Assembly (NCBI GenBank): GCA_028289365.1
Contig: JANQQM010000033.1
Span: 62,001-126,000 of the forward strand
DNA length: 64,000 nt
Reading direction: 5' to 3'
Source of the DNA: Salaquimonas sp.
GTDB taxonomy: Bacteria; Pseudomonadota; Alphaproteobacteria; Rhizobiales; Rhizobiaceae
Positions 1 to 64,000 of this stretch are shown one piece after another. Made by a program: the position numbers and the translations under genes. The notes below the pieces were generated by a model. That model saw only the letters and a program-made list of their open reading frames with translations. It had not been told where the DNA came from and searched no databases. Each line of letters opens with the position of its first letter. Position 1 is the first letter of the stretch.

Positions 1-1105
1 CGAGGCAGTGGTTTCAACCGGCGGGCAGTTGATGCCGCCGGTGATGGGGGCGGCTGCCTTCATCATGGCCGAAATCGTCGGCGTTCCCTATGCGAATGTA
101 ATGAAGGTCGCTTTGATCCCGGCAATCCTGTTTTTCACATCACTGTTCTTTGTGGTTCACCTTCAAGCCGGGCGCAGCAATATCAAGCCCTTGGAGCGGG
201 CCGATGACGATGATGAACCGATCTGGGTAATTCTTGGCCGGGGAGGACAGTTCATCATTCCGTTCCTGACACTGATCGCCATGATGCTGAATGGCTATTC
301 CCCGTTCAAGGCATCGTTCATTTCGATCATTGTGCTGCTTGTCGCGCATGTGATCTGGACGCGAAGCATCACGATCGAGATGTTCAAGAAAGCGGTCCGC
401 GCAATTACCCAGGGTTCCAAGGCAGTCGTTCCGATTGCGATTGCCTGTGCTGCTGCCGGTATCATCGCCGGAACGCTTGGCATTACCGGTCTCGGTTCGA
501 AAATTTCCGGACTGATCATCGCCGCATCCGGCGGGATTACGTTCTTTGCGCTGTTATTCACCATGCTGACGGCAATTATATTGGGCATGGGCTTGCCGAC
601 CACCGCGGCCTATCTGATTCTCGCGACCGTAGTCGCTCCAGCCTTGTCTAAGATGGGCGTGCCGCTGCTGACTGCACATCTGTTTGTTTTCTTCTATGGT
701 TGCGTTTCGACGATTACGCCGCCGGTGGCGCTTGCTTCCTATGTGGCCGCGGGCATTGCAAAGGCTGACATCAACAAGGTCAGCTGGACGGCGTTTGCCT
801 ATGGAATCACCTGTTACATCCTGCCGTTCATGTTCTTTTTCGGCCCGGCGCTACTAATGTCGGGAACTGCTGCCGAAGTGATCGTCGCATTTCTTACCGG
901 CGTGCTTGGCGCATTTTGCATTGCTGCGGCTGTCACCGGTTACCTCAGGGCAGATCTAGCAAATTGGCAAAGACCGGTCATTGCCGGCGCAGGCATATTG
1001 CTTTTGCATCAGGGCATGACCACGGATGCGGCGGGATTGGTCCTGCTGGCCTTGATCTGGATGATCAACCGTGCGCCGGAAACCGGTGAACCGCAAACTA
1101 CGTGA
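1..1105 (+). CDS. TRAP transporter fused permease (4TM/12TM, DctM-like C-terminal part); 5' end lies outside the window
   Basis: Hydrophobic ORF with TRAP large-permease signatures (GGQLMPPVMGAAAFIMAE, LGMGLPTTAAYLILATVVAPAL, ITPPVALASYVAAGIA). Confidence 0.85.
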   Translation, partial: EAVVSTGGQLMPPVMGAAAFIMAEIVGVPYANVMKVALIPAILFFTSLFFVVHLQAGRSNIKPLERADDDDEPIWVILGRGGQFIIPFLTLIAMMLNGYSPFKASFISIIVLLVAHVIWTRSITIEMFKKAVRAITQGSKAVVPIAIACAAAGIIAGTLGITGLGSKISGLIIAASGGITFFALLFTMLTAIILGMGLPTTAAYLILATVVAPALSKMGVPLLTAHLFVFFYGCVSTITPPVALASYVAAGIAKADINKVSWTAFAYGITCYILPFMFFFGPALLMSGTAAEVIVAFLTGVLGAFCIAAAVTGYLRADLANWQRPVIAGAGILLLHQGMTTDAAGLVLLALIWMINRAPETGEPQTT

Positions 1106-1122
1106 ATTCAAGGGAGAGTAGA

Positions 1123-1671
1123 TTGGCATTTGAAGCGCGAAAATTCCGGCGTGTTGTAACCGGTCATGACGAGAATGGCGTTGCGACCGTGATTTCCGAC
1201 GAAACGGCAGATTGCATATTGCAGCGGCCGAACCGGCCGGGCGTAACGCTGACCAATCTGTGGCAAAACGACAAGACGCCGGCCGCCATGGAACGGCATG
1301 ACGATCCCGTTGAAGGGCCGCTGATCCTGCATCCGCCCAAGAATGGCTCCGTGTTCAGAATCGTGCAGTTTGATCCGGAGGATCCGGAAGTACTTGCCAA
1401 ACTGGATGGCAAGGCTGCCTTTGCCGAAATGGGCGCTGGTGCCAATGTCGTGGAGGGCGCCCGGCATCCATTTATGCATCGAACCGATAGTCTGGATTAT
1501 TCGGTCGTTCTCAGCGGCGAAATCTACATGCTGATGGATGAAGAGGAATATCTGTTAAAGGCCGGGGACGTCGTGGTCCAACAGGGCACCAATCATGCCT
1601 GGTCCAACCGGGGGACCGAACCCTGCCTTATCTGTTTCATTCTTATCGACGCGGTGAAGGATTTACACTGA
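1123..1671 (+). CDS. Cupin-domain protein
   Basis: Cupin-like C-terminus (HRTDSLDYSVVLSGEIYMLMDEEEYLLKAGDVVVQQGTNHAWSNRG). ORF track start is 1102 (GTG); the TTG at 1123 follows a good RBS (gggagag), so the start is uncertain. Confidence 0.75.
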   Translation: MAFEARKFRRVVTGHDENGVATVISDETADCILQRPNRPGVTLTNLWQNDKTPAAMERHDDPVEGPLILHPPKNGSVFRIVQFDPEDPEVLAKLDGKAAFAEMGAGANVVEGARHPFMHRTDSLDYSVVLSGEIYMLMDEEEYLLKAGDVVVQQGTNHAWSNRGTEPCLICFILIDAVKDLH

Positions 1672-1705
1672 TTTTGTCAGATCACCGGTGGCCGACGTTC
1701 ATTTT

Positions 1706-3052
1706 TTAGAAAAGCAGTCTGACGAGGCCCATGGTGATCGCCGGGAAGGTGACAAGGATTGCAATCCGGATGATATCCGAAATCACGAACGGTAGCGCAC
1801 CGCGATAGGTCTCCCCAATGCCGACATTGTCTGACATGGCGTTGATGACAAAAAGGTTGAGGCCAACCGGCGGCGTGATCAGGCCAATCTCGGCCGACAT
1901 CAGCACCAATATGCCGAACCAGATGCCGATTTCGGCAGGCGGGATTCCGAAATCGAGCTGGGTGACGATTGGGACGAAAATCGGCACGGTCAGAAAGATC
2001 ATGGCAAGCGAATCCATGACTGTGCCCAGAACGAGATATAGCAGCAGCATCCCGGTCAGAATCAGCCAGGGATTGACGCTGGTGTCCAGAAAGTAGGTTG
2101 CCAGTGTCTGGGGCACCTGTGCAGAGGACAGGAAGGAGTTGTACACACCGGCCGCGAGAATGATGAAGAAGATCATTGCTGAAGTCTGGCCTGCCGAAAG
2201 CAATGACTGTTTTGTGCCCGACCAGGACAGTCCACCATTTGAAACTGCGACAATCGCCGTACCCGCGACGCCTACTGCCGCTGCTGCCGTAGGCGAAAAT
2301 ACCCCTGTGTAAATGCCGCCGATAACCAGGATGAAGATCAGCAGGACGGGCCAGACCGGAACCAAAGAACGGATCCGTTCGGCGTAGGGGATCCGAGGTC
2401 TATCGGTCGCCGCGTCGGGGAACATCCGCGTGTAGATTCCCACGGTTAACATGTAGCCGAACATAGCGAGAAGGCCTGGCACAAAAGCTGCCGTGAACAG
2501 TTTTTCGATATTTTCCTCGGCCAGGATTGCATAGATAACCAGCACGATGGAGGGTGGGATGAGGATCCCCAGCGTGCCGCCAGCGGCCAGGACACCGGTG
2601 GAAAGCGCGCCCGAATATCCGGCCCGCTGCAATTCCGGCAGTGCAACCTTTCCCATGGATGAGGCGGTTGCCAGCGATGAGCCGCAAATCGCGCCGAAAC
2701 CAGCCGATGCGCCGATTGCCGCCATTGCCAACCCGCCTTTCTTGTGCCCCATCCAGGCTTCAGCTGCCCTGAACAGGGATTGGCTCATTCCGCCACGCGA
2801 CGCGAACTCGCTCATCAGCAGGAACAGCGGAATGACCGACAGCGAGTAGTTCGTGAAGGTTCCAAACGCAAACGACTTGAGCTGAGAGTCCAGCATGCGC
2901 ATGTTCCCGGTCACCAGATAGGTGCCGGTCAAACCGACGATGAACATGACTGCGGTAAGTGGAATGCGCAGGGCAATCAGCACAAGCAAGATGGGAAAGC
3001 TCACAAGGCCGATCTGAAAATCCGACAGATATTGGGAGACGAAATCAGGCAT
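1706..3052 (-). CDS. TRAP transporter large permease (DctM family)
   Basis: 448 aa; AAGGTLGILIPPSIVLVIYAILAEENIEKLF and LITPPVGLNLFVINA motifs; overlaps the DctQ gene start. Confidence 0.92.
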   Translation of the reverse strand: MPDFVSQYLSDFQIGLVSFPILLVLIALRIPLTAVMFIVGLTGTYLVTGNMRMLDSQLKSFAFGTFTNYSLSVIPLFLLMSEFASRGGMSQSLFRAAEAWMGHKKGGLAMAAIGASAGFGAICGSSLATASSMGKVALPELQRAGYSGALSTGVLAAGGTLGILIPPSIVLVIYAILAEENIEKLFTAAFVPGLLAMFGYMLTVGIYTRMFPDAATDRPRIPYAERIRSLVPVWPVLLIFILVIGGIYTGVFSPTAAAAVGVAGTAIVAVSNGGLSWSGTKQSLLSAGQTSAMIFFIILAAGVYNSFLSSAQVPQTLATYFLDTSVNPWLILTGMLLLYLVLGTVMDSLAMIFLTVPIFVPIVTQLDFGIPPAEIGIWFGILVLMSAEIGLITPPVGLNLFVINAMSDNVGIGETYRGALPFVISDIIRIAILVTFPAITMGLVRLLF

Positions 3053-3692
3053 TGTCGGAGCCGGTCACCTGTTTTCCTAGAAACAATGTCCGGGCGCTTC
3101 GAATGACGCAAAATATGGCCACCACAAAAAATGCGATGATGCAGACCTCGGCAACGATATAGAATGGCCAAAGGGGCAGGCCCAATATCTGCGTCTCCTG
3201 TGCAGTCCTTACACGGTCGAAAATTGCGGTGAGGTCGCCCTGGAAGAGCAGTTCGGTTAACGTCTCCTGATTGCGACGCGGCCTTGCGAAAATCAGCCCC
3301 CACTGGCGTGTCATGATCAGATAGGCGATGGCCGCGAGGGCGATGTCGCCGATCAAATCCAAAAGGCGATTTGTGCGGGTTCCAAATCGAGATTCAAATA
3401 GGTCGATCTTTATATGTCCGCGCCTGATCATGACCAGCGGTAGCACCGAGAACAGCGCAAAACCGACGCTATATTGAACAAGCTCCTCTTCGCCGAGTAT
3501 CGGGCGGATGGATGACCAAAGCTCAGGATCAAGAAAACCGCTTGCCGTTGCATCCAGGAACCGGCGGGTCATTTTCAGGACAATACTAAGACAGGTGGAG
3601 ACCGTGGCAAATAACAGCCCCAGCCCGCCAATTAGCGCCATTGTCATGGCAACCCGATCGAAAAAGGCTTCAATTCGGGCAAAGGATGTCAT
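3045..3692 (-). CDS. TRAP transporter small permease (DctQ family)
   Basis: 215 aa four-TM protein between DctM and DctP genes. Confidence 0.85.
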   Translation of the reverse strand: MTSFARIEAFFDRVAMTMALIGGLGLLFATVSTCLSIVLKMTRRFLDATASGFLDPELWSSIRPILGEEELVQYSVGFALFSVLPLVMIRRGHIKIDLFESRFGTRTNRLLDLIGDIALAAIAYLIMTRQWGLIFARPRRNQETLTELLFQGDLTAIFDRVRTAQETQILGLPLWPFYIVAEVCIIAFFVVAIFCVIRSARTLFLGKQVTGSDNA

Positions 3693-3759
3693 TGCAAAAG
3701 TTCCGTAGTTCTATCGAAACCGGAAATCCCGTTTGTTATGTGACGGAAATTGATAGCTG

Positions 3760-4782
3760 CTACTTGTTCTTCTCGATCAGCGATTTCGCCTTGTCAATCG
3801 TGGCAGCGCCGTCAAATCCGGAATCCGACGCCATTTCGATCCAGCGGTCATAGACGGGTTTGGATGCCTCTTCCCATCGTCCCGCCTCCTTTTGGCCGAG
3901 CGTGATGATGTTGTTGGTCCGGGCGACGTCCAATCCTACTGCATCACCATCTGCCATGACCTGACCTGCAATCTCCGACAGGGTCTTACCGGTCTCAGCA
4001 TCGAGTATGGCGCGAAGGTCTTCGGGCATTTCATCATAGGCGTCGTAGTTCATGGCGAGAACGAAAATTGCCGTGTAAAGCGCCTTATCGCCATCGAGTT
4101 GGGTATGATAATTGACCAATTCAGCCAGCTTGATCGAGGGGGTAATTTCCCACGGAACCACGGCGCCGGATATCACACCTTTGGAAAGGCTTTCGGGAAT
4201 CTTGGGGAGCGGCATGCCCACTGGTGAAGCGCCAAGTTCACCCAGGAGATCGGTTACAAGCCGGGTGGGACCGCGCATTTCCATGCCCTTGAGATCTTCC
4301 AGGCGTACAACCGGATCCTTGGTATGGATCACGCCTGGGCCATGGACCCAGCCTGACAAGATCTTTACCTCTTCGAAGTCGCTGTTCTGGAGATCGCTTT
4401 CAATCAGATCCCAGAACGCCTTTGAGGCTGCGACAGAGTCATCCATGATGAACGGCAGTTCGAAGACTTCCGCTTGCGGGAAACGACCCGCCGTATATCC
4501 GGGCAATGTCAAGACGACTTCAATTGCTCCATCAACCGCCTGGTCATACAGGTCACCCGGTCTGCCACCCAATGACATGCTGTCATAGAGCTCGACCTTG
4601 ATACGGCCATCGCTGGCTTTTTCTATCCGTTCAGCGAGCGGAACGAGCATTTTCTCGTGTAGCGTCGCCTTGGAAGACATGAAGTGATGGATGCGCAGCG
4701 TGACATCTTGCGCCTGCGCAAGTGCGACTGAACCGAACAAAGTAACTGCGGAAATTGCGCCAAGTAATAAATTAAATCTCAT
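3760..4782 (-). CDS. TRAP transporter substrate-binding protein (DctP family)
   Basis: Signal peptide (MRFNLLLGAISAVTLFGSVALAQAQ) and DctP-type sequence (GMEMRGPTRLVTDLLGELGASPVGMPLPKIPESLSKGVISG). Longer ORF start at 4818 is less likely. Confidence 0.9.
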   Translation of the reverse strand: MRFNLLLGAISAVTLFGSVALAQAQDVTLRIHHFMSSKATLHEKMLVPLAERIEKASDGRIKVELYDSMSLGGRPGDLYDQAVDGAIEVVLTLPGYTAGRFPQAEVFELPFIMDDSVAASKAFWDLIESDLQNSDFEEVKILSGWVHGPGVIHTKDPVVRLEDLKGMEMRGPTRLVTDLLGELGASPVGMPLPKIPESLSKGVISGAVVPWEITPSIKLAELVNYHTQLDGDKALYTAIFVLAMNYDAYDEMPEDLRAILDAETGKTLSEIAGQVMADGDAVGLDVARTNNIITLGQKEAGRWEEASKPVYDRWIEMASDSGFDGAATIDKAKSLIEKNK

Positions 4783-5072
4783 TATATTCTCCCAATCCGG
4801 ATCTGTATTCCGATTCATTTGCGCGGTTTGAACCCAGTTGGCGCTTCAACGTCGGAATCACGGCAATACTATTTTTGATTAATCCTCACAAACGAGGCTG
4901 ATCACACTATATCTCAGCGCGTCTAAGCGGTAGGCCCGGTTTCGTCAACCACTTTCGACATTGTGTGAAAAACTCAAATTGGATTGCCAAGGGGGCACGC
5001 TTGACACTTAATAGGGCTGCATTGTTTGCGTGCCGGTGCGCGAAGCGAATGCAGAAGGGTGAGGAGACCTAG

Positions 5073-6236
5073 ATGTTCAATGCGTCCATGAAGTTTGATC
5101 TCGGGGAAGACGTCAATGCCTTGCGGGAGATGGTCCACCGATGGGCGCAGGAGCGGGTAAAGCCGCTTGCCGGTGAAATCGATGAGAAGAACCTGTTTCC
5201 GAGCGAGCTCTGGGAGGAAATGGGGGAACTAGGTTTGTTGGGCATTACCGTCCCTGAAGCTTATGGTGGTGCAGGGATGGGCTACCTTGCCCATGTGGTC
5301 GCGGTGGAGGAGATAGCGCGGGCGTCCGCCTCAGTTTCACTAAGCTATGGTGCGCATTCCAATCTATGTGTCAATCAGATCAATTTGAATGGCACAGAGG
5401 AACAGAAAAAGCAGTTTTTGCCGGACCTGATCAGCGGCAAAAGTGTCGGTGCGCTGGCAATGTCGGAGGCGGGCGCGGGATCAGATGTTGTCGGCATGAA
5501 ATTGAAGGCCGACAAGAAAAATGATCGGTTCATTTTGAACGGCACAAAGTTCTGGATCACCAATGGCGGGGAGGCCAACACGCTGGTTGTTTACGCCAAG
5601 ACCGATCAGGATGCAGGATCGCGCGGGATCACAGCGTTTCTAATAGAAAAAACAATGCCGGGATTTTCACAAAGCGATCATTTCGACAAGCTCGGCATGC
5701 GCGGTTCCAATACGGTCGAACTGGTTTTTGAGGATGTCGAAGTACCTTATGACAATGTTCTGGGTGAAGAGGGCAGGGGCGTCAGGGTATTGATGTCCGG
5801 TCTAGATTATGAGCGGGTCGTGCTTTCCGGCATTGGTTGCGGTCTCATGGCAGCCTGCATGGATGAGATCATGCCGTATATGGTGGAGCGCAAGCAATTT
5901 GGACAAAGTATCGGGAATTTCCAGCTGATGCAGGGCAAGATTGCGGATATGTATACCAAGATGAACTCGGCCCGAGCCTATGTCTATGAAGTGGCCAAGG
6001 CCTGTGACCGGAATGAAGTGACCCGCCAGGATGCTGCAGCCTGTGTCCTTTATGCTTCCGAGGAAGCCATGGCAGTGGCGCATCAGGCGGTTCAGGCGAT
6101 GGGTGGCGCAGGCTTCATGAATGAAACGCCGGTCAGCCGATTTTTCCGAGACGCCAAATTGATGGAAATCGGCGCTGGGACATCGGAAATCAGGCGCATG
6201 CTCATTGGGCGGGAATTGATGGGGGCGATGGGCTGA
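5073..6236 (+). CDS. ivd: Isovaleryl-CoA dehydrogenase (acyl-CoA dehydrogenase family)
   Basis: 387 aa; ACAD motifs ([34 protein letters not shown]); first gene of a complete leucine-catabolic gene order. Confidence 0.92.
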
Positions 6237-7843
6237 TGCCAGTATTGAGCAGTTCGGTATCGCCGCAGTCAGAAGGTTTTGCGGCCAATCTGGCGGCACA
6301 AAAAGCGGCAATGGCTCCAGTGCATGAAGCTGCGGAGACGGCCTTTGCGGGTGGTGGCGAAAAGGCGCGGGAACGTCACAAGGGTCGCGGCAAGATATTA
6401 CCGCGAGAGCGCGTCTCACGATTGCTGGATCCCGGTTCCCCGTTTCTCGAAATCGGGATGTTTGCTGCGAACGGAATGTATGACGGGGACAGCCCTTCTG
6501 CCGGGGTGGTGGCCGGGATAGGCCGTGTGTCCGGCCACGAGGTGATGATCATCTGCAATGATGCGACTGTGAAGGGTGGCACCTACTATCCAATGACGGT
6601 CAAGAAGCATCTTCGCGCACAGGAAATTGCGATGCAGAACAATCTGCCCTGTGTCTATCTGGTCGATAGTGGTGGCGCCAACCTGCCCAATCAGGATCAG
6701 GTTTTTCCGGACCGGGATCACTTCGGCAGGATATTCTACAACCAAGCCAACATGTCGGCGCGGGCCATTCCGCAGATCGCGGTGGTAATGGGCTCCTGTA
6801 CTGCTGGTGGCGCCTATGTACCGGCCATGTCGGATGTCACGATTATCGTGAAGGAGCAGGGGACGATCTTCCTTGCCGGTCCGCCACTGGTGAAGGCGGC
6901 GACCGGTGAAATTGTCTCTGCAGAGGAACTCGGCGGCGGTGACGTTCACACCCGCCTTTCCGGCGTGGCGGATTATCTTGCCAATGATGACGCCGATGCG
7001 CTGGCACTCGCACGTCAGGCAGTGGCGAACCTCAACCGGGTCAAGTCGTCGCAACTTGAGATGAAAACTGTAGAGGCACCACTCTATGATCCGGAAGAAA
7101 TTCCGGGTGTTGTGCCGGCGGACCTGAAAACGCCCTATGATGTTCGCGAGATTATCGCGCGGATCACGGATGGTTCCAGATTTGATGAATTCAAGGCGCG
7201 TTATGGACCAACACTGGTCTGCGGATTTGGCCATGTCATGGGAATGCCCGTTGGCATCATCGGGAATAATGGCGTGCTGTTTTCCGAGTCCGCGCTCAAG
7301 GGCGCGCATTTCGTCGAGCTTTGCAGCCAACGGAAAATTCCATTGGTGTTTCTGCAGAACATTACCGGCTTCATGGTTGGGAAGGATTACGAAAGCGGCG
7401 GTATTGCCAAGGACGGCGCGAAGCTTGTTACCGCGGTTGCCACCACGCAAGTTCCCAAAATAACCTTCATCATTGGCGGTTCATTTGGTGCTGGAAACTA
7501 CGGCATGTGCGGACGCGCCTATTCGCCGCGGTTTTTGTGGACCTGGCCAAACAGCCGGATTTCCGTAATGGGCGGCGAGCAGGCGGCGGGTGTACTGGCG
7601 ACGGTCAAGCGTGACAGCATAGAGCGCAATGGTGGCAGCTGGACAGAAGCGGAAGAGGCGGCATTCAAGAAACCGACAATTGACATGTTTGAGGAACAAT
7701 CCCACCCACTCTATGCGTCTGCCCGATTGTGGGATGACGGGATCATTGATCCGCGCAAGACTCGCGAGGTTCTGGCGCTTTCCTTGTCGGCTGCGCTGAA
7801 TGCTCCGATTGAAGACACGTCATTTGGCGTTTTCCGGATGTAG
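6236..7843 (+). CDS. mccB: Methylcrotonoyl-CoA carboxylase, carboxyltransferase (beta) subunit
   Basis: 535 aa; carboxyltransferase signature ([40 protein letters not shown]); overlaps ivd stop. Confidence 0.93.
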
Positions 7844-7845
7844 GG

Positions 7846-9858
7846 GTGCGTGTCGTGTTTGCAAAAATCCTCATTGCCAATCGCGGAGAGATTGCCTGCC
7901 GGGTTATTACAACCGCCAAACGGCTGGGCGTCCGGACGGTGTCAATTTATTCTGATGCAGATGTGGGTTCAAAACATGTGGCGCTCGCAGATGAGGCTGT
8001 TCATATCGGACCTCCACCAGTTGCCGAAAGCTATCTGAATTCGGAGCAGATCATTGCTGCAGCCCTGAATACCGGCGCGCAGGCTATCCATCCGGGCTAC
8101 GGATTTCTCAGTGAGAATCCCGATTTCGTCGAGGCGGTTGAGGCAGCCGGTTTGGTTTTTATCGGTCCGTCAGCAGATGCCATTCGTGCGATGGGCCTCA
8201 AGGACGCTGCCAAGAAGTTGATGATTTTAGCCGGTGTGCCAGTGGTGCCGGGTTATCACGAAGACGAACAGGGTACAGATTTTCTCGCAGCGGAAGCTGA
8301 CAAAATCGGCTACCCGGTATTGATCAAGGCTCGTGCAGGCGGTGGTGGGAAAGGAATGCGGTTGGTTGAGAAACCGGCGGATTTTGCCTCTGCATTGGAA
8401 GGCGCGCAACGAGAGGGTCTGGCAAGTTTCGGTGACGGCGCCTGTCTGATTGAAAAATACATAACGAAACCACGCCATATCGAAATCCAGGTCTTTGGCG
8501 ATCGGCAAGGTAATGTTGTTCACTTGTTCGAGCGCGACTGCTCATTGCAGCGTCGGCACCAAAAGGTCATAGAAGAAGCGCCGGCGCCCGGCATGACGGC
8601 AGAGGTGCGGCAAGCCATGGGCGAGGCTGCAGTCAATGCAGCCAAAGCGATTGGATATGAAGGTGCCGGTACAGTGGAGTTCATCGTTGACGGATCAGGC
8701 CCGCCAAGAAAAGGCGGGTTCTGGTTCATGGAGATGAACACAAGGCTCCAGGTCGAGCACCCGGTAACGGAGGCGATAACAGGGCTGGATCTGGTTGAAC
8801 TGCAATTGCGCGTGGCCAGCGGCGAAGCGCTGCCGTTTGATCAGAAAGATCTGGCAATTGAAGGCTGGTCATTCGAGGCACGTGTCTATGCCGAGGATGT
8901 TTATAAGGGGTTTCTGCCCTCGACCGGTATGGTTGAACATTTGTCCTTTCCCGAAGCCACGGAATTTGCCAATGGGTCCGTCAGGGTGGATAGCGGCGTG
9001 CGGCAGGGGGATGAAATCAGCCCCTGGTATGATCCGATGATTGCCAAAGTGATTGTGCATGGGCCAAACCGTGCGACGGCGCTCAATATGCTTTCCTCTG
9101 CGCTTGCAGATACCAAAGCGGTCGGGCCGGAGACCAATCTGGAATTTCTGGTTAGACTGGCGAGGAATCAGGGTTTTGCTCAAGGTGAGGTCGATACGGG
9201 ATTGATTGGGCGCAATCCTGACTTGACGGACAGGTATCCGCGGCCACCCGAAAAAATAATCGCACTGGCCGTTCTGGGCGGATTGGGATTACTTGAGCAA
9301 CGCACGGGGACCGACCCCTGGGATTTGCTGGCCGGATGGCGCCATTGGACCGATGCCAAGCAGTATTTGGCGATTGAGTTCGGCGAAGCTCGAATTGAAC
9401 GTCAGGTAACCACTCTGGAAACAGATACGTATCGAGTTGAAGGTGGCGTTGAAGATGTCACCCATAAAATCGAGGCAATTGATCACTCGGCATATCACGT
9501 CATACATGACGGTATTCGATTTAACGCAGAAATATTCGCGACCGGTTCCACGGTGACCGTGTTTGTCGATGGGGCTAGTTTTAAATTTCAGCTGCCGGAT
9601 GCCCTTTCCAGCGTTAATGCCGATCCCAGCGGGGGAGACACGGTGTTCGCACCCATGCCGGGCACGGTGAAAGTTGTGCTGGCCGACAGGGGCCAGGAGA
9701 TCACGCGTGGTGAACCACTGTTGATTTTGGAAGCCATGAAAATGGAACACACTTTGACTGCGCCACGCGATGGTAAGGTAAGCGATGTTCTGGCAAGTGT
9801 CGGCGATCAGGTCGCCGAAGGCGTGTTGCTGGTTTCGTTGGAAAATGAAAATGGCTGA
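7846..9858 (+). CDS. mccA: Methylcrotonoyl-CoA carboxylase, biotin carboxylase/BCCP (alpha) subunit
   Basis: Biotin carboxylase domain plus C-terminal biotinyl motif LEAMKMEH. Confidence 0.93.
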   Translation: MRVVFAKILIANRGEIACRVITTAKRLGVRTVSIYSDADVGSKHVALADEAVHIGPPPVAESYLNSEQIIAAALNTGAQAIHPGYGFLSENPDFVEAVEAAGLVFIGPSADAIRAMGLKDAAKKLMILAGVPVVPGYHEDEQGTDFLAAEADKIGYPVLIKARAGGGGKGMRLVEKPADFASALEGAQREGLASFGDGACLIEKYITKPRHIEIQVFGDRQGNVVHLFERDCSLQRRHQKVIEEAPAPGMTAEVRQAMGEAAVNAAKAIGYEGAGTVEFIVDGSGPPRKGGFWFMEMNTRLQVEHPVTEAITGLDLVELQLRVASGEALPFDQKDLAIEGWSFEARVYAEDVYKGFLPSTGMVEHLSFPEATEFANGSVRVDSGVRQGDEISPWYDPMIAKVIVHGPNRATALNMLSSALADTKAVGPETNLEFLVRLARNQGFAQGEVDTGLIGRNPDLTDRYPRPPEKIIALAVLGGLGLLEQRTGTDPWDLLAGWRHWTDAKQYLAIEFGEARIERQVTTLETDTYRVEGGVEDVTHKIEAIDHSAYHVIHDGIRFNAEIFATGSTVTVFVDGASFKFQLPDALSSVNADPSGGDTVFAPMPGTVKVVLADRGQEITRGEPLLILEAMKMEHTLTAPRDGKVSDVLASVGDQVAEGVLLVSLENENG

Positions 9859-10708
9859 GCATGTAACAATTTTCGAAGTATCGCCGCGCGACGGGTTGCA
9901 GAATGAAAAATCGCCTATCAGCACCGAAAACAAGATCAAGCTCGTGGATTTGCTTTCAGACTGTGGCTTTACCAAAATCGAAGTCACCAGTTTTGTTAGC
10001 ACGAAATGGGTTCCGCAAATGGCGGATGCTGCGGAGGTCATGGCTGGTATCAAGCGAAACAGCGGTGTCAGTTACGCGGCGCTGACACCAAATTTGCAGG
10101 GATTTGAAGCTGCCATTGCTGCAGATAGTGATGAAGTGGCGGTGTTTGCTTCCGCTTCGGAAGGATTTAGTCAAAAGAACATCAATTGTTCCATTGATGA
10201 GAGTCTACAGCGGTATAAACCGGTTATTGAAGCCGCGAAATCGGCTTCCACTCCGGTGAGGGGATATGTTTCCTGTGTCACAGATTGTCCTTATGACGGC
10301 CCCACGCCGCCGGAGCAGGTTGGGCATGTAACAAGCGCTCTGATTGAATTGGGATGCTATCAGGTGAGCCTCGGCGATACGATTGGTGCGGCTACTCCGG
10401 ATTCTACAAAGACTATGTTAAATGCCGTCACTGAAGAAGTGCCGGCAAAGCAACTGGCCGGGCACTTTCATGATACGAGAGGACGTGCCCTCGACAATAT
10501 CGAGGTTTGTCTTGCATTCGGAATGAGGGTTTTTGATGCGTCGGTTGCCGGTCTGGGCGGATGCCCCTATGCGCCAGGGGCGAAGGGGAATGTCGCGACT
10601 GAAAGTGTCGTGAAGATGCTTGATGATCGCGGATATGATACCGGCATTGATCTTTCTCGGCTGGATAAGGCAAGCTTGTTTGCGAACACGCTGAGGTCGT
10701 CACCATGA
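9851..10708 (+). CDS. Hydroxymethylglutaryl-CoA lyase
   Basis: MAEHVTIFEVSPRDGLQNEK N-terminus and GLGGCPYAPGAKGNVATE motif. True start about 9851 (MAEH) rather than the ORF start 9785. Confidence 0.92.
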   Translation: MAEHVTIFEVSPRDGLQNEKSPISTENKIKLVDLLSDCGFTKIEVTSFVSTKWVPQMADAAEVMAGIKRNSGVSYAALTPNLQGFEAAIAADSDEVAVFASASEGFSQKNINCSIDESLQRYKPVIEAAKSASTPVRGYVSCVTDCPYDGPTPPEQVGHVTSALIELGCYQVSLGDTIGAATPDSTKTMLNAVTEEVPAKQLAGHFHDTRGRALDNIEVCLAFGMRVFDASVAGLGGCPYAPGAKGNVATESVVKMLDDRGYDTGIDLSRLDKASLFANTLRSSP

Positions 10709-11490
10709 ACCACTACAATGCCCTTGACATTTCGCTGGATGACCGCGGGGTTGCCCATGTCAAACTCAACCAGCCGGAGAAGCGCAATGCGTTGTCATCG
10801 CTGATGATTGAGGAGCTGACCGACATGGCAGAGTCCGTTGGAAATGACGAAGCGATGCGGGCCGTTGTCTTGTCGGGCAGCGGAAAGGTTTTTTGTGCGG
10901 GCGGCGATCTGAACTGGATGAAGGAACAGATTAATGCGGACCGCGAGCAGCGGATGCGGGAGGCTCGCAAACTAGCCTTTATGCTGAAAGCGCTAAACGA
11001 ATTGCCCAAACCCTTGATCGGTCAAATCCATGGCGGTGCGTTTGGCGGTGGCGTCGGCCTAGCATGTGTCTGTGATGTCGCCATTGCCGACAACAGCACA
11101 AAGTTCGGGTTGACCGAAACCAAACTGGGATTGATACCGGCAACGATTGGACCCTATGTGCTGGCCCGGATGGGCGAGAGCAATGCCCGCCGCGTTCTTA
11201 TGTCGGCGCGTATTTTTGATGCGCCGGAAGCACAGACACTTGGCGTGATTGCCAAAGCGGTGAACAGCGATGCGCTCGAAGCGAGTGTCGAAGCCGAAAT
11301 TGTTCCCTATCTCAGTACCGCGCCAAAGGCTGTTGCTGCTGCCAAGGCGTTAACCCGGGCGCTTGGTCCCCGAATTGACGACGAGGTCATTGACGACACG
11401 ATCCGCCGTTTGGCCGACACTTGGGAAGGCGAGGAAGCTGCACATGGCATTGAATCGTTTCTAACCAGGACACCGGCCCAGTGGGCATGA
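10705..11490 (+). CDS. liuC: Enoyl-CoA hydratase/isomerase family, probable methylglutaconyl-CoA hydratase
   Basis: 261 aa crotonase fold (GKVFCAGGDLNWMKE, QIHGGAFGGGVGLACVCDVAIA); 4-nt overlap with the lyase gene. Confidence 0.87.
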   Translation: MNHYNALDISLDDRGVAHVKLNQPEKRNALSSLMIEELTDMAESVGNDEAMRAVVLSGSGKVFCAGGDLNWMKEQINADREQRMREARKLAFMLKALNELPKPLIGQIHGGAFGGGVGLACVCDVAIADNSTKFGLTETKLGLIPATIGPYVLARMGESNARRVLMSARIFDAPEAQTLGVIAKAVNSDALEASVEAEIVPYLSTAPKAVAAAKALTRALGPRIDDEVIDDTIRRLADTWEGEEAAHGIESFLTRTPAQWA

Positions 11491-11523
11491 ATTCAGTAAC
11501 GAAATTATTGCAGATCGAGGTGT

Positions 11524-13284
11524 TTGCCTATGGGCGGAGCTGATGGCGCAATAGAGATTTCGGGCAGGGCGCTGGTTTCCGGTCAGGCATCCGGTGAAAT
11601 TGTTTTCAGCGATATCCCGTTAAGCTTCTGGGGTGGTGTCGAGAGCACGACCGGCCGGGTGATTGATCAGCATCATCCGTTGTCGGGGCAGGCGCTTGCC
11701 GGCAAAATATTGGCAATTCCGGGCAGCAGGGGGTCAAGTTCGGGCAGCGGGATTATTCTTGAACTCATCTTGAATGGCTGCAATCCCGCTGCGTTGGTAT
11801 TCGAGCGTGAAGAAGAGATAATTTCGGTAGGCGTTGTTGTTGCTGAGGAGATTTACGGCAAATCCATTCCCGTCATCTGCGTCGGGTCACAAAACTTTCA
11901 TCAAATGGCGAAATTCACCCAAGCAACAGTATCGGGTGGTATTTTGAGATGTTGGCGGGATGGTGAACAGGCAGGTCAAGGGTCGGAACCATCACCACCT
12001 GATGTTTACAACGATAGTCGATTACATCTTGAACAAAACGACCTTGCGCTTCTGGATGGATCGAAAGGTGCCCCCCGTGCAGTGGCGATGAAGATTGTTT
12101 GTCGAATGGCTGAGATGTATGGAGCGAACAAGCTGATTGATGTGACACGAGCACATATCGACAGTTGTGTTTATACCGGGCCTGCGGGCCTGGATTTTGC
12201 GCTCCGACTGAAGAAAATGGGTGCCAAGGTCTGTGTGCCAACCACGCTCAATGCGATCTCCATTGATCGACGACGCTGGCGCGAACAGGGCGTCGATCCA
12301 GGCTTCTCAACATCTGCAGGTGAACTGGCTGATGCCTATGTTGATATGGGCTGCAGTCCAACCTTCACCTGTGCGCCTTATCTGCTCGAAACGAGGCCGA
12401 CCAAAGAAGAGCAGGTAGTCTGGGCGGAATCAAATGCGGTTGTCTTTGCCAATAGTGTGTTGGGCGCCCGTACGATGAAGTATCCGGATTATCTTGACAT
12501 CTGCATCGCGATTTGCGGCCGGGCACCAAATGTAGGTTGTCATGTCAAAGACAACAGGACCGCAAATCTGATCATTGACGTCGAGAAATTTCACCAGGTC
12601 GATGATGCATTTTTTCCGCTTCTCGGTTATCAGGCCGGCAGGGTTTCGGGAGGCAAAATTCCGTTAATCACGGGGATAGAAGCAAACGAGATTGCTGTTG
12701 ATGATCTGAAGGCATTTGGGGCAGCGTTCGCCACGGTTTCCGGTGCGCCGATGTTCCACATTCTTGGCGTAACCCCAGAAGCAAATACGGTTGAGGAAGC
12801 CACGGGGGGGAACGTTGATCTGGAGGTTATCGAGATCGGCGTCTTGGATTTGCGGAGTATCTGGCGCGAACTAAATACGGATGATGCGGAGAAAATTGAT
12901 CTTGTTTCTTTGGGAAACCCACATTTCTCACTTAGTGAAATGACAAGATTGAACGATCTGTGCAGAGGCAAGACTAAAGAAGGGCGCGTCAGCATCATTG
13001 TCACCTGTTCGAGGACGACTCTCGAAGCAGGACAAGAAACTGGTGTTGTCTGGGAATTGGAGAAGTTTGGCGTCGAATTCATTACCGATACGTGCTGGTG
13101 CATGATCGCTGAACCGATCATTCCTGTCGATGCAAGAACACTTATGACAAACTCCGCCAAATATGCGCATTACGGTCCTGGATTGACCGGCCGCAAGTTT
13201 CGTTTCGGAAGCCTGACGGCGTGCGTCGAAGCAGCCTGTAACGGCATGTCACCTGCAAAATTTCCTGAATGGTTGATGCAATAG
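11524..13284 (+). CDS. Fused aconitase X (swivelling domain + catalytic DUF521-type domain)
   Basis: 586 aa; N-terminal GRALVSGQASGEIVFSDIPLSFWGGVESTTGRVIDQHHPLSGQALAGKILAIPGSRGSSSGS is the swivelling domain; remainder is AcnX catalytic domain (DVTRAHIDSCVYTGPAGLDFALRLKKMGAKVCVPTTLNAIS). Confidence 0.88.
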   Translation: MPMGGADGAIEISGRALVSGQASGEIVFSDIPLSFWGGVESTTGRVIDQHHPLSGQALAGKILAIPGSRGSSSGSGIILELILNGCNPAALVFEREEEIISVGVVVAEEIYGKSIPVICVGSQNFHQMAKFTQATVSGGILRCWRDGEQAGQGSEPSPPDVYNDSRLHLEQNDLALLDGSKGAPRAVAMKIVCRMAEMYGANKLIDVTRAHIDSCVYTGPAGLDFALRLKKMGAKVCVPTTLNAISIDRRRWREQGVDPGFSTSAGELADAYVDMGCSPTFTCAPYLLETRPTKEEQVVWAESNAVVFANSVLGARTMKYPDYLDICIAICGRAPNVGCHVKDNRTANLIIDVEKFHQVDDAFFPLLGYQAGRVSGGKIPLITGIEANEIAVDDLKAFGAAFATVSGAPMFHILGVTPEANTVEEATGGNVDLEVIEIGVLDLRSIWRELNTDDAEKIDLVSLGNPHFSLSEMTRLNDLCRGKTKEGRVSIIVTCSRTTLEAGQETGVVWELEKFGVEFITDTCWCMIAEPIIPVDARTLMTNSAKYAHYGPGLTGRKFRFGSLTACVEAACNGMSPAKFPEWLMQ

Positions 13285-13498
13285 TTCAATCGTTCAGGGT
13301 GCACAATTGCTTTACGATTAAACGGTCACTCTGATTTTGCTGAGCTATTGTCCGATTGAGAGGCATTTGCCTCTTTCTGTTGTGCCGGTTATCCACATCT
13401 GTAGCAATTAGATGGGGACAACTTCCCTTGCTACCCTTCACCACGCGCTTACCGATCATGCAGGATTACGCAGATGAGGCAGTGATTCGGGAGCGACC

Positions 13499-13945
13499 AT
13501 GGAACGGGTTCCCTTTAAAGGAGCGGCGCAGTTACGGCTGTATGAGGAAATTACCAAACACTGGCGTAAAGCCGCCGAGCAAGGCTATGCCAAGGCACAA
13601 TTCGAGCTCGGTGTTAGTTATGCCGAAGGTCAGGGGCTGAAGCAGGACAATGTCCGGGCGTTCATGTGGCTTAGCCTGGCAGCTGCCCAGGGGCATGAAA
13701 ATGCAACGTTGGTTCGAGTAAAACTGAAGCGGCGCATGACCGCCCAACAAATTGACGACGGTTACCAGATGATGCGTGAATGGAAGCGTCATTTTCCGTC
13801 CAAGTTACCAAAGAAATGGGCAGCCAGTACCAGCGAGAATGTTTCGTCCCCACGAAGTCCGCAGGTCATGCCGTCAATGGAAAGCGATGAGGCAGACGGA
13901 GATGAAACAAAGCCTGCTGCTACTCGCTTCCAACGATTGATTTGA
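13499..13945 (+). CDS. Sel1-repeat protein
   Basis: Sel1-type repeats (AAEQGYAKAQFELGVSYAEGQGLKQDNVRAFMWLSLAAAQGHENA). Confidence 0.75.
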   Translation: MERVPFKGAAQLRLYEEITKHWRKAAEQGYAKAQFELGVSYAEGQGLKQDNVRAFMWLSLAAAQGHENATLVRVKLKRRMTAQQIDDGYQMMREWKRHFPSKLPKKWAASTSENVSSPRSPQVMPSMESDEADGDETKPAATRFQRLI

Positions 13946-14321
13946 TTGCCTTTGGGTACGCAGGGATTTTTGGCATAAATGAACCATCAGGATGGTACAC
14001 CAAGAGTCCTGTGTGCCGCTTTGGCAGGACTGTATAGATGAGAATGAATTTGATTATTTGATCTTTAAATTTTTTAGCATTGCAGCAGGAGGCCTGCTAG
14101 GTCACGCTGGATTGCTATTGCAAAAGTGCTTTCTGTGTTTTTAAAGACTGGTTTACAATCCTAGAGCTCGGAGTTGAGTGCTGTTGTTTCTTGCTATTTC
14201 GGCAGGTTGGTATATTCGATAGCAGGCATATACCAGATAGCGTCCGGTTGAAGTGCGCCCAATATTGCAGGCGTTTCCGCTATTTTTAGAGTGAGCGATT
14301 TGCCTTGAATCGAATAGTAGT

Positions 14322-15656
14322 ATGAATTCACGAAAATGGCTGATAATTCCGGTTGAAGTGCAAGTCCGCGAATTACTGGCACGGTTGTTGGTAGCAGCAA
14401 TCGCTGCCGATCGCGGTTTCAATGTCCTGATCGGACAGGACCGTGTGATACGCAGGCTTGCCCGGTATTTGCCTAGAGGTATCTTGTTCGACAAAAGCCT
14501 TGACGGGAAAGGTGACCGAAAGGTCCGGCGGTATGCCAATCTAGGTTACACAATCGCTGCAATTGACGAAGAAAGTCGAGGGGTCTATTCCGAACCGCGT
14601 TTTTTCTTCTCCCGTCGTTTGTCCGATGAGGCCCTTTCGCGTTCCGCGCGATGGTTTTGTATTTCCGATCTGGTTCGTGACCAGGCAATAAATTTTTTCC
14701 CCGAATATTCCGACCGATTTGAAACCACAGGCTTGCCGCGGGTTGATCTTTGCCGACCAGGTTTCAGTGCAATCTATGAAAAAGAACGTGCTGAGATAAA
14801 AGAGAAATATGGAAAGTTCCTGCTGTTTTGCTCCAATTTCGGAACAATTTTGCACGTCCGCCGGGGACGGTTCCTGCAAAACCAGATGCGCAGGGCGGCA
14901 AAGCAAGCGCCCGGCAATGCGGCATATCGCGAAAGGGTTGAGGCTGAGGGTCGAATAAACCTGGAGGCCTATATCCAGATGCTTCCGAAACTGCGCGAAT
15001 GGTTCCCCGACCACAAGCTCCTGGTTCGCCCGCATCCCACGGAAAGTCATGATACCTGGCGAAGTATACTTGGTGATCATGACGGTGTGGAGATTGTTTC
15101 AGGTGGCTCCGCCAATCCCTGGATTCTGGCAAGCGATTGTCTGGTTCATCATGGTTGCACGACCGGTATCGAAGCGGAGTTGTTGGGCAAGCCTCACGTC
15201 ATGTATGCACCGCATCCTGATTTTCACCACGATACCGAGGTCATGAAGACATTTGCCACGATTGTGCATGACGAAAATTCCCTTCGTGAAGTAATTTCGG
15301 ACATTCTTTCCGGAAAAGACTATTCAAAGCCTCGCAAGTCGCTTGAGAAATATTACGCGGCGCAAGTAGGGCAGCTTGCCAGCGAGAATGTCATCGAGGC
15401 ATTTGACAAGCTTACTCAAAAAGGTGGTGAATTGCCTGACTGGTTGCCATGGCTACGGTTTACGCCGCGCCATCTGGTAGCCGAATATTGGCCGCGTTCT
15501 GCAGCAGCGCAGGCTTACTCCAAACAAAAATGGCAAGGTGTTTCACTTGACGAAATACGCACCACATTGGATGTTTTGCGAGAGGGTGCCCATTGCCAGT
15601 CTTCCGTAGAGGTTGAAGAAATATTTCCGCAATTGTTTTCAGTAACCCGGCGTTGA
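14322..15656 (+). CDS. Surface carbohydrate biosynthesis protein (glycosyltransferase-like)
   Basis: 444 aa; resembles the 'surface carbohydrate biosynthesis protein' family (WLIIPVEVQVRELLARLLVAAIAADRGFNVLIGQ; LVHHGCTTGIEAELLGKPHVMY). Confidence 0.75.
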   Translation: MNSRKWLIIPVEVQVRELLARLLVAAIAADRGFNVLIGQDRVIRRLARYLPRGILFDKSLDGKGDRKVRRYANLGYTIAAIDEESRGVYSEPRFFFSRRLSDEALSRSARWFCISDLVRDQAINFFPEYSDRFETTGLPRVDLCRPGFSAIYEKERAEIKEKYGKFLLFCSNFGTILHVRRGRFLQNQMRRAAKQAPGNAAYRERVEAEGRINLEAYIQMLPKLREWFPDHKLLVRPHPTESHDTWRSILGDHDGVEIVSGGSANPWILASDCLVHHGCTTGIEAELLGKPHVMYAPHPDFHHDTEVMKTFATIVHDENSLREVISDILSGKDYSKPRKSLEKYYAAQVGQLASENVIEAFDKLTQKGGELPDWLPWLRFTPRHLVAEYWPRSAAAQAYSKQKWQGVSLDEIRTTLDVLREGAHCQSSVEVEEIFPQLFSVTRR

Positions 15657-15796
15657 AACAGCCGGACTTGTTCGCAATTGTTAATTTTGCGAAAAGCTTG
15701 CAAGAACTAGTTTTTCCTGACCTGCGCAATAGTCGCCGTCGCCATGGTGAACACACAGCGTGATGCGGCGTGGTTCGGTCTGCCGAGGTAGCAATA

Positions 15797-16765
15797 ATGA
15801 AACTCATTTTCCTGACCGGCCATCGAAAATCCGGGACAACCTTGCTGCACAAGTTGTTTGATGGTCATCCGGGGATCTGCGTATATCCGGTGGATTTGGG
15901 GATTTTATACGCTTATTTTCCAGCATTTACATCGGATCCTGATATTGATGACCCCGCTCTTCTACAACGTCTTGTTGAAGTGGTCCGGCACGGATTTGCC
16001 AGGGAGGATGCCGGCATTGACGACCATGGATTTGTCGAGGTGTTTAAGGAGCAGCTTGCCGGGAAGGATCTCAGAAGCAAGTCAGCTGTCCTGACGGCCC
16101 TTCTTGGTTCATGGCAAGAATTTACAGGCGCAGATCCAAGCCTTCCAATCCTGGTAAAGGAAACCAGCCAGGCAATCTATTTTGATGAATTTCTTGCTGC
16201 ATTCCCCGAAATGCGCATGGTGAATCTGCTGCGTGATCCGCGTGATAATTTCAGTGCGATCAAGGCCGGCGTTCAACAGTACTACTCAAAACTGGGGGAA
16301 GGTGATTTTGAAGCGCTGGCCAGTTTGATCAATCGGGCCCGAATGGATTTTCGCGCCGGAGCTGTCAATGCGGCAGAGAACCCGGACGCGTTTTGCAATC
16401 TTCGATTCGAAGATCTTGTCGCGGACCCTGAAACTGCCATGAAGAATTTGGCTGAATTCCTTGATGTTTCCTTTGATCAAACATTGCTGACGCCAACAAT
16501 GCTGGGCAAGGGCTTTGCCGGAAACAGTTATGACGGCCTGAAATTTGCTGGCGTATCCACCCAGAATATTGGCCGGTGGCGTGACCGTATATCAACAAAG
16601 GAGGCGATGATCATAGAATACTGGATGGATGACGAAATGAAATCGGCCGGCTATGAATCGGCATTCCCGGTCAAGGATTGCCAGAAAGCCTTTGGTGAAT
16701 TTTATGCCTGGTATAATTCGAACTACTTTTTCAAAGATGCATTTTCGAAAGCTGGTCAGAAGTAA
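15797..16765 (+). CDS. Sulfotransferase family protein
   Basis: PAPS-binding-like loop at N-terminus (MKLIFLTGHRKSGTTLLHKLFDGHP) and downstream MVNLLRDPRDNFSAIKAG. Start about 15797. Confidence 0.82.
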   Translation: MKLIFLTGHRKSGTTLLHKLFDGHPGICVYPVDLGILYAYFPAFTSDPDIDDPALLQRLVEVVRHGFAREDAGIDDHGFVEVFKEQLAGKDLRSKSAVLTALLGSWQEFTGADPSLPILVKETSQAIYFDEFLAAFPEMRMVNLLRDPRDNFSAIKAGVQQYYSKLGEGDFEALASLINRARMDFRAGAVNAAENPDAFCNLRFEDLVADPETAMKNLAEFLDVSFDQTLLTPTMLGKGFAGNSYDGLKFAGVSTQNIGRWRDRISTKEAMIIEYWMDDEMKSAGYESAFPVKDCQKAFGEFYAWYNSNYFFKDAFSKAGQK

Positions 16766-16878
16766 AATCGATAGCCTATTGAGGCAGCGAGTATATTGCG
16801 GGCACTTCAGAATTTATCCAGCTTTTGATTGCCGTTGATGCAGTATTCTCCCGTCCAGCAAGTGTCGGCGCAATAAGC

Positions 16879-18201
16879 TCACCTTGTCGTATCCATGACT
16901 TTTGCTTTGACGAGTTTTTGTACGATCGGGACAAGCTCCATAAATGGGACATTGATTTTTTGAGCAATCGCAAGCAGGTCGTCATTTCCGTCAGAATAGG
17001 TGATCAGGTTCATCATATTGCGAACCTTCGAAGCAGTCTCCTTGGTACTAAGCGAAGGGTATAGCCCGTGTTTGGACAGATGAGGTTCACCCAGGGTTTT
17101 TATAATCGGCTTTATGTTGGATTCCAGAATTTCGATTGATTTTCGAACTACATCAAATCCCCCGGCAAGACCGTTTGGTGTCACCAAAGTCAGGTCATCC
17201 AAAGATGTGTGGTATTCGGGATATTCCCCATATTTGGTACGCATGATCGAGGCAATTGGAAGATCAATACCTGGCGCACAATATTGCCGCTCGTCGCTAC
17301 CCCGATCGAGCCAGGAATATGTCCTGTAATTCTCGTCAATGTTCCTCATCACATATTGAACGACACGGTCAGACAGGGTGTCTCCGGCTCTTGATGGTAG
17401 GTAAGAGTAGTTTCGTTCATCCCCGATGCAGGTAAGGTTGAAACCGGCAACAATGTGCTTCTTCATGTGGTCAAGGTTGCTGCTGGTATAGATGAGGGAG
17501 CCTATAGTCTCGGGAATGAATACCAATCTGTAGGTGTAGTACCGGTCTTTCAACGAGTTCAGCCAGCAGGCAATTGCAGTGGCAACCACAGGTCCGGAAA
17601 GTTCGTTGTTTGCCATGGATGGATGACAAATATAGGTAGAGATAAATACCTCTTTGGATACTTGGCCTGGAACTACGATCTCGCCATAGTTCAGCACGCC
17701 GTCCTTTAGTTCCGTGTCGATGAATACCCGATAATTCCCGGCTTTCAGCGATTTACGCTGGTGATCGGTCAGGCAAAATCCCCAACGTTTCGAGTAATAT
17801 GACGTGATGTAGGGAATGGCATCGGGTTGATCGGGCAATGAATGAAGATGGTCTTGGAGTTCCTCCAGGTCCATCATTGCGTCTATTGCCGTCGAATATC
17901 CGATGACGTGAAGATTGTTCTCTCTGAAATCAACAATTCTGTTGCCCTGCCCATCTTCAATGTAAGCATCCCTGACCGACCATTCCTGAGGTACAGTCCA
18001 ATCAAATACCTTTGTTCCAGAAGGAACAGCGTGTACCTGAAGCTGAGGGACGCGTTCCTTCAAATAGCCAAGCGTCTGGCGAACGCCTGGGCCGCTTATG
18101 CTTCGACAAACCGGAAACAGATCTGTGGCCATGGCATGACAAAAAGCCCCGACATTCGAAAGCGACGGACTACCTTTGAGAAACGGGTTCGTCGATGCCA
18201 T
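16879..18201 (-). CDS. DUF4910-type aminopeptidase-like protein
   Basis: 440 aa; ISGPGVRQTLGYLKERVPQLQVHAVPSGTKVFDWTVPQEWSVRDAYIEDGQGNRIVDF and EVFISTYICHPSMANNELSGPVVA are characteristic of this M28-like family. Confidence 0.8.
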   Translation of the reverse strand: MASTNPFLKGSPSLSNVGAFCHAMATDLFPVCRSISGPGVRQTLGYLKERVPQLQVHAVPSGTKVFDWTVPQEWSVRDAYIEDGQGNRIVDFRENNLHVIGYSTAIDAMMDLEELQDHLHSLPDQPDAIPYITSYYSKRWGFCLTDHQRKSLKAGNYRVFIDTELKDGVLNYGEIVVPGQVSKEVFISTYICHPSMANNELSGPVVATAIACWLNSLKDRYYTYRLVFIPETIGSLIYTSSNLDHMKKHIVAGFNLTCIGDERNYSYLPSRAGDTLSDRVVQYVMRNIDENYRTYSWLDRGSDERQYCAPGIDLPIASIMRTKYGEYPEYHTSLDDLTLVTPNGLAGGFDVVRKSIEILESNIKPIIKTLGEPHLSKHGLYPSLSTKETASKVRNMMNLITYSDGNDDLLAIAQKINVPFMELVPIVQKLVKAKVMDTTR

Positions 18202-18398
18202 CTAGGTTTCCTCTGTAGGTATTCATTCAATTTAGCCTTTGAATGACAGCTCCGATATGCCAACGGCAGATCATAACCAAATTTTCTTCCTGACGAAAAT
18301 CTGGCAAAGTACATATTCTCGGAAATGAACAGCGCAGTTCGCTCGATCGCTACTGCCCGAAAATTGGATGATTGGTGTCTCCAGGAAAAGCAGGTAAT

Positions 18399-18472
18399 TG
18401 GAGACCTCGCCTGGGCTCGAACCAGGATAAAAGGAGTTGCAATCCTTCGCGTCACCATTCCGCCACAAGGTC
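18399..18472 (-). tRNA. tRNA-Cys (GCA)
   Basis: Reverse complement GACCTTGTGGCGGAATGGTGACGCGAAGGATTGCAACTCCTTTTATCCTGGTTCGAGCCCAGGCGAGGTCTCCA: 7-bp acceptor stem (one G-U), anticodon arm AAGGA-TTGCAAC-TCCTT, T arm CCTGG-TTCGAGC-CCAGG, discriminator U, encoded CCA. Confidence 0.95.
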
Positions 18473-18527
18473 AGTGACACTTTTTTCGCTCAAAACCGAG
18501 GCTGGTTCAATGCATGGTTGTTAAAAA

Positions 18528-19160
18528 TCAGGTGTTAACCTTACCTGTAATGCCTTGCGGAATTCCGAAATAATTCGCGAACCGTACAAGCCGATTGGGT
18601 TTTGATTTCTTAGGATAATCGTTCCTCAGTTGTCTTGCTGGAAATTCAGTAACAAATCGTTCGTCGGTGATCTCAAAGAAGTCTGCAATCTCTTCGATCC
18701 TGTCCCAAAGATCATCATAGTGTATGTTTAGCGATTGGATCTTTTTTTGGTTCAAAAAGTAATGCTTTTGACGGTTTATTGCATTCGATAATGACCAGTA
18801 TTTTATCTTGCCTTGTGCCAAGACACCCAGAACCGAGCCAAGTTTTCTACAATGGGCATTGATAAATCTTCGTCGTCTAAGGCTGTTCATGATCGCATCG
18901 GTATCGCCATAAACGAACAGTACTTTACGGTCACCGTCGATGCAGGTTGGCAAGTCGGGGATATGTTTTAGCCCATCTGTATCCGCAGGACAGTTGGTTT
19001 CCACAAACCTGGCACAGTGGTGCATCAACATGGATGTCGCCACGCCACCCGGTGAAACGATAAGGCGTTTTGGGATATTTGAATATTTTCGAAACCGGTG
19101 CACAAATATGCTTCGACCAGCTGCTATTCTTGCGCCCCTAAGTTTTTTGCGTTTTACCAA
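18528..19160 (-). CDS. Sulfotransferase-like protein
   Basis: 210 aa with a short sulfotransferase-like N-terminal loop (RLIVSPGGVATSMLMHH) and KVLFVYGDTDAIMNSLRRR. Confidence 0.5.
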   Translation of the reverse strand: MVKRKKLRGARIAAGRSIFVHRFRKYSNIPKRLIVSPGGVATSMLMHHCARFVETNCPADTDGLKHIPDLPTCIDGDRKVLFVYGDTDAIMNSLRRRRFINAHCRKLGSVLGVLAQGKIKYWSLSNAINRQKHYFLNQKKIQSLNIHYDDLWDRIEEIADFFEITDERFVTEFPARQLRNDYPKKSKPNRLVRFANYFGIPQGITGKVNT

Positions 19161-19527
19161 ATTTTTGATGTTTCGACCTCATTCGCATGTTTGTTAGTAC
19201 ACTCAGCGACCGGCAAAGCCTCACGGTGATCTACTTACCAAAATACGAAAATGTGGCGGACGCTTGCCGCAATTCACCCCTGCGAATCACTTTACATGAT
19301 TTTTGATAGTTTGTGACAATTTCTTTGAAAATTGATTTTCCCAACGATTTGCGATTATTGAACGAAAGTGGGCTTGAGAACAAATCAATCCCGTGTTGAT
19401 CTACATCGATAAACGCTATCAAGATAGCAATGATCTTGGACCGGCAATGACCGGTGAATTCTGACGCCGAAGGACAGCGCGACAGTTGCGTTATCAAACG
19501 GGGAACAGGAACTCGGAGGAGAAAATA

Positions 19528-20679
19528 ATGACAGTCAGAACCCTTGCGATTGCAATTGCCGCGTCAGCCTTGCTGGCCTGGCCTGCATTGGCAGAATCCC
19601 ATGGCGGCAAAGTCAAAGTGGGGATGATAACGACCCTTTCGGGTGGTGGTGCCGGCCTGGGCATAGATGTTCGTGATGGTTTCCTGCTTGCTCTCAAGCA
19701 GTCTGGAAATGACGCGGTGGAAGTCGTCGTTGAGGATGATCAGAGAAAGCCGGATATTGCTGTGCAGCTGGCCGACGAGATGGTGCAATCGGAAAATGTT
19801 GACGTGCTGACCGGTATCATTTGGTCCAACCTTGCAATGGCGGTCGTGCCGTCTGTAACAGCACAAGGAAAAGTCTACCTTTCCCCTAATGCCGGACCAT
19901 CGGCATTGGCGGGCAAGGGATGCCATGAAAACTACTTCAATGTTGCCTGGCAAAACGACAATCTGCATGAGGCAGCCGGAGCCTATGCCAATGACGCCGG
20001 TTACAAGAAGTCATTCATCCTGGCGCCAAACTATCCTGCAGGAAAGGATGCGCTGACCGGTTACAAGCGGTATTTCAAGGGCGATCTGGCCGGAGAGGTC
20101 TACACCAAGCTTGGCCAGACTGACTACGCGGCCGAGATTGCCCAGATACGGGCATCTGATGCCGACAGCGTTTTCTTCTTTTTGCCGGGTGGAATGGGAA
20201 TTTCGTTCCTGAAGCAGTATTCGGGCAGTGGTGTGGATTTGCCGGTGGTCGGGCCGGCGTTCAGTTTCGACCAGGGTATCCTGCAGGCAGTCGGTGAGGC
20301 AGCCCTTGGGGTCAAGAACAGTTCACAGTGGTCGAAGGATATCGATAATCCGGCGAACAAGCAGTTTGTCGAGGCCTTTCAGGCTGAATATGGCCGGTTG
20401 CCGTCGCTTTATGCCAGCCAGGGTTATGACACAGCGAACTTGCTCCTTAGTGCGATCGAGAAAGCTGACGTGAAAGATACCGATGCATTTCTGGCGGCGT
20501 TGAAGGCGGCTGATTTTGATTCCGTACGCGGGAAATTCAGTTTCGGTCCGAACAATCATCCGGTGCAGGACATTTATGTGCGCGAAGTGATCAAAGAGGG
20601 CGATGTCTTTACAAACAAGATTATCGCCACAGCGCTTAGCAATCATTCGGATGCCTATGCTGCCGATTGCAAAATGTGA
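19528..20679 (+). CDS. ABC transporter substrate-binding protein (branched-chain amino acid/amide type)
   Basis: Signal peptide and type-I periplasmic-binding fold (KVGMITTLSGGGAGLGIDVRDGFLLALKQSG). Start at MTVRTLAIAIAASALLAWPALA after RBS. Confidence 0.9.
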   Translation: MTVRTLAIAIAASALLAWPALAESHGGKVKVGMITTLSGGGAGLGIDVRDGFLLALKQSGNDAVEVVVEDDQRKPDIAVQLADEMVQSENVDVLTGIIWSNLAMAVVPSVTAQGKVYLSPNAGPSALAGKGCHENYFNVAWQNDNLHEAAGAYANDAGYKKSFILAPNYPAGKDALTGYKRYFKGDLAGEVYTKLGQTDYAAEIAQIRASDADSVFFFLPGGMGISFLKQYSGSGVDLPVVGPAFSFDQGILQAVGEAALGVKNSSQWSKDIDNPANKQFVEAFQAEYGRLPSLYASQGYDTANLLLSAIEKADVKDTDAFLAALKAADFDSVRGKFSFGPNNHPVQDIYVREVIKEGDVFTNKIIATALSNHSDAYAADCKM

Positions 20680-20739
20680 GGATAAGTCGAGGTCGGTTTG
20701 AAAAAGACCAGTCGCGCCCGGCATTGGGATAATCACTAA

Positions 20740-21657
20740 ATGCCACCAATGTTGTTGTTCGAGCAGGCCCTGAACGGTTTTCAGTTCGGGGTCATGCTTT
20801 TTCTCATGGCGGCTGGCCTGACGCTGGTATTTGGTGTCATGGGACTTATAAATCTGGCCCATGGCTCGCTCTACATGATCGGAGCCTTTTTCGCCGCTTA
20901 TGTTGCAGGGCTGACCGGTTCCTTCATCCTGGCTCTTGGAGCAAGCCTGGCTGCGGCGGCAGCGGCTGGCGCGATCATCGAAGTCACCGTATTGCGGCGC
21001 CTTTATGATCGAGATCATCTCGACCAGGTACTGGCAACGTTTGCCCTGATATTGATCCTGTCAGAGGGTACGCGTTGGGTTTTTGGTTCGTTTCCACTCT
21101 ATCTGGACCTGCCGGACTATCTTGATGGAGTGGCGGTTTTGCCCGGTGGCCTTGAATATCCAATCTACAGGCTTGTGATCATAGCGATTGGCTTGATCAT
21201 GGCGGGTGGATTGTTCCTGCTTATCGCCAGGACCAGGCTTGGTATCCAGATTCGGGCTGGAGAAAACGACCGCGAAATGATCGCCGCACTCGGTGTCGAT
21301 ATTACCAGATTGTACACCATTGTATTTGCAATTGGTGCAGCTTTGGCAGGACTGGCTGGTGCCCTGGTCGGCTCAATCCAGTCGGTGCAGGTGGGCATGG
21401 GTGAGCCGGTCCTCATCCTCGCATTCGTGGTGATCGTCATCGGTGGTATCGGTTCAATCAAGGGAGCCATGATCGGCGCTATTCTGGTTGGCATGACAGA
21501 CACGCTTGGTCGGTTCTTGTTACCCATAGCCATGTCCTCCGTGATGGATGCGTCGCAGGCAGCGTCGGTCGGCTCTGCACTTGCCTCCATGTCAATTTAC
21601 ATCTTGATGGCTGTTGTGTTGGCGATCAGACCCACCGGCCTTTACGGAAATCGTTGA
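20740..21657 (+). CDS. livH: Branched-chain amino acid-type ABC transporter permease (LivH family)
   Basis: 305 aa; LTLVFGVMGLINLAHGSLYMIGAF signature. Confidence 0.9.
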   Translation: MPPMLLFEQALNGFQFGVMLFLMAAGLTLVFGVMGLINLAHGSLYMIGAFFAAYVAGLTGSFILALGASLAAAAAAGAIIEVTVLRRLYDRDHLDQVLATFALILILSEGTRWVFGSFPLYLDLPDYLDGVAVLPGGLEYPIYRLVIIAIGLIMAGGLFLLIARTRLGIQIRAGENDREMIAALGVDITRLYTIVFAIGAALAGLAGALVGSIQSVQVGMGEPVLILAFVVIVIGGIGSIKGAMIGAILVGMTDTLGRFLLPIAMSSVMDASQAASVGSALASMSIYILMAVVLAIRPTGLYGNR

Positions 21658-21658
21658 T

Positions 21659-22642
21659 ATGAACCGCGAGGGAATCTTGAATGCAGTATTGGCCTCTTCT
21701 CTGGTTCTTGTTCCGTTATGGGCAAGTCTGTCTGGCGAAATTTTTGCGATAACGCTTGCCACGAAGATCGCCATCCTGGCGCTGGCAGGCGTTGGTCTGA
21801 ATATTGCGCTCGGTCAAGGCGGGCTGGTTAGTCTCGGGCATGCCGTATTTTTTGGTCTCGGCGGCTATGCCATGGGGGTTCTGGCGAGCCATGCGCAGGA
21901 TTTCGTTCCGCTTCTGGAATGGCCATTTGCATTGGACGGGACCAAATCCATGCCGGTCATCTGGATCACCGCAATCCTCGCCAGCAGTCTTGCGGCTTTG
22001 GTGATCGGGATCATCAGTCTGCGGACATCGGGCGTGTATTTCATCATGATCACGCTCGCATTTGGCCAGATGTTCTACTACTTCACTATCTCCTGGCCGG
22101 CCTATGGTGGCGAGGACGGGTTGCCGATCTATATCCGCAACAGTTTTCCCGGTCTGAACACGCTTGTTCCCTTGCAGTTTCACTTCATCTGTCTGGCACT
22201 TTTGTTTGCTGCACTTGTCTTCTCGGCGCGGCTTAAGACTTCGCCGTTTGGGTTGGCGCTGAACGCGGCGAGACAAAATGGCGAACGCGTTGCGGCTTCC
22301 GGTATTAGGCCGTTTGATGTGCGGTTGTGGGCGTTTGTAATTTCGGGTGCGATTACCGGCCTTGCTGGGGCTTTGTTTGCCGATTTGAACAGGTTTGTTA
22401 GCCCCGTCATGTTCAGCTGGCAAACCAGCGGCGAGATCATAATATTTGTAATCCTGGGCGGAGTAGGGCGGTTGTTTGGACCGGTTGCGGGCGCAATGCT
22501 CTTTATTATCCTTGAGCATTTTCTGGGGGATTTCAGCGAATATTGGCAGATTTTTCTGGGATTATTGCTACTTGCGGTGATCCTTTACTCTCCCGGTGGC
22601 ATCATTGGTATTCTTGCCGGAAGGGAGAAATCCCATGTCTGA
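21659..22642 (+). CDS. livM: Branched-chain amino acid-type ABC transporter permease (LivM family)
   Basis: GVGLNIALGQGGLVSLGHAVFFGLGGYAMGVL signature. Start about 21659. Confidence 0.9.
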   Translation: MNREGILNAVLASSLVLVPLWASLSGEIFAITLATKIAILALAGVGLNIALGQGGLVSLGHAVFFGLGGYAMGVLASHAQDFVPLLEWPFALDGTKSMPVIWITAILASSLAALVIGIISLRTSGVYFIMITLAFGQMFYYFTISWPAYGGEDGLPIYIRNSFPGLNTLVPLQFHFICLALLFAALVFSARLKTSPFGLALNAARQNGERVAASGIRPFDVRLWAFVISGAITGLAGALFADLNRFVSPVMFSWQTSGEIIIFVILGGVGRLFGPVAGAMLFIILEHFLGDFSEYWQIFLGLLLLAVILYSPGGIIGILAGREKSHV

Positions 22643-23384
22643 ATCCATCCTCGCAGTCCGCGAAATCATGAAGTCCTTTGGGGCAGTGCCTGCTTGCAGG
22701 CAGGTATCTATTGATCTGAAGAAGGATGAAATCCACGCATTGATCGGGCCAAATGGCGCCGGAAAATCTACGTTGATCAAACAGATCTGCGGCGACCTTG
22801 CGCCTGATAGCGGCACTATCCACTTTTTGGGAGAGGATGTTACTGACCTGGACGTTGCCATGCGGGCACGGATGGGCCTCGGGCGTAGTTTTCAAATTTC
22901 GTCGGTTATTTCAGAATTTACAGTCTTGCAAAACATCGTGCTTCCAATTCTGGGGAAGAACGGACATGTAATGCGGTTTTTCAGACCCGCCTTCGCTAAC
23001 CAATCTTGCGTCGATTTCGCCCGGCAGGTCGCGAATAGGGTAGCGCTTCAGGATCGCCTTTCTGTTCGGGCAGGCGACCTGGCCCATGGAGAGCGCAGGC
23101 GCCTCGAAATCGCCATGGCGCTGGCGTTGCGCCCACAAGCCTTTCTGCTTGACGAACCGATGGCGGGAATGGGACCAGAAGGTACGAAGCAGATGACGGG
23201 CTTGCTGCGCGAGTTACGCAGCGAAGCACCCATTCTTCTGGTTGAACACGATATGGATGCCGTATTTGCCCTGGCTGACCGGATTTCCGTGCTCGTGAAT
23301 GGTGAGATTATTGCCAGTGGAACGGTTGGCGAGATCCGAAACAATGCTCAGGTCAGGCTGGCATATTTGGGCGAGGAGGAATAA
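22635..23384 (+). CDS. livG: ABC transporter ATP-binding protein (LivG family)
   Basis: Walker A GPNGAGKST, LAHGERRRLEIAMALA signature, Walker B AFLLDEPMAGMG. Confidence 0.9.
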   Translation: MSESILAVREIMKSFGAVPACRQVSIDLKKDEIHALIGPNGAGKSTLIKQICGDLAPDSGTIHFLGEDVTDLDVAMRARMGLGRSFQISSVISEFTVLQNIVLPILGKNGHVMRFFRPAFANQSCVDFARQVANRVALQDRLSVRAGDLAHGERRRLEIAMALALRPQAFLLDEPMAGMGPEGTKQMTGLLRELRSEAPILLVEHDMDAVFALADRISVLVNGEIIASGTVGEIRNNAQVRLAYLGEEE

Positions 23385-24073
23385 TGAGCCTCCTTAGCCT
23401 TTCTGACGTGAACGTTTTCTATGGCAAGTCACAAGCCCTGTTTGGCGTTGATCTCGATCTCGGGCAGGGCGAAGTTCTGGCATTGATGGGTCGCAATGGC
23501 ATGGGAAAAACAACCACGATCCGCGCCATTTGCGGAATGATGCCCGTGCAATCAGGTGAGATACGGTTTGATGGTTTTTCGCTTGCCGGAAAGGCATCTC
23601 ACGAAATTGCCAGATTGGGGTGTGGCTTGGTGCCGGAAGGGCGGCGTTGTTTTGCCAGCCTAACCGTCGAGGAAAACCTTATCGCAGCTGCGCGCAAGGG
23701 CGAATGGGATCTCAATACTGTGGGTGAATTGTTCCCAATACTGGCCGAGCGTCGAACGCAACGCGCAGCCACCCTTTCTGGTGGTGAGCAGCAGATGCTG
23801 GCGATCGGCAGAGCGCTGATGACCAATCCCAAACTCCTGCTGCTGGATGAGGCAACTGAGGGCTTGGCGCCGTTGGTCCGGGAAGTCATCTGGACAGCCA
23901 TAGCCGGATTGAAGAACAAGACAGATCTGGCCATCCTTGTCGTCGACAAATCGCTCAAGGAAATCAGGTCGATTGCAGACCGTGCCGTCATTCTCGAACG
24001 CGGCCGTTCCGCGTGGGTTGGCAAGATGCCAGAGCTCGATCAGGATGTGGCAATGCGTTACCTGGGCGTTTGA
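23384..24073 (+). CDS. livF: ABC transporter ATP-binding protein (LivF family)
   Basis: Walker A GRNGMGKTT, LSGGEQQMLAIGRALM, LLLLDEATEGLAP. Confidence 0.9.
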   Translation: MSLLSLSDVNVFYGKSQALFGVDLDLGQGEVLALMGRNGMGKTTTIRAICGMMPVQSGEIRFDGFSLAGKASHEIARLGCGLVPEGRRCFASLTVEENLIAAARKGEWDLNTVGELFPILAERRTQRAATLSGGEQQMLAIGRALMTNPKLLLLDEATEGLAPLVREVIWTAIAGLKNKTDLAILVVDKSLKEIRSIADRAVILERGRSAWVGKMPELDQDVAMRYLGV

Positions 24074-24121
24074 AGGTTTACGTATTGATTCGATTTTCGC
24101 GACAAAGAGGTTTTACGGTTA

Positions 24122-24148
24122 TCACCACTCAACCGGTTAGAGTGCTAA
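24122..24148 (+). promoter_or_regulatory. CIRCE-like (HrcA operator) inverted repeat upstream of usg
   Basis: tcaccactc-aaccggtta-gagtgctaa against consensus TTAGCACTC-N9-GAGTGCTAA: right half 9/9, left half 7/9, spacer 9 nt. Confidence 0.7.
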
Positions 24149-24242
24149 CAATCTGATTTTAAACATTTATTTACTTTCGTACTTGCACGATAGCATGGAT
24201 TGCTGGCAATCTGATTCACATGATCCATAACGGAGGTATCTT

Positions 24243-24512
24243 ATGATCTCGAAGGAAATGGAACTGATGATGTCCGGCCATGGGCTGACTACTGCTCAGA
24301 TTTATTACGCAATGCCGGATTATCAAACCATACTGCAAACCTATCTCTGGCAGGATTATGATCTGGCGCCGGAATTTCCGAAGCTGCGAGGTTTCCTGGA
24401 ATTCTGGCAGGAAGAGCTAGACGGGCCAATTCGCTCGGTCCGCTATACCCACAAACGACTGATCAGCCCCAGCGAGTGGCGCAATGTAGGTGGAGAATTT
24501 ACACTGCAGTAA
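24243..24512 (+). CDS. usg: Usg-like family protein
   Basis: 89 aa; GLTTAQIYYAMPDYQTILQTYLWQDYDLAPEFPKLRGFLEFWQEELDGPIRSVR is the conserved Usg-like sequence. Confidence 0.85.
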   Translation: MISKEMELMMSGHGLTTAQIYYAMPDYQTILQTYLWQDYDLAPEFPKLRGFLEFWQEELDGPIRSVRYTHKRLISPSEWRNVGGEFTLQ

Positions 24513-24547
24513 GACGCTCCGCTCGGGGAGTTACTGCCCGCGACAAA

Positions 24548-24832
24548 TCAATCGCAATATCTTGCGATTGCGCATTGGGGATTGTCCTTGGTAACGACCA
24601 TTGTTTCTAAAACTTCATTACCGGTGGTTTCGCATTTCAACAGATTGGCCTGTTGGATCGGTGTGCCTTTGCGAATGGGTAATGCCTGTCCGCTTCGCTC
24701 TTCATAGACAACCCCGTTTTTCTCAAATTCTGCAACAGCCTGTTCGCAGGTCATCTGTTGCGTCAATTCCTGCGCGGTTGCGATATTCGGCAATAAGAAA
24801 ACCATCGACAATATCAAACTTGTATACTTCAT
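24548..24832 (-). CDS. Small secreted hypothetical protein
   Basis: 94 aa with signal peptide (MKYTSLILSMVFLLPNIATAQE) and four cysteines in the mature part. Confidence 0.6.
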   Translation of the reverse strand: MKYTSLILSMVFLLPNIATAQELTQQMTCEQAVAEFEKNGVVYEERSGQALPIRKGTPIQQANLLKCETTGNEVLETMVVTKDNPQCAIARYCD

Positions 24833-25005
24833 TGCAGTCTTCCCTCGGGATTGGTTGTCATCGCGATGCTTAGCCCGTTCTTACTAAAAAGAACATAGAG
24901 CAGCTTATATTTGTAGAAGGATTGCGGCAATTTCATTTCCGGCTATTGCGTAAACTGAATATTGTGTCATTTGGATTTGCAGATTTTGCCTGCTAGTGAG
25001 GCGGG

Positions 25006-25542
25006 GTGGGTATTCGAGATTTCATCATTGCGTCGGCAGATGTTCTGCATCGACTGAATCTTGCCATCTGCATTGCGCTGATGTCGGTATTGTTTGTTGC
25101 TCAAATCACTATCGTGGTTCTGCGATATGCATTTGGTGTAGGCTTTCTCGAATTGCAGGACATGGCGTCCTATTCCTTCGCTATGCTGGTCGTGTTGAGT
25201 ATTCCCGTGGCACTTCGATTGGATCGTCATGTGAGGGTGGACATATTCCGCTCGCGTCAAACGGATAAAATGCAGCGCAGTTTTGATGGTTTCGGAATTC
25301 TCCTGCTGCTGATTCCGGTATTTGCGATGACGCTGTATGTCGTGATGCCGCAGGTGATTTACTCCTGGCAAATATTGGAGGCTGGCGTCGAGACCGGCGG
25401 CTTGCCCGGATATTTTCTGATCAAGACGGCCCTGCCAGTTTCCTGCTTCCTGATGCTGCTGCAGGGTGCGGCTTTCCTGCTGGAGGAAAAGCCGCGATCA
25501 ACGGCCGGTGATAACGTTGCGGGGGATCGCCGTGGAAAGTGA
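25006..25542 (+). CDS. TRAP transporter small permease (DctQ family)
   Basis: 178 aa four-TM protein, GTG start, directly upstream of a DctM gene. Confidence 0.83.
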   Translation: MGIRDFIIASADVLHRLNLAICIALMSVLFVAQITIVVLRYAFGVGFLELQDMASYSFAMLVVLSIPVALRLDRHVRVDIFRSRQTDKMQRSFDGFGILLLLIPVFAMTLYVVMPQVIYSWQILEAGVETGGLPGYFLIKTALPVSCFLMLLQGAAFLLEEKPRSTAGDNVAGDRRGK

Positions 25543-27145
25543 TGTCTTTTGGCTGATCATTCTGGGCTTTGCCCTATTGGCCGGGATCATGACCGGTATT
25601 CCGGTCATGCTGGTTATCGCTGGTGTTCCGCTTGCAATCGCATTTATTGCATCAATTTTTGGCGCGTTTGATCTTTCCTTTTTGCTTGCCTATCCAAACC
25701 GTATTTTCGGGGTGATGAGCAACACAATTTTGATTGCTGTTCCGCTCTTCGTGCTGATGGGCGTTCTGCTTGAACAATCGCGGGTGGCAGAACGCATGCT
25801 GTTGAACATGACGCGGATGTTGGGCGGTTCTCGCGGGACCCTGGTTCTTTCGGTCGTCGTTGTCAGTGCGCTAATTGCGGCTTCTACCGGAATTATCGGG
25901 GCGACGGTCGTGATGCTTGGCATGATTGCCTTGCCGGCCCTGCTTCATGCTGGCGTTTCCGAAAGGTTATCGAGTGGTTTGATCTGTGCGTCGGGGACGC
26001 TCGGCCAGATTATTCCGCCCTCCATCGTTCTCATCATATTGGGCGATCAGATTTCCAATGCCCATATTGAAGCGCAGCGAAATGTTGGCAATTTTGCACC
26101 GGATCCAGTGACTGTCGGAGATCTGTTTGCTGGGGCCCTATTGCCCGGTCTGGTGCTCGTGGCGCTGTATTCCGTTTATGCACTGGTGGCGGTCAATCTA
26201 GGCGCAGCGCCGGATCGCGCCACAGAAGATGTAACCTCTGACAAAGGCTTAAATGATCCAACCACAAACGGAATCGAGGCAAGCGCAGATGCTCGGGACT
26301 TGATCGTTACTGTCGCGCCTCCAATACTTCTAATAGTTGCGGTGCTGGGATCGATCCTCATGGGTGTGGCGACCCCCACCGAAGCAGCAGCGGTCGGCGT
26401 GCTTGGCACCCTGTTGATTGCAGCTGGCTATAGCGATGTGAAGTTCAGATATTTGCCCGCGATCATGATCGTCACAGCATTAGCTGCCTTTGGTCTGGTG
26501 ATCCTGAAAGCAAGCGGTGCTACGCATATCGATGCCAGCGGCCTTGCCGGCAGCCTTGGTTTTGGAACGCTGATCGCGATCTTTTGTGCAGTGTTGTTGC
26601 TAGCCGGCATGGTGACTGCGATCTTGTGCCTCTGGCGGGTTGGCGTCCTGATTGGAGCAATCACCAGAACCATCGAAATTTCCGCGATGATCTTCGGCAT
26701 CATCATTGCGGCCAGCATGTTGTCACTGGTGTTTCGCGGATTTCAGGGCGACGAGATTGTCAACGAAATGCTGACCAGCATTCCCGGCGAAAAATGGGGG
26801 ATGCTGATCGTGACAATGACGGTGATCTTTCTTTTGGGGTTCGTATTGGAATTCGTGGAGATCGTGCTGATTGTCATCCCGATCATCGGGCCGGTCCTGC
26901 TTGCCACCGATTTTGACCCGGTATGGCTGGCCGTCCTGGTTGCCTTGAACCTGCAAACTTCATTTCTGACACCGCCGTTCGGATTCGCACTGTTCTACTT
27001 CCGCTCGGTAGCACCAAAAGAAGTTTCTACCGAAACCATCTATCTGTCGATCATTCCTTTCGTTATCATTCAATTGTTGGCGATGGTAATCGTTGTTGCA
27101 TTTCCGGCTCTTTCGACATGGCTTCCATCCCTTCTGTTCGGCTAA
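25532..27145 (+). CDS. TRAP transporter large permease (DctM family)
   Basis: GTLGQIIPPSIVLIILGDQIS and LQTSFLTPPFGFALFYFRS motifs; probable GTG start at 25532. Confidence 0.9.
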   Translation: MESDVFWLIILGFALLAGIMTGIPVMLVIAGVPLAIAFIASIFGAFDLSFLLAYPNRIFGVMSNTILIAVPLFVLMGVLLEQSRVAERMLLNMTRMLGGSRGTLVLSVVVVSALIAASTGIIGATVVMLGMIALPALLHAGVSERLSSGLICASGTLGQIIPPSIVLIILGDQISNAHIEAQRNVGNFAPDPVTVGDLFAGALLPGLVLVALYSVYALVAVNLGAAPDRATEDVTSDKGLNDPTTNGIEASADARDLIVTVAPPILLIVAVLGSILMGVATPTEAAAVGVLGTLLIAAGYSDVKFRYLPAIMIVTALAAFGLVILKASGATHIDASGLAGSLGFGTLIAIFCAVLLLAGMVTAILCLWRVGVLIGAITRTIEISAMIFGIIIAASMLSLVFRGFQGDEIVNEMLTSIPGEKWGMLIVTMTVIFLLGFVLEFVEIVLIVIPIIGPVLLATDFDPVWLAVLVALNLQTSFLTPPFGFALFYFRSVAPKEVSTETIYLSIIPFVIIQLLAMVIVVAFPALSTWLPSLLFG

Positions 27146-27169
27146 TCGACAACCGTTGGAGTATTCACA

Positions 27170-28234
27170 ATGAAAAGAAGAAACCTATTAAAAGTTGGTG
27201 CAGTGGTACCGGCGATGGCGTTAGCCACTCCGGCAATCGCGCAGGGCAAGGTGGAGTGGAAATTACCGACGAGTTTTCCCGCGAAGGCTCCAGGTGTGGG
27301 AACGAATGTGACCAGTTTCGCAGCGCGTGTTTCGGCTATGACTGATGGCCGGCTGACACTCAAGGTATTTTCAGGCGGTGAGCTGGTGCCCCCATTTGGC
27401 GTAGAAGATGCCGTCCAGAATGGCACTGCCGAAATCGGGCATTCGACGCCATATTATTCCGCCGGCAAGAACTCCGCTATCCATTTCTTTTCAACGGTTC
27501 CGTTTGGCATGACCGCAACCGAGCATGTGGGCTGGTTGCGCTATGGCGGCGGTCAGGAGTTGTGGGATGAAATCTACGCAGAGCGCGACCTGAAACCGTT
27601 TTATTCCGGAAACTCCGGTGTGCAAGCTGCTGGTTGGTTCAAGAAAGAGATCAATTCGGTGGCCGATCTTGCCGGTCTGAATATGCGCATTGCCGGTTTG
27701 GGCGGCGAAGCGATGCGTAAATTGGGCGTCAATGCAGTTTTATTGCCGCCTCCGGAAATCTTCCCGGCTTTCCAGTCCGGTGCGATTGATGCAGCGGAAT
27801 GGGTCGGACCAATGCTCGATCAGGCTTTCGGTCTGAACAAGGTTGCCCAGCTTTGCTACGTACCGGCCTTTCATGAACCGGGCGCTGCCCTGGAAGTGGT
27901 CGTCAATCGTCAGGCTTATGAAGATCTGCCGAAAGATCTGCAGGCAGTTCTTGCCAATGCCGCAGAGGCTACTGCTCACGAAACGATTGCCCAGTTTGGA
28001 TATTTCAATGCCGTGGCATTTGCGCAGTTGAAGGAAGCCGGGGTTGATTTCAGAAACCTGCCTGCCGAGGTCGTTGCAGCCTTGCGGGAAGCGAGCAAAG
28101 AGGTGATGGCGGAACAGGCGGCTGCGAATCCGGTATTTGCCAATGTCATGGAGAGCTATGACAAGACCCTAGCAATAAGCAGGCAGTATGCCGCGGCGCT
28201 GGAGGCGCCCAGCATCATGCAGCGCGTAGGTTAG
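27170..28234 (+). CDS. TRAP transporter substrate-binding protein (DctP family)
   Basis: 354 aa; MKRRNLLKVGAVVPAMALATPAIAQ leader, VEWKLPTSFPAKAPGVGTNVTSFAARVSAMTDGRLTLKVFSGGELVPPFGVEDAV. Confidence 0.9.
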   Translation: MKRRNLLKVGAVVPAMALATPAIAQGKVEWKLPTSFPAKAPGVGTNVTSFAARVSAMTDGRLTLKVFSGGELVPPFGVEDAVQNGTAEIGHSTPYYSAGKNSAIHFFSTVPFGMTATEHVGWLRYGGGQELWDEIYAERDLKPFYSGNSGVQAAGWFKKEINSVADLAGLNMRIAGLGGEAMRKLGVNAVLLPPPEIFPAFQSGAIDAAEWVGPMLDQAFGLNKVAQLCYVPAFHEPGAALEVVVNRQAYEDLPKDLQAVLANAAEATAHETIAQFGYFNAVAFAQLKEAGVDFRNLPAEVVAALREASKEVMAEQAAANPVFANVMESYDKTLAISRQYAAALEAPSIMQRVG

Positions 28235-28257
28235 AAAAGAACCTGCTTATGCGGCCT

Positions 28258-29400
28258 TTAGCTCCGGGTGCCCGGTTTGCCAGGCCGGAGTACCATCAAG
28301 AATAACAACAAGACGGCAATGGTCATGAATTCCATGATCATTGCCGTTCTTTGAGGTAGTTCGATCATCGCACCGGAGATAACCGGTCCGACAATGCTGC
28401 CAAGCGTATAAAGCATGGCAATGGCGGCCATTGCGGAAGGAATTGTCGATCGCTCCAGATCGCGTCCGGCCTGGATCACCGCAAGCGTGTTGAACCCTCC
28501 GGCGGCCCCGCCCATAAGAAAAAGGGCCGGCAAGAGTACCCAGATTTCATCTTGATAAAAAACTGCAAGGGCACCGGTCACAACAATGGCCAGAGCACAA
28601 AGCATTTGGGCAAATCGGTAGCCTTTGCGGTCGGAAATATAACCAAGCGGCGGCTGGAGAACAGTGCCACCAAAACCGAATGCGCTTACCAGCAATGCGC
28701 TTGTCGCCAGGTTCAGGCCAAAGCTTTCGAAGTACAGGGGAAACAGGGCAATCGCGGAGTTCTCGATGAACCCCGCCACGAATGCCGCAGCCAACGCAAC
28801 AAATATCAGGCTGTAGGGAATGCTTGTCGGTTTTTTTTCTGATGGCGGCTCTGCAGATATGGATGCCCTGGCGGCAAGCAGGGAAAACAGCAGCTGGCCG
28901 GCCACCGCAATGACAATGCAGGACCACAGCACGCCTTCGAGGCTGAAGAAGACAAAAAGCAATGGTGCGATTGCAATGCCCAGACCCATGAGGGCTTCGT
29001 GGAGCCCAATCATCCTGCCCCGGTTTTGGGTGCTGCTCAATTCGACGACGAGTGAATCACAGGATACCCAACGGATTATCAGGCCAATTCCCATGAGAAT
29101 TGCAGAAAGCAGAACAACAGGGTGAGCCGTTGAGGTTAGTAACAAAACGACTGCAGCGCCGGTAGCCAGTGATGAGGATGCGTTGGCGGCATTAAATCCG
29201 GTCTGGCGGATCAGACGTGGTACGACAGGGCCAACCAACAGTACTGCCACCCATGAAATCGCAAGGAAGATACCGATCGTGAATCCGTCCACGCCCTGAT
29301 TAGACAGTATCTGTGCAATCAGTATCGGAAATACGCCTACTTGTATTATCTGGAATAATAACGAAGCAGAAAATAAATATAGTATTATTCCACTTACCAA
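28258..29400 (-). CDS. MFS transporter
   Basis: 380 aa, 12-TM pattern, MFS-like loops (GRMIGLHEALMGLGIAIAPLL; GYISDRKGYRFAQ). TTG start. Confidence 0.8.
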   Translation of the reverse strand: MVSGIILYLFSASLLFQIIQVGVFPILIAQILSNQGVDGFTIGIFLAISWVAVLLVGPVVPRLIRQTGFNAANASSSLATGAAVVLLLTSTAHPVVLLSAILMGIGLIIRWVSCDSLVVELSSTQNRGRMIGLHEALMGLGIAIAPLLFVFFSLEGVLWSCIVIAVAGQLLFSLLAARASISAEPPSEKKPTSIPYSLIFVALAAAFVAGFIENSAIALFPLYFESFGLNLATSALLVSAFGFGGTVLQPPLGYISDRKGYRFAQMLCALAIVVTGALAVFYQDEIWVLLPALFLMGGAAGGFNTLAVIQAGRDLERSTIPSAMAAIAMLYTLGSIVGPVISGAMIELPQRTAMIMEFMTIAVLLLFLMVLRPGKPGTRS

Positions 29401-29570
29401 ATTTCGCTACCCTTACCAGGTGTACTTAAATTTTTAGCAAATATTTTAATTTTCATTATACTTAAACACGAATTATTCAAACAGAATAATTTATTCTCCT
29501 GTTATGCGGATCTAATATACGGCCAGGTTTTTCCGCAGCATATGGAACATCCAGATTGCATCTGGTCATG

Positions 29571-29621
29571 GGTACCACCTGTGTTTTATATGTATAGTAC
29601 ATAGGAAAGACAGGTGGTACC
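29571..29621. promoter_or_regulatory. Nested inverted repeat abutting the start codon of the 321-aa ORF
   Basis: Outer arms ggtaccacctgt (29571-29582) / acaggtggtacc (29610-29621), 12/12 complementary; inner arms tatgta (29589-29594) / tacata (29598-29603). Confidence 0.85.
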
Positions 29622-30587
29622 ATGATAAATCAAGAAATTTTCAAAACTTCGAAGTCCCGTTGCCCAATGCATAAGGCGCGCAATTACGTGCCAAGGCGCT
29701 GGAGTCCGAAAACCCTACGACAAAAAAGTGATGATGTTGTGCTCGCCGAAGTGCAGGAATGGATGAAAAAAACGCTTCCCTGTGTCGCCGGCAGGCGGGA
29801 ATTCAATCGTGGCAATTACATGTTGCAGGTAGCAACGAGGAAATCGGTTCCTGGCATCGTGTCAAAATTCAAACACGCGCTCGAAAACAGGGAAGCTGTC
29901 GCCTGCCTGTTCATTTTCAATGATCATCGTTTCTATCGCGGGAAATCGAATGTCGGAGACGCATTCAGATATCTGGCAGAGCAGATGTCTGAGATTACAT
30001 CTGTTTCTCCTGATGATCTCGCAAATGGTGCGGCTCTGACGACCAGCATCGAACTCAATTGTCCCGTAACAAACTTGCGTACTGTCTATGATGATTTTGA
30101 ATGCATCGCATTCTGCCCACAATCAGACGACGAGCAGGACAAACTGTATGACCCGATGATGGCGATGCCTTACCCTTGCGTAAACATGTCGTCGGATGTT
30201 TACGGATTTTCACAATTTGTACGCACGAGTGCACTCTCAAGCTGGAACTGTGAAGTATATCAACAAAAGGACATAGAGAAGATCGAAAAACTGTTTAGAG
30301 TTTGTGTCGATCGCTGGCAAAGAGTTGCCACTATGACTATTTATAACTATGAGGCAGTAACGAATACAAAAATATGCCCGGTCCTAGTAACTTCAGATGG
30401 AGACTATTGGATTGCAGGTCATAAAGACCCGGCATTTGCGGAGCAGGAAAAAGCTGCCCACAAACACGAATTGCCGTCTGTATACGGAAAGCGTATCGTT
30501 GAGGGATGGATGGAATATTTTCGCAATGGCCAAACTTATCGTGCCCACGGCATGGCGCGCGATGGATTACCTGTGGAAATGGTCTGA
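29622..30587 (+). CDS. Uncharacterised protein; N-terminal part weakly reminiscent of the YqcI/YcgG family
   Basis: 321 aa intact ORF; LPCVAGRREFNRGNYMLQVAT resembles the N-terminal block of YqcI/YcgG-type proteins by eye only. Confidence 0.35.
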   Translation: MINQEIFKTSKSRCPMHKARNYVPRRWSPKTLRQKSDDVVLAEVQEWMKKTLPCVAGRREFNRGNYMLQVATRKSVPGIVSKFKHALENREAVACLFIFNDHRFYRGKSNVGDAFRYLAEQMSEITSVSPDDLANGAALTTSIELNCPVTNLRTVYDDFECIAFCPQSDDEQDKLYDPMMAMPYPCVNMSSDVYGFSQFVRTSALSSWNCEVYQQKDIEKIEKLFRVCVDRWQRVATMTIYNYEAVTNTKICPVLVTSDGDYWIAGHKDPAFAEQEKAAHKHELPSVYGKRIVEGWMEYFRNGQTYRAHGMARDGLPVEMV

Positions 30588-30676
30588 TAAATTAACCCAC
30601 AATGAACAATATCAGTGATTATATCATCTTATAGTAGTATATATGCAATATTCAATTATATATAGAATAGAATAGC

Positions 30677-31288
30677 ATGAGTAAGGAGAATGGAATGGGG
30701 TATACGGACTTGAAAAGCCCAAATGTTCCCAGAGATTTGTTTTTGGGAAATGTTTTGGGAGCTTTTTCGAGAGCGTTGTGTGACAAGATGGACAGGGCTG
30801 TATGCGCTGCGACCGGTCGCAACACCACTGCCTGTTATGCCATTGTACAAATTGGTTCGGAACCTGGTTCCTCGATCGAAGTCTTGCGGAGGATGCTCGG
30901 ATTAGAGCATTCTTCGGTTGTACGATTACTGGACCGGCTTGAGAGAGCGAATCTTGTAAACCGCATTCGCGGTACCGAATGTGACCAGCGGAAAGTTTGC
31001 ATCTTTCTTACAGATGATGGTGAGCGCGAGTTTACCAAAATCCTGGATGCGCGCCGTGAGGTCCTGGACCGAGCCATGGCGAGGCTCAATGATGCAGACA
31101 AGGAATTTCTCTTGTCCTTGATCCACAAATTGATGCCAGAGGTGGTCGATTGCGGAGATGACCAGCACATAGTTTGCAGGCTTTGCGACCTGGAAAAATG
31201 TCCCCAAGATCGGTGTCCGGTCAATCTGGCCTACCCCGATAACATGGACATCGTCGAGGTCCCCTTCAAACGCCGTGAGAATTTCTGA
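30677..31288 (+). CDS. MarR-family transcriptional regulator with Cys-rich C-terminal tail
   Basis: Winged-helix MarR pattern (LGLEHSSVVRLLDRLERANLVNRIRGTECDQRKVCIFLTDDGERE) followed by CGDDQHIVCRLCDLEKCPQDRCPV. Confidence 0.85.
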   Translation: MSKENGMGYTDLKSPNVPRDLFLGNVLGAFSRALCDKMDRAVCAATGRNTTACYAIVQIGSEPGSSIEVLRRMLGLEHSSVVRLLDRLERANLVNRIRGTECDQRKVCIFLTDDGEREFTKILDARREVLDRAMARLNDADKEFLLSLIHKLMPEVVDCGDDQHIVCRLCDLEKCPQDRCPVNLAYPDNMDIVEVPFKRRENF

Positions 31289-31294
31289 GCCAAA

Positions 31295-31603
31295 CTAGTT
31301 ATCGGACATCATTCGCACCTGATCGGTGTGCTTTCTGTCCAAGAGTTCCAGGCAGTTCATCACGAGATGATCGCGTTCGCAGATTTCGTAGATCATCTTT
31401 ATTGCAAACAGCCGAATTTCTTCGCTGTCATCCTCGTTGTTCACCGGAAACGAGCAAATCCTGTCGAATAGTTTGCTGACGGAGCTATCTATCAGGGCAA
31501 CTTCCGAGTCTTCCCCTCCCTCTTCGATTGTTTGACGTAGCTTCTTTCTGACAGTCTCGAACTCCCGTATCAACGCTTTCAGTTGTTTATTGTTATTTGC
31601 CAT
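31295..31603 (-). CDS. Hypothetical small helical protein
   Basis: 102 aa intact ORF, charged and helix-rich, convergent with the MarR gene. Confidence 0.55.
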   Translation of the reverse strand: MANNNKQLKALIREFETVRKKLRQTIEEGGEDSEVALIDSSVSKLFDRICSFPVNNEDDSEEIRLFAIKMIYEICERDHLVMNCLELLDRKHTDQVRMMSDN

Positions 31604-31683
31604 CGTGATAAATCTCTAAAAGTATAATATCTAATGTAAAAGCTACGATATATTATGACAAGTTTGCAAGAATTTACTATTTG

Positions 31684-31698
31684 TATGTATAATACATA
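31684..31698. promoter_or_regulatory. Palindrome tatgta-taa-tacata, second copy of the inner palindrome at 29589
   Basis: tatgtataatacatag here against tatgtatagtacatag at 29589: 15 of 16 bases identical, the only difference being in the spacer. Confidence 0.6.
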
Positions 31699-31826
31699 GT
31701 ATTACTTGATTGTTCTGAACTTTCTAACTCATAAATGATTGGCTATCTGCATTTAATTTGCAGCTATCAATTCAATGTCTGGGGTGAAGTTGCCTGGGAT
31801 TTCAGAAAACCTGGCTTGGCGACAAG

Positions 31827-32546
31827 TTAAAAATCTCGAAAGCGTGCCGGGTTCAGGCTGGCCTGAAACCAGCAGACAAAATTGTAGATGGAATATACAG
31901 GCAGATTGGTGGCGGTGCGGATATCAGCCGCATAGGGCGTCATATTCGTACATTCCAGCACGATCGCGCCGAGATCCGGATGGTCGTTCATCAATGATGT
32001 TGCCGCATTCACATTGTCTTTTCTAGCCGTCTCGACGTCCATCCTGGTCTCATTGCCAAGGATTACCCGGGTAAATTCCTCTCCATGTTCGGTCGTCGCA
32101 ATGGGGGTGCCTTTCGGAACGCCCGCCTTTTCGAGATGTTCCTCGCTAAGTGTAGAGGCTGATATCGTCAAGATACCCGTGCGTTTGCCGCTCGGAAGGA
32201 TCCGGTTGACCAGGTCCACCTGCAATAGGGAGGACGTGATTACAGGAACTGGAACCGCAGCTGCAATCTCTTCCTGAAAAAGCGAGAGAAAACCGCAATT
32301 CGTGGTAATTCCGTCGACACCGTCCGCGACGAGATCCTGCGCGCCTTCAATGAAATTCTCGAGCAGGCCCTCTGCATTCCGGCGGACGACGCGGTCGGGT
32401 GTGGCAGAACGTACAATCCGGTAATGCACAGGGAAGGGCCATGTAAGCGCATTGCCCATATCGCCCGGAATACGCGGAAATTTTGCGTCCAGCATGAGGA
32501 TGCCGACCGATGCGCCATAGATTGATTTTCCGCCAATCGCTGTCAT
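31827..32546 (-). CDS. Aspartate/glutamate racemase-family protein
   Basis: 239 aa; GVDGITTNCGFLSLFQEEIAAAVPVPVITSSLLQ and LGAIVLECTNMTPYAADI contain the paired Cys motifs of this superfamily. Confidence 0.8.
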   Translation of the reverse strand: MTAIGGKSIYGASVGILMLDAKFPRIPGDMGNALTWPFPVHYRIVRSATPDRVVRRNAEGLLENFIEGAQDLVADGVDGITTNCGFLSLFQEEIAAAVPVPVITSSLLQVDLVNRILPSGKRTGILTISASTLSEEHLEKAGVPKGTPIATTEHGEEFTRVILGNETRMDVETARKDNVNAATSLMNDHPDLGAIVLECTNMTPYAADIRTATNLPVYSIYNFVCWFQASLNPARFRDF

Positions 32547-32547
32547 C

Positions 32548-33267
32548 TCAGTTTTCCTCTACGGCAAATTGACGATCAAAAAGTTCCTCGGTGCCGGGCA
32601 TGTAAATATTGGAGTAGCTTTCCTTTACGGCCATGACGATCTGATCGAGGCGCTTTTCAATATGTGCCTGCATGACCTCTGCGGCGCGGTCAGAATCGCG
32701 ATCCTCGATCGCTGCCATGATCTGCTTGTGTTCGTTCTTGGTTGCTTTTACCCGCGCAGACATGTCCACCCACCTGACAAAGCGTATTCGTTCGTTGATC
32801 CGCGACAATTGCCTTTCAAGCTCCTTGTTGCCCGAAAGCCCTGCAATCTCCATGTGAAACGCTTCGTCAAAAGCGGTGACTTCGCGAACCGATTTGCCGA
32901 TATAGGTCAAGCCATTTGCCTGGAGATTATTCCTCAGCGTCTCAATGCCCTCACTACTCGCGCGTTTGCATGCCAGCCGGACTGAAGCAACTTCGATAAT
33001 TTCCCGCAACTCGTAAAGTTCATGGATCGTTTCGGGATCAAGCGGCCTGCAGAAGAAGCCCTTGCCGGGATTAAAGTCGATCAACCGCTCGGCAACGAGC
33101 CTGTTCAGTGCTTCACGCAATGGTGTGCGGCTCGCGTCAAGATCCCGCGCCAGCGCTACCTCGTTGATGCGCTCGCCGGGACGGATCCGGAAATCCACCG
33201 CCATATCCTTCAGCTTGTTGTAGAGTGCTTCTACGCGACCTTCACTCATTTGTGCCTCGAGGTTCAA
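32548..33267 (-). CDS. GntR-family transcriptional regulator (FCD type)
   Basis: N-terminal wHTH (RPGERINEVALARDLDASRTPLREALNRLVAERLI) and helical effector domain. Confidence 0.88.
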   Translation of the reverse strand: MNLEAQMSEGRVEALYNKLKDMAVDFRIRPGERINEVALARDLDASRTPLREALNRLVAERLIDFNPGKGFFCRPLDPETIHELYELREIIEVASVRLACKRASSEGIETLRNNLQANGLTYIGKSVREVTAFDEAFHMEIAGLSGNKELERQLSRINERIRFVRWVDMSARVKATKNEHKQIMAAIEDRDSDRAAEVMQAHIEKRLDQIVMAVKESYSNIYMPGTEELFDRQFAVEEN

Positions 33268-33314
33268 TCAGATTTACAGTTGACACACGATGGTACAGTT
33301 TGCAAGATACAGAA

Positions 33315-33324
33315 CTGTATACAG
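33315..33324. promoter_or_regulatory. Candidate GntR operator ctgtatacag in the divergent GntR/ThDP intergenic region
   Basis: Perfect 10-bp palindrome overlapping a second inverted repeat atacag-aa-ctgtat. Confidence 0.45.
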
Positions 33325-33383
33325 GCCTGCGCTCAGAAAAAATTGATTGTGCAGGCCTCTCAAGTTTCGGGATTGGAAAATTC

Positions 33384-35084
33384 ATGGCGGCTGAACGATC
33401 GAACCAGATGACGGGGGGCGAGGCGCTGGTTCGAATGTTGGAGGCCCATGGCGTTACGCATATGTTCGGGCTCTGCGGTGATACCACCTTGCCGTTTTAT
33501 GATGCCCTGGCAAGGCTGGATCATGATATCACGCATTTGCTGACACGTGATGAACGCCATGCTGGTTACATGGCCGACGGTTATGCAAGAGTGACCGGAA
33601 AACCCGGTGTGTGTGAGGGACCATCCGGTGGCGGAGCGACCTACATTTTGCCGGGTGTTGTCGAGGCGAATGAGAGTTCCATCCCCATCCTTGCGATAAC
33701 CTCCGATATCGCGACCACGTCGCGCGGACGGTTTGCGTTGACCGAACTGGATCAGACCGCATTGTTTCGACCGCTAACCAAGTGGAATGCTTCGCTTGAT
33801 GATGCCGGGCGACTGCCGGCCATGGTTCGTAGCGCCTTTCGGGCAATGACAACCGGAAGGCCGGGTTCTGCGCATCTTGCATTGCCCTTTGACACCCAAA
33901 AGGCCCCGGTGGATCAGGCGGAAATCTGGGCGGATGATCGGCATCGCTATTTTCCATCTGAACGGACCGCGCCGGATCCAGAGGCGATTGCCGAGGCGGC
34001 AAATCTTCTTGCAAATGCCAAGTCAGCCGTTGCAATTTGTGGCGGCGGACCGGTTATTGCCGGAGCATTTGAGGTGTTGAAACAACTTGCCGATCTGCTG
34101 GACATGCCGGTGGCCACCACTGTTTCCGGACAGGGGATCATTGCGGAAACCGATGAACTTTCCCTGGGCGTAACCGGCTCAAATGGGGGTAGTCCGGCGA
34201 CGCGTGCGGTGGTCGATGGTGCGGATGTCGTGGTCTTTATCGGTTGCCGCGCCGGCTCGGTGACGACGGAACGCTGGAGTTCTCCTGCGAAAGACGCCAC
34301 GATCATCCATATCGACTGCGATCCTCAAGTAATTGGTGCCAATTATTCGACAGCCGTAGCCATCTGTTCAGATGCAAAGCTTGCACTGGCCGCACTGGTT
34401 CAAGAAGTGCAGAAGAAATCCGGATTATCCGGCCAGGATGGCAAGTCCCGAGCGAAAGCTGCATGGGCAGATAAACTATCGGATTTCGAGCAGCTCGCGA
34501 TTTCCGACGAGACGCCAATCCGGCCGGAGCGCGTGATCGCCGCATTATCAAGACAACTCGATGATGATGCGATCATTGTCGCTGATCCGGGCACACCGTG
34601 TCCCTATTTTTCTGCGCATTACCGGTGGCGTGTAGCAGGGAGAAATTTTATCACAAATCGTGCCCATGGTGCCTTGGGCTATGCCTTGGCGGCGTCCATG
34701 GGTGCCCATACAGGCCGGTCGAATGTAAAAACCGTCGCTGTCATGGGTGACGGGTCCTTTGGCTTTTGCTGCGGTGAGTTTGAAACCATGATCCGGTATC
34801 GCATGCCGATCATGAGTGTTGTCTTCTCAAATGCCACTTATGGCTGGATCAAGGCTGGCCAGAATTCAGGATTTGGAAAACGATTCTACAATGTGGATTT
34901 TGACCGGACCGACCATGCGGCCGTGGCCAGTGCGTTCGGTGTAAAATCCTGGCGGGTCGAGAATCCTGACGATCTGGACCGGGTTTTCAAGGAGGCCCTG
35001 GCGCATGATGGCCCGACACTGGTGGATGTGATCTCGCAGCCATTGCATGAGGCAGCCGCGCCAGTGTCGGAATGGGTTGCATAA
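33384..35084 (+). CDS. Thiamine-pyrophosphate-dependent enzyme (acetolactate synthase-like)
   Basis: Catalytic Glu region ([24 protein letters not shown]) and ThDP motif ([34 protein letters not shown]). Start about 33384. Confidence 0.87.
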
Positions 35085-35086
35085 GA

Positions 35087-36232
35087 ATGGTTGAGGCGTT
35101 TCCAGATATCGAGATTTGCGGATTTGATGTCTGGCATTGCGCAGTGCCGGTCAGCAGTCGGCGTGATCATGGCATAGGTGTGGTGACCGGTACAGTGGAG
35201 GTCATCGTTCTACGGTTGACCGCTGAAGATGGCACTGTGGGTTTCGGCGAAGCCTCGCCCTGGACGGTGTTCACCGGAACTCCGGAAGCAAGTTTTGCGG
35301 CGCTTGACCGTTATATCCGCCCGTTGGTCGTCGGACAAAATCTTGATCAATATTTTTCGATAATAGAACAGGCGCGAAAAGCCGTTGTTCACTGTACCGA
35401 AGCCAAGGCGGCACTCGATGCTGCATTACTGGACCTGGCCGGCAGGCTTCTGGAAATACCTGTTTGGGAATTACTGGGCGGCAAATGCCGAGATACGATC
35501 CCGCTTTCCTGCTCGATAGCCGACCCGGATTTTGAGACAGACAAGAAATTACTGCAGCGTCTGGTAGATGACGGTGTCGGGATCATCAAGTTGAAGACCG
35601 GATTCAAAGATCATGATTTTGACGTGAGCCGACTGGAATACATAAGGAGTAATCATCCTGAACTGGCGATCCGGGTAGACTATAACCAGGGTCTCGATCG
35701 TGATCAGGCGCTGCAACAGGTTCCCGATATTGCGCAGTTCAAGCCTGATTTTATCGAACAGCCCGTTCGCGCGAATGATTTTCATACCATGGCCGAATTG
35801 CGCGACATGCTTGATGTGCCATTGCTGGCCGATGAGAGTGTGTTTGACTTTGACGATCTGGAGCGCGCGATTGATGAAGCAATCTGCGATGGCGTCTCGA
35901 TAAAGATCATGAAAACCGGCGGCCTTGGCCGGGGGCAGCAAGTTGCGCGGCGAGCTGCAGAAGCCGGTCTTACCGCCTATGGCGGTGACATGTTTGAAAC
36001 CGGTCTTGCGCATCTGGCAGGCGTCCACATGATTGCCGCGACCGAGGAGATCGGTTTGGGATGCGAATTCTACCAGGCTCGTTATTTTCTGATTGAAGAT
36101 TTGCTTGCGGAACCATTCCCGATCGAGCAGGGGAAGGTACTGGTGCCGGACGGGCCGGGGCTGGGAATATTGCCGGATATGGGGCAGGTTCTGAAGTTTG
36201 CGATGTATGGGTCTCAGGAGCGTGCTGCGTGA
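35087..36232 (+). CDS. Enolase-superfamily enzyme (muconate-lactonizing/mandelate racemase-like)
   Basis: Catalytic set visible: IIKLKTG (KxK), [30 protein letters not shown]. Confidence 0.88.
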
Positions 36233-37479
36233 GTAAGGGCAAACAGAAAGTTGCGATCATTGGCGCCGGCATTGTTGGCGTTTCGACCGCAATCTGGCTG
36301 CAGCGCGATGGGCATGACGTTATCCTGATCGACAAATCCGGGCCGGGCGAGGGAACAAGCTATGGCAATGGCGGGATTCTGGCTTCGTGTTCGCTTATTC
36401 CGATACCGGTGCCGGGCCTTATTACAAAGGCGCCTCGGATGCTGTTTGATCCAAACCAGCCTCTCTTTTTGAAATGGGGCTACCTGCCACGGCTAATGCC
36501 TTGGCTTTTAAAATATCTCGGTCATGCCAATGCATCCTCGGTAAAGCGCAGGGCAGAAGCACTTTTCCCGATCATCGGTGACAGCCTTGCTGACCATGAA
36601 GCGCTGTCGAAGGGAACCGACGCTGAAAAGTGGCTGGTGCCATCCGACTATCTCTATGTTTATGACGACCGGAAACACTATGAGAGTGATGGATTTGGCT
36701 GGTCAGTGCGGGAATCTCACGGCTTTAAACTAGATATTCTGGAGGGTCAGGAGTTTCATGACTATGACCCGGCTTTCAGCCCGGATCTTGGTTGTGCCGT
36801 ACGACTCAAGAACCATGGCTATCTGACAGATCCCGGCCGGTACATAAAAGATCTGGCGAAACATTTTGAATCAAACGGTGGTCGTATCGTAACCGGCGAA
36901 GTCGATGACATTGTGCGTGAAAACGGGAAGGTGACCGGGGTCAGAATTGCAGGCGAGACCATTGAATGCGGCTCTGCCATCCTCACAGCCGGTATCTGGT
37001 CAAGCGCCCTTGCCAAAAAGCTTGGGCTTCATGTGCCGATGGAAACCGAGCGTGGTTATCACGTCGAATTCTGGGAACCCAGCATCATGCCCCGTTCTCC
37101 GGCGATGGTAGCTTCAGGAAAATTTGTCATGACGCCGATGGATGGTCGCCTGAGATTGGCTGGTGTTGTCGAGTTTGGCGGGTTGGAAGCGCCGCCTTCT
37201 GATGCGCCCGTCGCGCTATTGAAGAAAAATGTAGAGACGGCAATTCCAGGCATATCTTGGAAGAATACGACAGAATGGATGGGACATCGCCCTTCAATCG
37301 TGGATTCAATTCCGGTGATTGGGGAGGTCCCTTCGGTTAAAGGGGCTTATGTCGGTTTTGGTCACGATCATATTGGATTGACCGGCGGACCAAAAACCGG
37401 AAGAATTTTATCACAGCTTGTCTCGGGCAAACGCCCGAACTTGGACCTTGCGTTTTATTCGCCTTCGCGGTTTCAATAA
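36229..37479 (+). CDS. FAD-dependent oxidoreductase, D-amino-acid dehydrogenase (DadA)-like
   Basis: [41 protein letters not shown] dinucleotide fold and DadA-type C-terminus ([23 protein letters not shown]). Confidence 0.85.
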
Positions 37480-37520
37480 AATGTGGGGAAGGGGAAGTTA
37501 CATAACAGGGAGAGTAAAAA

Positions 37521-38498
37521 ATGAAAATAATGAAAACACTGGTGGCAGCGACCGCCCTTGCAGCTCTTGGAACGAGCAGTGCATTGGCGGAGAAGTGGGA
37601 TATGCCGATGGCCTATTCGGCATCGAACTTCCATTCCGCGACAGGCGCTGAATTTGCCAAATGCGTAACGACCGGTACCGGTGGCGAAATAGAAATCGTG
37701 ACCCATCCCTCCGGATCACTGTTTAAAGGTGCAGACATCAAGCGCGCGATCCAGACCGGACAAGCGCCGATCGGAGAGCGCCTGCTCAGTGGACACCAGA
37801 ATGAAGACGCGATCTTTGGTGTTGATTCCGTACCGTTCCTGGCGACCTCCTTTGACGATGCGGCAATGCTCTGGGAAGCGGCAAAGCCGACAATGACGGA
37901 AGTACTGGCGGATCAAAATCTGACATTGCTTTATTCAGTGCCGTGGCCACCACAGGGTTTGTATTTCAAGAACGAAGTCAATTCAGTAGCCGACATGAAA
38001 GGCATCAAATTCCGGTCCTACAACAATGCCACGGCGCGTCTTGCCGAGTTGACCGGCATGCTGCCTGTGACCATTGAGGCAGCAGAGATCAGTCAGGCCT
38101 TTGCAACCGGTGTTGCCGATTCCATGGTTTCTTCAGGATCGACCGGATATGACCGGAAGGTCTGGGAAAGCCTGAACTATTTCTACGAAGTCGATGCCTG
38201 GCTTCCGCGCAATTATGTCCTGATCAATAGTGATGTGTGGAACGGTGTCTCTGATGCAAACAAGAATGTCATCAAAGGATGTGCGGAACTGGCCGAATAT
38301 GCTGGGACATGGCGCGCCAAGGAATATACCGGCTTTACGCTTCAGGGTTTGCGCGACGGTGGCATGACCGTCGGACCGGCGAGCGAGACCATGAAAAACG
38401 AGCTGAAGGAAATCGGCGAGACGATGACAGCCGAGTGGCTTGAAGCGGCCGGCGACAAGGGCAAGGCCATTGTCGATAAGTTCAACTCGATGAAATAG
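37521..38498 (+). CDS. TRAP transporter substrate-binding protein (DctP family)
   Basis: 325 aa with signal peptide (MKIMKTLVAATALAALGTSSALA) and GIKFRSYNNATARLAELTGMLPVTIEAAEISQAFATG. Confidence 0.9.
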   Translation: MKIMKTLVAATALAALGTSSALAEKWDMPMAYSASNFHSATGAEFAKCVTTGTGGEIEIVTHPSGSLFKGADIKRAIQTGQAPIGERLLSGHQNEDAIFGVDSVPFLATSFDDAAMLWEAAKPTMTEVLADQNLTLLYSVPWPPQGLYFKNEVNSVADMKGIKFRSYNNATARLAELTGMLPVTIEAAEISQAFATGVADSMVSSGSTGYDRKVWESLNYFYEVDAWLPRNYVLINSDVWNGVSDANKNVIKGCAELAEYAGTWRAKEYTGFTLQGLRDGGMTVGPASETMKNELKEIGETMTAEWLEAAGDKGKAIVDKFNSMK

Positions 38499-38505
38499 GA
38501 ACTAC

Positions 38506-38534
38506 TTGCGGGCGGTCGACAAGATCGCCCGCAA
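38506..38534. other. Stem-loop between TRAP dctP and dctQ
   Basis: ttgcgggcg (38506-38514) / cgcccgcaa (38526-38534), 9 bp perfect stem, 11-nt loop, no following T-run. Confidence 0.7.
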
Positions 38535-38633
38535 CATGACTGGCGGCTGGGACAGGGGACGGCGGCTGATTTCGGATATTGCACGGCGATTGAATGGAGG
38601 GGTCTGTTCAAGACTTGTCGTGCCAGGGAGGCA

Positions 38634-39161
38634 ATGATGAATTCACTACGCCGCGGTCTTGATGCTCTATACCTTTCGTCCGGTGTCCTGGCAGCACTTT
38701 GCCTGATTGCGATTCTGGTGTTGATCGTCGTTCAGATGGTTGCCCGTTGGACGGGAGAGGTCTTCCCCGGGGCACCTGATTATGCCGGTTATGCCATGGC
38801 AGCAGCCAGTTTTCTGGCATTTGCAAATGCGCTTAATCGCGGGTCCCACATTCGGGTTTCGATTTTGGTAAATGCTGTTGGGCCGGGCATGCGAAGGTTG
38901 ATCAACATCTGGTGCTTTGCCATCGGTTCGGCGATCATGTGGTATTTTGTCTACTATGCCGGGCGCTTCGTCTATTGGTCGTGGAAATTCAATGACATAA
39001 GCCAGGGCCAGGACAAGACAGCTTTATGGATACCGCAATCGGTCATGCTGATCGGTGCGATCATTATGGCAATTGCTCTCACCGATCATCTCATTCACCT
39101 GCTTCTGAGTGGTGATCACCGGATCAAGCGCGACATCGTCGATCAGAGCTTCGGAGAATAG
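38634..39161 (+). CDS. TRAP transporter small permease (DctQ family)
   Basis: 175 aa, four TMs, between DctP and DctM genes. Confidence 0.87.
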   Translation: MMNSLRRGLDALYLSSGVLAALCLIAILVLIVVQMVARWTGEVFPGAPDYAGYAMAAASFLAFANALNRGSHIRVSILVNAVGPGMRRLINIWCFAIGSAIMWYFVYYAGRFVYWSWKFNDISQGQDKTALWIPQSVMLIGAIIMAIALTDHLIHLLLSGDHRIKRDIVDQSFGE

Positions 39162-39164
39162 GCC

Positions 39165-40478
39165 ATGGAAGATTATTCGATCATTATCCTGTTTCTGTTC
39201 GTTCTGTTTCTGCTGCTGGGAACTGGCGTCTGGGTTGGCCTGGCGCTGATGGGTGTTGCCTGGGTCGGCATGGAATTGTTCACCACCCGGCCGGTAGGCG
39301 ATGTCATGCTAACGACCATCTGGTCGGCTTCATCTTCGTGGACGCTTACAGCGCTTCCGCTGTTTATCTGGATGGGGGAAATCCTTTATCGGACCCGATT
39401 ATCCGAGGACATGTTCAAGGGCCTGGCGCCGTGGATGGCGGGATTGCCGGGTGGGCTGGTTCACACCAATATCGTCGGCTGTACGGTTTTTGCCGCGGTC
39501 TCAGGATCGTCCGCTGCCACATTGACCACGGTCGGCAAGATGTCGATTCCGGAACTCAGGAAACGTGAGTATCCCGAGCCGATGATCATCGGGACGCTGG
39601 CAGGCGCTGCGACGCTTGGCTTGATGATCCCGCCCTCGCTTACATTGATCGTGTATGGGGTGACGATCAACGAGAGCATCTCGAAACTGTTCTTTGCCGG
39701 CATCCTGCCCGGCCTGGTTCTGGCGGGCATGTTCATGGCCTATGTTGCCATTACCAGCAAGGTGTCCAGGAAATGGAATCCGGCCAAGGAGCCGCCGCTC
39801 AGTTTTCAACAGCGGGTTGCCAATTCAAAGTTTCTGATACCCGTCTTCATCCTGATCGCGGTTGTCATCGGGTCGATGTATTTGGGCTATGCGACCGCGA
39901 CCGAGGCTGCGGCTTTTGGTGTAATCGGCGGATTGATCCTGGCCGCCAGCCAGGGCTCGCTGAACTGGAGCACTTTTGTCGAATCCCTGATGGGTGCGAC
40001 GCGGACCAGCGCGATGATCGCGCTGATCCTTGCCGGAGCGGCATTTCTGTCACTTGCGATGGGCTTCACAGGCTTGCCGCGAGGACTGGCAGACCTGATT
40101 GCGCAGCTGGAGCTGACGCGGTTTGAGCTGCTTATGGTACTGCTGATTTTCTACATCGTGCTGGGCATGTTTCTTGACGGCATTTCCTCAGTCGTCCTGA
40201 CCATGGCGGTTGTCGAGCCAATGGTTCGCGATGCCGGGATTGACCTGATCTGGTTCGGCATCTTCATCGTTGTCGTGGTCGAAATGGCACAGATAACGCC
40301 GCCAATTGGTTTCAACCTGTTCGTATTACAGGGCATGACCGATCATGAAATGAGCTTTATTGCCCGGGCGGCAATTCCGATGTTCCTGATCATGGTGTTG
40401 ATGGTTTTCGTACTCATTCTATTCCCCGAGATTGCTACCTGGCTGCCGGAGAACATTCGAAAAGGACCCGATGGTTAG
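39165..40478 (+). CDS. TRAP transporter large permease (DctM family)
   Basis: 437 aa; AATLGLMIPPSLTLIVYGVTINESISKLF, MAQITPPIGFNLFVLQGM. Confidence 0.92.
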   Translation: MEDYSIIILFLFVLFLLLGTGVWVGLALMGVAWVGMELFTTRPVGDVMLTTIWSASSSWTLTALPLFIWMGEILYRTRLSEDMFKGLAPWMAGLPGGLVHTNIVGCTVFAAVSGSSAATLTTVGKMSIPELRKREYPEPMIIGTLAGAATLGLMIPPSLTLIVYGVTINESISKLFFAGILPGLVLAGMFMAYVAITSKVSRKWNPAKEPPLSFQQRVANSKFLIPVFILIAVVIGSMYLGYATATEAAAFGVIGGLILAASQGSLNWSTFVESLMGATRTSAMIALILAGAAFLSLAMGFTGLPRGLADLIAQLELTRFELLMVLLIFYIVLGMFLDGISSVVLTMAVVEPMVRDAGIDLIWFGIFIVVVVEMAQITPPIGFNLFVLQGMTDHEMSFIARAAIPMFLIMVLMVFVLILFPEIATWLPENIRKGPDG

Positions 40479-40484
40479 CCCGTT

Positions 40485-41228
40485 TTGGAATTTTCGATCC
40501 TGACGGCAATCGGTTCACCGTGGTTGATCGCGATTGTATTTGTCATCGTGTTTCTGGCGGCGATCGTTCAGGCGGGGCTGGGTCTGGGATTTGGATTGTT
40601 GGCAGCGCCGCTGCTGGCGCTTGTTAATCCTGAGCTGGTTCCGGCCCCAACCCTGATACTCGGTTTCCTGACGGCAGGCTGGGGTGTCCTGCGGGAGCGG
40701 CAGGGCATCACCTGGAGCGAGGTTGGGATCGGGAGTATTGGCCGGGCTGTCGGCGTATCGGTAGCAGCCATCATCTTGGCTAACATTACTGATCGCGAAA
40801 CCTTCATACTAATGTTTGGTGTCATGATCGCGATCGCTGTCGGACTCTCGGTTTCAGGTTGGCGAATCCCGTTTTCTGGCGGGAGTCTCGTGTCGATGGG
40901 TGCAGTTTCCGGCTTGATGGGTACCATTACTTCGGTCGGTTCTCCGCCGATGGCACTGGTTTACCAGAACCACCCAGCGAAAAGTGCCAGGCCAACAATG
41001 GCAGCGTTTTTCATGATTGGCTGTGCATTCTCGCTTATTGGTCTGGCTATTGCAGGATGGGCCGGTTGGCAGGACCTGCTTCTTGCGGCGCTGATGCTTC
41101 CACCAATGTTTGCCGGTCTTGCCGTCATTCATTTGCTTGGTAGTCGGTTCGATGGCCATTTTCGAATGTTCCTACTTGGCATCAGTGGGCTGGCGGCCAT
41201 GGTGCTGATTGTTCGGGGGCTGACATGA
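40485..41228 (+). CDS. TauE/SafE-family membrane protein
   Basis: 247 aa, multiple TMs, FLAAIVQAGLGLGFGLLAAPLLALVNPELVPAPTLILGF. TTG start. Confidence 0.78.
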   Translation: MEFSILTAIGSPWLIAIVFVIVFLAAIVQAGLGLGFGLLAAPLLALVNPELVPAPTLILGFLTAGWGVLRERQGITWSEVGIGSIGRAVGVSVAAIILANITDRETFILMFGVMIAIAVGLSVSGWRIPFSGGSLVSMGAVSGLMGTITSVGSPPMALVYQNHPAKSARPTMAAFFMIGCAFSLIGLAIAGWAGWQDLLLAALMLPPMFAGLAVIHLLGSRFDGHFRMFLLGISGLAAMVLIVRGLT

Positions 41229-42178
41229 ACGTGGTGCAGAGGTTTTTTGTTTCTGCTGCCCGCCATGGACGAGCGTTGCTGGTTGCCGGATTGACAGCCG
41301 GGATTGCCTTTCCGGAGCTTGCGCTGGCTATGAAGCCGTGGCTGCCATTGCTGGTCTCCGCATTGTTGTTTCTTGCAGCGTTACGGGTCGGTCCCAGACA
41401 AGCGTTCGGTGTGGCGCGGGATTTGCCGGTGTCTGCCGGAATTGCAATTTTTTATCAGATCGTCATGCCTGTCGCGGCAATTTTGATCATGATGGTCTTT
41501 GGCTGGCTATCCTTCCCGGTTGCAGCAGCCCTGGTGTTGATGCTGTCGGCATCGCCGATTTCGGGCAATGCGAACCTGACAATCATGACCGGGCATGATC
41601 CCGCACCAGCCTTGCGGCTGATGATAATCGGCACCGCATTATTGCCGCTCACTGTGATATTGCCGCTTTCCCTGGTGCCGGAATTGGGTTCTGTCCAAGA
41701 TGTTATTGAAGCGGCAATACGTTTGATGGGTGTGATTGCTGCGGCAGCTATCCTTGGATTTTGTCTACGGCATTTTCTAATGCCAAACCCAACACAAGAC
41801 GGAATACGGATTCTGGACGGAGTTTCGGCAATCACGATGGCAATCGTGGTTATCGGCTTAATGTCGGCGGTCGGTCCGGCGATTTTCACATCGCCTCTTC
41901 AGTTTTTCTATTGGCTTGGTATTGCCTGTCTGGCAAATCTGGGTCTTCAGGTCCTGATGGTGTCTGTGTTGAAGTATTCGCGTTTTCGCCAGCAGCGCGT
42001 AGCTTATGCGATTAGTGCCGGAAACAGGAATATTGCGCTATTTCTTGTCGCCCTGCCGCAAGAAGTCACTGATCCGTTGCTGCTATTTATCGGGTGTTAC
42101 CAAATTCCAATGTATCTGACGCCAATCCTGCTTGGAAAGATTTATGGGTCAGTAGAGACCGAACCGCAGCCGGAGTAG
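41225..42178 (+). CDS. Bile acid:sodium symporter (BASS)-like transporter
   Basis: 317 aa, about 9-10 TMs; ASPISGNANLTIMTGHDPAPALRLMI and AISAGNRNIALFLVALP are BASS-like. Confidence 0.65.
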   Translation: MNVVQRFFVSAARHGRALLVAGLTAGIAFPELALAMKPWLPLLVSALLFLAALRVGPRQAFGVARDLPVSAGIAIFYQIVMPVAAILIMMVFGWLSFPVAAALVLMLSASPISGNANLTIMTGHDPAPALRLMIIGTALLPLTVILPLSLVPELGSVQDVIEAAIRLMGVIAAAAILGFCLRHFLMPNPTQDGIRILDGVSAITMAIVVIGLMSAVGPAIFTSPLQFFYWLGIACLANLGLQVLMVSVLKYSRFRQQRVAYAISAGNRNIALFLVALPQEVTDPLLLFIGCYQIPMYLTPILLGKIYGSVETEPQPE

Positions 42179-42266
42179 GCGCAATTCAACGATCACAAAA
42201 CTGAAATACGATGCAGCTAAGTACTAAAGCTACTTGAACCTTGTCCTCCGGAGTTGGTCTTGCCCT

Positions 42267-43091
42267 ATGAAGTTGATCCACATATCCGACATTCACATCA
42301 ATGAAGCGGCAATTCTCGATCAAGATCCGGTCGAAAATTTCAAACTTTGCATGCGCCACGTGGAAAAACACCACAGGGAAGCAGACATGGTCGTGATTAC
42401 CGGTGATCTGACCCATCATGGAAATCAGTCGAGTTACCAAATGTTGCGGGACTTGATATCCGAGTGGAGCATCAATCCTTTGCTCATGATCGGGAATCAC
42501 GACGACCGAAGTGTTTTCCTGGATCATTTTCCGGATCAAGCGACAGATCGGAACGGATTTGTTCAATATGTGACTGATCGAGAAGAAGGGCGTTTCATAT
42601 TTCTCGATACGGTCGAAACCGGCACCCATGCCGGCCGTTTCTGCGAGCTGCGGCAAAGCTGGCTGGAAGAAAAACTGCAGGAAGCTGAAAGGCTCAGTTT
42701 TCCGGTTTATTTGTTCATGCATCACCAACCGATTGGCGTCGGAGTCAAGAACTCGGACATTATCGGTTTATTGGATGGCGAAGCGTTCCGACAGATAATT
42801 TCGCGGTATAACCGTACCATCCAACATCTGTTTTTCGGTCATTGTCACTATGTCCTTTCCGGCAGCGTATGCGGAATACCGATGTCGGCACCGCGTTCCA
42901 CCAATCATCCCTGCGTGCCGGATTTTTCAAACTCTGATTCGCTGGGTGTTGCCCCCAGCCCGGCGACTTACAATGTATGTCTGATTGGTGACCAATCTGT
43001 CGTGGTTCATTCGATCGATTTTCAGCTTGATGGCGACATATTGTGGTACCAATCCACAGCCGATGGCTGGATAAATGAAAAAGCTGTTTGA
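42267..43091 (+). CDS. Metallophosphoesterase (calcineurin-like)
   Basis: HISDIHI, VVITGDLTHHG, MIGNHDDR, LFMHHQPIG, FGHCHY motifs. Start about 42267 (MKLIHISDIH). Confidence 0.88.
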   Translation: MKLIHISDIHINEAAILDQDPVENFKLCMRHVEKHHREADMVVITGDLTHHGNQSSYQMLRDLISEWSINPLLMIGNHDDRSVFLDHFPDQATDRNGFVQYVTDREEGRFIFLDTVETGTHAGRFCELRQSWLEEKLQEAERLSFPVYLFMHHQPIGVGVKNSDIIGLLDGEAFRQIISRYNRTIQHLFFGHCHYVLSGSVCGIPMSAPRSTNHPCVPDFSNSDSLGVAPSPATYNVCLIGDQSVVVHSIDFQLDGDILWYQSTADGWINEKAV

Positions 43092-43199
43092 AAGATTTGG
43101 CAATCCGTTCATTGTGGCTTCGCTGCTGTCACCGGTTTGAAACAAATCCTTTATCAAAATGACATTGATGGTTGGTAGTCGGTTCAAAATTGAAGGGTT

Positions 43200-44108
43200 T
43201 TGGTGATGTGGACCGATTCTATCCAAGAACAGAATATCGACTTTACCTATTCAAGCCCGACTTATTCCATTCCCCGGCGGGCACTTATCAGAACCATTGA
43301 ATTGCTTGGCGGACAGCCAAAGCTGAAAAAGCTGTACATGCAGTACGCGCTTGATGATGCTAATGGGCGCGATTTTTTTCAGTCAGCGATCGATAGCCTT
43401 CAACTCAACGTCAAAATGAACAGATCGCGCCTGGCGCACATACCGCAGTCAGGGCCGGTTCTATTTATTGCAAATCATCCCTATGGCGTGCTGGATGGCA
43501 TTGCGCTTACCTGGTTGGCCGAGCAAGTCAGACCTGACATCAAGGTGCTGGCCAACCACGTCTTGTGTCAGGTGCCTGAAACCGAGAAATCCCTGCTGCC
43601 GATCGACTTCTCCGGCAACAAGAAGGCCCTGGAAACCAATATACAGTCGCGTAAATCTGCGCTTCATCATTTAAAGCGTGGTGGCGCAATCGGCATCTTT
43701 CCTGGTGGCGGGGTCGCTGCCAGCGTCAATCCGTTGAAGGGTCCAGCGGTCGATCCAATGTGGCATCCCTTTACTGCCAAATTGGCGCGTTGTCCGGATA
43801 CCATGATCGTTCCGGTTTATTTTGGTGGACAGAATTCAAGGATTTTTCAGATCGCAAGCCATGTCAGCTACACGTTGCGCTTGGCACTTTACTTCTTCGA
43901 AACTGCGCGCCGGATCAAATCCGATTTCGAAATTGCCATTGGAGAAACCATAGGACCGAAAGAAATTCATAGCTATGAAGATCGGCAGGAATTGCTGAGT
44001 TTTCTTCGCCAGAAGACTTTTGAACTGGCAAATTCAGTTGAGCCAACTGGCAAGAATGTGCCACGGTTTGATGCGGAATATAGCTATCCCAGCCACTTCA
44101 AGCTGTAG
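43200..44108 (+). CDS. Lysophospholipid acyltransferase (PlsC)-family protein
   Basis: FIANHPYGVLDGIAL (NHxxxxD-type box; here NHPYGVLD) and GIFPGGGVAAS motif. Confidence 0.75.
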   Translation: MVMWTDSIQEQNIDFTYSSPTYSIPRRALIRTIELLGGQPKLKKLYMQYALDDANGRDFFQSAIDSLQLNVKMNRSRLAHIPQSGPVLFIANHPYGVLDGIALTWLAEQVRPDIKVLANHVLCQVPETEKSLLPIDFSGNKKALETNIQSRKSALHHLKRGGAIGIFPGGGVAASVNPLKGPAVDPMWHPFTAKLARCPDTMIVPVYFGGQNSRIFQIASHVSYTLRLALYFFETARRIKSDFEIAIGETIGPKEIHSYEDRQELLSFLRQKTFELANSVEPTGKNVPRFDAEYSYPSHFKL

Positions 44109-44127
44109 TTGACGAAAGAAGCGGATT

Positions 44128-44772
44128 TCATCCGTCTGCCGCATCTGGTTGGTTATCCGGTCGTGCAGAATCAAATGCTGGGAGCTCAAGGCAGCGGGCT
44201 TCAATTTCGGTCAACCGTGAGAAAGCGGAAAGGTCAAAATCCCATCGATGGGCGTTGTAGAGTTGCGGTATGAGACAGAGATCGGACAATGATGGTCTGT
44301 CACCAAAGCTGAACCGGTCGTCCGGCTGGATCAGCGATTGATAAGCGACAAAACCGCGCCTCATCCATTCATGCATCCAGTCGATTGCATCATCCTGGTC
44401 GTGTCCCATTTCCGTTAGTCTTTTTATGACCCTAAGGTTGTTTACCGGATGGATGTCGCAGGCAATGGTGAATGCGGCCGCCTCGTTTCGAGCGGTGAAT
44501 TTTGGGTCCGCGGGTACCAGTGGCGGGTTGGGATAGGTCCGATCCAGCCAATTCAGGATCGCCATTGACTGGGTCAGAATTGTTCCGTCGCCAAGTCGAA
44601 GGCTCGGTACACCTTGCCCTGCATTGATGGCCGAATACTCGCTTGCGGTTTGTTCTCCTCCTACCAGATCGACGGGTATGGTCTCAAATGCCAATCCCTT
44701 CAAATGGAGTGCGATGCGGACCCTGTATGACGTGGTCGAGCGCCAATAGCTGTAAAGCGTTAGTTCGCTCAT
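44128..44772 (-). CDS. maiA: Maleylacetoacetate isomerase
   Basis: 214 aa; [22 protein letters not shown], overlaps hmgA stop by 4 nt. Confidence 0.9.
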
Positions 44773-46139
44773 TTGCGTCCAGGCGAACCATCATAGTGTT
44801 TCTTCAGATCCGACCAGCAATCGATGTAATCATCCTGCAACGGCGCTTCATTTGCAGCAAAGTCAGTCAGGTGCTGGGGAAAACGCGTCTCGAACATGAA
44901 CGACATGGTGTTATCGAGTTTTTCAGCCTGCAGCTTGGCGTTTGATGCTCCCTCAAACGCGTCCTTGTCAGGCCCATGCGGTAGCATCATGTTGTGAAGG
45001 CTGATACCGCCGGGCGCAAAACCTTCAGGCTTGGCGTCATAAACGCCGTAAATGTTCCCCATCAATTCGGACATGATGTTCTTGTGATACCAGGGCGGAC
45101 GGAATGTATCTTCTGCCACCATCCATCGCTCGCGAAAGAGCACAAAGTCGATATTTGCCGTGCCCGGTTGACCGGAAGGTGCAGTCAGTACAGTAAAGAT
45201 CGAAGGATCGGGGTGATCATAGAGGATGGCGCCGACCGGACAATAGGTGCGCAAGTCGTATTTGACCGGTGCATAATTGCCGTGCCACGCAACGACGTCG
45301 AGCGGGCTTTGATCGATTTCGGTGACATGGAACTGGCCGCACCATTTGATCGTTATCGTCGAGGCGACTTCTCGATCCTCGAAGGCGGCAACCGGGGCCT
45401 TGAAGTCACGTGGATTTGCCAGACAGTTGGCTCCAATCGGTCCACGGCCCGGCAATTCGAATTTTTGCCCGTAGTTCTCGCAGACAAACCCCCTCGCAGG
45501 CCCCTGGATCAACTCAACCCGATAGACGAGGCCCCTGGGAATGACCGCTATTTCCTTGGGTTCCAGATCGATTATGCCAAGTTCCGTATGAAATCTGATC
45601 CGGCCATCCTGTGGCACGACCAGCAATTCGCTGTCTGCGGAGTAGAAATAATCGTCCACCATGCTCTCGGTAACCAGGTAGACGTGGGCAGCCATTCCAA
45701 CCTGCGTGTTCACGTCGCCAGCAGTTGTCATGGTGCGCATGCCGGTGATCCAGTTGAGCGGCTTGTCGCTGTGATCAATCGGATTCCAGCGGTATTGACC
45801 AAGCGAGATCACATCCGGATCGACATTTGGTGCGGACTTCCAATACGGGACGTCGATTTTTTTATAGCGGTTTGAATGTTTCACCGATGGCCGGATCCGA
45901 TAGCACCAGGTACGTTCATTCTGATGACTCGGCGCAGTAAAGGCTGTTCCGGACAGTTGTTCTGCATAGAGACCATATTCGCATTTCTGGGGAGAGTTCA
46001 TGCCTTGGGGGAGGGCGCCCGGCAGTGCCTCGGTTTCATAATCATTTCCAAATCCAGGCATGTAACCAGGTGTTGTTCCGTTTGTCGCTAGTTGCTGCAC
46101 GATTTTCCGGTTTTCCTGAATGGTCATAATTCCCTCCAT
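44769..46139 (-). CDS. hmgA: Homogentisate 1,2-dioxygenase
   Basis: 456 aa; [60 protein letters not shown]. Confidence 0.95.
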
Positions 46140-46293
46140 CTGGCCAATGTCGCGGTCATCGCAGTTTTATCACCTAACAGGCTGGGCGTCGGTTCAACGC
46201 CTCAATATGGGTCGGCGGCGATGCATTGTCGTTCGACCTGTCGTTTCGGCGCTGCCCATATTCCGTGACATATACAGGCGCTGCCTTGGCCGG

Positions 46294-46370
46294 TGGTGAT
46301 CCCGACAGGACTCGAACCTGTTACCTACAGATTAGGAATCTGTCGCTCTATCCTGATGAGCTACGGGACC
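46294..46370 (-). tRNA. tRNA-Arg (CCT)
   Basis: Reverse complement GGTCCCGTAGCTCATCAGGATAGAGCGACAGATTCCTAATCTGTAGGTAACAGGTTCGAGTCCTGTCGGGATCACCA: acceptor GGTCCCG/CGGGATC, anticodon arm ACAGA-TTCCTAA-TCTGT, encoded CCA. Confidence 0.96.
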
Positions 46371-46633
46371 ACATTTTGGTGATATCAAATGCCAAATGGA
46401 ATTCCAATGATGGAATTGTTCTTTGCGTGCCGCATTTGGTGAAATTTGCCTGTTCCCGGGCAGATGGCTTCCTGTATCGGCCGATCCTGGATATTTAAAC
46501 ATACAAAATGATAATGAATATTGTTCTCGCGGTTGCACTTGCCGGCTTCGTTTTGTAGTGACAATCTGAAATTTGTCTTGCGGCGCAATAATCGATTACC
46601 AGTCGCAATTCTTCGTTTTTTCAGGAGATTCCC

Positions 46634-47965
46634 ATGCGTGTTGCCATGATAGGTACCGGCTATGTTGGACTGGTTTCGGGTGCCTGTTTTGCCGATTTTG
46701 GCCATGAGGTTACCTGTATCGACAAGGACGAGGAGAAGATCGGGGCACTGAAGCGAGGCGAAATACCGATATTCGAACCTGGACTGGATCTGCTGGTCGC
46801 CAGCAATGTTGAGGAAAACCGTCTGTTCTTTACCACGGAAGCTTCCGATGCCATTGCCTCGGCCGATATCGTGTTCATCGCAGTTGGAACACCGGCAAGG
46901 CGCGGAGACGGGCATGCAGATCTGTCCTATGTCTATGCGGCGGCAGAAGAAATTGCCGGGCTGTTGGATGGCTATACGGTAATAGTTACCAAATCGACGG
47001 TGCCTGTCGGGACCGGAGATGAGGTTGAAGCGATCATCTCGAGGGTTGCCCCAGAGGCAGAGTTTGATGTTGCTTCGAACCCCGAATTTCTGCGCGAAGG
47101 TGCTGCGATCAGTGACTTCAAACGGCCAGACCGAATTGTCGTCGGCGCAGAAAGTGAGCGTGCTGTTGCCGCCCTGCGTGAACTCTATCGCCCGCTATAT
47201 CTCAACGAGACCCCGATGGTGGTAACCGGTCGGCGTACCGCTGAGCTGATCAAATATGCGGCCAATGCATTTCTGGCAGTCAAGATCGGCTTCATCAACG
47301 AGATTTCGGATTTGTGTGACGCGGTCGGTGCTGATGTGCAACAGATTGCCCGGGGAATTGGTCTGGACAATCGGATTGGCGGTAAGTTTCTACATGCGGG
47401 TCCCGGCTATGGTGGTTCGTGCTTTCCAAAGGACACGCTTGCGCTTTCAAAAACGGCGCAAGATGCCGACACGCCGATCACCATTGTCGACAGCGTGATC
47501 AAGTCCAATGACAATCGCAAGAAATCGATGGTCGATCGAATTGTCGAAGCCGCTGGAGGCGATGTCTCCGGAAAGGTCATTTCGATTTTGGGTCTGACCT
47601 TCAAACCCAATACGGATGACATGCGGGATGCCCCCAGCTTGGTCATCATCCCCGGATTGCAGGCGCTTGGTGCCTCGATCCGCGCCTTTGATCCAGAGGG
47701 CATGAACGAAGCCGGAAAATTGCTGGAAGACGTAACCTATTGCAATGGTGCCTATGATTGTATTGAGGGATCGGATATTGCGGTCATTGTCACGGAATGG
47801 GATCAGTTTCGGGCACTCGATCTTGATCGGGTAGTTGCCAGTCTCAATGAAAAGACGTTGGTAGACCTTCGAAACATCTATCCGCTTGATGAAATTTCAG
47901 GCAGAGATATCAATTATCATTCGATTGGTCGTCCCGAAAGCAGTCAGCAGAATATTAATCCTTAA
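46634..47965 (+). CDS. ugd: UDP-glucose 6-dehydrogenase
   Basis: 443 aa; MRVAMIGTGYVGLVSGACFADFGHEVTCIDKDEEKI, GPGYGGSCFPKDTLAL. Confidence 0.94.
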   Translation: MRVAMIGTGYVGLVSGACFADFGHEVTCIDKDEEKIGALKRGEIPIFEPGLDLLVASNVEENRLFFTTEASDAIASADIVFIAVGTPARRGDGHADLSYVYAAAEEIAGLLDGYTVIVTKSTVPVGTGDEVEAIISRVAPEAEFDVASNPEFLREGAAISDFKRPDRIVVGAESERAVAALRELYRPLYLNETPMVVTGRRTAELIKYAANAFLAVKIGFINEISDLCDAVGADVQQIARGIGLDNRIGGKFLHAGPGYGGSCFPKDTLALSKTAQDADTPITIVDSVIKSNDNRKKSMVDRIVEAAGGDVSGKVISILGLTFKPNTDDMRDAPSLVIIPGLQALGASIRAFDPEGMNEAGKLLEDVTYCNGAYDCIEGSDIAVIVTEWDQFRALDLDRVVASLNEKTLVDLRNIYPLDEISGRDINYHSIGRPESSQQNINP

Positions 47966-48042
47966 TTTCGACGCCAAAATCTGTTAGTCAAAACAATCGG
48001 CTAACGCCGAATGCGGATAAATTGTAACGAGGCCAGTTTTTA

Positions 48043-49542
48043 TTGCCGGCTAATGCAAAGATCAGCGCCATCTTCCAGCGCCTAAGAGGTTGTGTGCCCC
48101 AACGGGTACTTGGCCTGATTTTTTGCGCCTTCGTTTTGCAAGGCTGCCTGCTTGCGGGACTGGAAAGTGTCAAGACCGAGCCGATCCTTACCTCGAGCTT
48201 TGTTCGTCCGGATGATCCGCAGGAGGAAATTGGGGCTCGCGAACATCCACTGGTGCTGGCAAAATATGGTGGCGAATACACGAACCGTGATGCCCAGAAT
48301 ATGCTTGCGGTCATTGTCGGCAGACTGGTTTCGGTATCCGATGACCCTGGGCGAATATACAAGGTCACTGTTCTTGATACCCCGAAAGTCAACGCGTTCG
48401 CTTTGCCGGGTGGTTATCTGTATCTGACGCGTGGACTACTTGCACTTGCCAATGATTCGTCCGAGCTTGCTGCGGTTATTGCGCATGAAATGGCCCATGT
48501 GACAGCCAACCATGCAATAATCCGGCAGGAAAAGCTTACCGGCAACCAGGTTGGCGAGGAAGTCGTCAATGAGGTGCTTGGGGATACGCTTGCAGCACGC
48601 GTCGCGCTTGCCGCGAACCAGCTTCAAATCGCAGATTTCTCCCGCGAACAGGAACTCCAGGCAGACGCAATCGGAATCCGGATGATCGGTAGGGCCGGTT
48701 ATGATCCTTATGGATCAGCCCGGTTTCTTCGGACCATGCAGGCCTATCAGAATTTCAAACAGGGCAGTTCGGCCAAACTGGATGAGAACTCATTCATGTC
48801 CAGCCATCCGACCACGCCCCAGCGCATTGAACTGGCAAAACGGCATGCACGTTTCTTCGGCTCCCCTGGTATCGGGGATGCTGACAGGGATCGGTATCTG
48901 AAAGGGATTGATGGACTTCTATATGGCGATACCGCAGATGAAGGTTTTGTCCGAGGGCAGAGTTTCTCGCATTCCGGGCTTGGTATTACATTTTCAGTTC
49001 CGGATGACGCCAGAATAGATAACCAGCCGAAGGCGGTAATCATCACCGGTCCCGGAGAAGCCGCGACGCGGTTTGATGCAGCCGTGATCGGCAGATGGCA
49101 GTCACTCAAAGACTATTTGAAGAGCGGCTGGATCAACGGATTGCTGCCGGAGACGATTGGCGAGGGGGTTTCGGGTAATGGCTTGAAATTTGCCTATGCC
49201 GATGCCTTGGCGGAAGGATGGCAGTTCAGGATCAAGATCATTCAAACCGGAACGCAGGTCTATCGCTTCATCACAGCGGTTCCGGCCGGTTCGGAAGATC
49301 CGGTTGAAATTTCGGAAGCAATTACAAACAGTTTCAGGAAATTGACGGAAACCGAACGCGCCAGTCTTGCACCGCTCCGGTTGAAAGTTGTCACGGTTTC
49401 TCCGACTGACAATATTGGTACGATGGCTTCGCGGATGAAGGTCGGCAATTCCGGCTTACGGATCTTTAGTCTCATAAACGGGCTGGGGCCCGGGGCCACG
49501 CTGGAACCGGGATCAAAAGTAAAGATCGTTACCGACAGCTAG
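48043..49542 (+). CDS. M48-family metalloprotease
   Basis: HEMAHVTANHA (HExxH) and EQELQADAIGIRMI; C-terminal domain with LysM-like segment (LINGLGPGATLEPGSKVKIV). TTG start. Confidence 0.87.
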   Translation: MPANAKISAIFQRLRGCVPQRVLGLIFCAFVLQGCLLAGLESVKTEPILTSSFVRPDDPQEEIGAREHPLVLAKYGGEYTNRDAQNMLAVIVGRLVSVSDDPGRIYKVTVLDTPKVNAFALPGGYLYLTRGLLALANDSSELAAVIAHEMAHVTANHAIIRQEKLTGNQVGEEVVNEVLGDTLAARVALAANQLQIADFSREQELQADAIGIRMIGRAGYDPYGSARFLRTMQAYQNFKQGSSAKLDENSFMSSHPTTPQRIELAKRHARFFGSPGIGDADRDRYLKGIDGLLYGDTADEGFVRGQSFSHSGLGITFSVPDDARIDNQPKAVIITGPGEAATRFDAAVIGRWQSLKDYLKSGWINGLLPETIGEGVSGNGLKFAYADALAEGWQFRIKIIQTGTQVYRFITAVPAGSEDPVEISEAITNSFRKLTETERASLAPLRLKVVTVSPTDNIGTMASRMKVGNSGLRIFSLINGLGPGATLEPGSKVKIVTDS

Positions 49543-49603
49543 CAAAAGCTGGGAAGCCTGGACTTCGACCAAATGCGATTATTCCTGATGATCTCGTCGA
49601 TTT

Positions 49604-50485
49604 TCAGGAAGCAAATGCGCCTGCCCATCCATTGTGCGAGCTGGTCAGCGCGGTACGCAATTTTTCCAAGGCTCGGCTTTCGATCTGGCGAACACGCTCC
49701 TTGGAAATTCCGAGTTTTCCGCCAAGCTCCTCGAGCGTCGCGCCGGATTCACTCAACCGCCTGCGTTGAATAATCAAACGTTCGCGTTCGTTGAGTACTT
49801 CCATTGCGTCGTTCAACCATTCATGCCGGCGTTCGGTGTCAATCAGGTTTTCTGCTGTGGCATCAGGTAGCGGGGCATCGTCGACCAAATAATCCTGACG
49901 CTCATTGCCGGATTCAGATTCGTCCGAAACGGTCATGTTCAAGGACATGTCTGAACCTGACAGCCTTGCATCCATCGTCGCGACATCTGCCACTGACACG
50001 CCAATCGCATCGGAAAGCTTGATGTACAGTTCATGCGAGTTGGTCGGCTCACCGGTGCTGGCGATCTTTGCCCGCAGGCGTCTCAGGTTGAAAAACAGCG
50101 ATTTCTGGCTTGAAGATGTTCCGCCGCGCACAATTGACCAGTTTCTCAGGATGAAGTCCTGAATAGAGGCGCGTATCCACCAGGTTGCGTAAGTCGAAAA
50201 ACGTACTTCGCGGTGCGGATCAAACCGTGCTGCAGCCTCCAGTAATCCTATGTGACCTTCCTGAATCAGGTCGCTCATTGATATCGAATATCTACGAAAC
50301 TTAGCCGCGACCGAGATTACAAGTCTCATATGTGCAGATGTCAGTTTGTGGAGTGCTTCCTGATCCTGATCTTCGGACCAACGCAATGCAAGCTCATGCT
50401 CCTCATCGCGTTCCAGGTAAGGAGCGGAAATTGCCGCCCGCATCATTTTGTTTCCGGCATAGTTGTCAGTGCTCATCCAACTCAT
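49604..50485 (-). CDS. rpoH: RNA polymerase sigma factor RpoH (sigma-32)
   Basis: 293 aa; DLIQEGHIGLLEAAARFDPHREVRFSTYATWWIRASIQDFILRNWSIVR and LGISKERVRQIESRALEKLR. Confidence 0.93.
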   Translation of the reverse strand: MSWMSTDNYAGNKMMRAAISAPYLERDEEHELALRWSEDQDQEALHKLTSAHMRLVISVAAKFRRYSISMSDLIQEGHIGLLEAAARFDPHREVRFSTYATWWIRASIQDFILRNWSIVRGGTSSSQKSLFFNLRRLRAKIASTGEPTNSHELYIKLSDAIGVSVADVATMDARLSGSDMSLNMTVSDESESGNERQDYLVDDAPLPDATAENLIDTERRHEWLNDAMEVLNERERLIIQRRRLSESGATLEELGGKLGISKERVRQIESRALEKLRTALTSSHNGWAGAFAS

Positions 50486-50561
50486 CCTTTCCGCAACACT
50501 ATACGCAAGTTAGATGACGTTGGATTGGTTGTGCCGGTAACAGTTTCTCACCTCGGCGTGA

Positions 50562-50592
50562 ATAAAAAACCCGGCACTGTGTAGTGCCGGGT
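50562..50592 (-). terminator. Rho-independent terminator downstream of carD
   Basis: acccggcact-gtgt-agtgccgggt (50569-50592), 10-bp stem; on the minus strand followed by TTTTTTA. Confidence 0.85.
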
Positions 50593-50620
50593 CTTGGTAT
50601 ACGTTATCGAGCCGGAAGAA

Positions 50621-51184
50621 TCAGGCTGCTTCAACCTGCTGATCATCTTCAGGTTTGACACCCCGTTTAGGGCCCTTCGCCAAGTTTTTCTCAATCAAAA
50701 CAACCGCTTCTGTTGCGGAAATCTTATTTACGGATGAGATTTCGCGAGCCATCCGATCCAATGCCGCTTCATAAAGCTGGCGTTCCGAATAGGACTGCTC
50801 AGGCTGATTTTCCGAGCGGAACAGGTCACGAACTACCTCAGAGATCGCAATCAGATCACCGGAATTAATTTTCGCTTCGTATTCCTGGGCACGTCTGCTC
50901 CACATTGTGCGCTTTACGCGCGCACGGCCCTGAACGGTTTTCAAGGCTTTCTCGATCGCCGGAGTTTCGGATAGTTTGCGCATACCGGCGGAAACAATTT
51001 TTGCGACCGGAACGCGCAGCGTCAATTTATCCTGTTCAAATTCCACAACGAACAGTTCGAGCGTATGCCCGGCAACTTCCTGTTCTTCAATTGCGGTAAT
51101 TTGGCCAACACCATGTGCCGGATAAACTATGTACTCACCGATCTTGTAACCGTGACGTTGTGTGGTTTTTTTTGGCGTTGCCAT
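50621..51184 (-). CDS. carD: CarD-family transcriptional regulator
   Basis: HGYKIGEYIVYPAHGVGQITAIEEQEVAGHTLELFVVEFEQDKLTLRVPVAK. Start about 51184 (MATPKK). Confidence 0.93.
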   Translation of the reverse strand: MATPKKTTQRHGYKIGEYIVYPAHGVGQITAIEEQEVAGHTLELFVVEFEQDKLTLRVPVAKIVSAGMRKLSETPAIEKALKTVQGRARVKRTMWSRRAQEYEAKINSGDLIAISEVVRDLFRSENQPEQSYSERQLYEAALDRMAREISSVNKISATEAVVLIEKNLAKGPKRGVKPEDDQQVEAA

Positions 51185-51565
51185 ATTCTTACGCACTCCT
51201 AGTTAAACCCATACGGCTTTCAGATGCGACCGGTTGATCAATGTCAGAAAGAATTCGCATGCAAAGTCTACCATCACCCCGCCGGATAGCGCCGAAAGGG
51301 TTCCAATGCCCAAGCTTTGCTTGATCCCATCGTAAATCTTGTACTGTTCAGCAAGGCGGCAAGGACTTAGGTGGAGACTATGCCATCGGAGCTAGCAATA
51401 CGGGATGGGGATCCTTCGAATTTCGTTTCTGGACGGATGTCCGATGGCCTCTTTGACCGTTACGGAACAATATAAGGTATTTTGCGGGAAAAATCAATTT
51501 CTTCCCGCAATTGCGAAGCGGTAGCAAATGACACCGCAACTGAAACAAGATCCAGCCTATATTTT

Positions 51566-52033
51566 CTATTGAGACTTTGCGTACCAATTGGCGAACTCTG
51601 CCAGTAGATCAGGGAAATCATCCATCGGCGGCAATGTCTTAAAGCTATGGATTGCGGGGGTCCTCGCCCAGGATAGCATTTCGCTGGTGTAAGTTTCTAT
51701 AAACGGCTCATATGATTTCGCATCATCCATCAATGTCGAGCGCACATTGACCAAATCATCCAATCCGTTTGGACGTGTATACAGCCAACTCATGCAGTGT
51801 GGGCAGAAATAATGGCGGTCATCACCGTGCATTCCGCCGATTACAGGTTCTCCCTCGATGACTTCAAAACTGTTCATGGGAAACAATGAACTAAGAGAAT
51901 ATGCACTGGCGGTCATTTTCTGGCATCCGCGGCAATGACATGCCATCGTGATGAGCGGTGCACAGTTTGCCTGAAATTCAACCTGACCGCACCTGCAACT
52001 ACCTTTGTGAACTTTCCCTGCACCAGTATTCAT
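51566..52033 (-). CDS. GFA-family (glutathione-dependent formaldehyde-activating-like) zinc protein
   Basis: GSCRCGQVEFQ, CHCRGCQKMTASAYS, YFCPHCMSWLYT. Confidence 0.87.
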   Translation of the reverse strand: MNTGAGKVHKGSCRCGQVEFQANCAPLITMACHCRGCQKMTASAYSLSSLFPMNSFEVIEGEPVIGGMHGDDRHYFCPHCMSWLYTRPNGLDDLVNVRSTLMDDAKSYEPFIETYTSEMLSWARTPAIHSFKTLPPMDDFPDLLAEFANWYAKSQ

Positions 52034-52121
52034 GACAATCCTCTCGGCAAACTGTCACTGAATTCAGTATAATAGTGGATATTGCAGCCTATTGGCTGCC
52101 AGGCACCTAGTGAAGTAGCGG

Positions 52122-52460
52122 TTAGTCGCCCTGACCGGGTTCGGGCGAAAAGTATTTTTCGAATTTGCCTTCCATACCGTCATAATCCTTGGAATCAGCT
52201 GCCGGTTCGCGCTTGATGGTAATGTTGGGCCACTTTTCGGCATATTCGGCGTTTATTTGCAGCCACTTATCAAGGCCCGGCTCTGTGTCCGGTTTGATCG
52301 CGTCGGCAGGACATTCCGGTTCGCAAACTCCACAGTCGATACATTCGTCCGGATGGATGACAAGCATGTTTTCACCTTCGTAGAAGCAATCCACCGGGCA
52401 AACTTCGACGCAGTCCATGTATTTGCATTTGATGCACTTGTCATCGACGATATAGGTCAT
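52122..52460 (-). CDS. fdxA: Ferredoxin, 7Fe-8S FdxA type
   Basis: [55 protein letters not shown]. Confidence 0.95.
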
Positions 52461-52583
52461 TCAATCTCTCCGGATATTTTGCCGGTAAAACCGTTGCGTA
52501 GCTTGTTTGCCAAATGTCTTCAAGGTCGATTTGCTGCATGGCAGGGTGCCGACGGCAAACTAATTCCAAAATGCGGGTCCTGC

Positions 52584-52952
52584 TCAGATTATCTTGCCCC
52601 GCAATTCGGCTAATGCACGCCGCTGTCGCCGGTCTGGACGTTTTTGTGGAGACGGCTGTGTTCCGGTATCCTTGGGTTTTGGTGCCGGCGGCGAATGATC
52701 AACATATAATTTGGATGCCTCAGAATACGGACCACGCCGCTTACCGATCGCAACAATCTCGTAAACACAAATTTGTCTGTCCAGGGCAATTGTCAATACA
52801 TCGCCTGGTTTGACTTGCCTGCTTGCAGAGACCGCTTTTTCGCGATTGATACGGACCTTGCCCGCCAGAACAAGCTTTTGCGAAAGCGAGCGCGTTTTTA
52901 CGACCCTCGCATGCCAGAGCCATTTGTCTATCCGAGTTGATTTTTCAGCCAT
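52584..52952 (-). CDS. S4-domain RNA-binding protein (Hsp15-like)
   Basis: RIDKWLWHARVVKTRSLSQKLVLAGKVRINREKAVSASRQVKPGDVLTI. Confidence 0.87.
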   Translation of the reverse strand: MAEKSTRIDKWLWHARVVKTRSLSQKLVLAGKVRINREKAVSASRQVKPGDVLTIALDRQICVYEIVAIGKRRGPYSEASKLYVDHSPPAPKPKDTGTQPSPQKRPDRRQRRALAELRGKII

Positions 52953-55950
52953 CGTCCTTTTCGAGCTGTTTTTTTAGATCCATCAATTTGGCAAAAGGTG
53001 AATCAGGGTCAATTCGTTTCTCGCGTCTTTCCGGTCGTGGTTTGCCGCCTGATCCGGACTTGGCCTTTTCCTGATGGGCACGAAACTGGTTGCCACGATT
53101 TGATTTGCCGCGTTTCTTGTTACCGGAAAAATTGCGATTGTCGGCATGTTCGCCAGCGTTCCTGTTGGCGGCTGCGCCCCTGCCGGAGCCTTGCTTCCGG
53201 AATGCAGTTCGCTCAGGTCGCGGTGTGCGCCAAATTGTGACGGTCCTGGCAATTTCGGCCTCGACGGCGCCATCCGAATCGGTATCGGCGACAACGGTCG
53301 CCTGCGTCTGTTCGCCTTCGGATGGTGTCGTGGTTTCGGTCGTCGGCGATTCGGCTTTTTGCTCTGATGGTTGCTCTACAGATTCCGATTTCGCTTCCTG
53401 CGCGGCCGCTGGCGTTTCAGACTTGATTTCTGCCGTGTTCTCGACCGGTTTGTCCGTCGCCTGGGTTGGCTTCAGTTTCTCGAACTCTTCGAGGGACTTC
53501 GTCTCGCCGCGATAACCAAGATCCTTCAGGACCTTCTCCATGTCGGCATGGGTGGCACCAAGGAATGAGAGCATTGCCGGGGTCACATAAAATGTTCGAT
53601 TTCCCATGGCGCCGTCAGGTGGCGGAAGGTCGGCTCCAGTGCGCCAGGAAACTGCGGGCCGGATGAGATCTGCCAAGCGTTCCAGAATATCGATCCTCAC
53701 AGCCTTGTCTCCCAAGAGACGAAAACCGCACAGGCGGTAGATTTCCGGATCGATTTCCCTATCGACCGGGAAGGATGTCCTGCCTGCGGCGGACATGTTG
53801 GGAATTTCAGTCAGCCCTGACGCATCGAGGCGATTGTTCTTTAGCCCCCAGAGCAGGCAGATCAATTCGGCCGGGCCCGGCTTGAGAAGTACCGGGACGA
53901 AAATGCTGTAGGCGCCGAAACGGACACCGTGCCGGCGAATCTTTGCCCGCATGTCCTGATCGAGGCCCTGCACTTCGGAAGAAATTTCCCGCCGGTCGAC
54001 GGAACCCAGTTGTTCGACTATTCGAAATGCAACGCCGCGCGAGGTACCGGTCAGCGCTTCGTCCGCCGGCAAATCCACTAGGGGTTTCAAGACGGTTTCG
54101 ATATGATTTGACACCCACCGGTCAAGCCGATGCTGAACCATGTCACGATGGTTGCCTGTGAGTTGCTCGTCGGCGAGAATTGTCACTTTTGGTTTCAGGA
54201 CGTCGTCCGTGCTCGCCAGTTTCCCGACCGGCACTCCGAGCCATCTAAGCGTACCGTCGGATCCGAGCGCAAAATCTCCGTTCGGGGCAGAAGAGAGGCG
54301 TTCGGCGCGTTTGGATATTTCAGTTGCCAATGCCTTTGCCGCAGCATTAGCAGCGGCCTTGGCATCTGCGCCGGTAGCCACCGTGTCTGCCGTAAATCTG
54401 AATCCTTCCAGTTTGCCGACATGATGGCCTTCTACGACCACATCTCCTTCAGGGCTGATTTCTGCTTCCAGCATTGCATTTTCCCGCAAGCGCTTCATCA
54501 ATACGCTTGTCCTTCGATCTATGAAACGTTTCGTCAAGTTCTGGTGCAGCGCATCCGATAGACGATCCTCAATGTCCCGTGTCTTCTCCTGCCAATGGAC
54601 AGGATCGGCAAGCCAGCCGGCGCGATGTGAAAGATAGGTCCAGGTCCGTATATGTGCAATGCGTGCCGACAATATGTCTATGTCGCCATCGGTTCTGTCT
54701 GTACGACCAATCTGGTCGGCGAACCATTCCTCATTGATTGATCCCGAATTCACCAGATCCAGAAATATGTTTCTCAACAGCTCGGCATGCTCACCTGGCG
54801 AGATGCGCCGATAATCCGGGATCTGGCAAACATCCCAGAGCAGCTGTACTTGCGCTGAATCGCTGCATGCAGCTGCGATCGGTTCCACTTTCGAAAGGTT
54901 GTCCAATGCCACCAGATCTGCGGCAGGAAAGGACTTCATCAACATTCGTTGATCAGACGGGCGTTCAAGCGACGCCCGCAAATCGTTGATTGAAGAAAAA
55001 TCCAGGTCGCGGTTCCGCCAGATCAACACCTTCACCCGATCGAAGTCATGGGTCTCCAGGCGCTGGACCAATTCGTCGGGGAACGGGTCGACCTGCCCGG
55101 TCACGCCAAAGGTACCGTCGCGAATGTGGCGTCCGGCCCGCCCGGCGATCTGCCCCATTTCCGCAGGCGTCAGATTCCGGTGGGTCAAGCCATCAAATTT
55201 TCGATCCTGGGCAAATGCGACGTGATCGACATCCAGATTGAGGCCCATGCCGATGGCGTCCGTTGCGACCAGAAAATCGATATCGCCTGATTGGTACAAG
55301 GCAACCTGAGCGTTTCTGGTGCGTGGACTCAAAGAACCAAGCACAACAGCTGCGCCACCGCGCTGACGACGGATAAGTTCGGCAATCGCGTAAACTTCAT
55401 CGGCAGAAAACGCCACGATTGCGCTTCGGCGCGGCAGGCGGGTAATCTTCTTTTGCCCTGCCCAGGTAAGCATCGACATGCGTGGTCGCGTCACGATGTT
55501 GATCCCGGGCAGCAATTCATCAAGCGTGTTGCGAATTGTCTCGGCCCCGAGCAGCATCGTTTCGTCGCGGCCGCGCAAATTCATCAGCCGGTCGGTGAAA
55601 ACATGTCCACGTTCCAGATCTGCAGCGAGCTGGACCTCGTCAATGGCAACAAAAGCAGCATCGGTCCGGTCCGGCATCGCCTCGACGGTGCAAACCTGAT
55701 ACCGGGCCTTGCCGTTGGCATTGATTTTTTCCTCACCGGTAATCAGCGCGACATTGGCAACGCCAACACGATCAGCGACCCTGCCATAGACTTCTCTTGC
55801 GAGTAGCCTGAGCGGAAGGCCGATCAGCCCGCTTTCATGCGCGGTCATGCGTTCGATTGCCAGGTGGGTCTTGCCCGTATTCGTCGGGCCAAGCACAGCG
55901 ATTACGCCGAGTCCGCTGCGTTCTGAATTGGCAGTTTTGTTGGTTGTCAT
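52945..55950 (-). CDS. Suv3-like DEAD/DEAH helicase
   Basis: 1001 aa; GPTNTGKTHLAIERM, AFVAIDEVQLAADLERGHVFTDRLM, ATDAIGMGLNLDVDHVAF, QIAGRAGRHI; Arg/Lys/Gly-rich C-terminus. Confidence 0.9.
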   Translation of the reverse strand: MTTNKTANSERSGLGVIAVLGPTNTGKTHLAIERMTAHESGLIGLPLRLLAREVYGRVADRVGVANVALITGEEKINANGKARYQVCTVEAMPDRTDAAFVAIDEVQLAADLERGHVFTDRLMNLRGRDETMLLGAETIRNTLDELLPGINIVTRPRMSMLTWAGQKKITRLPRRSAIVAFSADEVYAIAELIRRQRGGAAVVLGSLSPRTRNAQVALYQSGDIDFLVATDAIGMGLNLDVDHVAFAQDRKFDGLTHRNLTPAEMGQIAGRAGRHIRDGTFGVTGQVDPFPDELVQRLETHDFDRVKVLIWRNRDLDFSSINDLRASLERPSDQRMLMKSFPAADLVALDNLSKVEPIAAACSDSAQVQLLWDVCQIPDYRRISPGEHAELLRNIFLDLVNSGSINEEWFADQIGRTDRTDGDIDILSARIAHIRTWTYLSHRAGWLADPVHWQEKTRDIEDRLSDALHQNLTKRFIDRRTSVLMKRLRENAMLEAEISPEGDVVVEGHHVGKLEGFRFTADTVATGADAKAAANAAAKALATEISKRAERLSSAPNGDFALGSDGTLRWLGVPVGKLASTDDVLKPKVTILADEQLTGNHRDMVQHRLDRWVSNHIETVLKPLVDLPADEALTGTSRGVAFRIVEQLGSVDRREISSEVQGLDQDMRAKIRRHGVRFGAYSIFVPVLLKPGPAELICLLWGLKNNRLDASGLTEIPNMSAAGRTSFPVDREIDPEIYRLCGFRLLGDKAVRIDILERLADLIRPAVSWRTGADLPPPDGAMGNRTFYVTPAMLSFLGATHADMEKVLKDLGYRGETKSLEEFEKLKPTQATDKPVENTAEIKSETPAAAQEAKSESVEQPSEQKAESPTTETTTPSEGEQTQATVVADTDSDGAVEAEIARTVTIWRTPRPERTAFRKQGSGRGAAANRNAGEHADNRNFSGNKKRGKSNRGNQFRAHQEKAKSGSGGKPRPERREKRIDPDSPFAKLMDLKKQLEKDDG

Positions 55951-56100
55951 TTCCGAGGATATATCTCGTAGATTTGCTGTGAAAGAGGCGGAATTATATT
56001 TCCCTGTTTCCTGCGCGCAGGTTTTATATTGGTTTTACAAGGTTTTCTAGCAAATACTGCCTTTAAGGCATTTGTTCGTCTGATTGTGGTTACGAGTGGT

Positions 56101-56958
56101 TTACTTGGCAGAAGTGCCGAAGAAAACCGGCATTGCCGTGAACTTTCCGATCCAGGTCGGTACTTCAATACGAATGGGTGTAAACAGGCTTGAATTCTCC
56201 ATGGGCGCAAGCCAGATCTCGATACCCTCATTGTCGCGCATGTAGTTGATATTTTTCTGATTTTTCTTGTGCCCGGAAACCGGTATGTAGCGCAACTGAC
56301 ATACAAAGGCGTCGCCTTCATATCCCTCCGTCGAGATTGTCTTGATATATTTATACTTCAATTTGATATCGAAACGTGTGTCACCGTCATAGACATTCAA
56401 TACTCGATTGCAGACCGCTCGAGGGTTTTTTACGTCCTCCGGCGCTACGGGGACAATGATACTGCTTCCGGGATCAATAACGCTGCTAAGCTGCTCTTCT
56501 TCGATCTGAACCCATTTACGGCTCTTTTTCTTGCGCTTTTTCTTTTTGGGTTCGATGGAGACCGTCTTTACCGCGCCATCCTCGAATTCCATTTCAAGTG
56601 TTGATTTCTTGTTTTTCTTCTTTTTCTCTTCGATGTAGATGGCCTCATGCTGAATGGCCATTACCTTGTCACCGTTAATCAAACCGCTGCTCTTGGCCCG
56701 GCCTTTGCCGGGTGAAACCATTTCTGCAACACCAACCGTTTTCCCTGATGCAGTCATGGAATAGGTCTCGTCATTGAATTCAATTTTAAACGTAGCTTTT
56801 CCTACCGGGATTACGCCAAAGCGGACATTCCATTTTGTTTTGTGACGCGTCGTCTCCGCATTCACCGTATCCGCTAGGCCGATGGAAAATATCAAGATGC
56901 CTGCCATCGCCTTGATCAAGGCTGACACGGATTGAATCGATTGTCTGCTTAATGTCAT
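56101..56958 (-). CDS. DUF3108-type periplasmic protein
   Basis: Signal-like N-terminus then KWNVRFGVIPVGKATFKIEFNDETYSMTASGKTVGVAEMVSPGKGRAKSSG. Start at 56958 more likely than 57105. Confidence 0.65.
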   Translation of the reverse strand: MTLSRQSIQSVSALIKAMAGILIFSIGLADTVNAETTRHKTKWNVRFGVIPVGKATFKIEFNDETYSMTASGKTVGVAEMVSPGKGRAKSSGLINGDKVMAIQHEAIYIEEKKKKNKKSTLEMEFEDGAVKTVSIEPKKKKRKKKSRKWVQIEEEQLSSVIDPGSSIIVPVAPEDVKNPRAVCNRVLNVYDGDTRFDIKLKYKYIKTISTEGYEGDAFVCQLRYIPVSGHKKNQKNINYMRDNEGIEIWLAPMENSSLFTPIRIEVPTWIGKFTAMPVFFGTSAK

Positions 56959-57268
56959 TCTAGGTTCCGAACTCGCTTTCAGAAAAATGGGTAACATAAA
57001 GCAGTTATCGCAGCCTAGCTGAACAGAATGTGAAGCACGTCCAGGTGTTTTGATTTCTGTCGCAAGCTTTGGCTTGACGCAGTAATGCCAAATCACTATA
57101 GACACGTGACTTTCCCGGAGGTCCGAGCCGCGCGGGCCTGGCTATTAACCGCCAGCCAAGCAGTTCTTATTTGCCTTAATGGTTTGACGGCAAGAAGCTA
57201 GGTTGAACCTGTGGCGATTTAGCGGCAATCGACCGGAGCCGGAACCAAAGATTTACAAGGAAGAAGAT

Positions 57269-57565
57269 ATGTCCAGGCGTTGTGAATTAACCGGTAAAGC
57301 GGTTCTGTCAGGCAATAATGTTAGCCATGCGAACAATAAAACTCGTCGCCGGTTTTTACCAAATCTGGTGAATGTCACGCTGATGAGCGAAGCCATGAAC
57401 CAGCGGGTACGCATGCGGATTAGCGCTAATGCTCTGCGCTCCGTCGAACATCGCGGTGGCCTGGATGCGTTCCTGGCGAAAGCCCCAAATAGTGATTTGT
57501 CACCGCGCGCGCGCTTGTTGAAGAAGCAGATCGAGAAGAAGCAGGCCGAAGCTTCTACTGCCTGA
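57269..57565 (+). CDS. rpmB: 50S ribosomal protein L28
   Basis: [41 protein letters not shown]. Confidence 0.96.
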
Positions 57566-57674
57566 CAAACTGCGGCCGATATTAGGATTTCAATAGAACG
57601 CGGTCTCCCGGGATCAAGCGACTTCCCAGGTGACCGAATGAATTGCGGCTGGTGCCATCACCCAGGATAAAAAA

Positions 57675-58292
57675 ATGGAATCGTTGAAAAAGACAATGCC
57701 GTTTATCGTGGCCATGGCAGTCGTTGTCGTTGCCTCGAACATTCTCGTTACCTATCCCTTCAACTATTTCGGGCTAGGGAATCTGCTGACCTGGGGTGCG
57801 TTTACCTATCCAATCGCGTTTCTAGTCAATGATCTGACAAATAGGCGTTTTGGCCTGAAGAGTGCCCGCCTTGTCGTCTATGCCGGATTTTTTCTGGCGG
57901 TCATTCTCTCGATAATGCTTGCGTCACCACGGATCGCAATCGCTTCGGGAACAGCGTTCCTGTGCGCACAATTGTTTGACGCAACAATATTCGACCGGCT
58001 ACGTGCATTGAGCTGGTGGAAGGCGCCATTCATTTCTACAGTTGCCGGATCGGCACTTGATACGGTGCTGTTTTTCTCGCTCGCATTTTCCGCACAATTT
58101 GCGGTACTGGACACGATCACCGGTGCCGAAGATGGTTCTCTTGCCTTCCCGGTGGCATTCATGGGCACCGAAGTTCCGTTGTGGATGTCACTGGCATTTG
58201 GCGATTTCTGGGTGAAGATCGCCACTGGCGTAGCAATGTTGCTGCCATATGGAATTTTGATGAACAGGTTGCGTCCGGCCCGCGCCGTCTAG
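57675..58292 (+). CDS. VUT/YhhQ-family queuosine precursor transporter
   Basis: 205 aa; NYFGLGNLLTWGAFTYPIAFLVNDLTNRRFG and RALSWWKAPFISTVAGSALDTVLFFSLAF. Confidence 0.88.
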   Translation: MESLKKTMPFIVAMAVVVVASNILVTYPFNYFGLGNLLTWGAFTYPIAFLVNDLTNRRFGLKSARLVVYAGFFLAVILSIMLASPRIAIASGTAFLCAQLFDATIFDRLRALSWWKAPFISTVAGSALDTVLFFSLAFSAQFAVLDTITGAEDGSLAFPVAFMGTEVPLWMSLAFGDFWVKIATGVAMLLPYGILMNRLRPARAV

Positions 58293-58293
58293 T

Positions 58294-59388
58294 TCATGGC
58301 AAGTATTGGAATTCCAGGATAAGCGTGTTTTGCAGCACCGAAAAATTGTCGTCTGATACCAATGTCAGGAACGTATCGGCGTTCTCGTCGATGGTAATGT
58401 CGAGTGACTCAAAATTATCGATTCTGAAATTCGTGTCTGCCTCAAGAATGATATCGCCGTAGAGAACGGCACCGGGCATGATCGTTTCTCCGGGAATTTG
58501 GCGCAGCCGGATTTCGGTTCCGCTAAATGCGCTGTGAAACCGTTCCAGGATAATCAGATCACCATTTGGAAGAAAGTCAGCGTCTGTAATCCCAAATTCA
58601 CTGATCCGGGCAATAGACAATTCGGCAATATCATCACCAGATAGCAAGAATGCACGGTGATTTCCCTCTGAACTCAGGCTTTCTTCCGTTATTGCAATAA
58701 ATTCGAAATCCTTCCGGTTGGGTGGTGACCGGGCCAGTGCTTCCAGCCCCTTATTGTTGGCCAAACGTAGTAATCTTACCTTTGGGAACACTGAATCCGG
58801 GTCGCCGGAAATTCTCCCATTGGCCAGAATGTATGAATTAATCCGGTTATTGTTTTCAAAAGCCACATAAGCGCTATCTCCCGCCAGTTCGAGGGCTTCG
58901 GCGTCTGAATCCCGTTTCCTGGTAAACAGGTTGCCATCCGGGTCAGGCAGCAAAGCAATATCGGCGAGAAGCACATCATCAAGGGCCCCGGCAACATCAC
59001 GTTTGAAAGCACCGTTGATGGTATATCCCTTATCGGTCACTGCAATGAAATTGGATCGGTCCGGGAAGAACCGAAACCCTGAAATTCCACCAAACTGGCG
59101 ATTGTCCGATGTCAGTTCCAGGCCGCCGATGAATTTCAGGCGGCCATAATCATCTTTGGGTTCGCCCAGCTTGAAATTCAGGATTTTGGCTGCAGTGATT
59201 CCGATCGGAACCGGATCCTTGGCCAGCGCTATAGAGAATGAGACCAGCAACAATGCAAACACTACTGCGCCTTTGGCGAAGTTTACGCTTACGACATTTT
59301 CAAGTCGTGTCTGCAATTTTGCTATCTCAACCTGTTTTGGCCAATCTACGTTTTCCCGCCGCTTGTTTTTTCTCCTGAGAAACTTCAT
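58294..59388 (-). CDS. Esterase-like activity of phytase-family protein (secreted)
   Basis: 364 aa; [42 protein letters not shown]. Start uncertain: the ATG at 59388 overlaps cobT by 62 bp; a TTG at 59316 would avoid the overlap. Confidence 0.75.
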
Positions 59389-61243
59389 CGAACAGAGATG
59401 CCAGTTGCTCAGTCATTGCACCCGCCAGCTCTTCGGCATCGACGATGGTGACCGCCCGGTCATAATACCGCGTTACATCATGTCCGATCCCGATTGCGAG
59501 CAATTCCACCGGTGAATAGGTTTCAATATCCGAGATGACATGACGCAGATGCCGTTCCAAATAATTCCCCGGATTAACCGATAGTGTCGAATCGTCAACG
59601 GGTGCACCATCAGATATCATCATTAAAATTCGGCGATGTTCTGACCGTGCCATCAGGCGTGAATGTGCCCATAACAGCGCCTCGCCGTCTATGTTTTCCT
59701 TCAGCAGGCCTTCTCGCATCATCAGACCAAGGTTACGCCGTGACCGGCGCCAGGGTGCGTCCGCGCTCTTGTAGATGATGTGCCGCAGGTCGTTCAGCCG
59801 GCCGGGGGAGGGTGGTTTGTTGGCTCGCAACCATTTTTCCCTTGCCTGACCACCCTTCCATGCTCGTGTGGTAAAGCCGAGAATTTCGACCTTTACGCCG
59901 CACCGTTCCAGCGTTCGTGCCAATATGTCGGCACAGGTTGCAGCCACGGTAATCGGCCTGCCCCGCATGGAACCAGAGTTATCCAGCAGCAGCGTGACAA
60001 CGGTATCACGGAACACGGTGTCTCGTTCCATTTTGAACGAAAGCGGCGTTGTTGGATCGATTATGATCCGTGACAGCCGTGCAGTATCCAGATAGCCCTC
60101 TTCGAGGTCGAAATCCCAGGATCTGTTCTGCTTTGCCATCAGGCGGCGCTGCAGGCGGTTTGCCAGTCTGCCTACCACGCCCTGCAAGTGAGCCAGCTGT
60201 TTGTCGAGAAAGCTGCGAAGCCTTTCCAGTTCGGTTTCATCACAAAGCTCTTCGGCAAGGACCACCTCGTCGAATTCAGTGGAGAAGACCTTGTAGTCGC
60301 TTTCGGGCGGTAATTGAGAAAATGGCAGTTCCGGTCGATAGGCTTCACCGGGTTGTTCGGTGTCATTCTCATCATCTTCCAGAAATTCATCGCCATCGAC
60401 TTCGGTGGCTTCAGATTCGCCCTGCTGCTGATCATCGGAATCGGATTCTGCGTCTTCAGGCTGACTCTCATCCTGGCCGGTAGACTCTTCGTTCTGTCTC
60501 TGAGAATCCTCAGTTTCTCCGTCCGTGTCTGAATCATTGTCATCTTCAGAATCATCAGGTTCGGAATCTCCGAGTTCGTCGCCCATGTCGAGGGCTCGGA
60601 TCAATTCTCGGACGGCATGTGCAAATGCGGCCTGGTCTTCCAGATCCGCATCCAGCGCATCGATATTCTTGCCGGCTTTCTGTTCGATGAATTCTCGCCA
60701 CAGATTGACGATGTTCTGGGCACTTTCGGGTGGCTCCCGACCCGTCAATTTTTCGCGTACCACCATGGCAACTGCGTCTTCCAGGGGCACATCGGCACGG
60801 TCGACTGCGGACGGAAAATTGGTTTTTGAATATTTGTCCTCATGCATGACTGCCAGATTGTCGGACACGCCCGGCATTTGCAGCGAACCAATTGCCTCGA
60901 TACGGGCTTGCTCCACTGCATCATAAACTGCTCTGGCATTATCACCGGTCGGCGAAAGCCTGGCATGCACCTGGGTATCGTGGCATGCCTTGCGTAGCGC
61001 CATTGCGTCGCCGGTTCCCCGCAAGACCGACAATTGCTGTCTCGACATCTTACGGCCGGGCTCGGGCAGGCGGACTTCCTCGCCGACCATTGCCGGCTTG
61101 TCGGTCGTATAGCTTATCTGCAGTTGCGAGTCGCCAGAAATTGCGCGCACGCAATTGGCTACCGCCTGTTTTAGCGGCTCAAAATCAGGAACACCGACTG
61201 ACCGGTTCCTGCTGTTGCTTCCTGCTCCGCTGCCTGTTGCCAT
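59327..61243 (-). CDS. cobT: Cobaltochelatase subunit CobT
   Basis: 638 aa; acidic central region and VWA-like C-terminal domain ([16 protein letters not shown]), next to cobS. Confidence 0.93.
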
Positions 61244-61275
61244 TGATACAATTCTTCATGCTTGTTTGTCCGGCA

Positions 61276-62250
61276 TCACGCCAAAACCAGATTGGCAGTC
61301 GATTCTGCGATCTCCTCACCAAATGCACGCTGATAGAATTCGGCCACGGTAATTCGTTCCAACTCATCGCACTTGTTGAGGAACGTCACCTGAAAGGCAA
61401 AACCCAAATCACCGAAAATTTCGGTGTTTTCCGCCCAGGTAATCACCGTACGAGGGCTCATCACGGTGGAAAGATCGCCTGCCATGAATGCGTTACGCGT
61501 CAGATCGGCAACCCGGACCATTTTTGAAATCTGATCCCTGCCCTTTTCCGTGTCAAAAGACTTAACCTTGGCCAGGACGATGTCTACCTCATTGTCATGT
61601 GGCAGGTAGTTCAGTGTTACCACCATTGACCAGCGGTCCATCTGGGCTTGGTTGATTTGCTGTGTGCCGTGATAGAGCCCCGTCGTATCGCCAAGACCGA
61701 TGGTGTTTGCGGTGGCGAACAGTCTGAAGGCCGGATGGGGACGGATAACCCGGCTTTGATCCATCAATGTCAGCCTGCCTGAAGATTCCAGGACACGCTG
61801 AATGACAAACATGACATCGGGTCTACCCGCATCATATTCATCAAAAACCAGAGCGATGTTGTTCTGATAGGCCCAGGGCAGGATGCCGTCCTTGAATTCG
61901 GTTATCTGCATACCGTCCTTGAGTACGATGGCATCTTTGCCGACCAGGTCGATACGGCTTACATGGCTGTCGAGGTTGATGCGCACGCACGGCCATTTCA
62001 GACGCGCTGCAACCTGCTCGATATGCGTCGATTTTCCGGTTCCGTGATAGCCGGACACCAGGACCCGGCGGTTATGGGAGAATCCCGCCAGAATTGCCAG
62101 TGTCGTTTCGCGGTCAAACAGGTAATCGGGATCAAAATCCGGAACGTGTTCGCTGAGATTTGAAAATGCCGGAACCATCAGATCCGAATCGATATTGAAT
62201 TCTTTCCGGACCGAAACTTCGGTATCCGGCATGCCCTCTGTCATCCCCAA
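61276..62250 (-). CDS. cobS: Cobaltochelatase subunit CobS
   Basis: AAA+ ATPase ([47 protein letters not shown]). Confidence 0.94.
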
Positions 62251-62299
62251 ATCCTCCGGTGATGTTGTGGGTGGCTGGTTTCTTTAGCATCTGATTGGA

Positions 62300-62908
62300 T
62301 TAACAGAAACCAGCTTGTCTCAGATATTTGTAGGCCTGAATAATTTGACGCAGCTTTTCTTCGGAGCTGCGATCTCCGCCATTTGCATCAGGATGGTGGC
62401 GTTTGACAAGTTCTTTATAGCGCGTCTTGATATCGTCCGCATTTGCTGTGGGCGGCAAACCAAGCTGATCCAGGGACTTTTTTTCGAGTGTCCGCAATTT
62501 CCTGACGCGCTGTGTTCCGCCAGTACGTGCGCCGCCGGGACCAAGCCGAGCCCTGATCCTGGCAGCTGTCGGATCCTTGGGGCCGGGCTCATTGACATAA
62601 CCATCAGCGCCTGACTTGTTTACACCCATTGTCCATGTAGGTCGGTGTCCGGTCAGGGAATCCTTATGATATTTCGCGATTGAATCGTCATCGAGACCGG
62701 AAAAGTAATTATATGTCTTGTTGTACTCGCGTACGTGATCAATGCAGAAATTGAGATATTGTCCTTCACGATCGCGTCCCATCGGTGCGCGATGGGTGGC
62801 CGGTTTGTCGCAACCGTCCCACTGACAGACACCGGTAACAGTCTCCGTCTTCTTTTTTTTACCTTTATCTATTCGAATCTTGTCGAAGTATTTTGATTTG
62901 AAGTCCAT
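62300..62908 (-). CDS. J-domain (DnaJ-like) protein
   Basis: C-terminal J domain DQLGLPPTANADDIKTRYKELVKRHHPDANGGDRSSEEKLRQIIQAYKYL. Confidence 0.9.
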   Translation of the reverse strand: MDFKSKYFDKIRIDKGKKKKTETVTGVCQWDGCDKPATHRAPMGRDREGQYLNFCIDHVREYNKTYNYFSGLDDDSIAKYHKDSLTGHRPTWTMGVNKSGADGYVNEPGPKDPTAARIRARLGPGGARTGGTQRVRKLRTLEKKSLDQLGLPPTANADDIKTRYKELVKRHHPDANGGDRSSEEKLRQIIQAYKYLRQAGFC

Positions 62909-63073
62909 GGGCCAATTATGATGCTAGATCGCGATAGGAACAAGAATTGACTTTTGGGTGAATGCTCCCCAAAAGGATCGATTGATTTGTTTCTGGATTT
63001 TGAAGTACCCGAAAGCACATAATGATGGCTACAAATGGGTACAACCAGTCGACAAGATTTTGATGGAGCCAAG

Positions 63074-63352
63074 ATGGGTTTTTCAACAAGTTTGCATGAG
63101 AAACTGGAAACTGCCTTGAAGCCGCAGAAATTGGAAATCATCAATGAGAGCCATTTACATGCCGGCCATCAGGAAAGTTTTGACGGCACCGGCGAGACCC
63201 ATTTGCGGGTAAGGGTCGTGTCGAGCATTTTTGAAAAAATGAGCCGGCTTGAGCGGCATCGCACCATCAATTCGCTTGCTGCAGACGAGATCGAGGCCGG
63301 ACTGCACGCACTGGCGATAGAAGCATTGACACCTGAAGAACACGCCAAATAG
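63074..63352 (+). CDS. bolA: BolA-family protein
   Basis: LKPQKLEIINESHLHAGHQESFDGTGETHLRVRVVSSIFEKMSRLERHRTINSLAADEI. Start about 63074. Confidence 0.9.
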   Translation: MGFSTSLHEKLETALKPQKLEIINESHLHAGHQESFDGTGETHLRVRVVSSIFEKMSRLERHRTINSLAADEIEAGLHALAIEALTPEEHAK

Positions 63353-63376
63353 CCAACTGACGTGAAGCCGGTTCCA

Positions 63377-64000
63377 TTACCGAACCCGCAATTTGGTAAG
63401 CCGGTTTTTTTCGCGGCTTATTACGACAAATCGCTTGCCATAGAATGTGAATGCCTGCTTTTCGTCCGGGATTGTCTGTGCCTCATGAATGACAAGGCCG
63501 GCTATAGTGGTTGCCTCTTCATCGGGTAGATCCCAATCCATTGCCCGGTTCAGATCTCGAATGGGTACTGCGCCATCGACAATGACAGATCCGTCACCCT
63601 GAATCTGCACGCCGCTGACTTCAACATCATGCTCATCAGCGATTTCGCCAACAATCTCCTCGAGAATATCCTCCAGTGTAACCAGACCCTGGACTTCTCC
63701 ATATTCATCGACGACAAGTGCGATATGCTCCTTGCGTCTCAGAAACGCATTCAACTGATCTTTCAGTGAGGTAGTCTCCGGAATGAACCAAGGTTTGGCC
63801 GCTAGTTTCATCAGATCGAACTTCGACGAATCTTCGTGGTTGCCGATAAAGCGAAGTACGTCCTTGGCGTGAATCATTCCGACAATATTCTCGGCCTCAT
63901 TCTTCCACACTGGCATGCGGGTATACGGGCTTTCCAATATTTGCCGGATGGCCTCGGGCGCCGGATCATCGCAATTGATTGACAGCATCTTCGTGCGGTG
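63377..64000 (-). CDS. CBS-domain/CorC-HlyC-like protein, N-terminal part outside the window
   Basis: YTRMPVWKNEAENIVGMIHAKDVLRF, HIALVVDEYGEVQGLVTLEDILEEIVGEIADEHD, C-terminal CorC-type domain. Confidence 0.87.
   Translation of the reverse strand, partial: HRTKMLSINCDDPAPEAIRQILESPYTRMPVWKNEAENIVGMIHAKDVLRFIGNHEDSSKFDLMKLAAKPWFIPETTSLKDQLNAFLRRKEHIALVVDEYGEVQGLVTLEDILEEIVGEIADEHDVEVSGVQIQGDGSVIVDGAVPIRDLNRAMDWDLPDEEATTIAGLVIHEAQTIPDEKQAFTFYGKRFVVISREKNRLTKLRVR

Follow-up and report, generated by a model that had tools for sequence, protein, structure and literature searches.

The window, the whole 64-kb stretch of Salaquimonas sp. DNA that was analysed, contains a small cluster around a plus-strand gene encoding a 321-aa protein (29622-30587). 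It is flanked by a divergent MFS transporter gene (28258-29400, minus strand; PF07690) and, downstream, by a gene for a MarR-family regulator (30677-31288, plus strand; PF12802 and PF01047, both above cut-off), which is followed by a 102-aa gene without any family match (31295-31603, minus strand). Relatives of the 29622 gene were found on genome contigs of a Hyphomicrobiales MAG, a Nitratireductor MAG, Sorangium, Tistrella and a gammaproteobacterial MAG, and in a further 22 genomes within the order. The five genome-contig loci were retrieved with a three-sequence alignment as the query; a single-protein query gave none. No relative was found in viral contigs or in any genome of the same genus. 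The same arrangement, with the MFS gene kept beside the 29622-gene ortholog in divergent orientation and the MarR gene downstream, was observed in seven loci among those read (L050, L051 and L078-L082), and a relative of the 102-aa gene follows the cluster, in the same place, in three of these seven (L079-L081). Its conservation next to the cluster in three other genomes makes it likely that this ORF is a true gene. The MarR protein ends in a Cys-rich tail (CRLCDLEKCPQDRCPVN; CRLCD...C...CPVN) that is conserved in its orthologs and points to a role in sensing metals or redox state. Many distant orthologs of the 29622 gene (L062-L077) share a different upstream motif, TATGGTTGACAAA...GTTAA, and are probably controlled by another regulator or promoter type. 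An inverted repeat, ACGGCAATGGTCATG/CATGATCATTGCCGT, was also observed within the 3'-terminal part of the MFS gene (28313-28347).

Sequence searches against Pfam, NCBIfam, PHROGs and PDB gave no name to the 321-aa protein. Its AlphaFold model (pLDDT 83.9) was used in a fold search, in which complexes of AglA with arginine ranked first (E 0.006, probability 0.96, with a low TM-score of ~0.3), followed by the heme domains of NO synthases. AglA belongs to the YqcI/YcgG heme enzymes and has Cys44 as axial ligand (PMC12866846). In the 321-aa protein, C54 was invariant in 10 diverse members and could serve as the equivalent ligand; a weak hhalign alignment was centred on this residue, with a probability of only 1.9%. 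The protein thus has its best fold match among the AglA/GntA/DcsA heme N-hydroxylases (PMC12866846), but differs from them in its low TM-scores and in the lack of a PF08892 match. Since PF08892 (YqcI/YcgG) matched neither this protein nor any other in its genome, it may work like the YqcI/YcgG enzymes while standing outside their family. From the modelled fold, we consider that it may be a thiolate-heme N-oxygenase resembling AglA. The initial annotation had described the gene as uncharacterised, which is less apt given the conserved MFS/gene/MarR cluster and the AglA-like fold match.

Immediately upstream of this gene lies a nested palindrome. Its left outer arm, GGTACCACCTGT (29571-29582), and right outer arm, ACAGGTGGTACC (29610-29621, both on the plus strand), are perfect inverted repeats of 12 bp; the inner palindrome, TATGTATAGTACATA (TATGTA-TAG-TACATA, 29589-29603), is also perfect. 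The right arm contains the Shine-Dalgarno (SD) sequence AGGTG (29612-29616) and stops directly before the ATG at 29622. Sequence and coordinates matched what the initial annotation had claimed for the two repeats and the start codon. Both pairs of arms share the same centre, 29596, and a repeat search returned the whole as one quasi-palindrome with a single pair of 24-nt arms, 88% complementary and separated by a 3-nt gap. This was the longest of the 18 inverted repeats with arms of at least 12 nt in the window. When the two 38-bp flanks were shuffled with dinucleotides preserved, a 12-bp arm at any offset appeared in 1 of 5000 shuffles. The nested palindrome is a genuine, exact feature that is not due to chance, and its exact concentricity makes a chance origin of the arms even rarer than the shuffle figure. 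A further 6-3-6 palindrome (CCAGAT-TGC-ATCTGG, 29551-29565), whose sequence is unlike that of the operator discussed below, is present immediately 5' of the predicted hairpin.

The inner palindrome is not confined to this position. The 15-mer (TATGTATARTACATA) recurs as a twin site at 31684-31698 (TATGTATAATACATA), upstream of the 102-aa gene, and equivalent sites precede the relatives of that gene in L079-L081. Allowing at most one mismatch, the 15-mer was found at three places in the 4.75 Mb genome, versus none for the reversed control pattern, and two of the three lie 2.1 kb apart, around the MarR gene. The third copy, TATGTATTGTACATA (L010 1501-1515; C72:40689-40703), precedes a MucR/Ros-like regulator gene by ~190 bp and is far from any MarR gene seen in the analysis; it was left out of the operator evidence.

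Comparison of the loci yielded the consensus TATGY-N5-RCATA. Four loci (L050, L051, L054 and L078) have a conforming site upstream of the 29622-gene ortholog; in L079-L081 and the window, such a site precedes the 102-aa gene. In L054, the site falls in the region between the 29622-gene ortholog and a divergently oriented MarR gene, flanked by TTGACA and TATATC hexamers. Four exact copies each were present in L047 and L048, which carry more distant MarRs of the same subfamily; these two loci are closely related and together amount to roughly a single case. Altogether, the MarR-bearing loci contained 15 exact sites; 59 permuted palindromes averaged 0.73 sites, with a maximum of 6 reached by a shifted version of the operator motif itself, and no exact site was found in the gene-bearing loci without MarR (L052, L053, L083 and L084). 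The palindromic site was therefore found beside the regulator gene and its neighbours, present with MarR and absent without it. The exceptions concern the position upstream of the 29622-gene ortholog itself, where L079-L081 have no consensus site and L082 has merely a site with two mismatches. Over the whole Salaquimonas genome, the degenerate consensus was not enriched (9 sites versus 7 for the reversed control).

This distribution argues strongly that the inner palindrome is an operator, presumably that of the downstream MarR protein (30677-31288), a role that we regard as very likely on its own. From the same comparison we infer that this protein binds 29589-29603 and, acting at the twin site, probably regulates the 102-aa gene as well. 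The operators of MarR, SlyA, HosA and OhrR are likewise palindromes of ~15 bp near the promoter or start of regulator-adjacent genes; the present site differs from them in its consensus, TATGY-N5-RCATA, and in its association with a Cys-tailed MarR subfamily. No MarR operator with TATGC was found in a search of the open-access literature.

The outer arms have a different history. Comparable arms were found upstream of none of 27 orthologs (the five loci and the 22 genomes); the few arms of 8-10 bp that do occur there differ in sequence and position from those of the window. In the Salaquimonas genome itself, the arms occur nowhere besides this locus, where each is the sole copy apart from its partner. 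Of the two sets of arms for which conservation had been in question, the inner one is thus kept in orthologs and the outer one is absent. Judged by this comparison, the outer arms are a lineage-specific addition and not a second operator. The initial annotation had suggested a double operator at the DNA level; the inner repeat is well supported as a putative operator, and the second operator did not hold. Perfect inverted arms would suit a second protein-binding palindrome, but they are unlike the operator consensus, have one genomic copy and are missing from all orthologs that keep the inner site, which makes such a role highly improbable. A long intergenic inverted repeat might also mark a mobile-element end, a REP-type repeat or a transcription terminator, an origin we find scarcely credible. 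The single copy in the genome speaks against the first two. As for an intrinsic terminator, the one scanner match (29567-29583) is a piece of the left arm, and the full stem lacks a T-tract on either strand.

The geometry of the arms offers a clue to their origin. The left arm is the reverse complement of the ribosome-binding site (RBS), that is, of the right arm, across the operator, and this complementarity reaches the ATG with a one-base slip. Because the outer arms are exactly concentric with the operator and the left arm copies the RBS in reverse complement, a template switch at the operator palindrome is suggested as their source. Quasi-palindromes are known template-switch hotspots (PMC7202029, PMC8794818), and template switching has been proposed elsewhere as a creator of RNA hairpins (PMC8794818). 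Because the outer arms are not conserved, they provide no evidence of selection for the hairpin. The arms could be a neutral by-product of the switch around a MarR operator acting at the DNA level alone, with transcription always starting downstream of the left arm and little hairpin RNA being made. Their absence from all orthologs and the known behaviour of quasi-palindromes fit this reading. It is harder to reconcile with the exact pairing of the left arm to the RBS and start codon, a pairing that would matter for any transcript crossing that arm, or with the several promoter-like matches that lie upstream of it; on balance, we consider it rather unlikely, though worth keeping in view.

As RNA, the segment is predicted to fold strongly. 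The computed folding energy of 29560-29640 was -36.2 kcal/mol, compared with a shuffle mean of -15.6 (z -6.9). The start codon is also paired, as the helix extends with one bulged G over GTCATG/CATGAT, so that the full predicted hairpin spans 29565-29626 on the plus strand and includes the ATG at 29622-29624. Access to the RBS was computed for a range of transcript starts. For starts from 29470 to 29570, the SD sequence was fully paired and ~20 kcal/mol were needed to free the SD-AUG region (29612-29624). The computed opening cost of this region was 6 kcal/mol for a start at 29578 and ~3 kcal/mol for starts at or after 29582. By these computed energies, translation would be all but blocked in an RNA begun upstream of the hairpin and normal in one starting at or beyond the operator. 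The proposal that the mRNA could bury its RBS was therefore upheld as far as folding energy is concerned, and hinges on the position of the transcription start. No Rfam family scored above threshold; microRNA hairpin models alone appeared, below their own thresholds.

The best promoter-like match (29434-29462) lies upstream of the hairpin and predicts a start near 29469 and a leader of 152 nt. Were this the main start, all mRNAs would carry the hairpin, and expression would depend on its being opened, for example by RNase cleavage, by an antisense RNA or a chaperone, or by temperature. The great computed stability of the hairpin in such long leaders accords with a conditional leader of this kind. 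An opening cost of ~20 kcal/mol, however, far exceeds what the usual thermosensors or ribosome unfolding overcome, and the leader is not conserved and belongs to no Rfam family above threshold; we judge a purely RNA-based control improbable. The alternative is a start inside the operator or just past it. Core promoters and the sites of their repressors normally overlap or adjoin each other. In this group, the distance from site to start codon is mostly 15-30 bp (18 in the window, 17 in L051, 30 in L050 and 15 in L078, with L054 as the exception at 91), and together these two points make such a start plausible. The operator contains the hexamer TATAGT, without a good -35 (TGGGTA), and no strong promoter was seen in the loop.

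These observations can be united in a model in which a repressor operator lies inside a start-site-dependent translation lock. The inner 15 bp would act as the DNA operator of the repressor MarR (30677-31288). The lineage would then have gained 12-bp arms around it, probably by a template switch in which the RBS strand was copied as its reverse complement, giving a hairpin with the RBS and start codon in its 3' arm and the operator in its loop. In vivo, a transcript starting upstream of the left arm would be locked for translation; one starting at or after the operator would lack the left arm and be translated. The element would thus join transcriptional repression to a lock on read-through and upstream transcripts. 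The RNA hairpin and the operator had been presented as mutually exclusive readings; because the operator sits in the loop, both can hold. A start at the best upstream promoter-like match counts against the model, since the gene would be locked permanently. We give the combined model an even chance, and place the lock, taken by itself, slightly short of even.

The closest precedent is the leader of the phage T4 lysozyme gene, e. There, long early transcripts fold, with a ~100-fold loss of expression, whereas those initiated at promoters a short way upstream of the RBS are translated (PMC3014915). As in T4, a stable helix pairing the SD and AUG was computed here for long transcripts. By computed energies, a shorter transcript without the 5' arm would free the RBS, although the loop showed no strong promoter from which it might start. 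Unlike in T4, the gene is bacterial and the loop holds a probable repressor operator instead of phage late promoters (PMC3014915). Secondary structure also hides the RBS in the 5'-UTR of the ISPpu9 transposase, but that structure is opened by an antisense sRNA and has no operator in its loop (PMC8450116).

The locus, then, presents a probable MarR operator nested within a unique RBS hairpin. The analysis assigns a likely operator to a subfamily of Cys-tailed MarR proteins guarding a conserved cluster of an MFS transporter and a possible heme N-oxygenase, and with these two assignments both the regulator and the enzyme become testable. More speculatively, and with real doubt on our part, a template switch in this lineage, with the operator palindrome as its seed, may have given the 51-bp segment a dual nature: as DNA, a MarR operator; as RNA, a hairpin silencing all transcripts not begun at the MarR-controlled promoter. 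If true, an operator could give rise directly to an RNA switch, a protein-binding palindrome could turn into an RNA translation lock by roughly a single mutational step, and the element would provide a natural expression unit proof against read-through.
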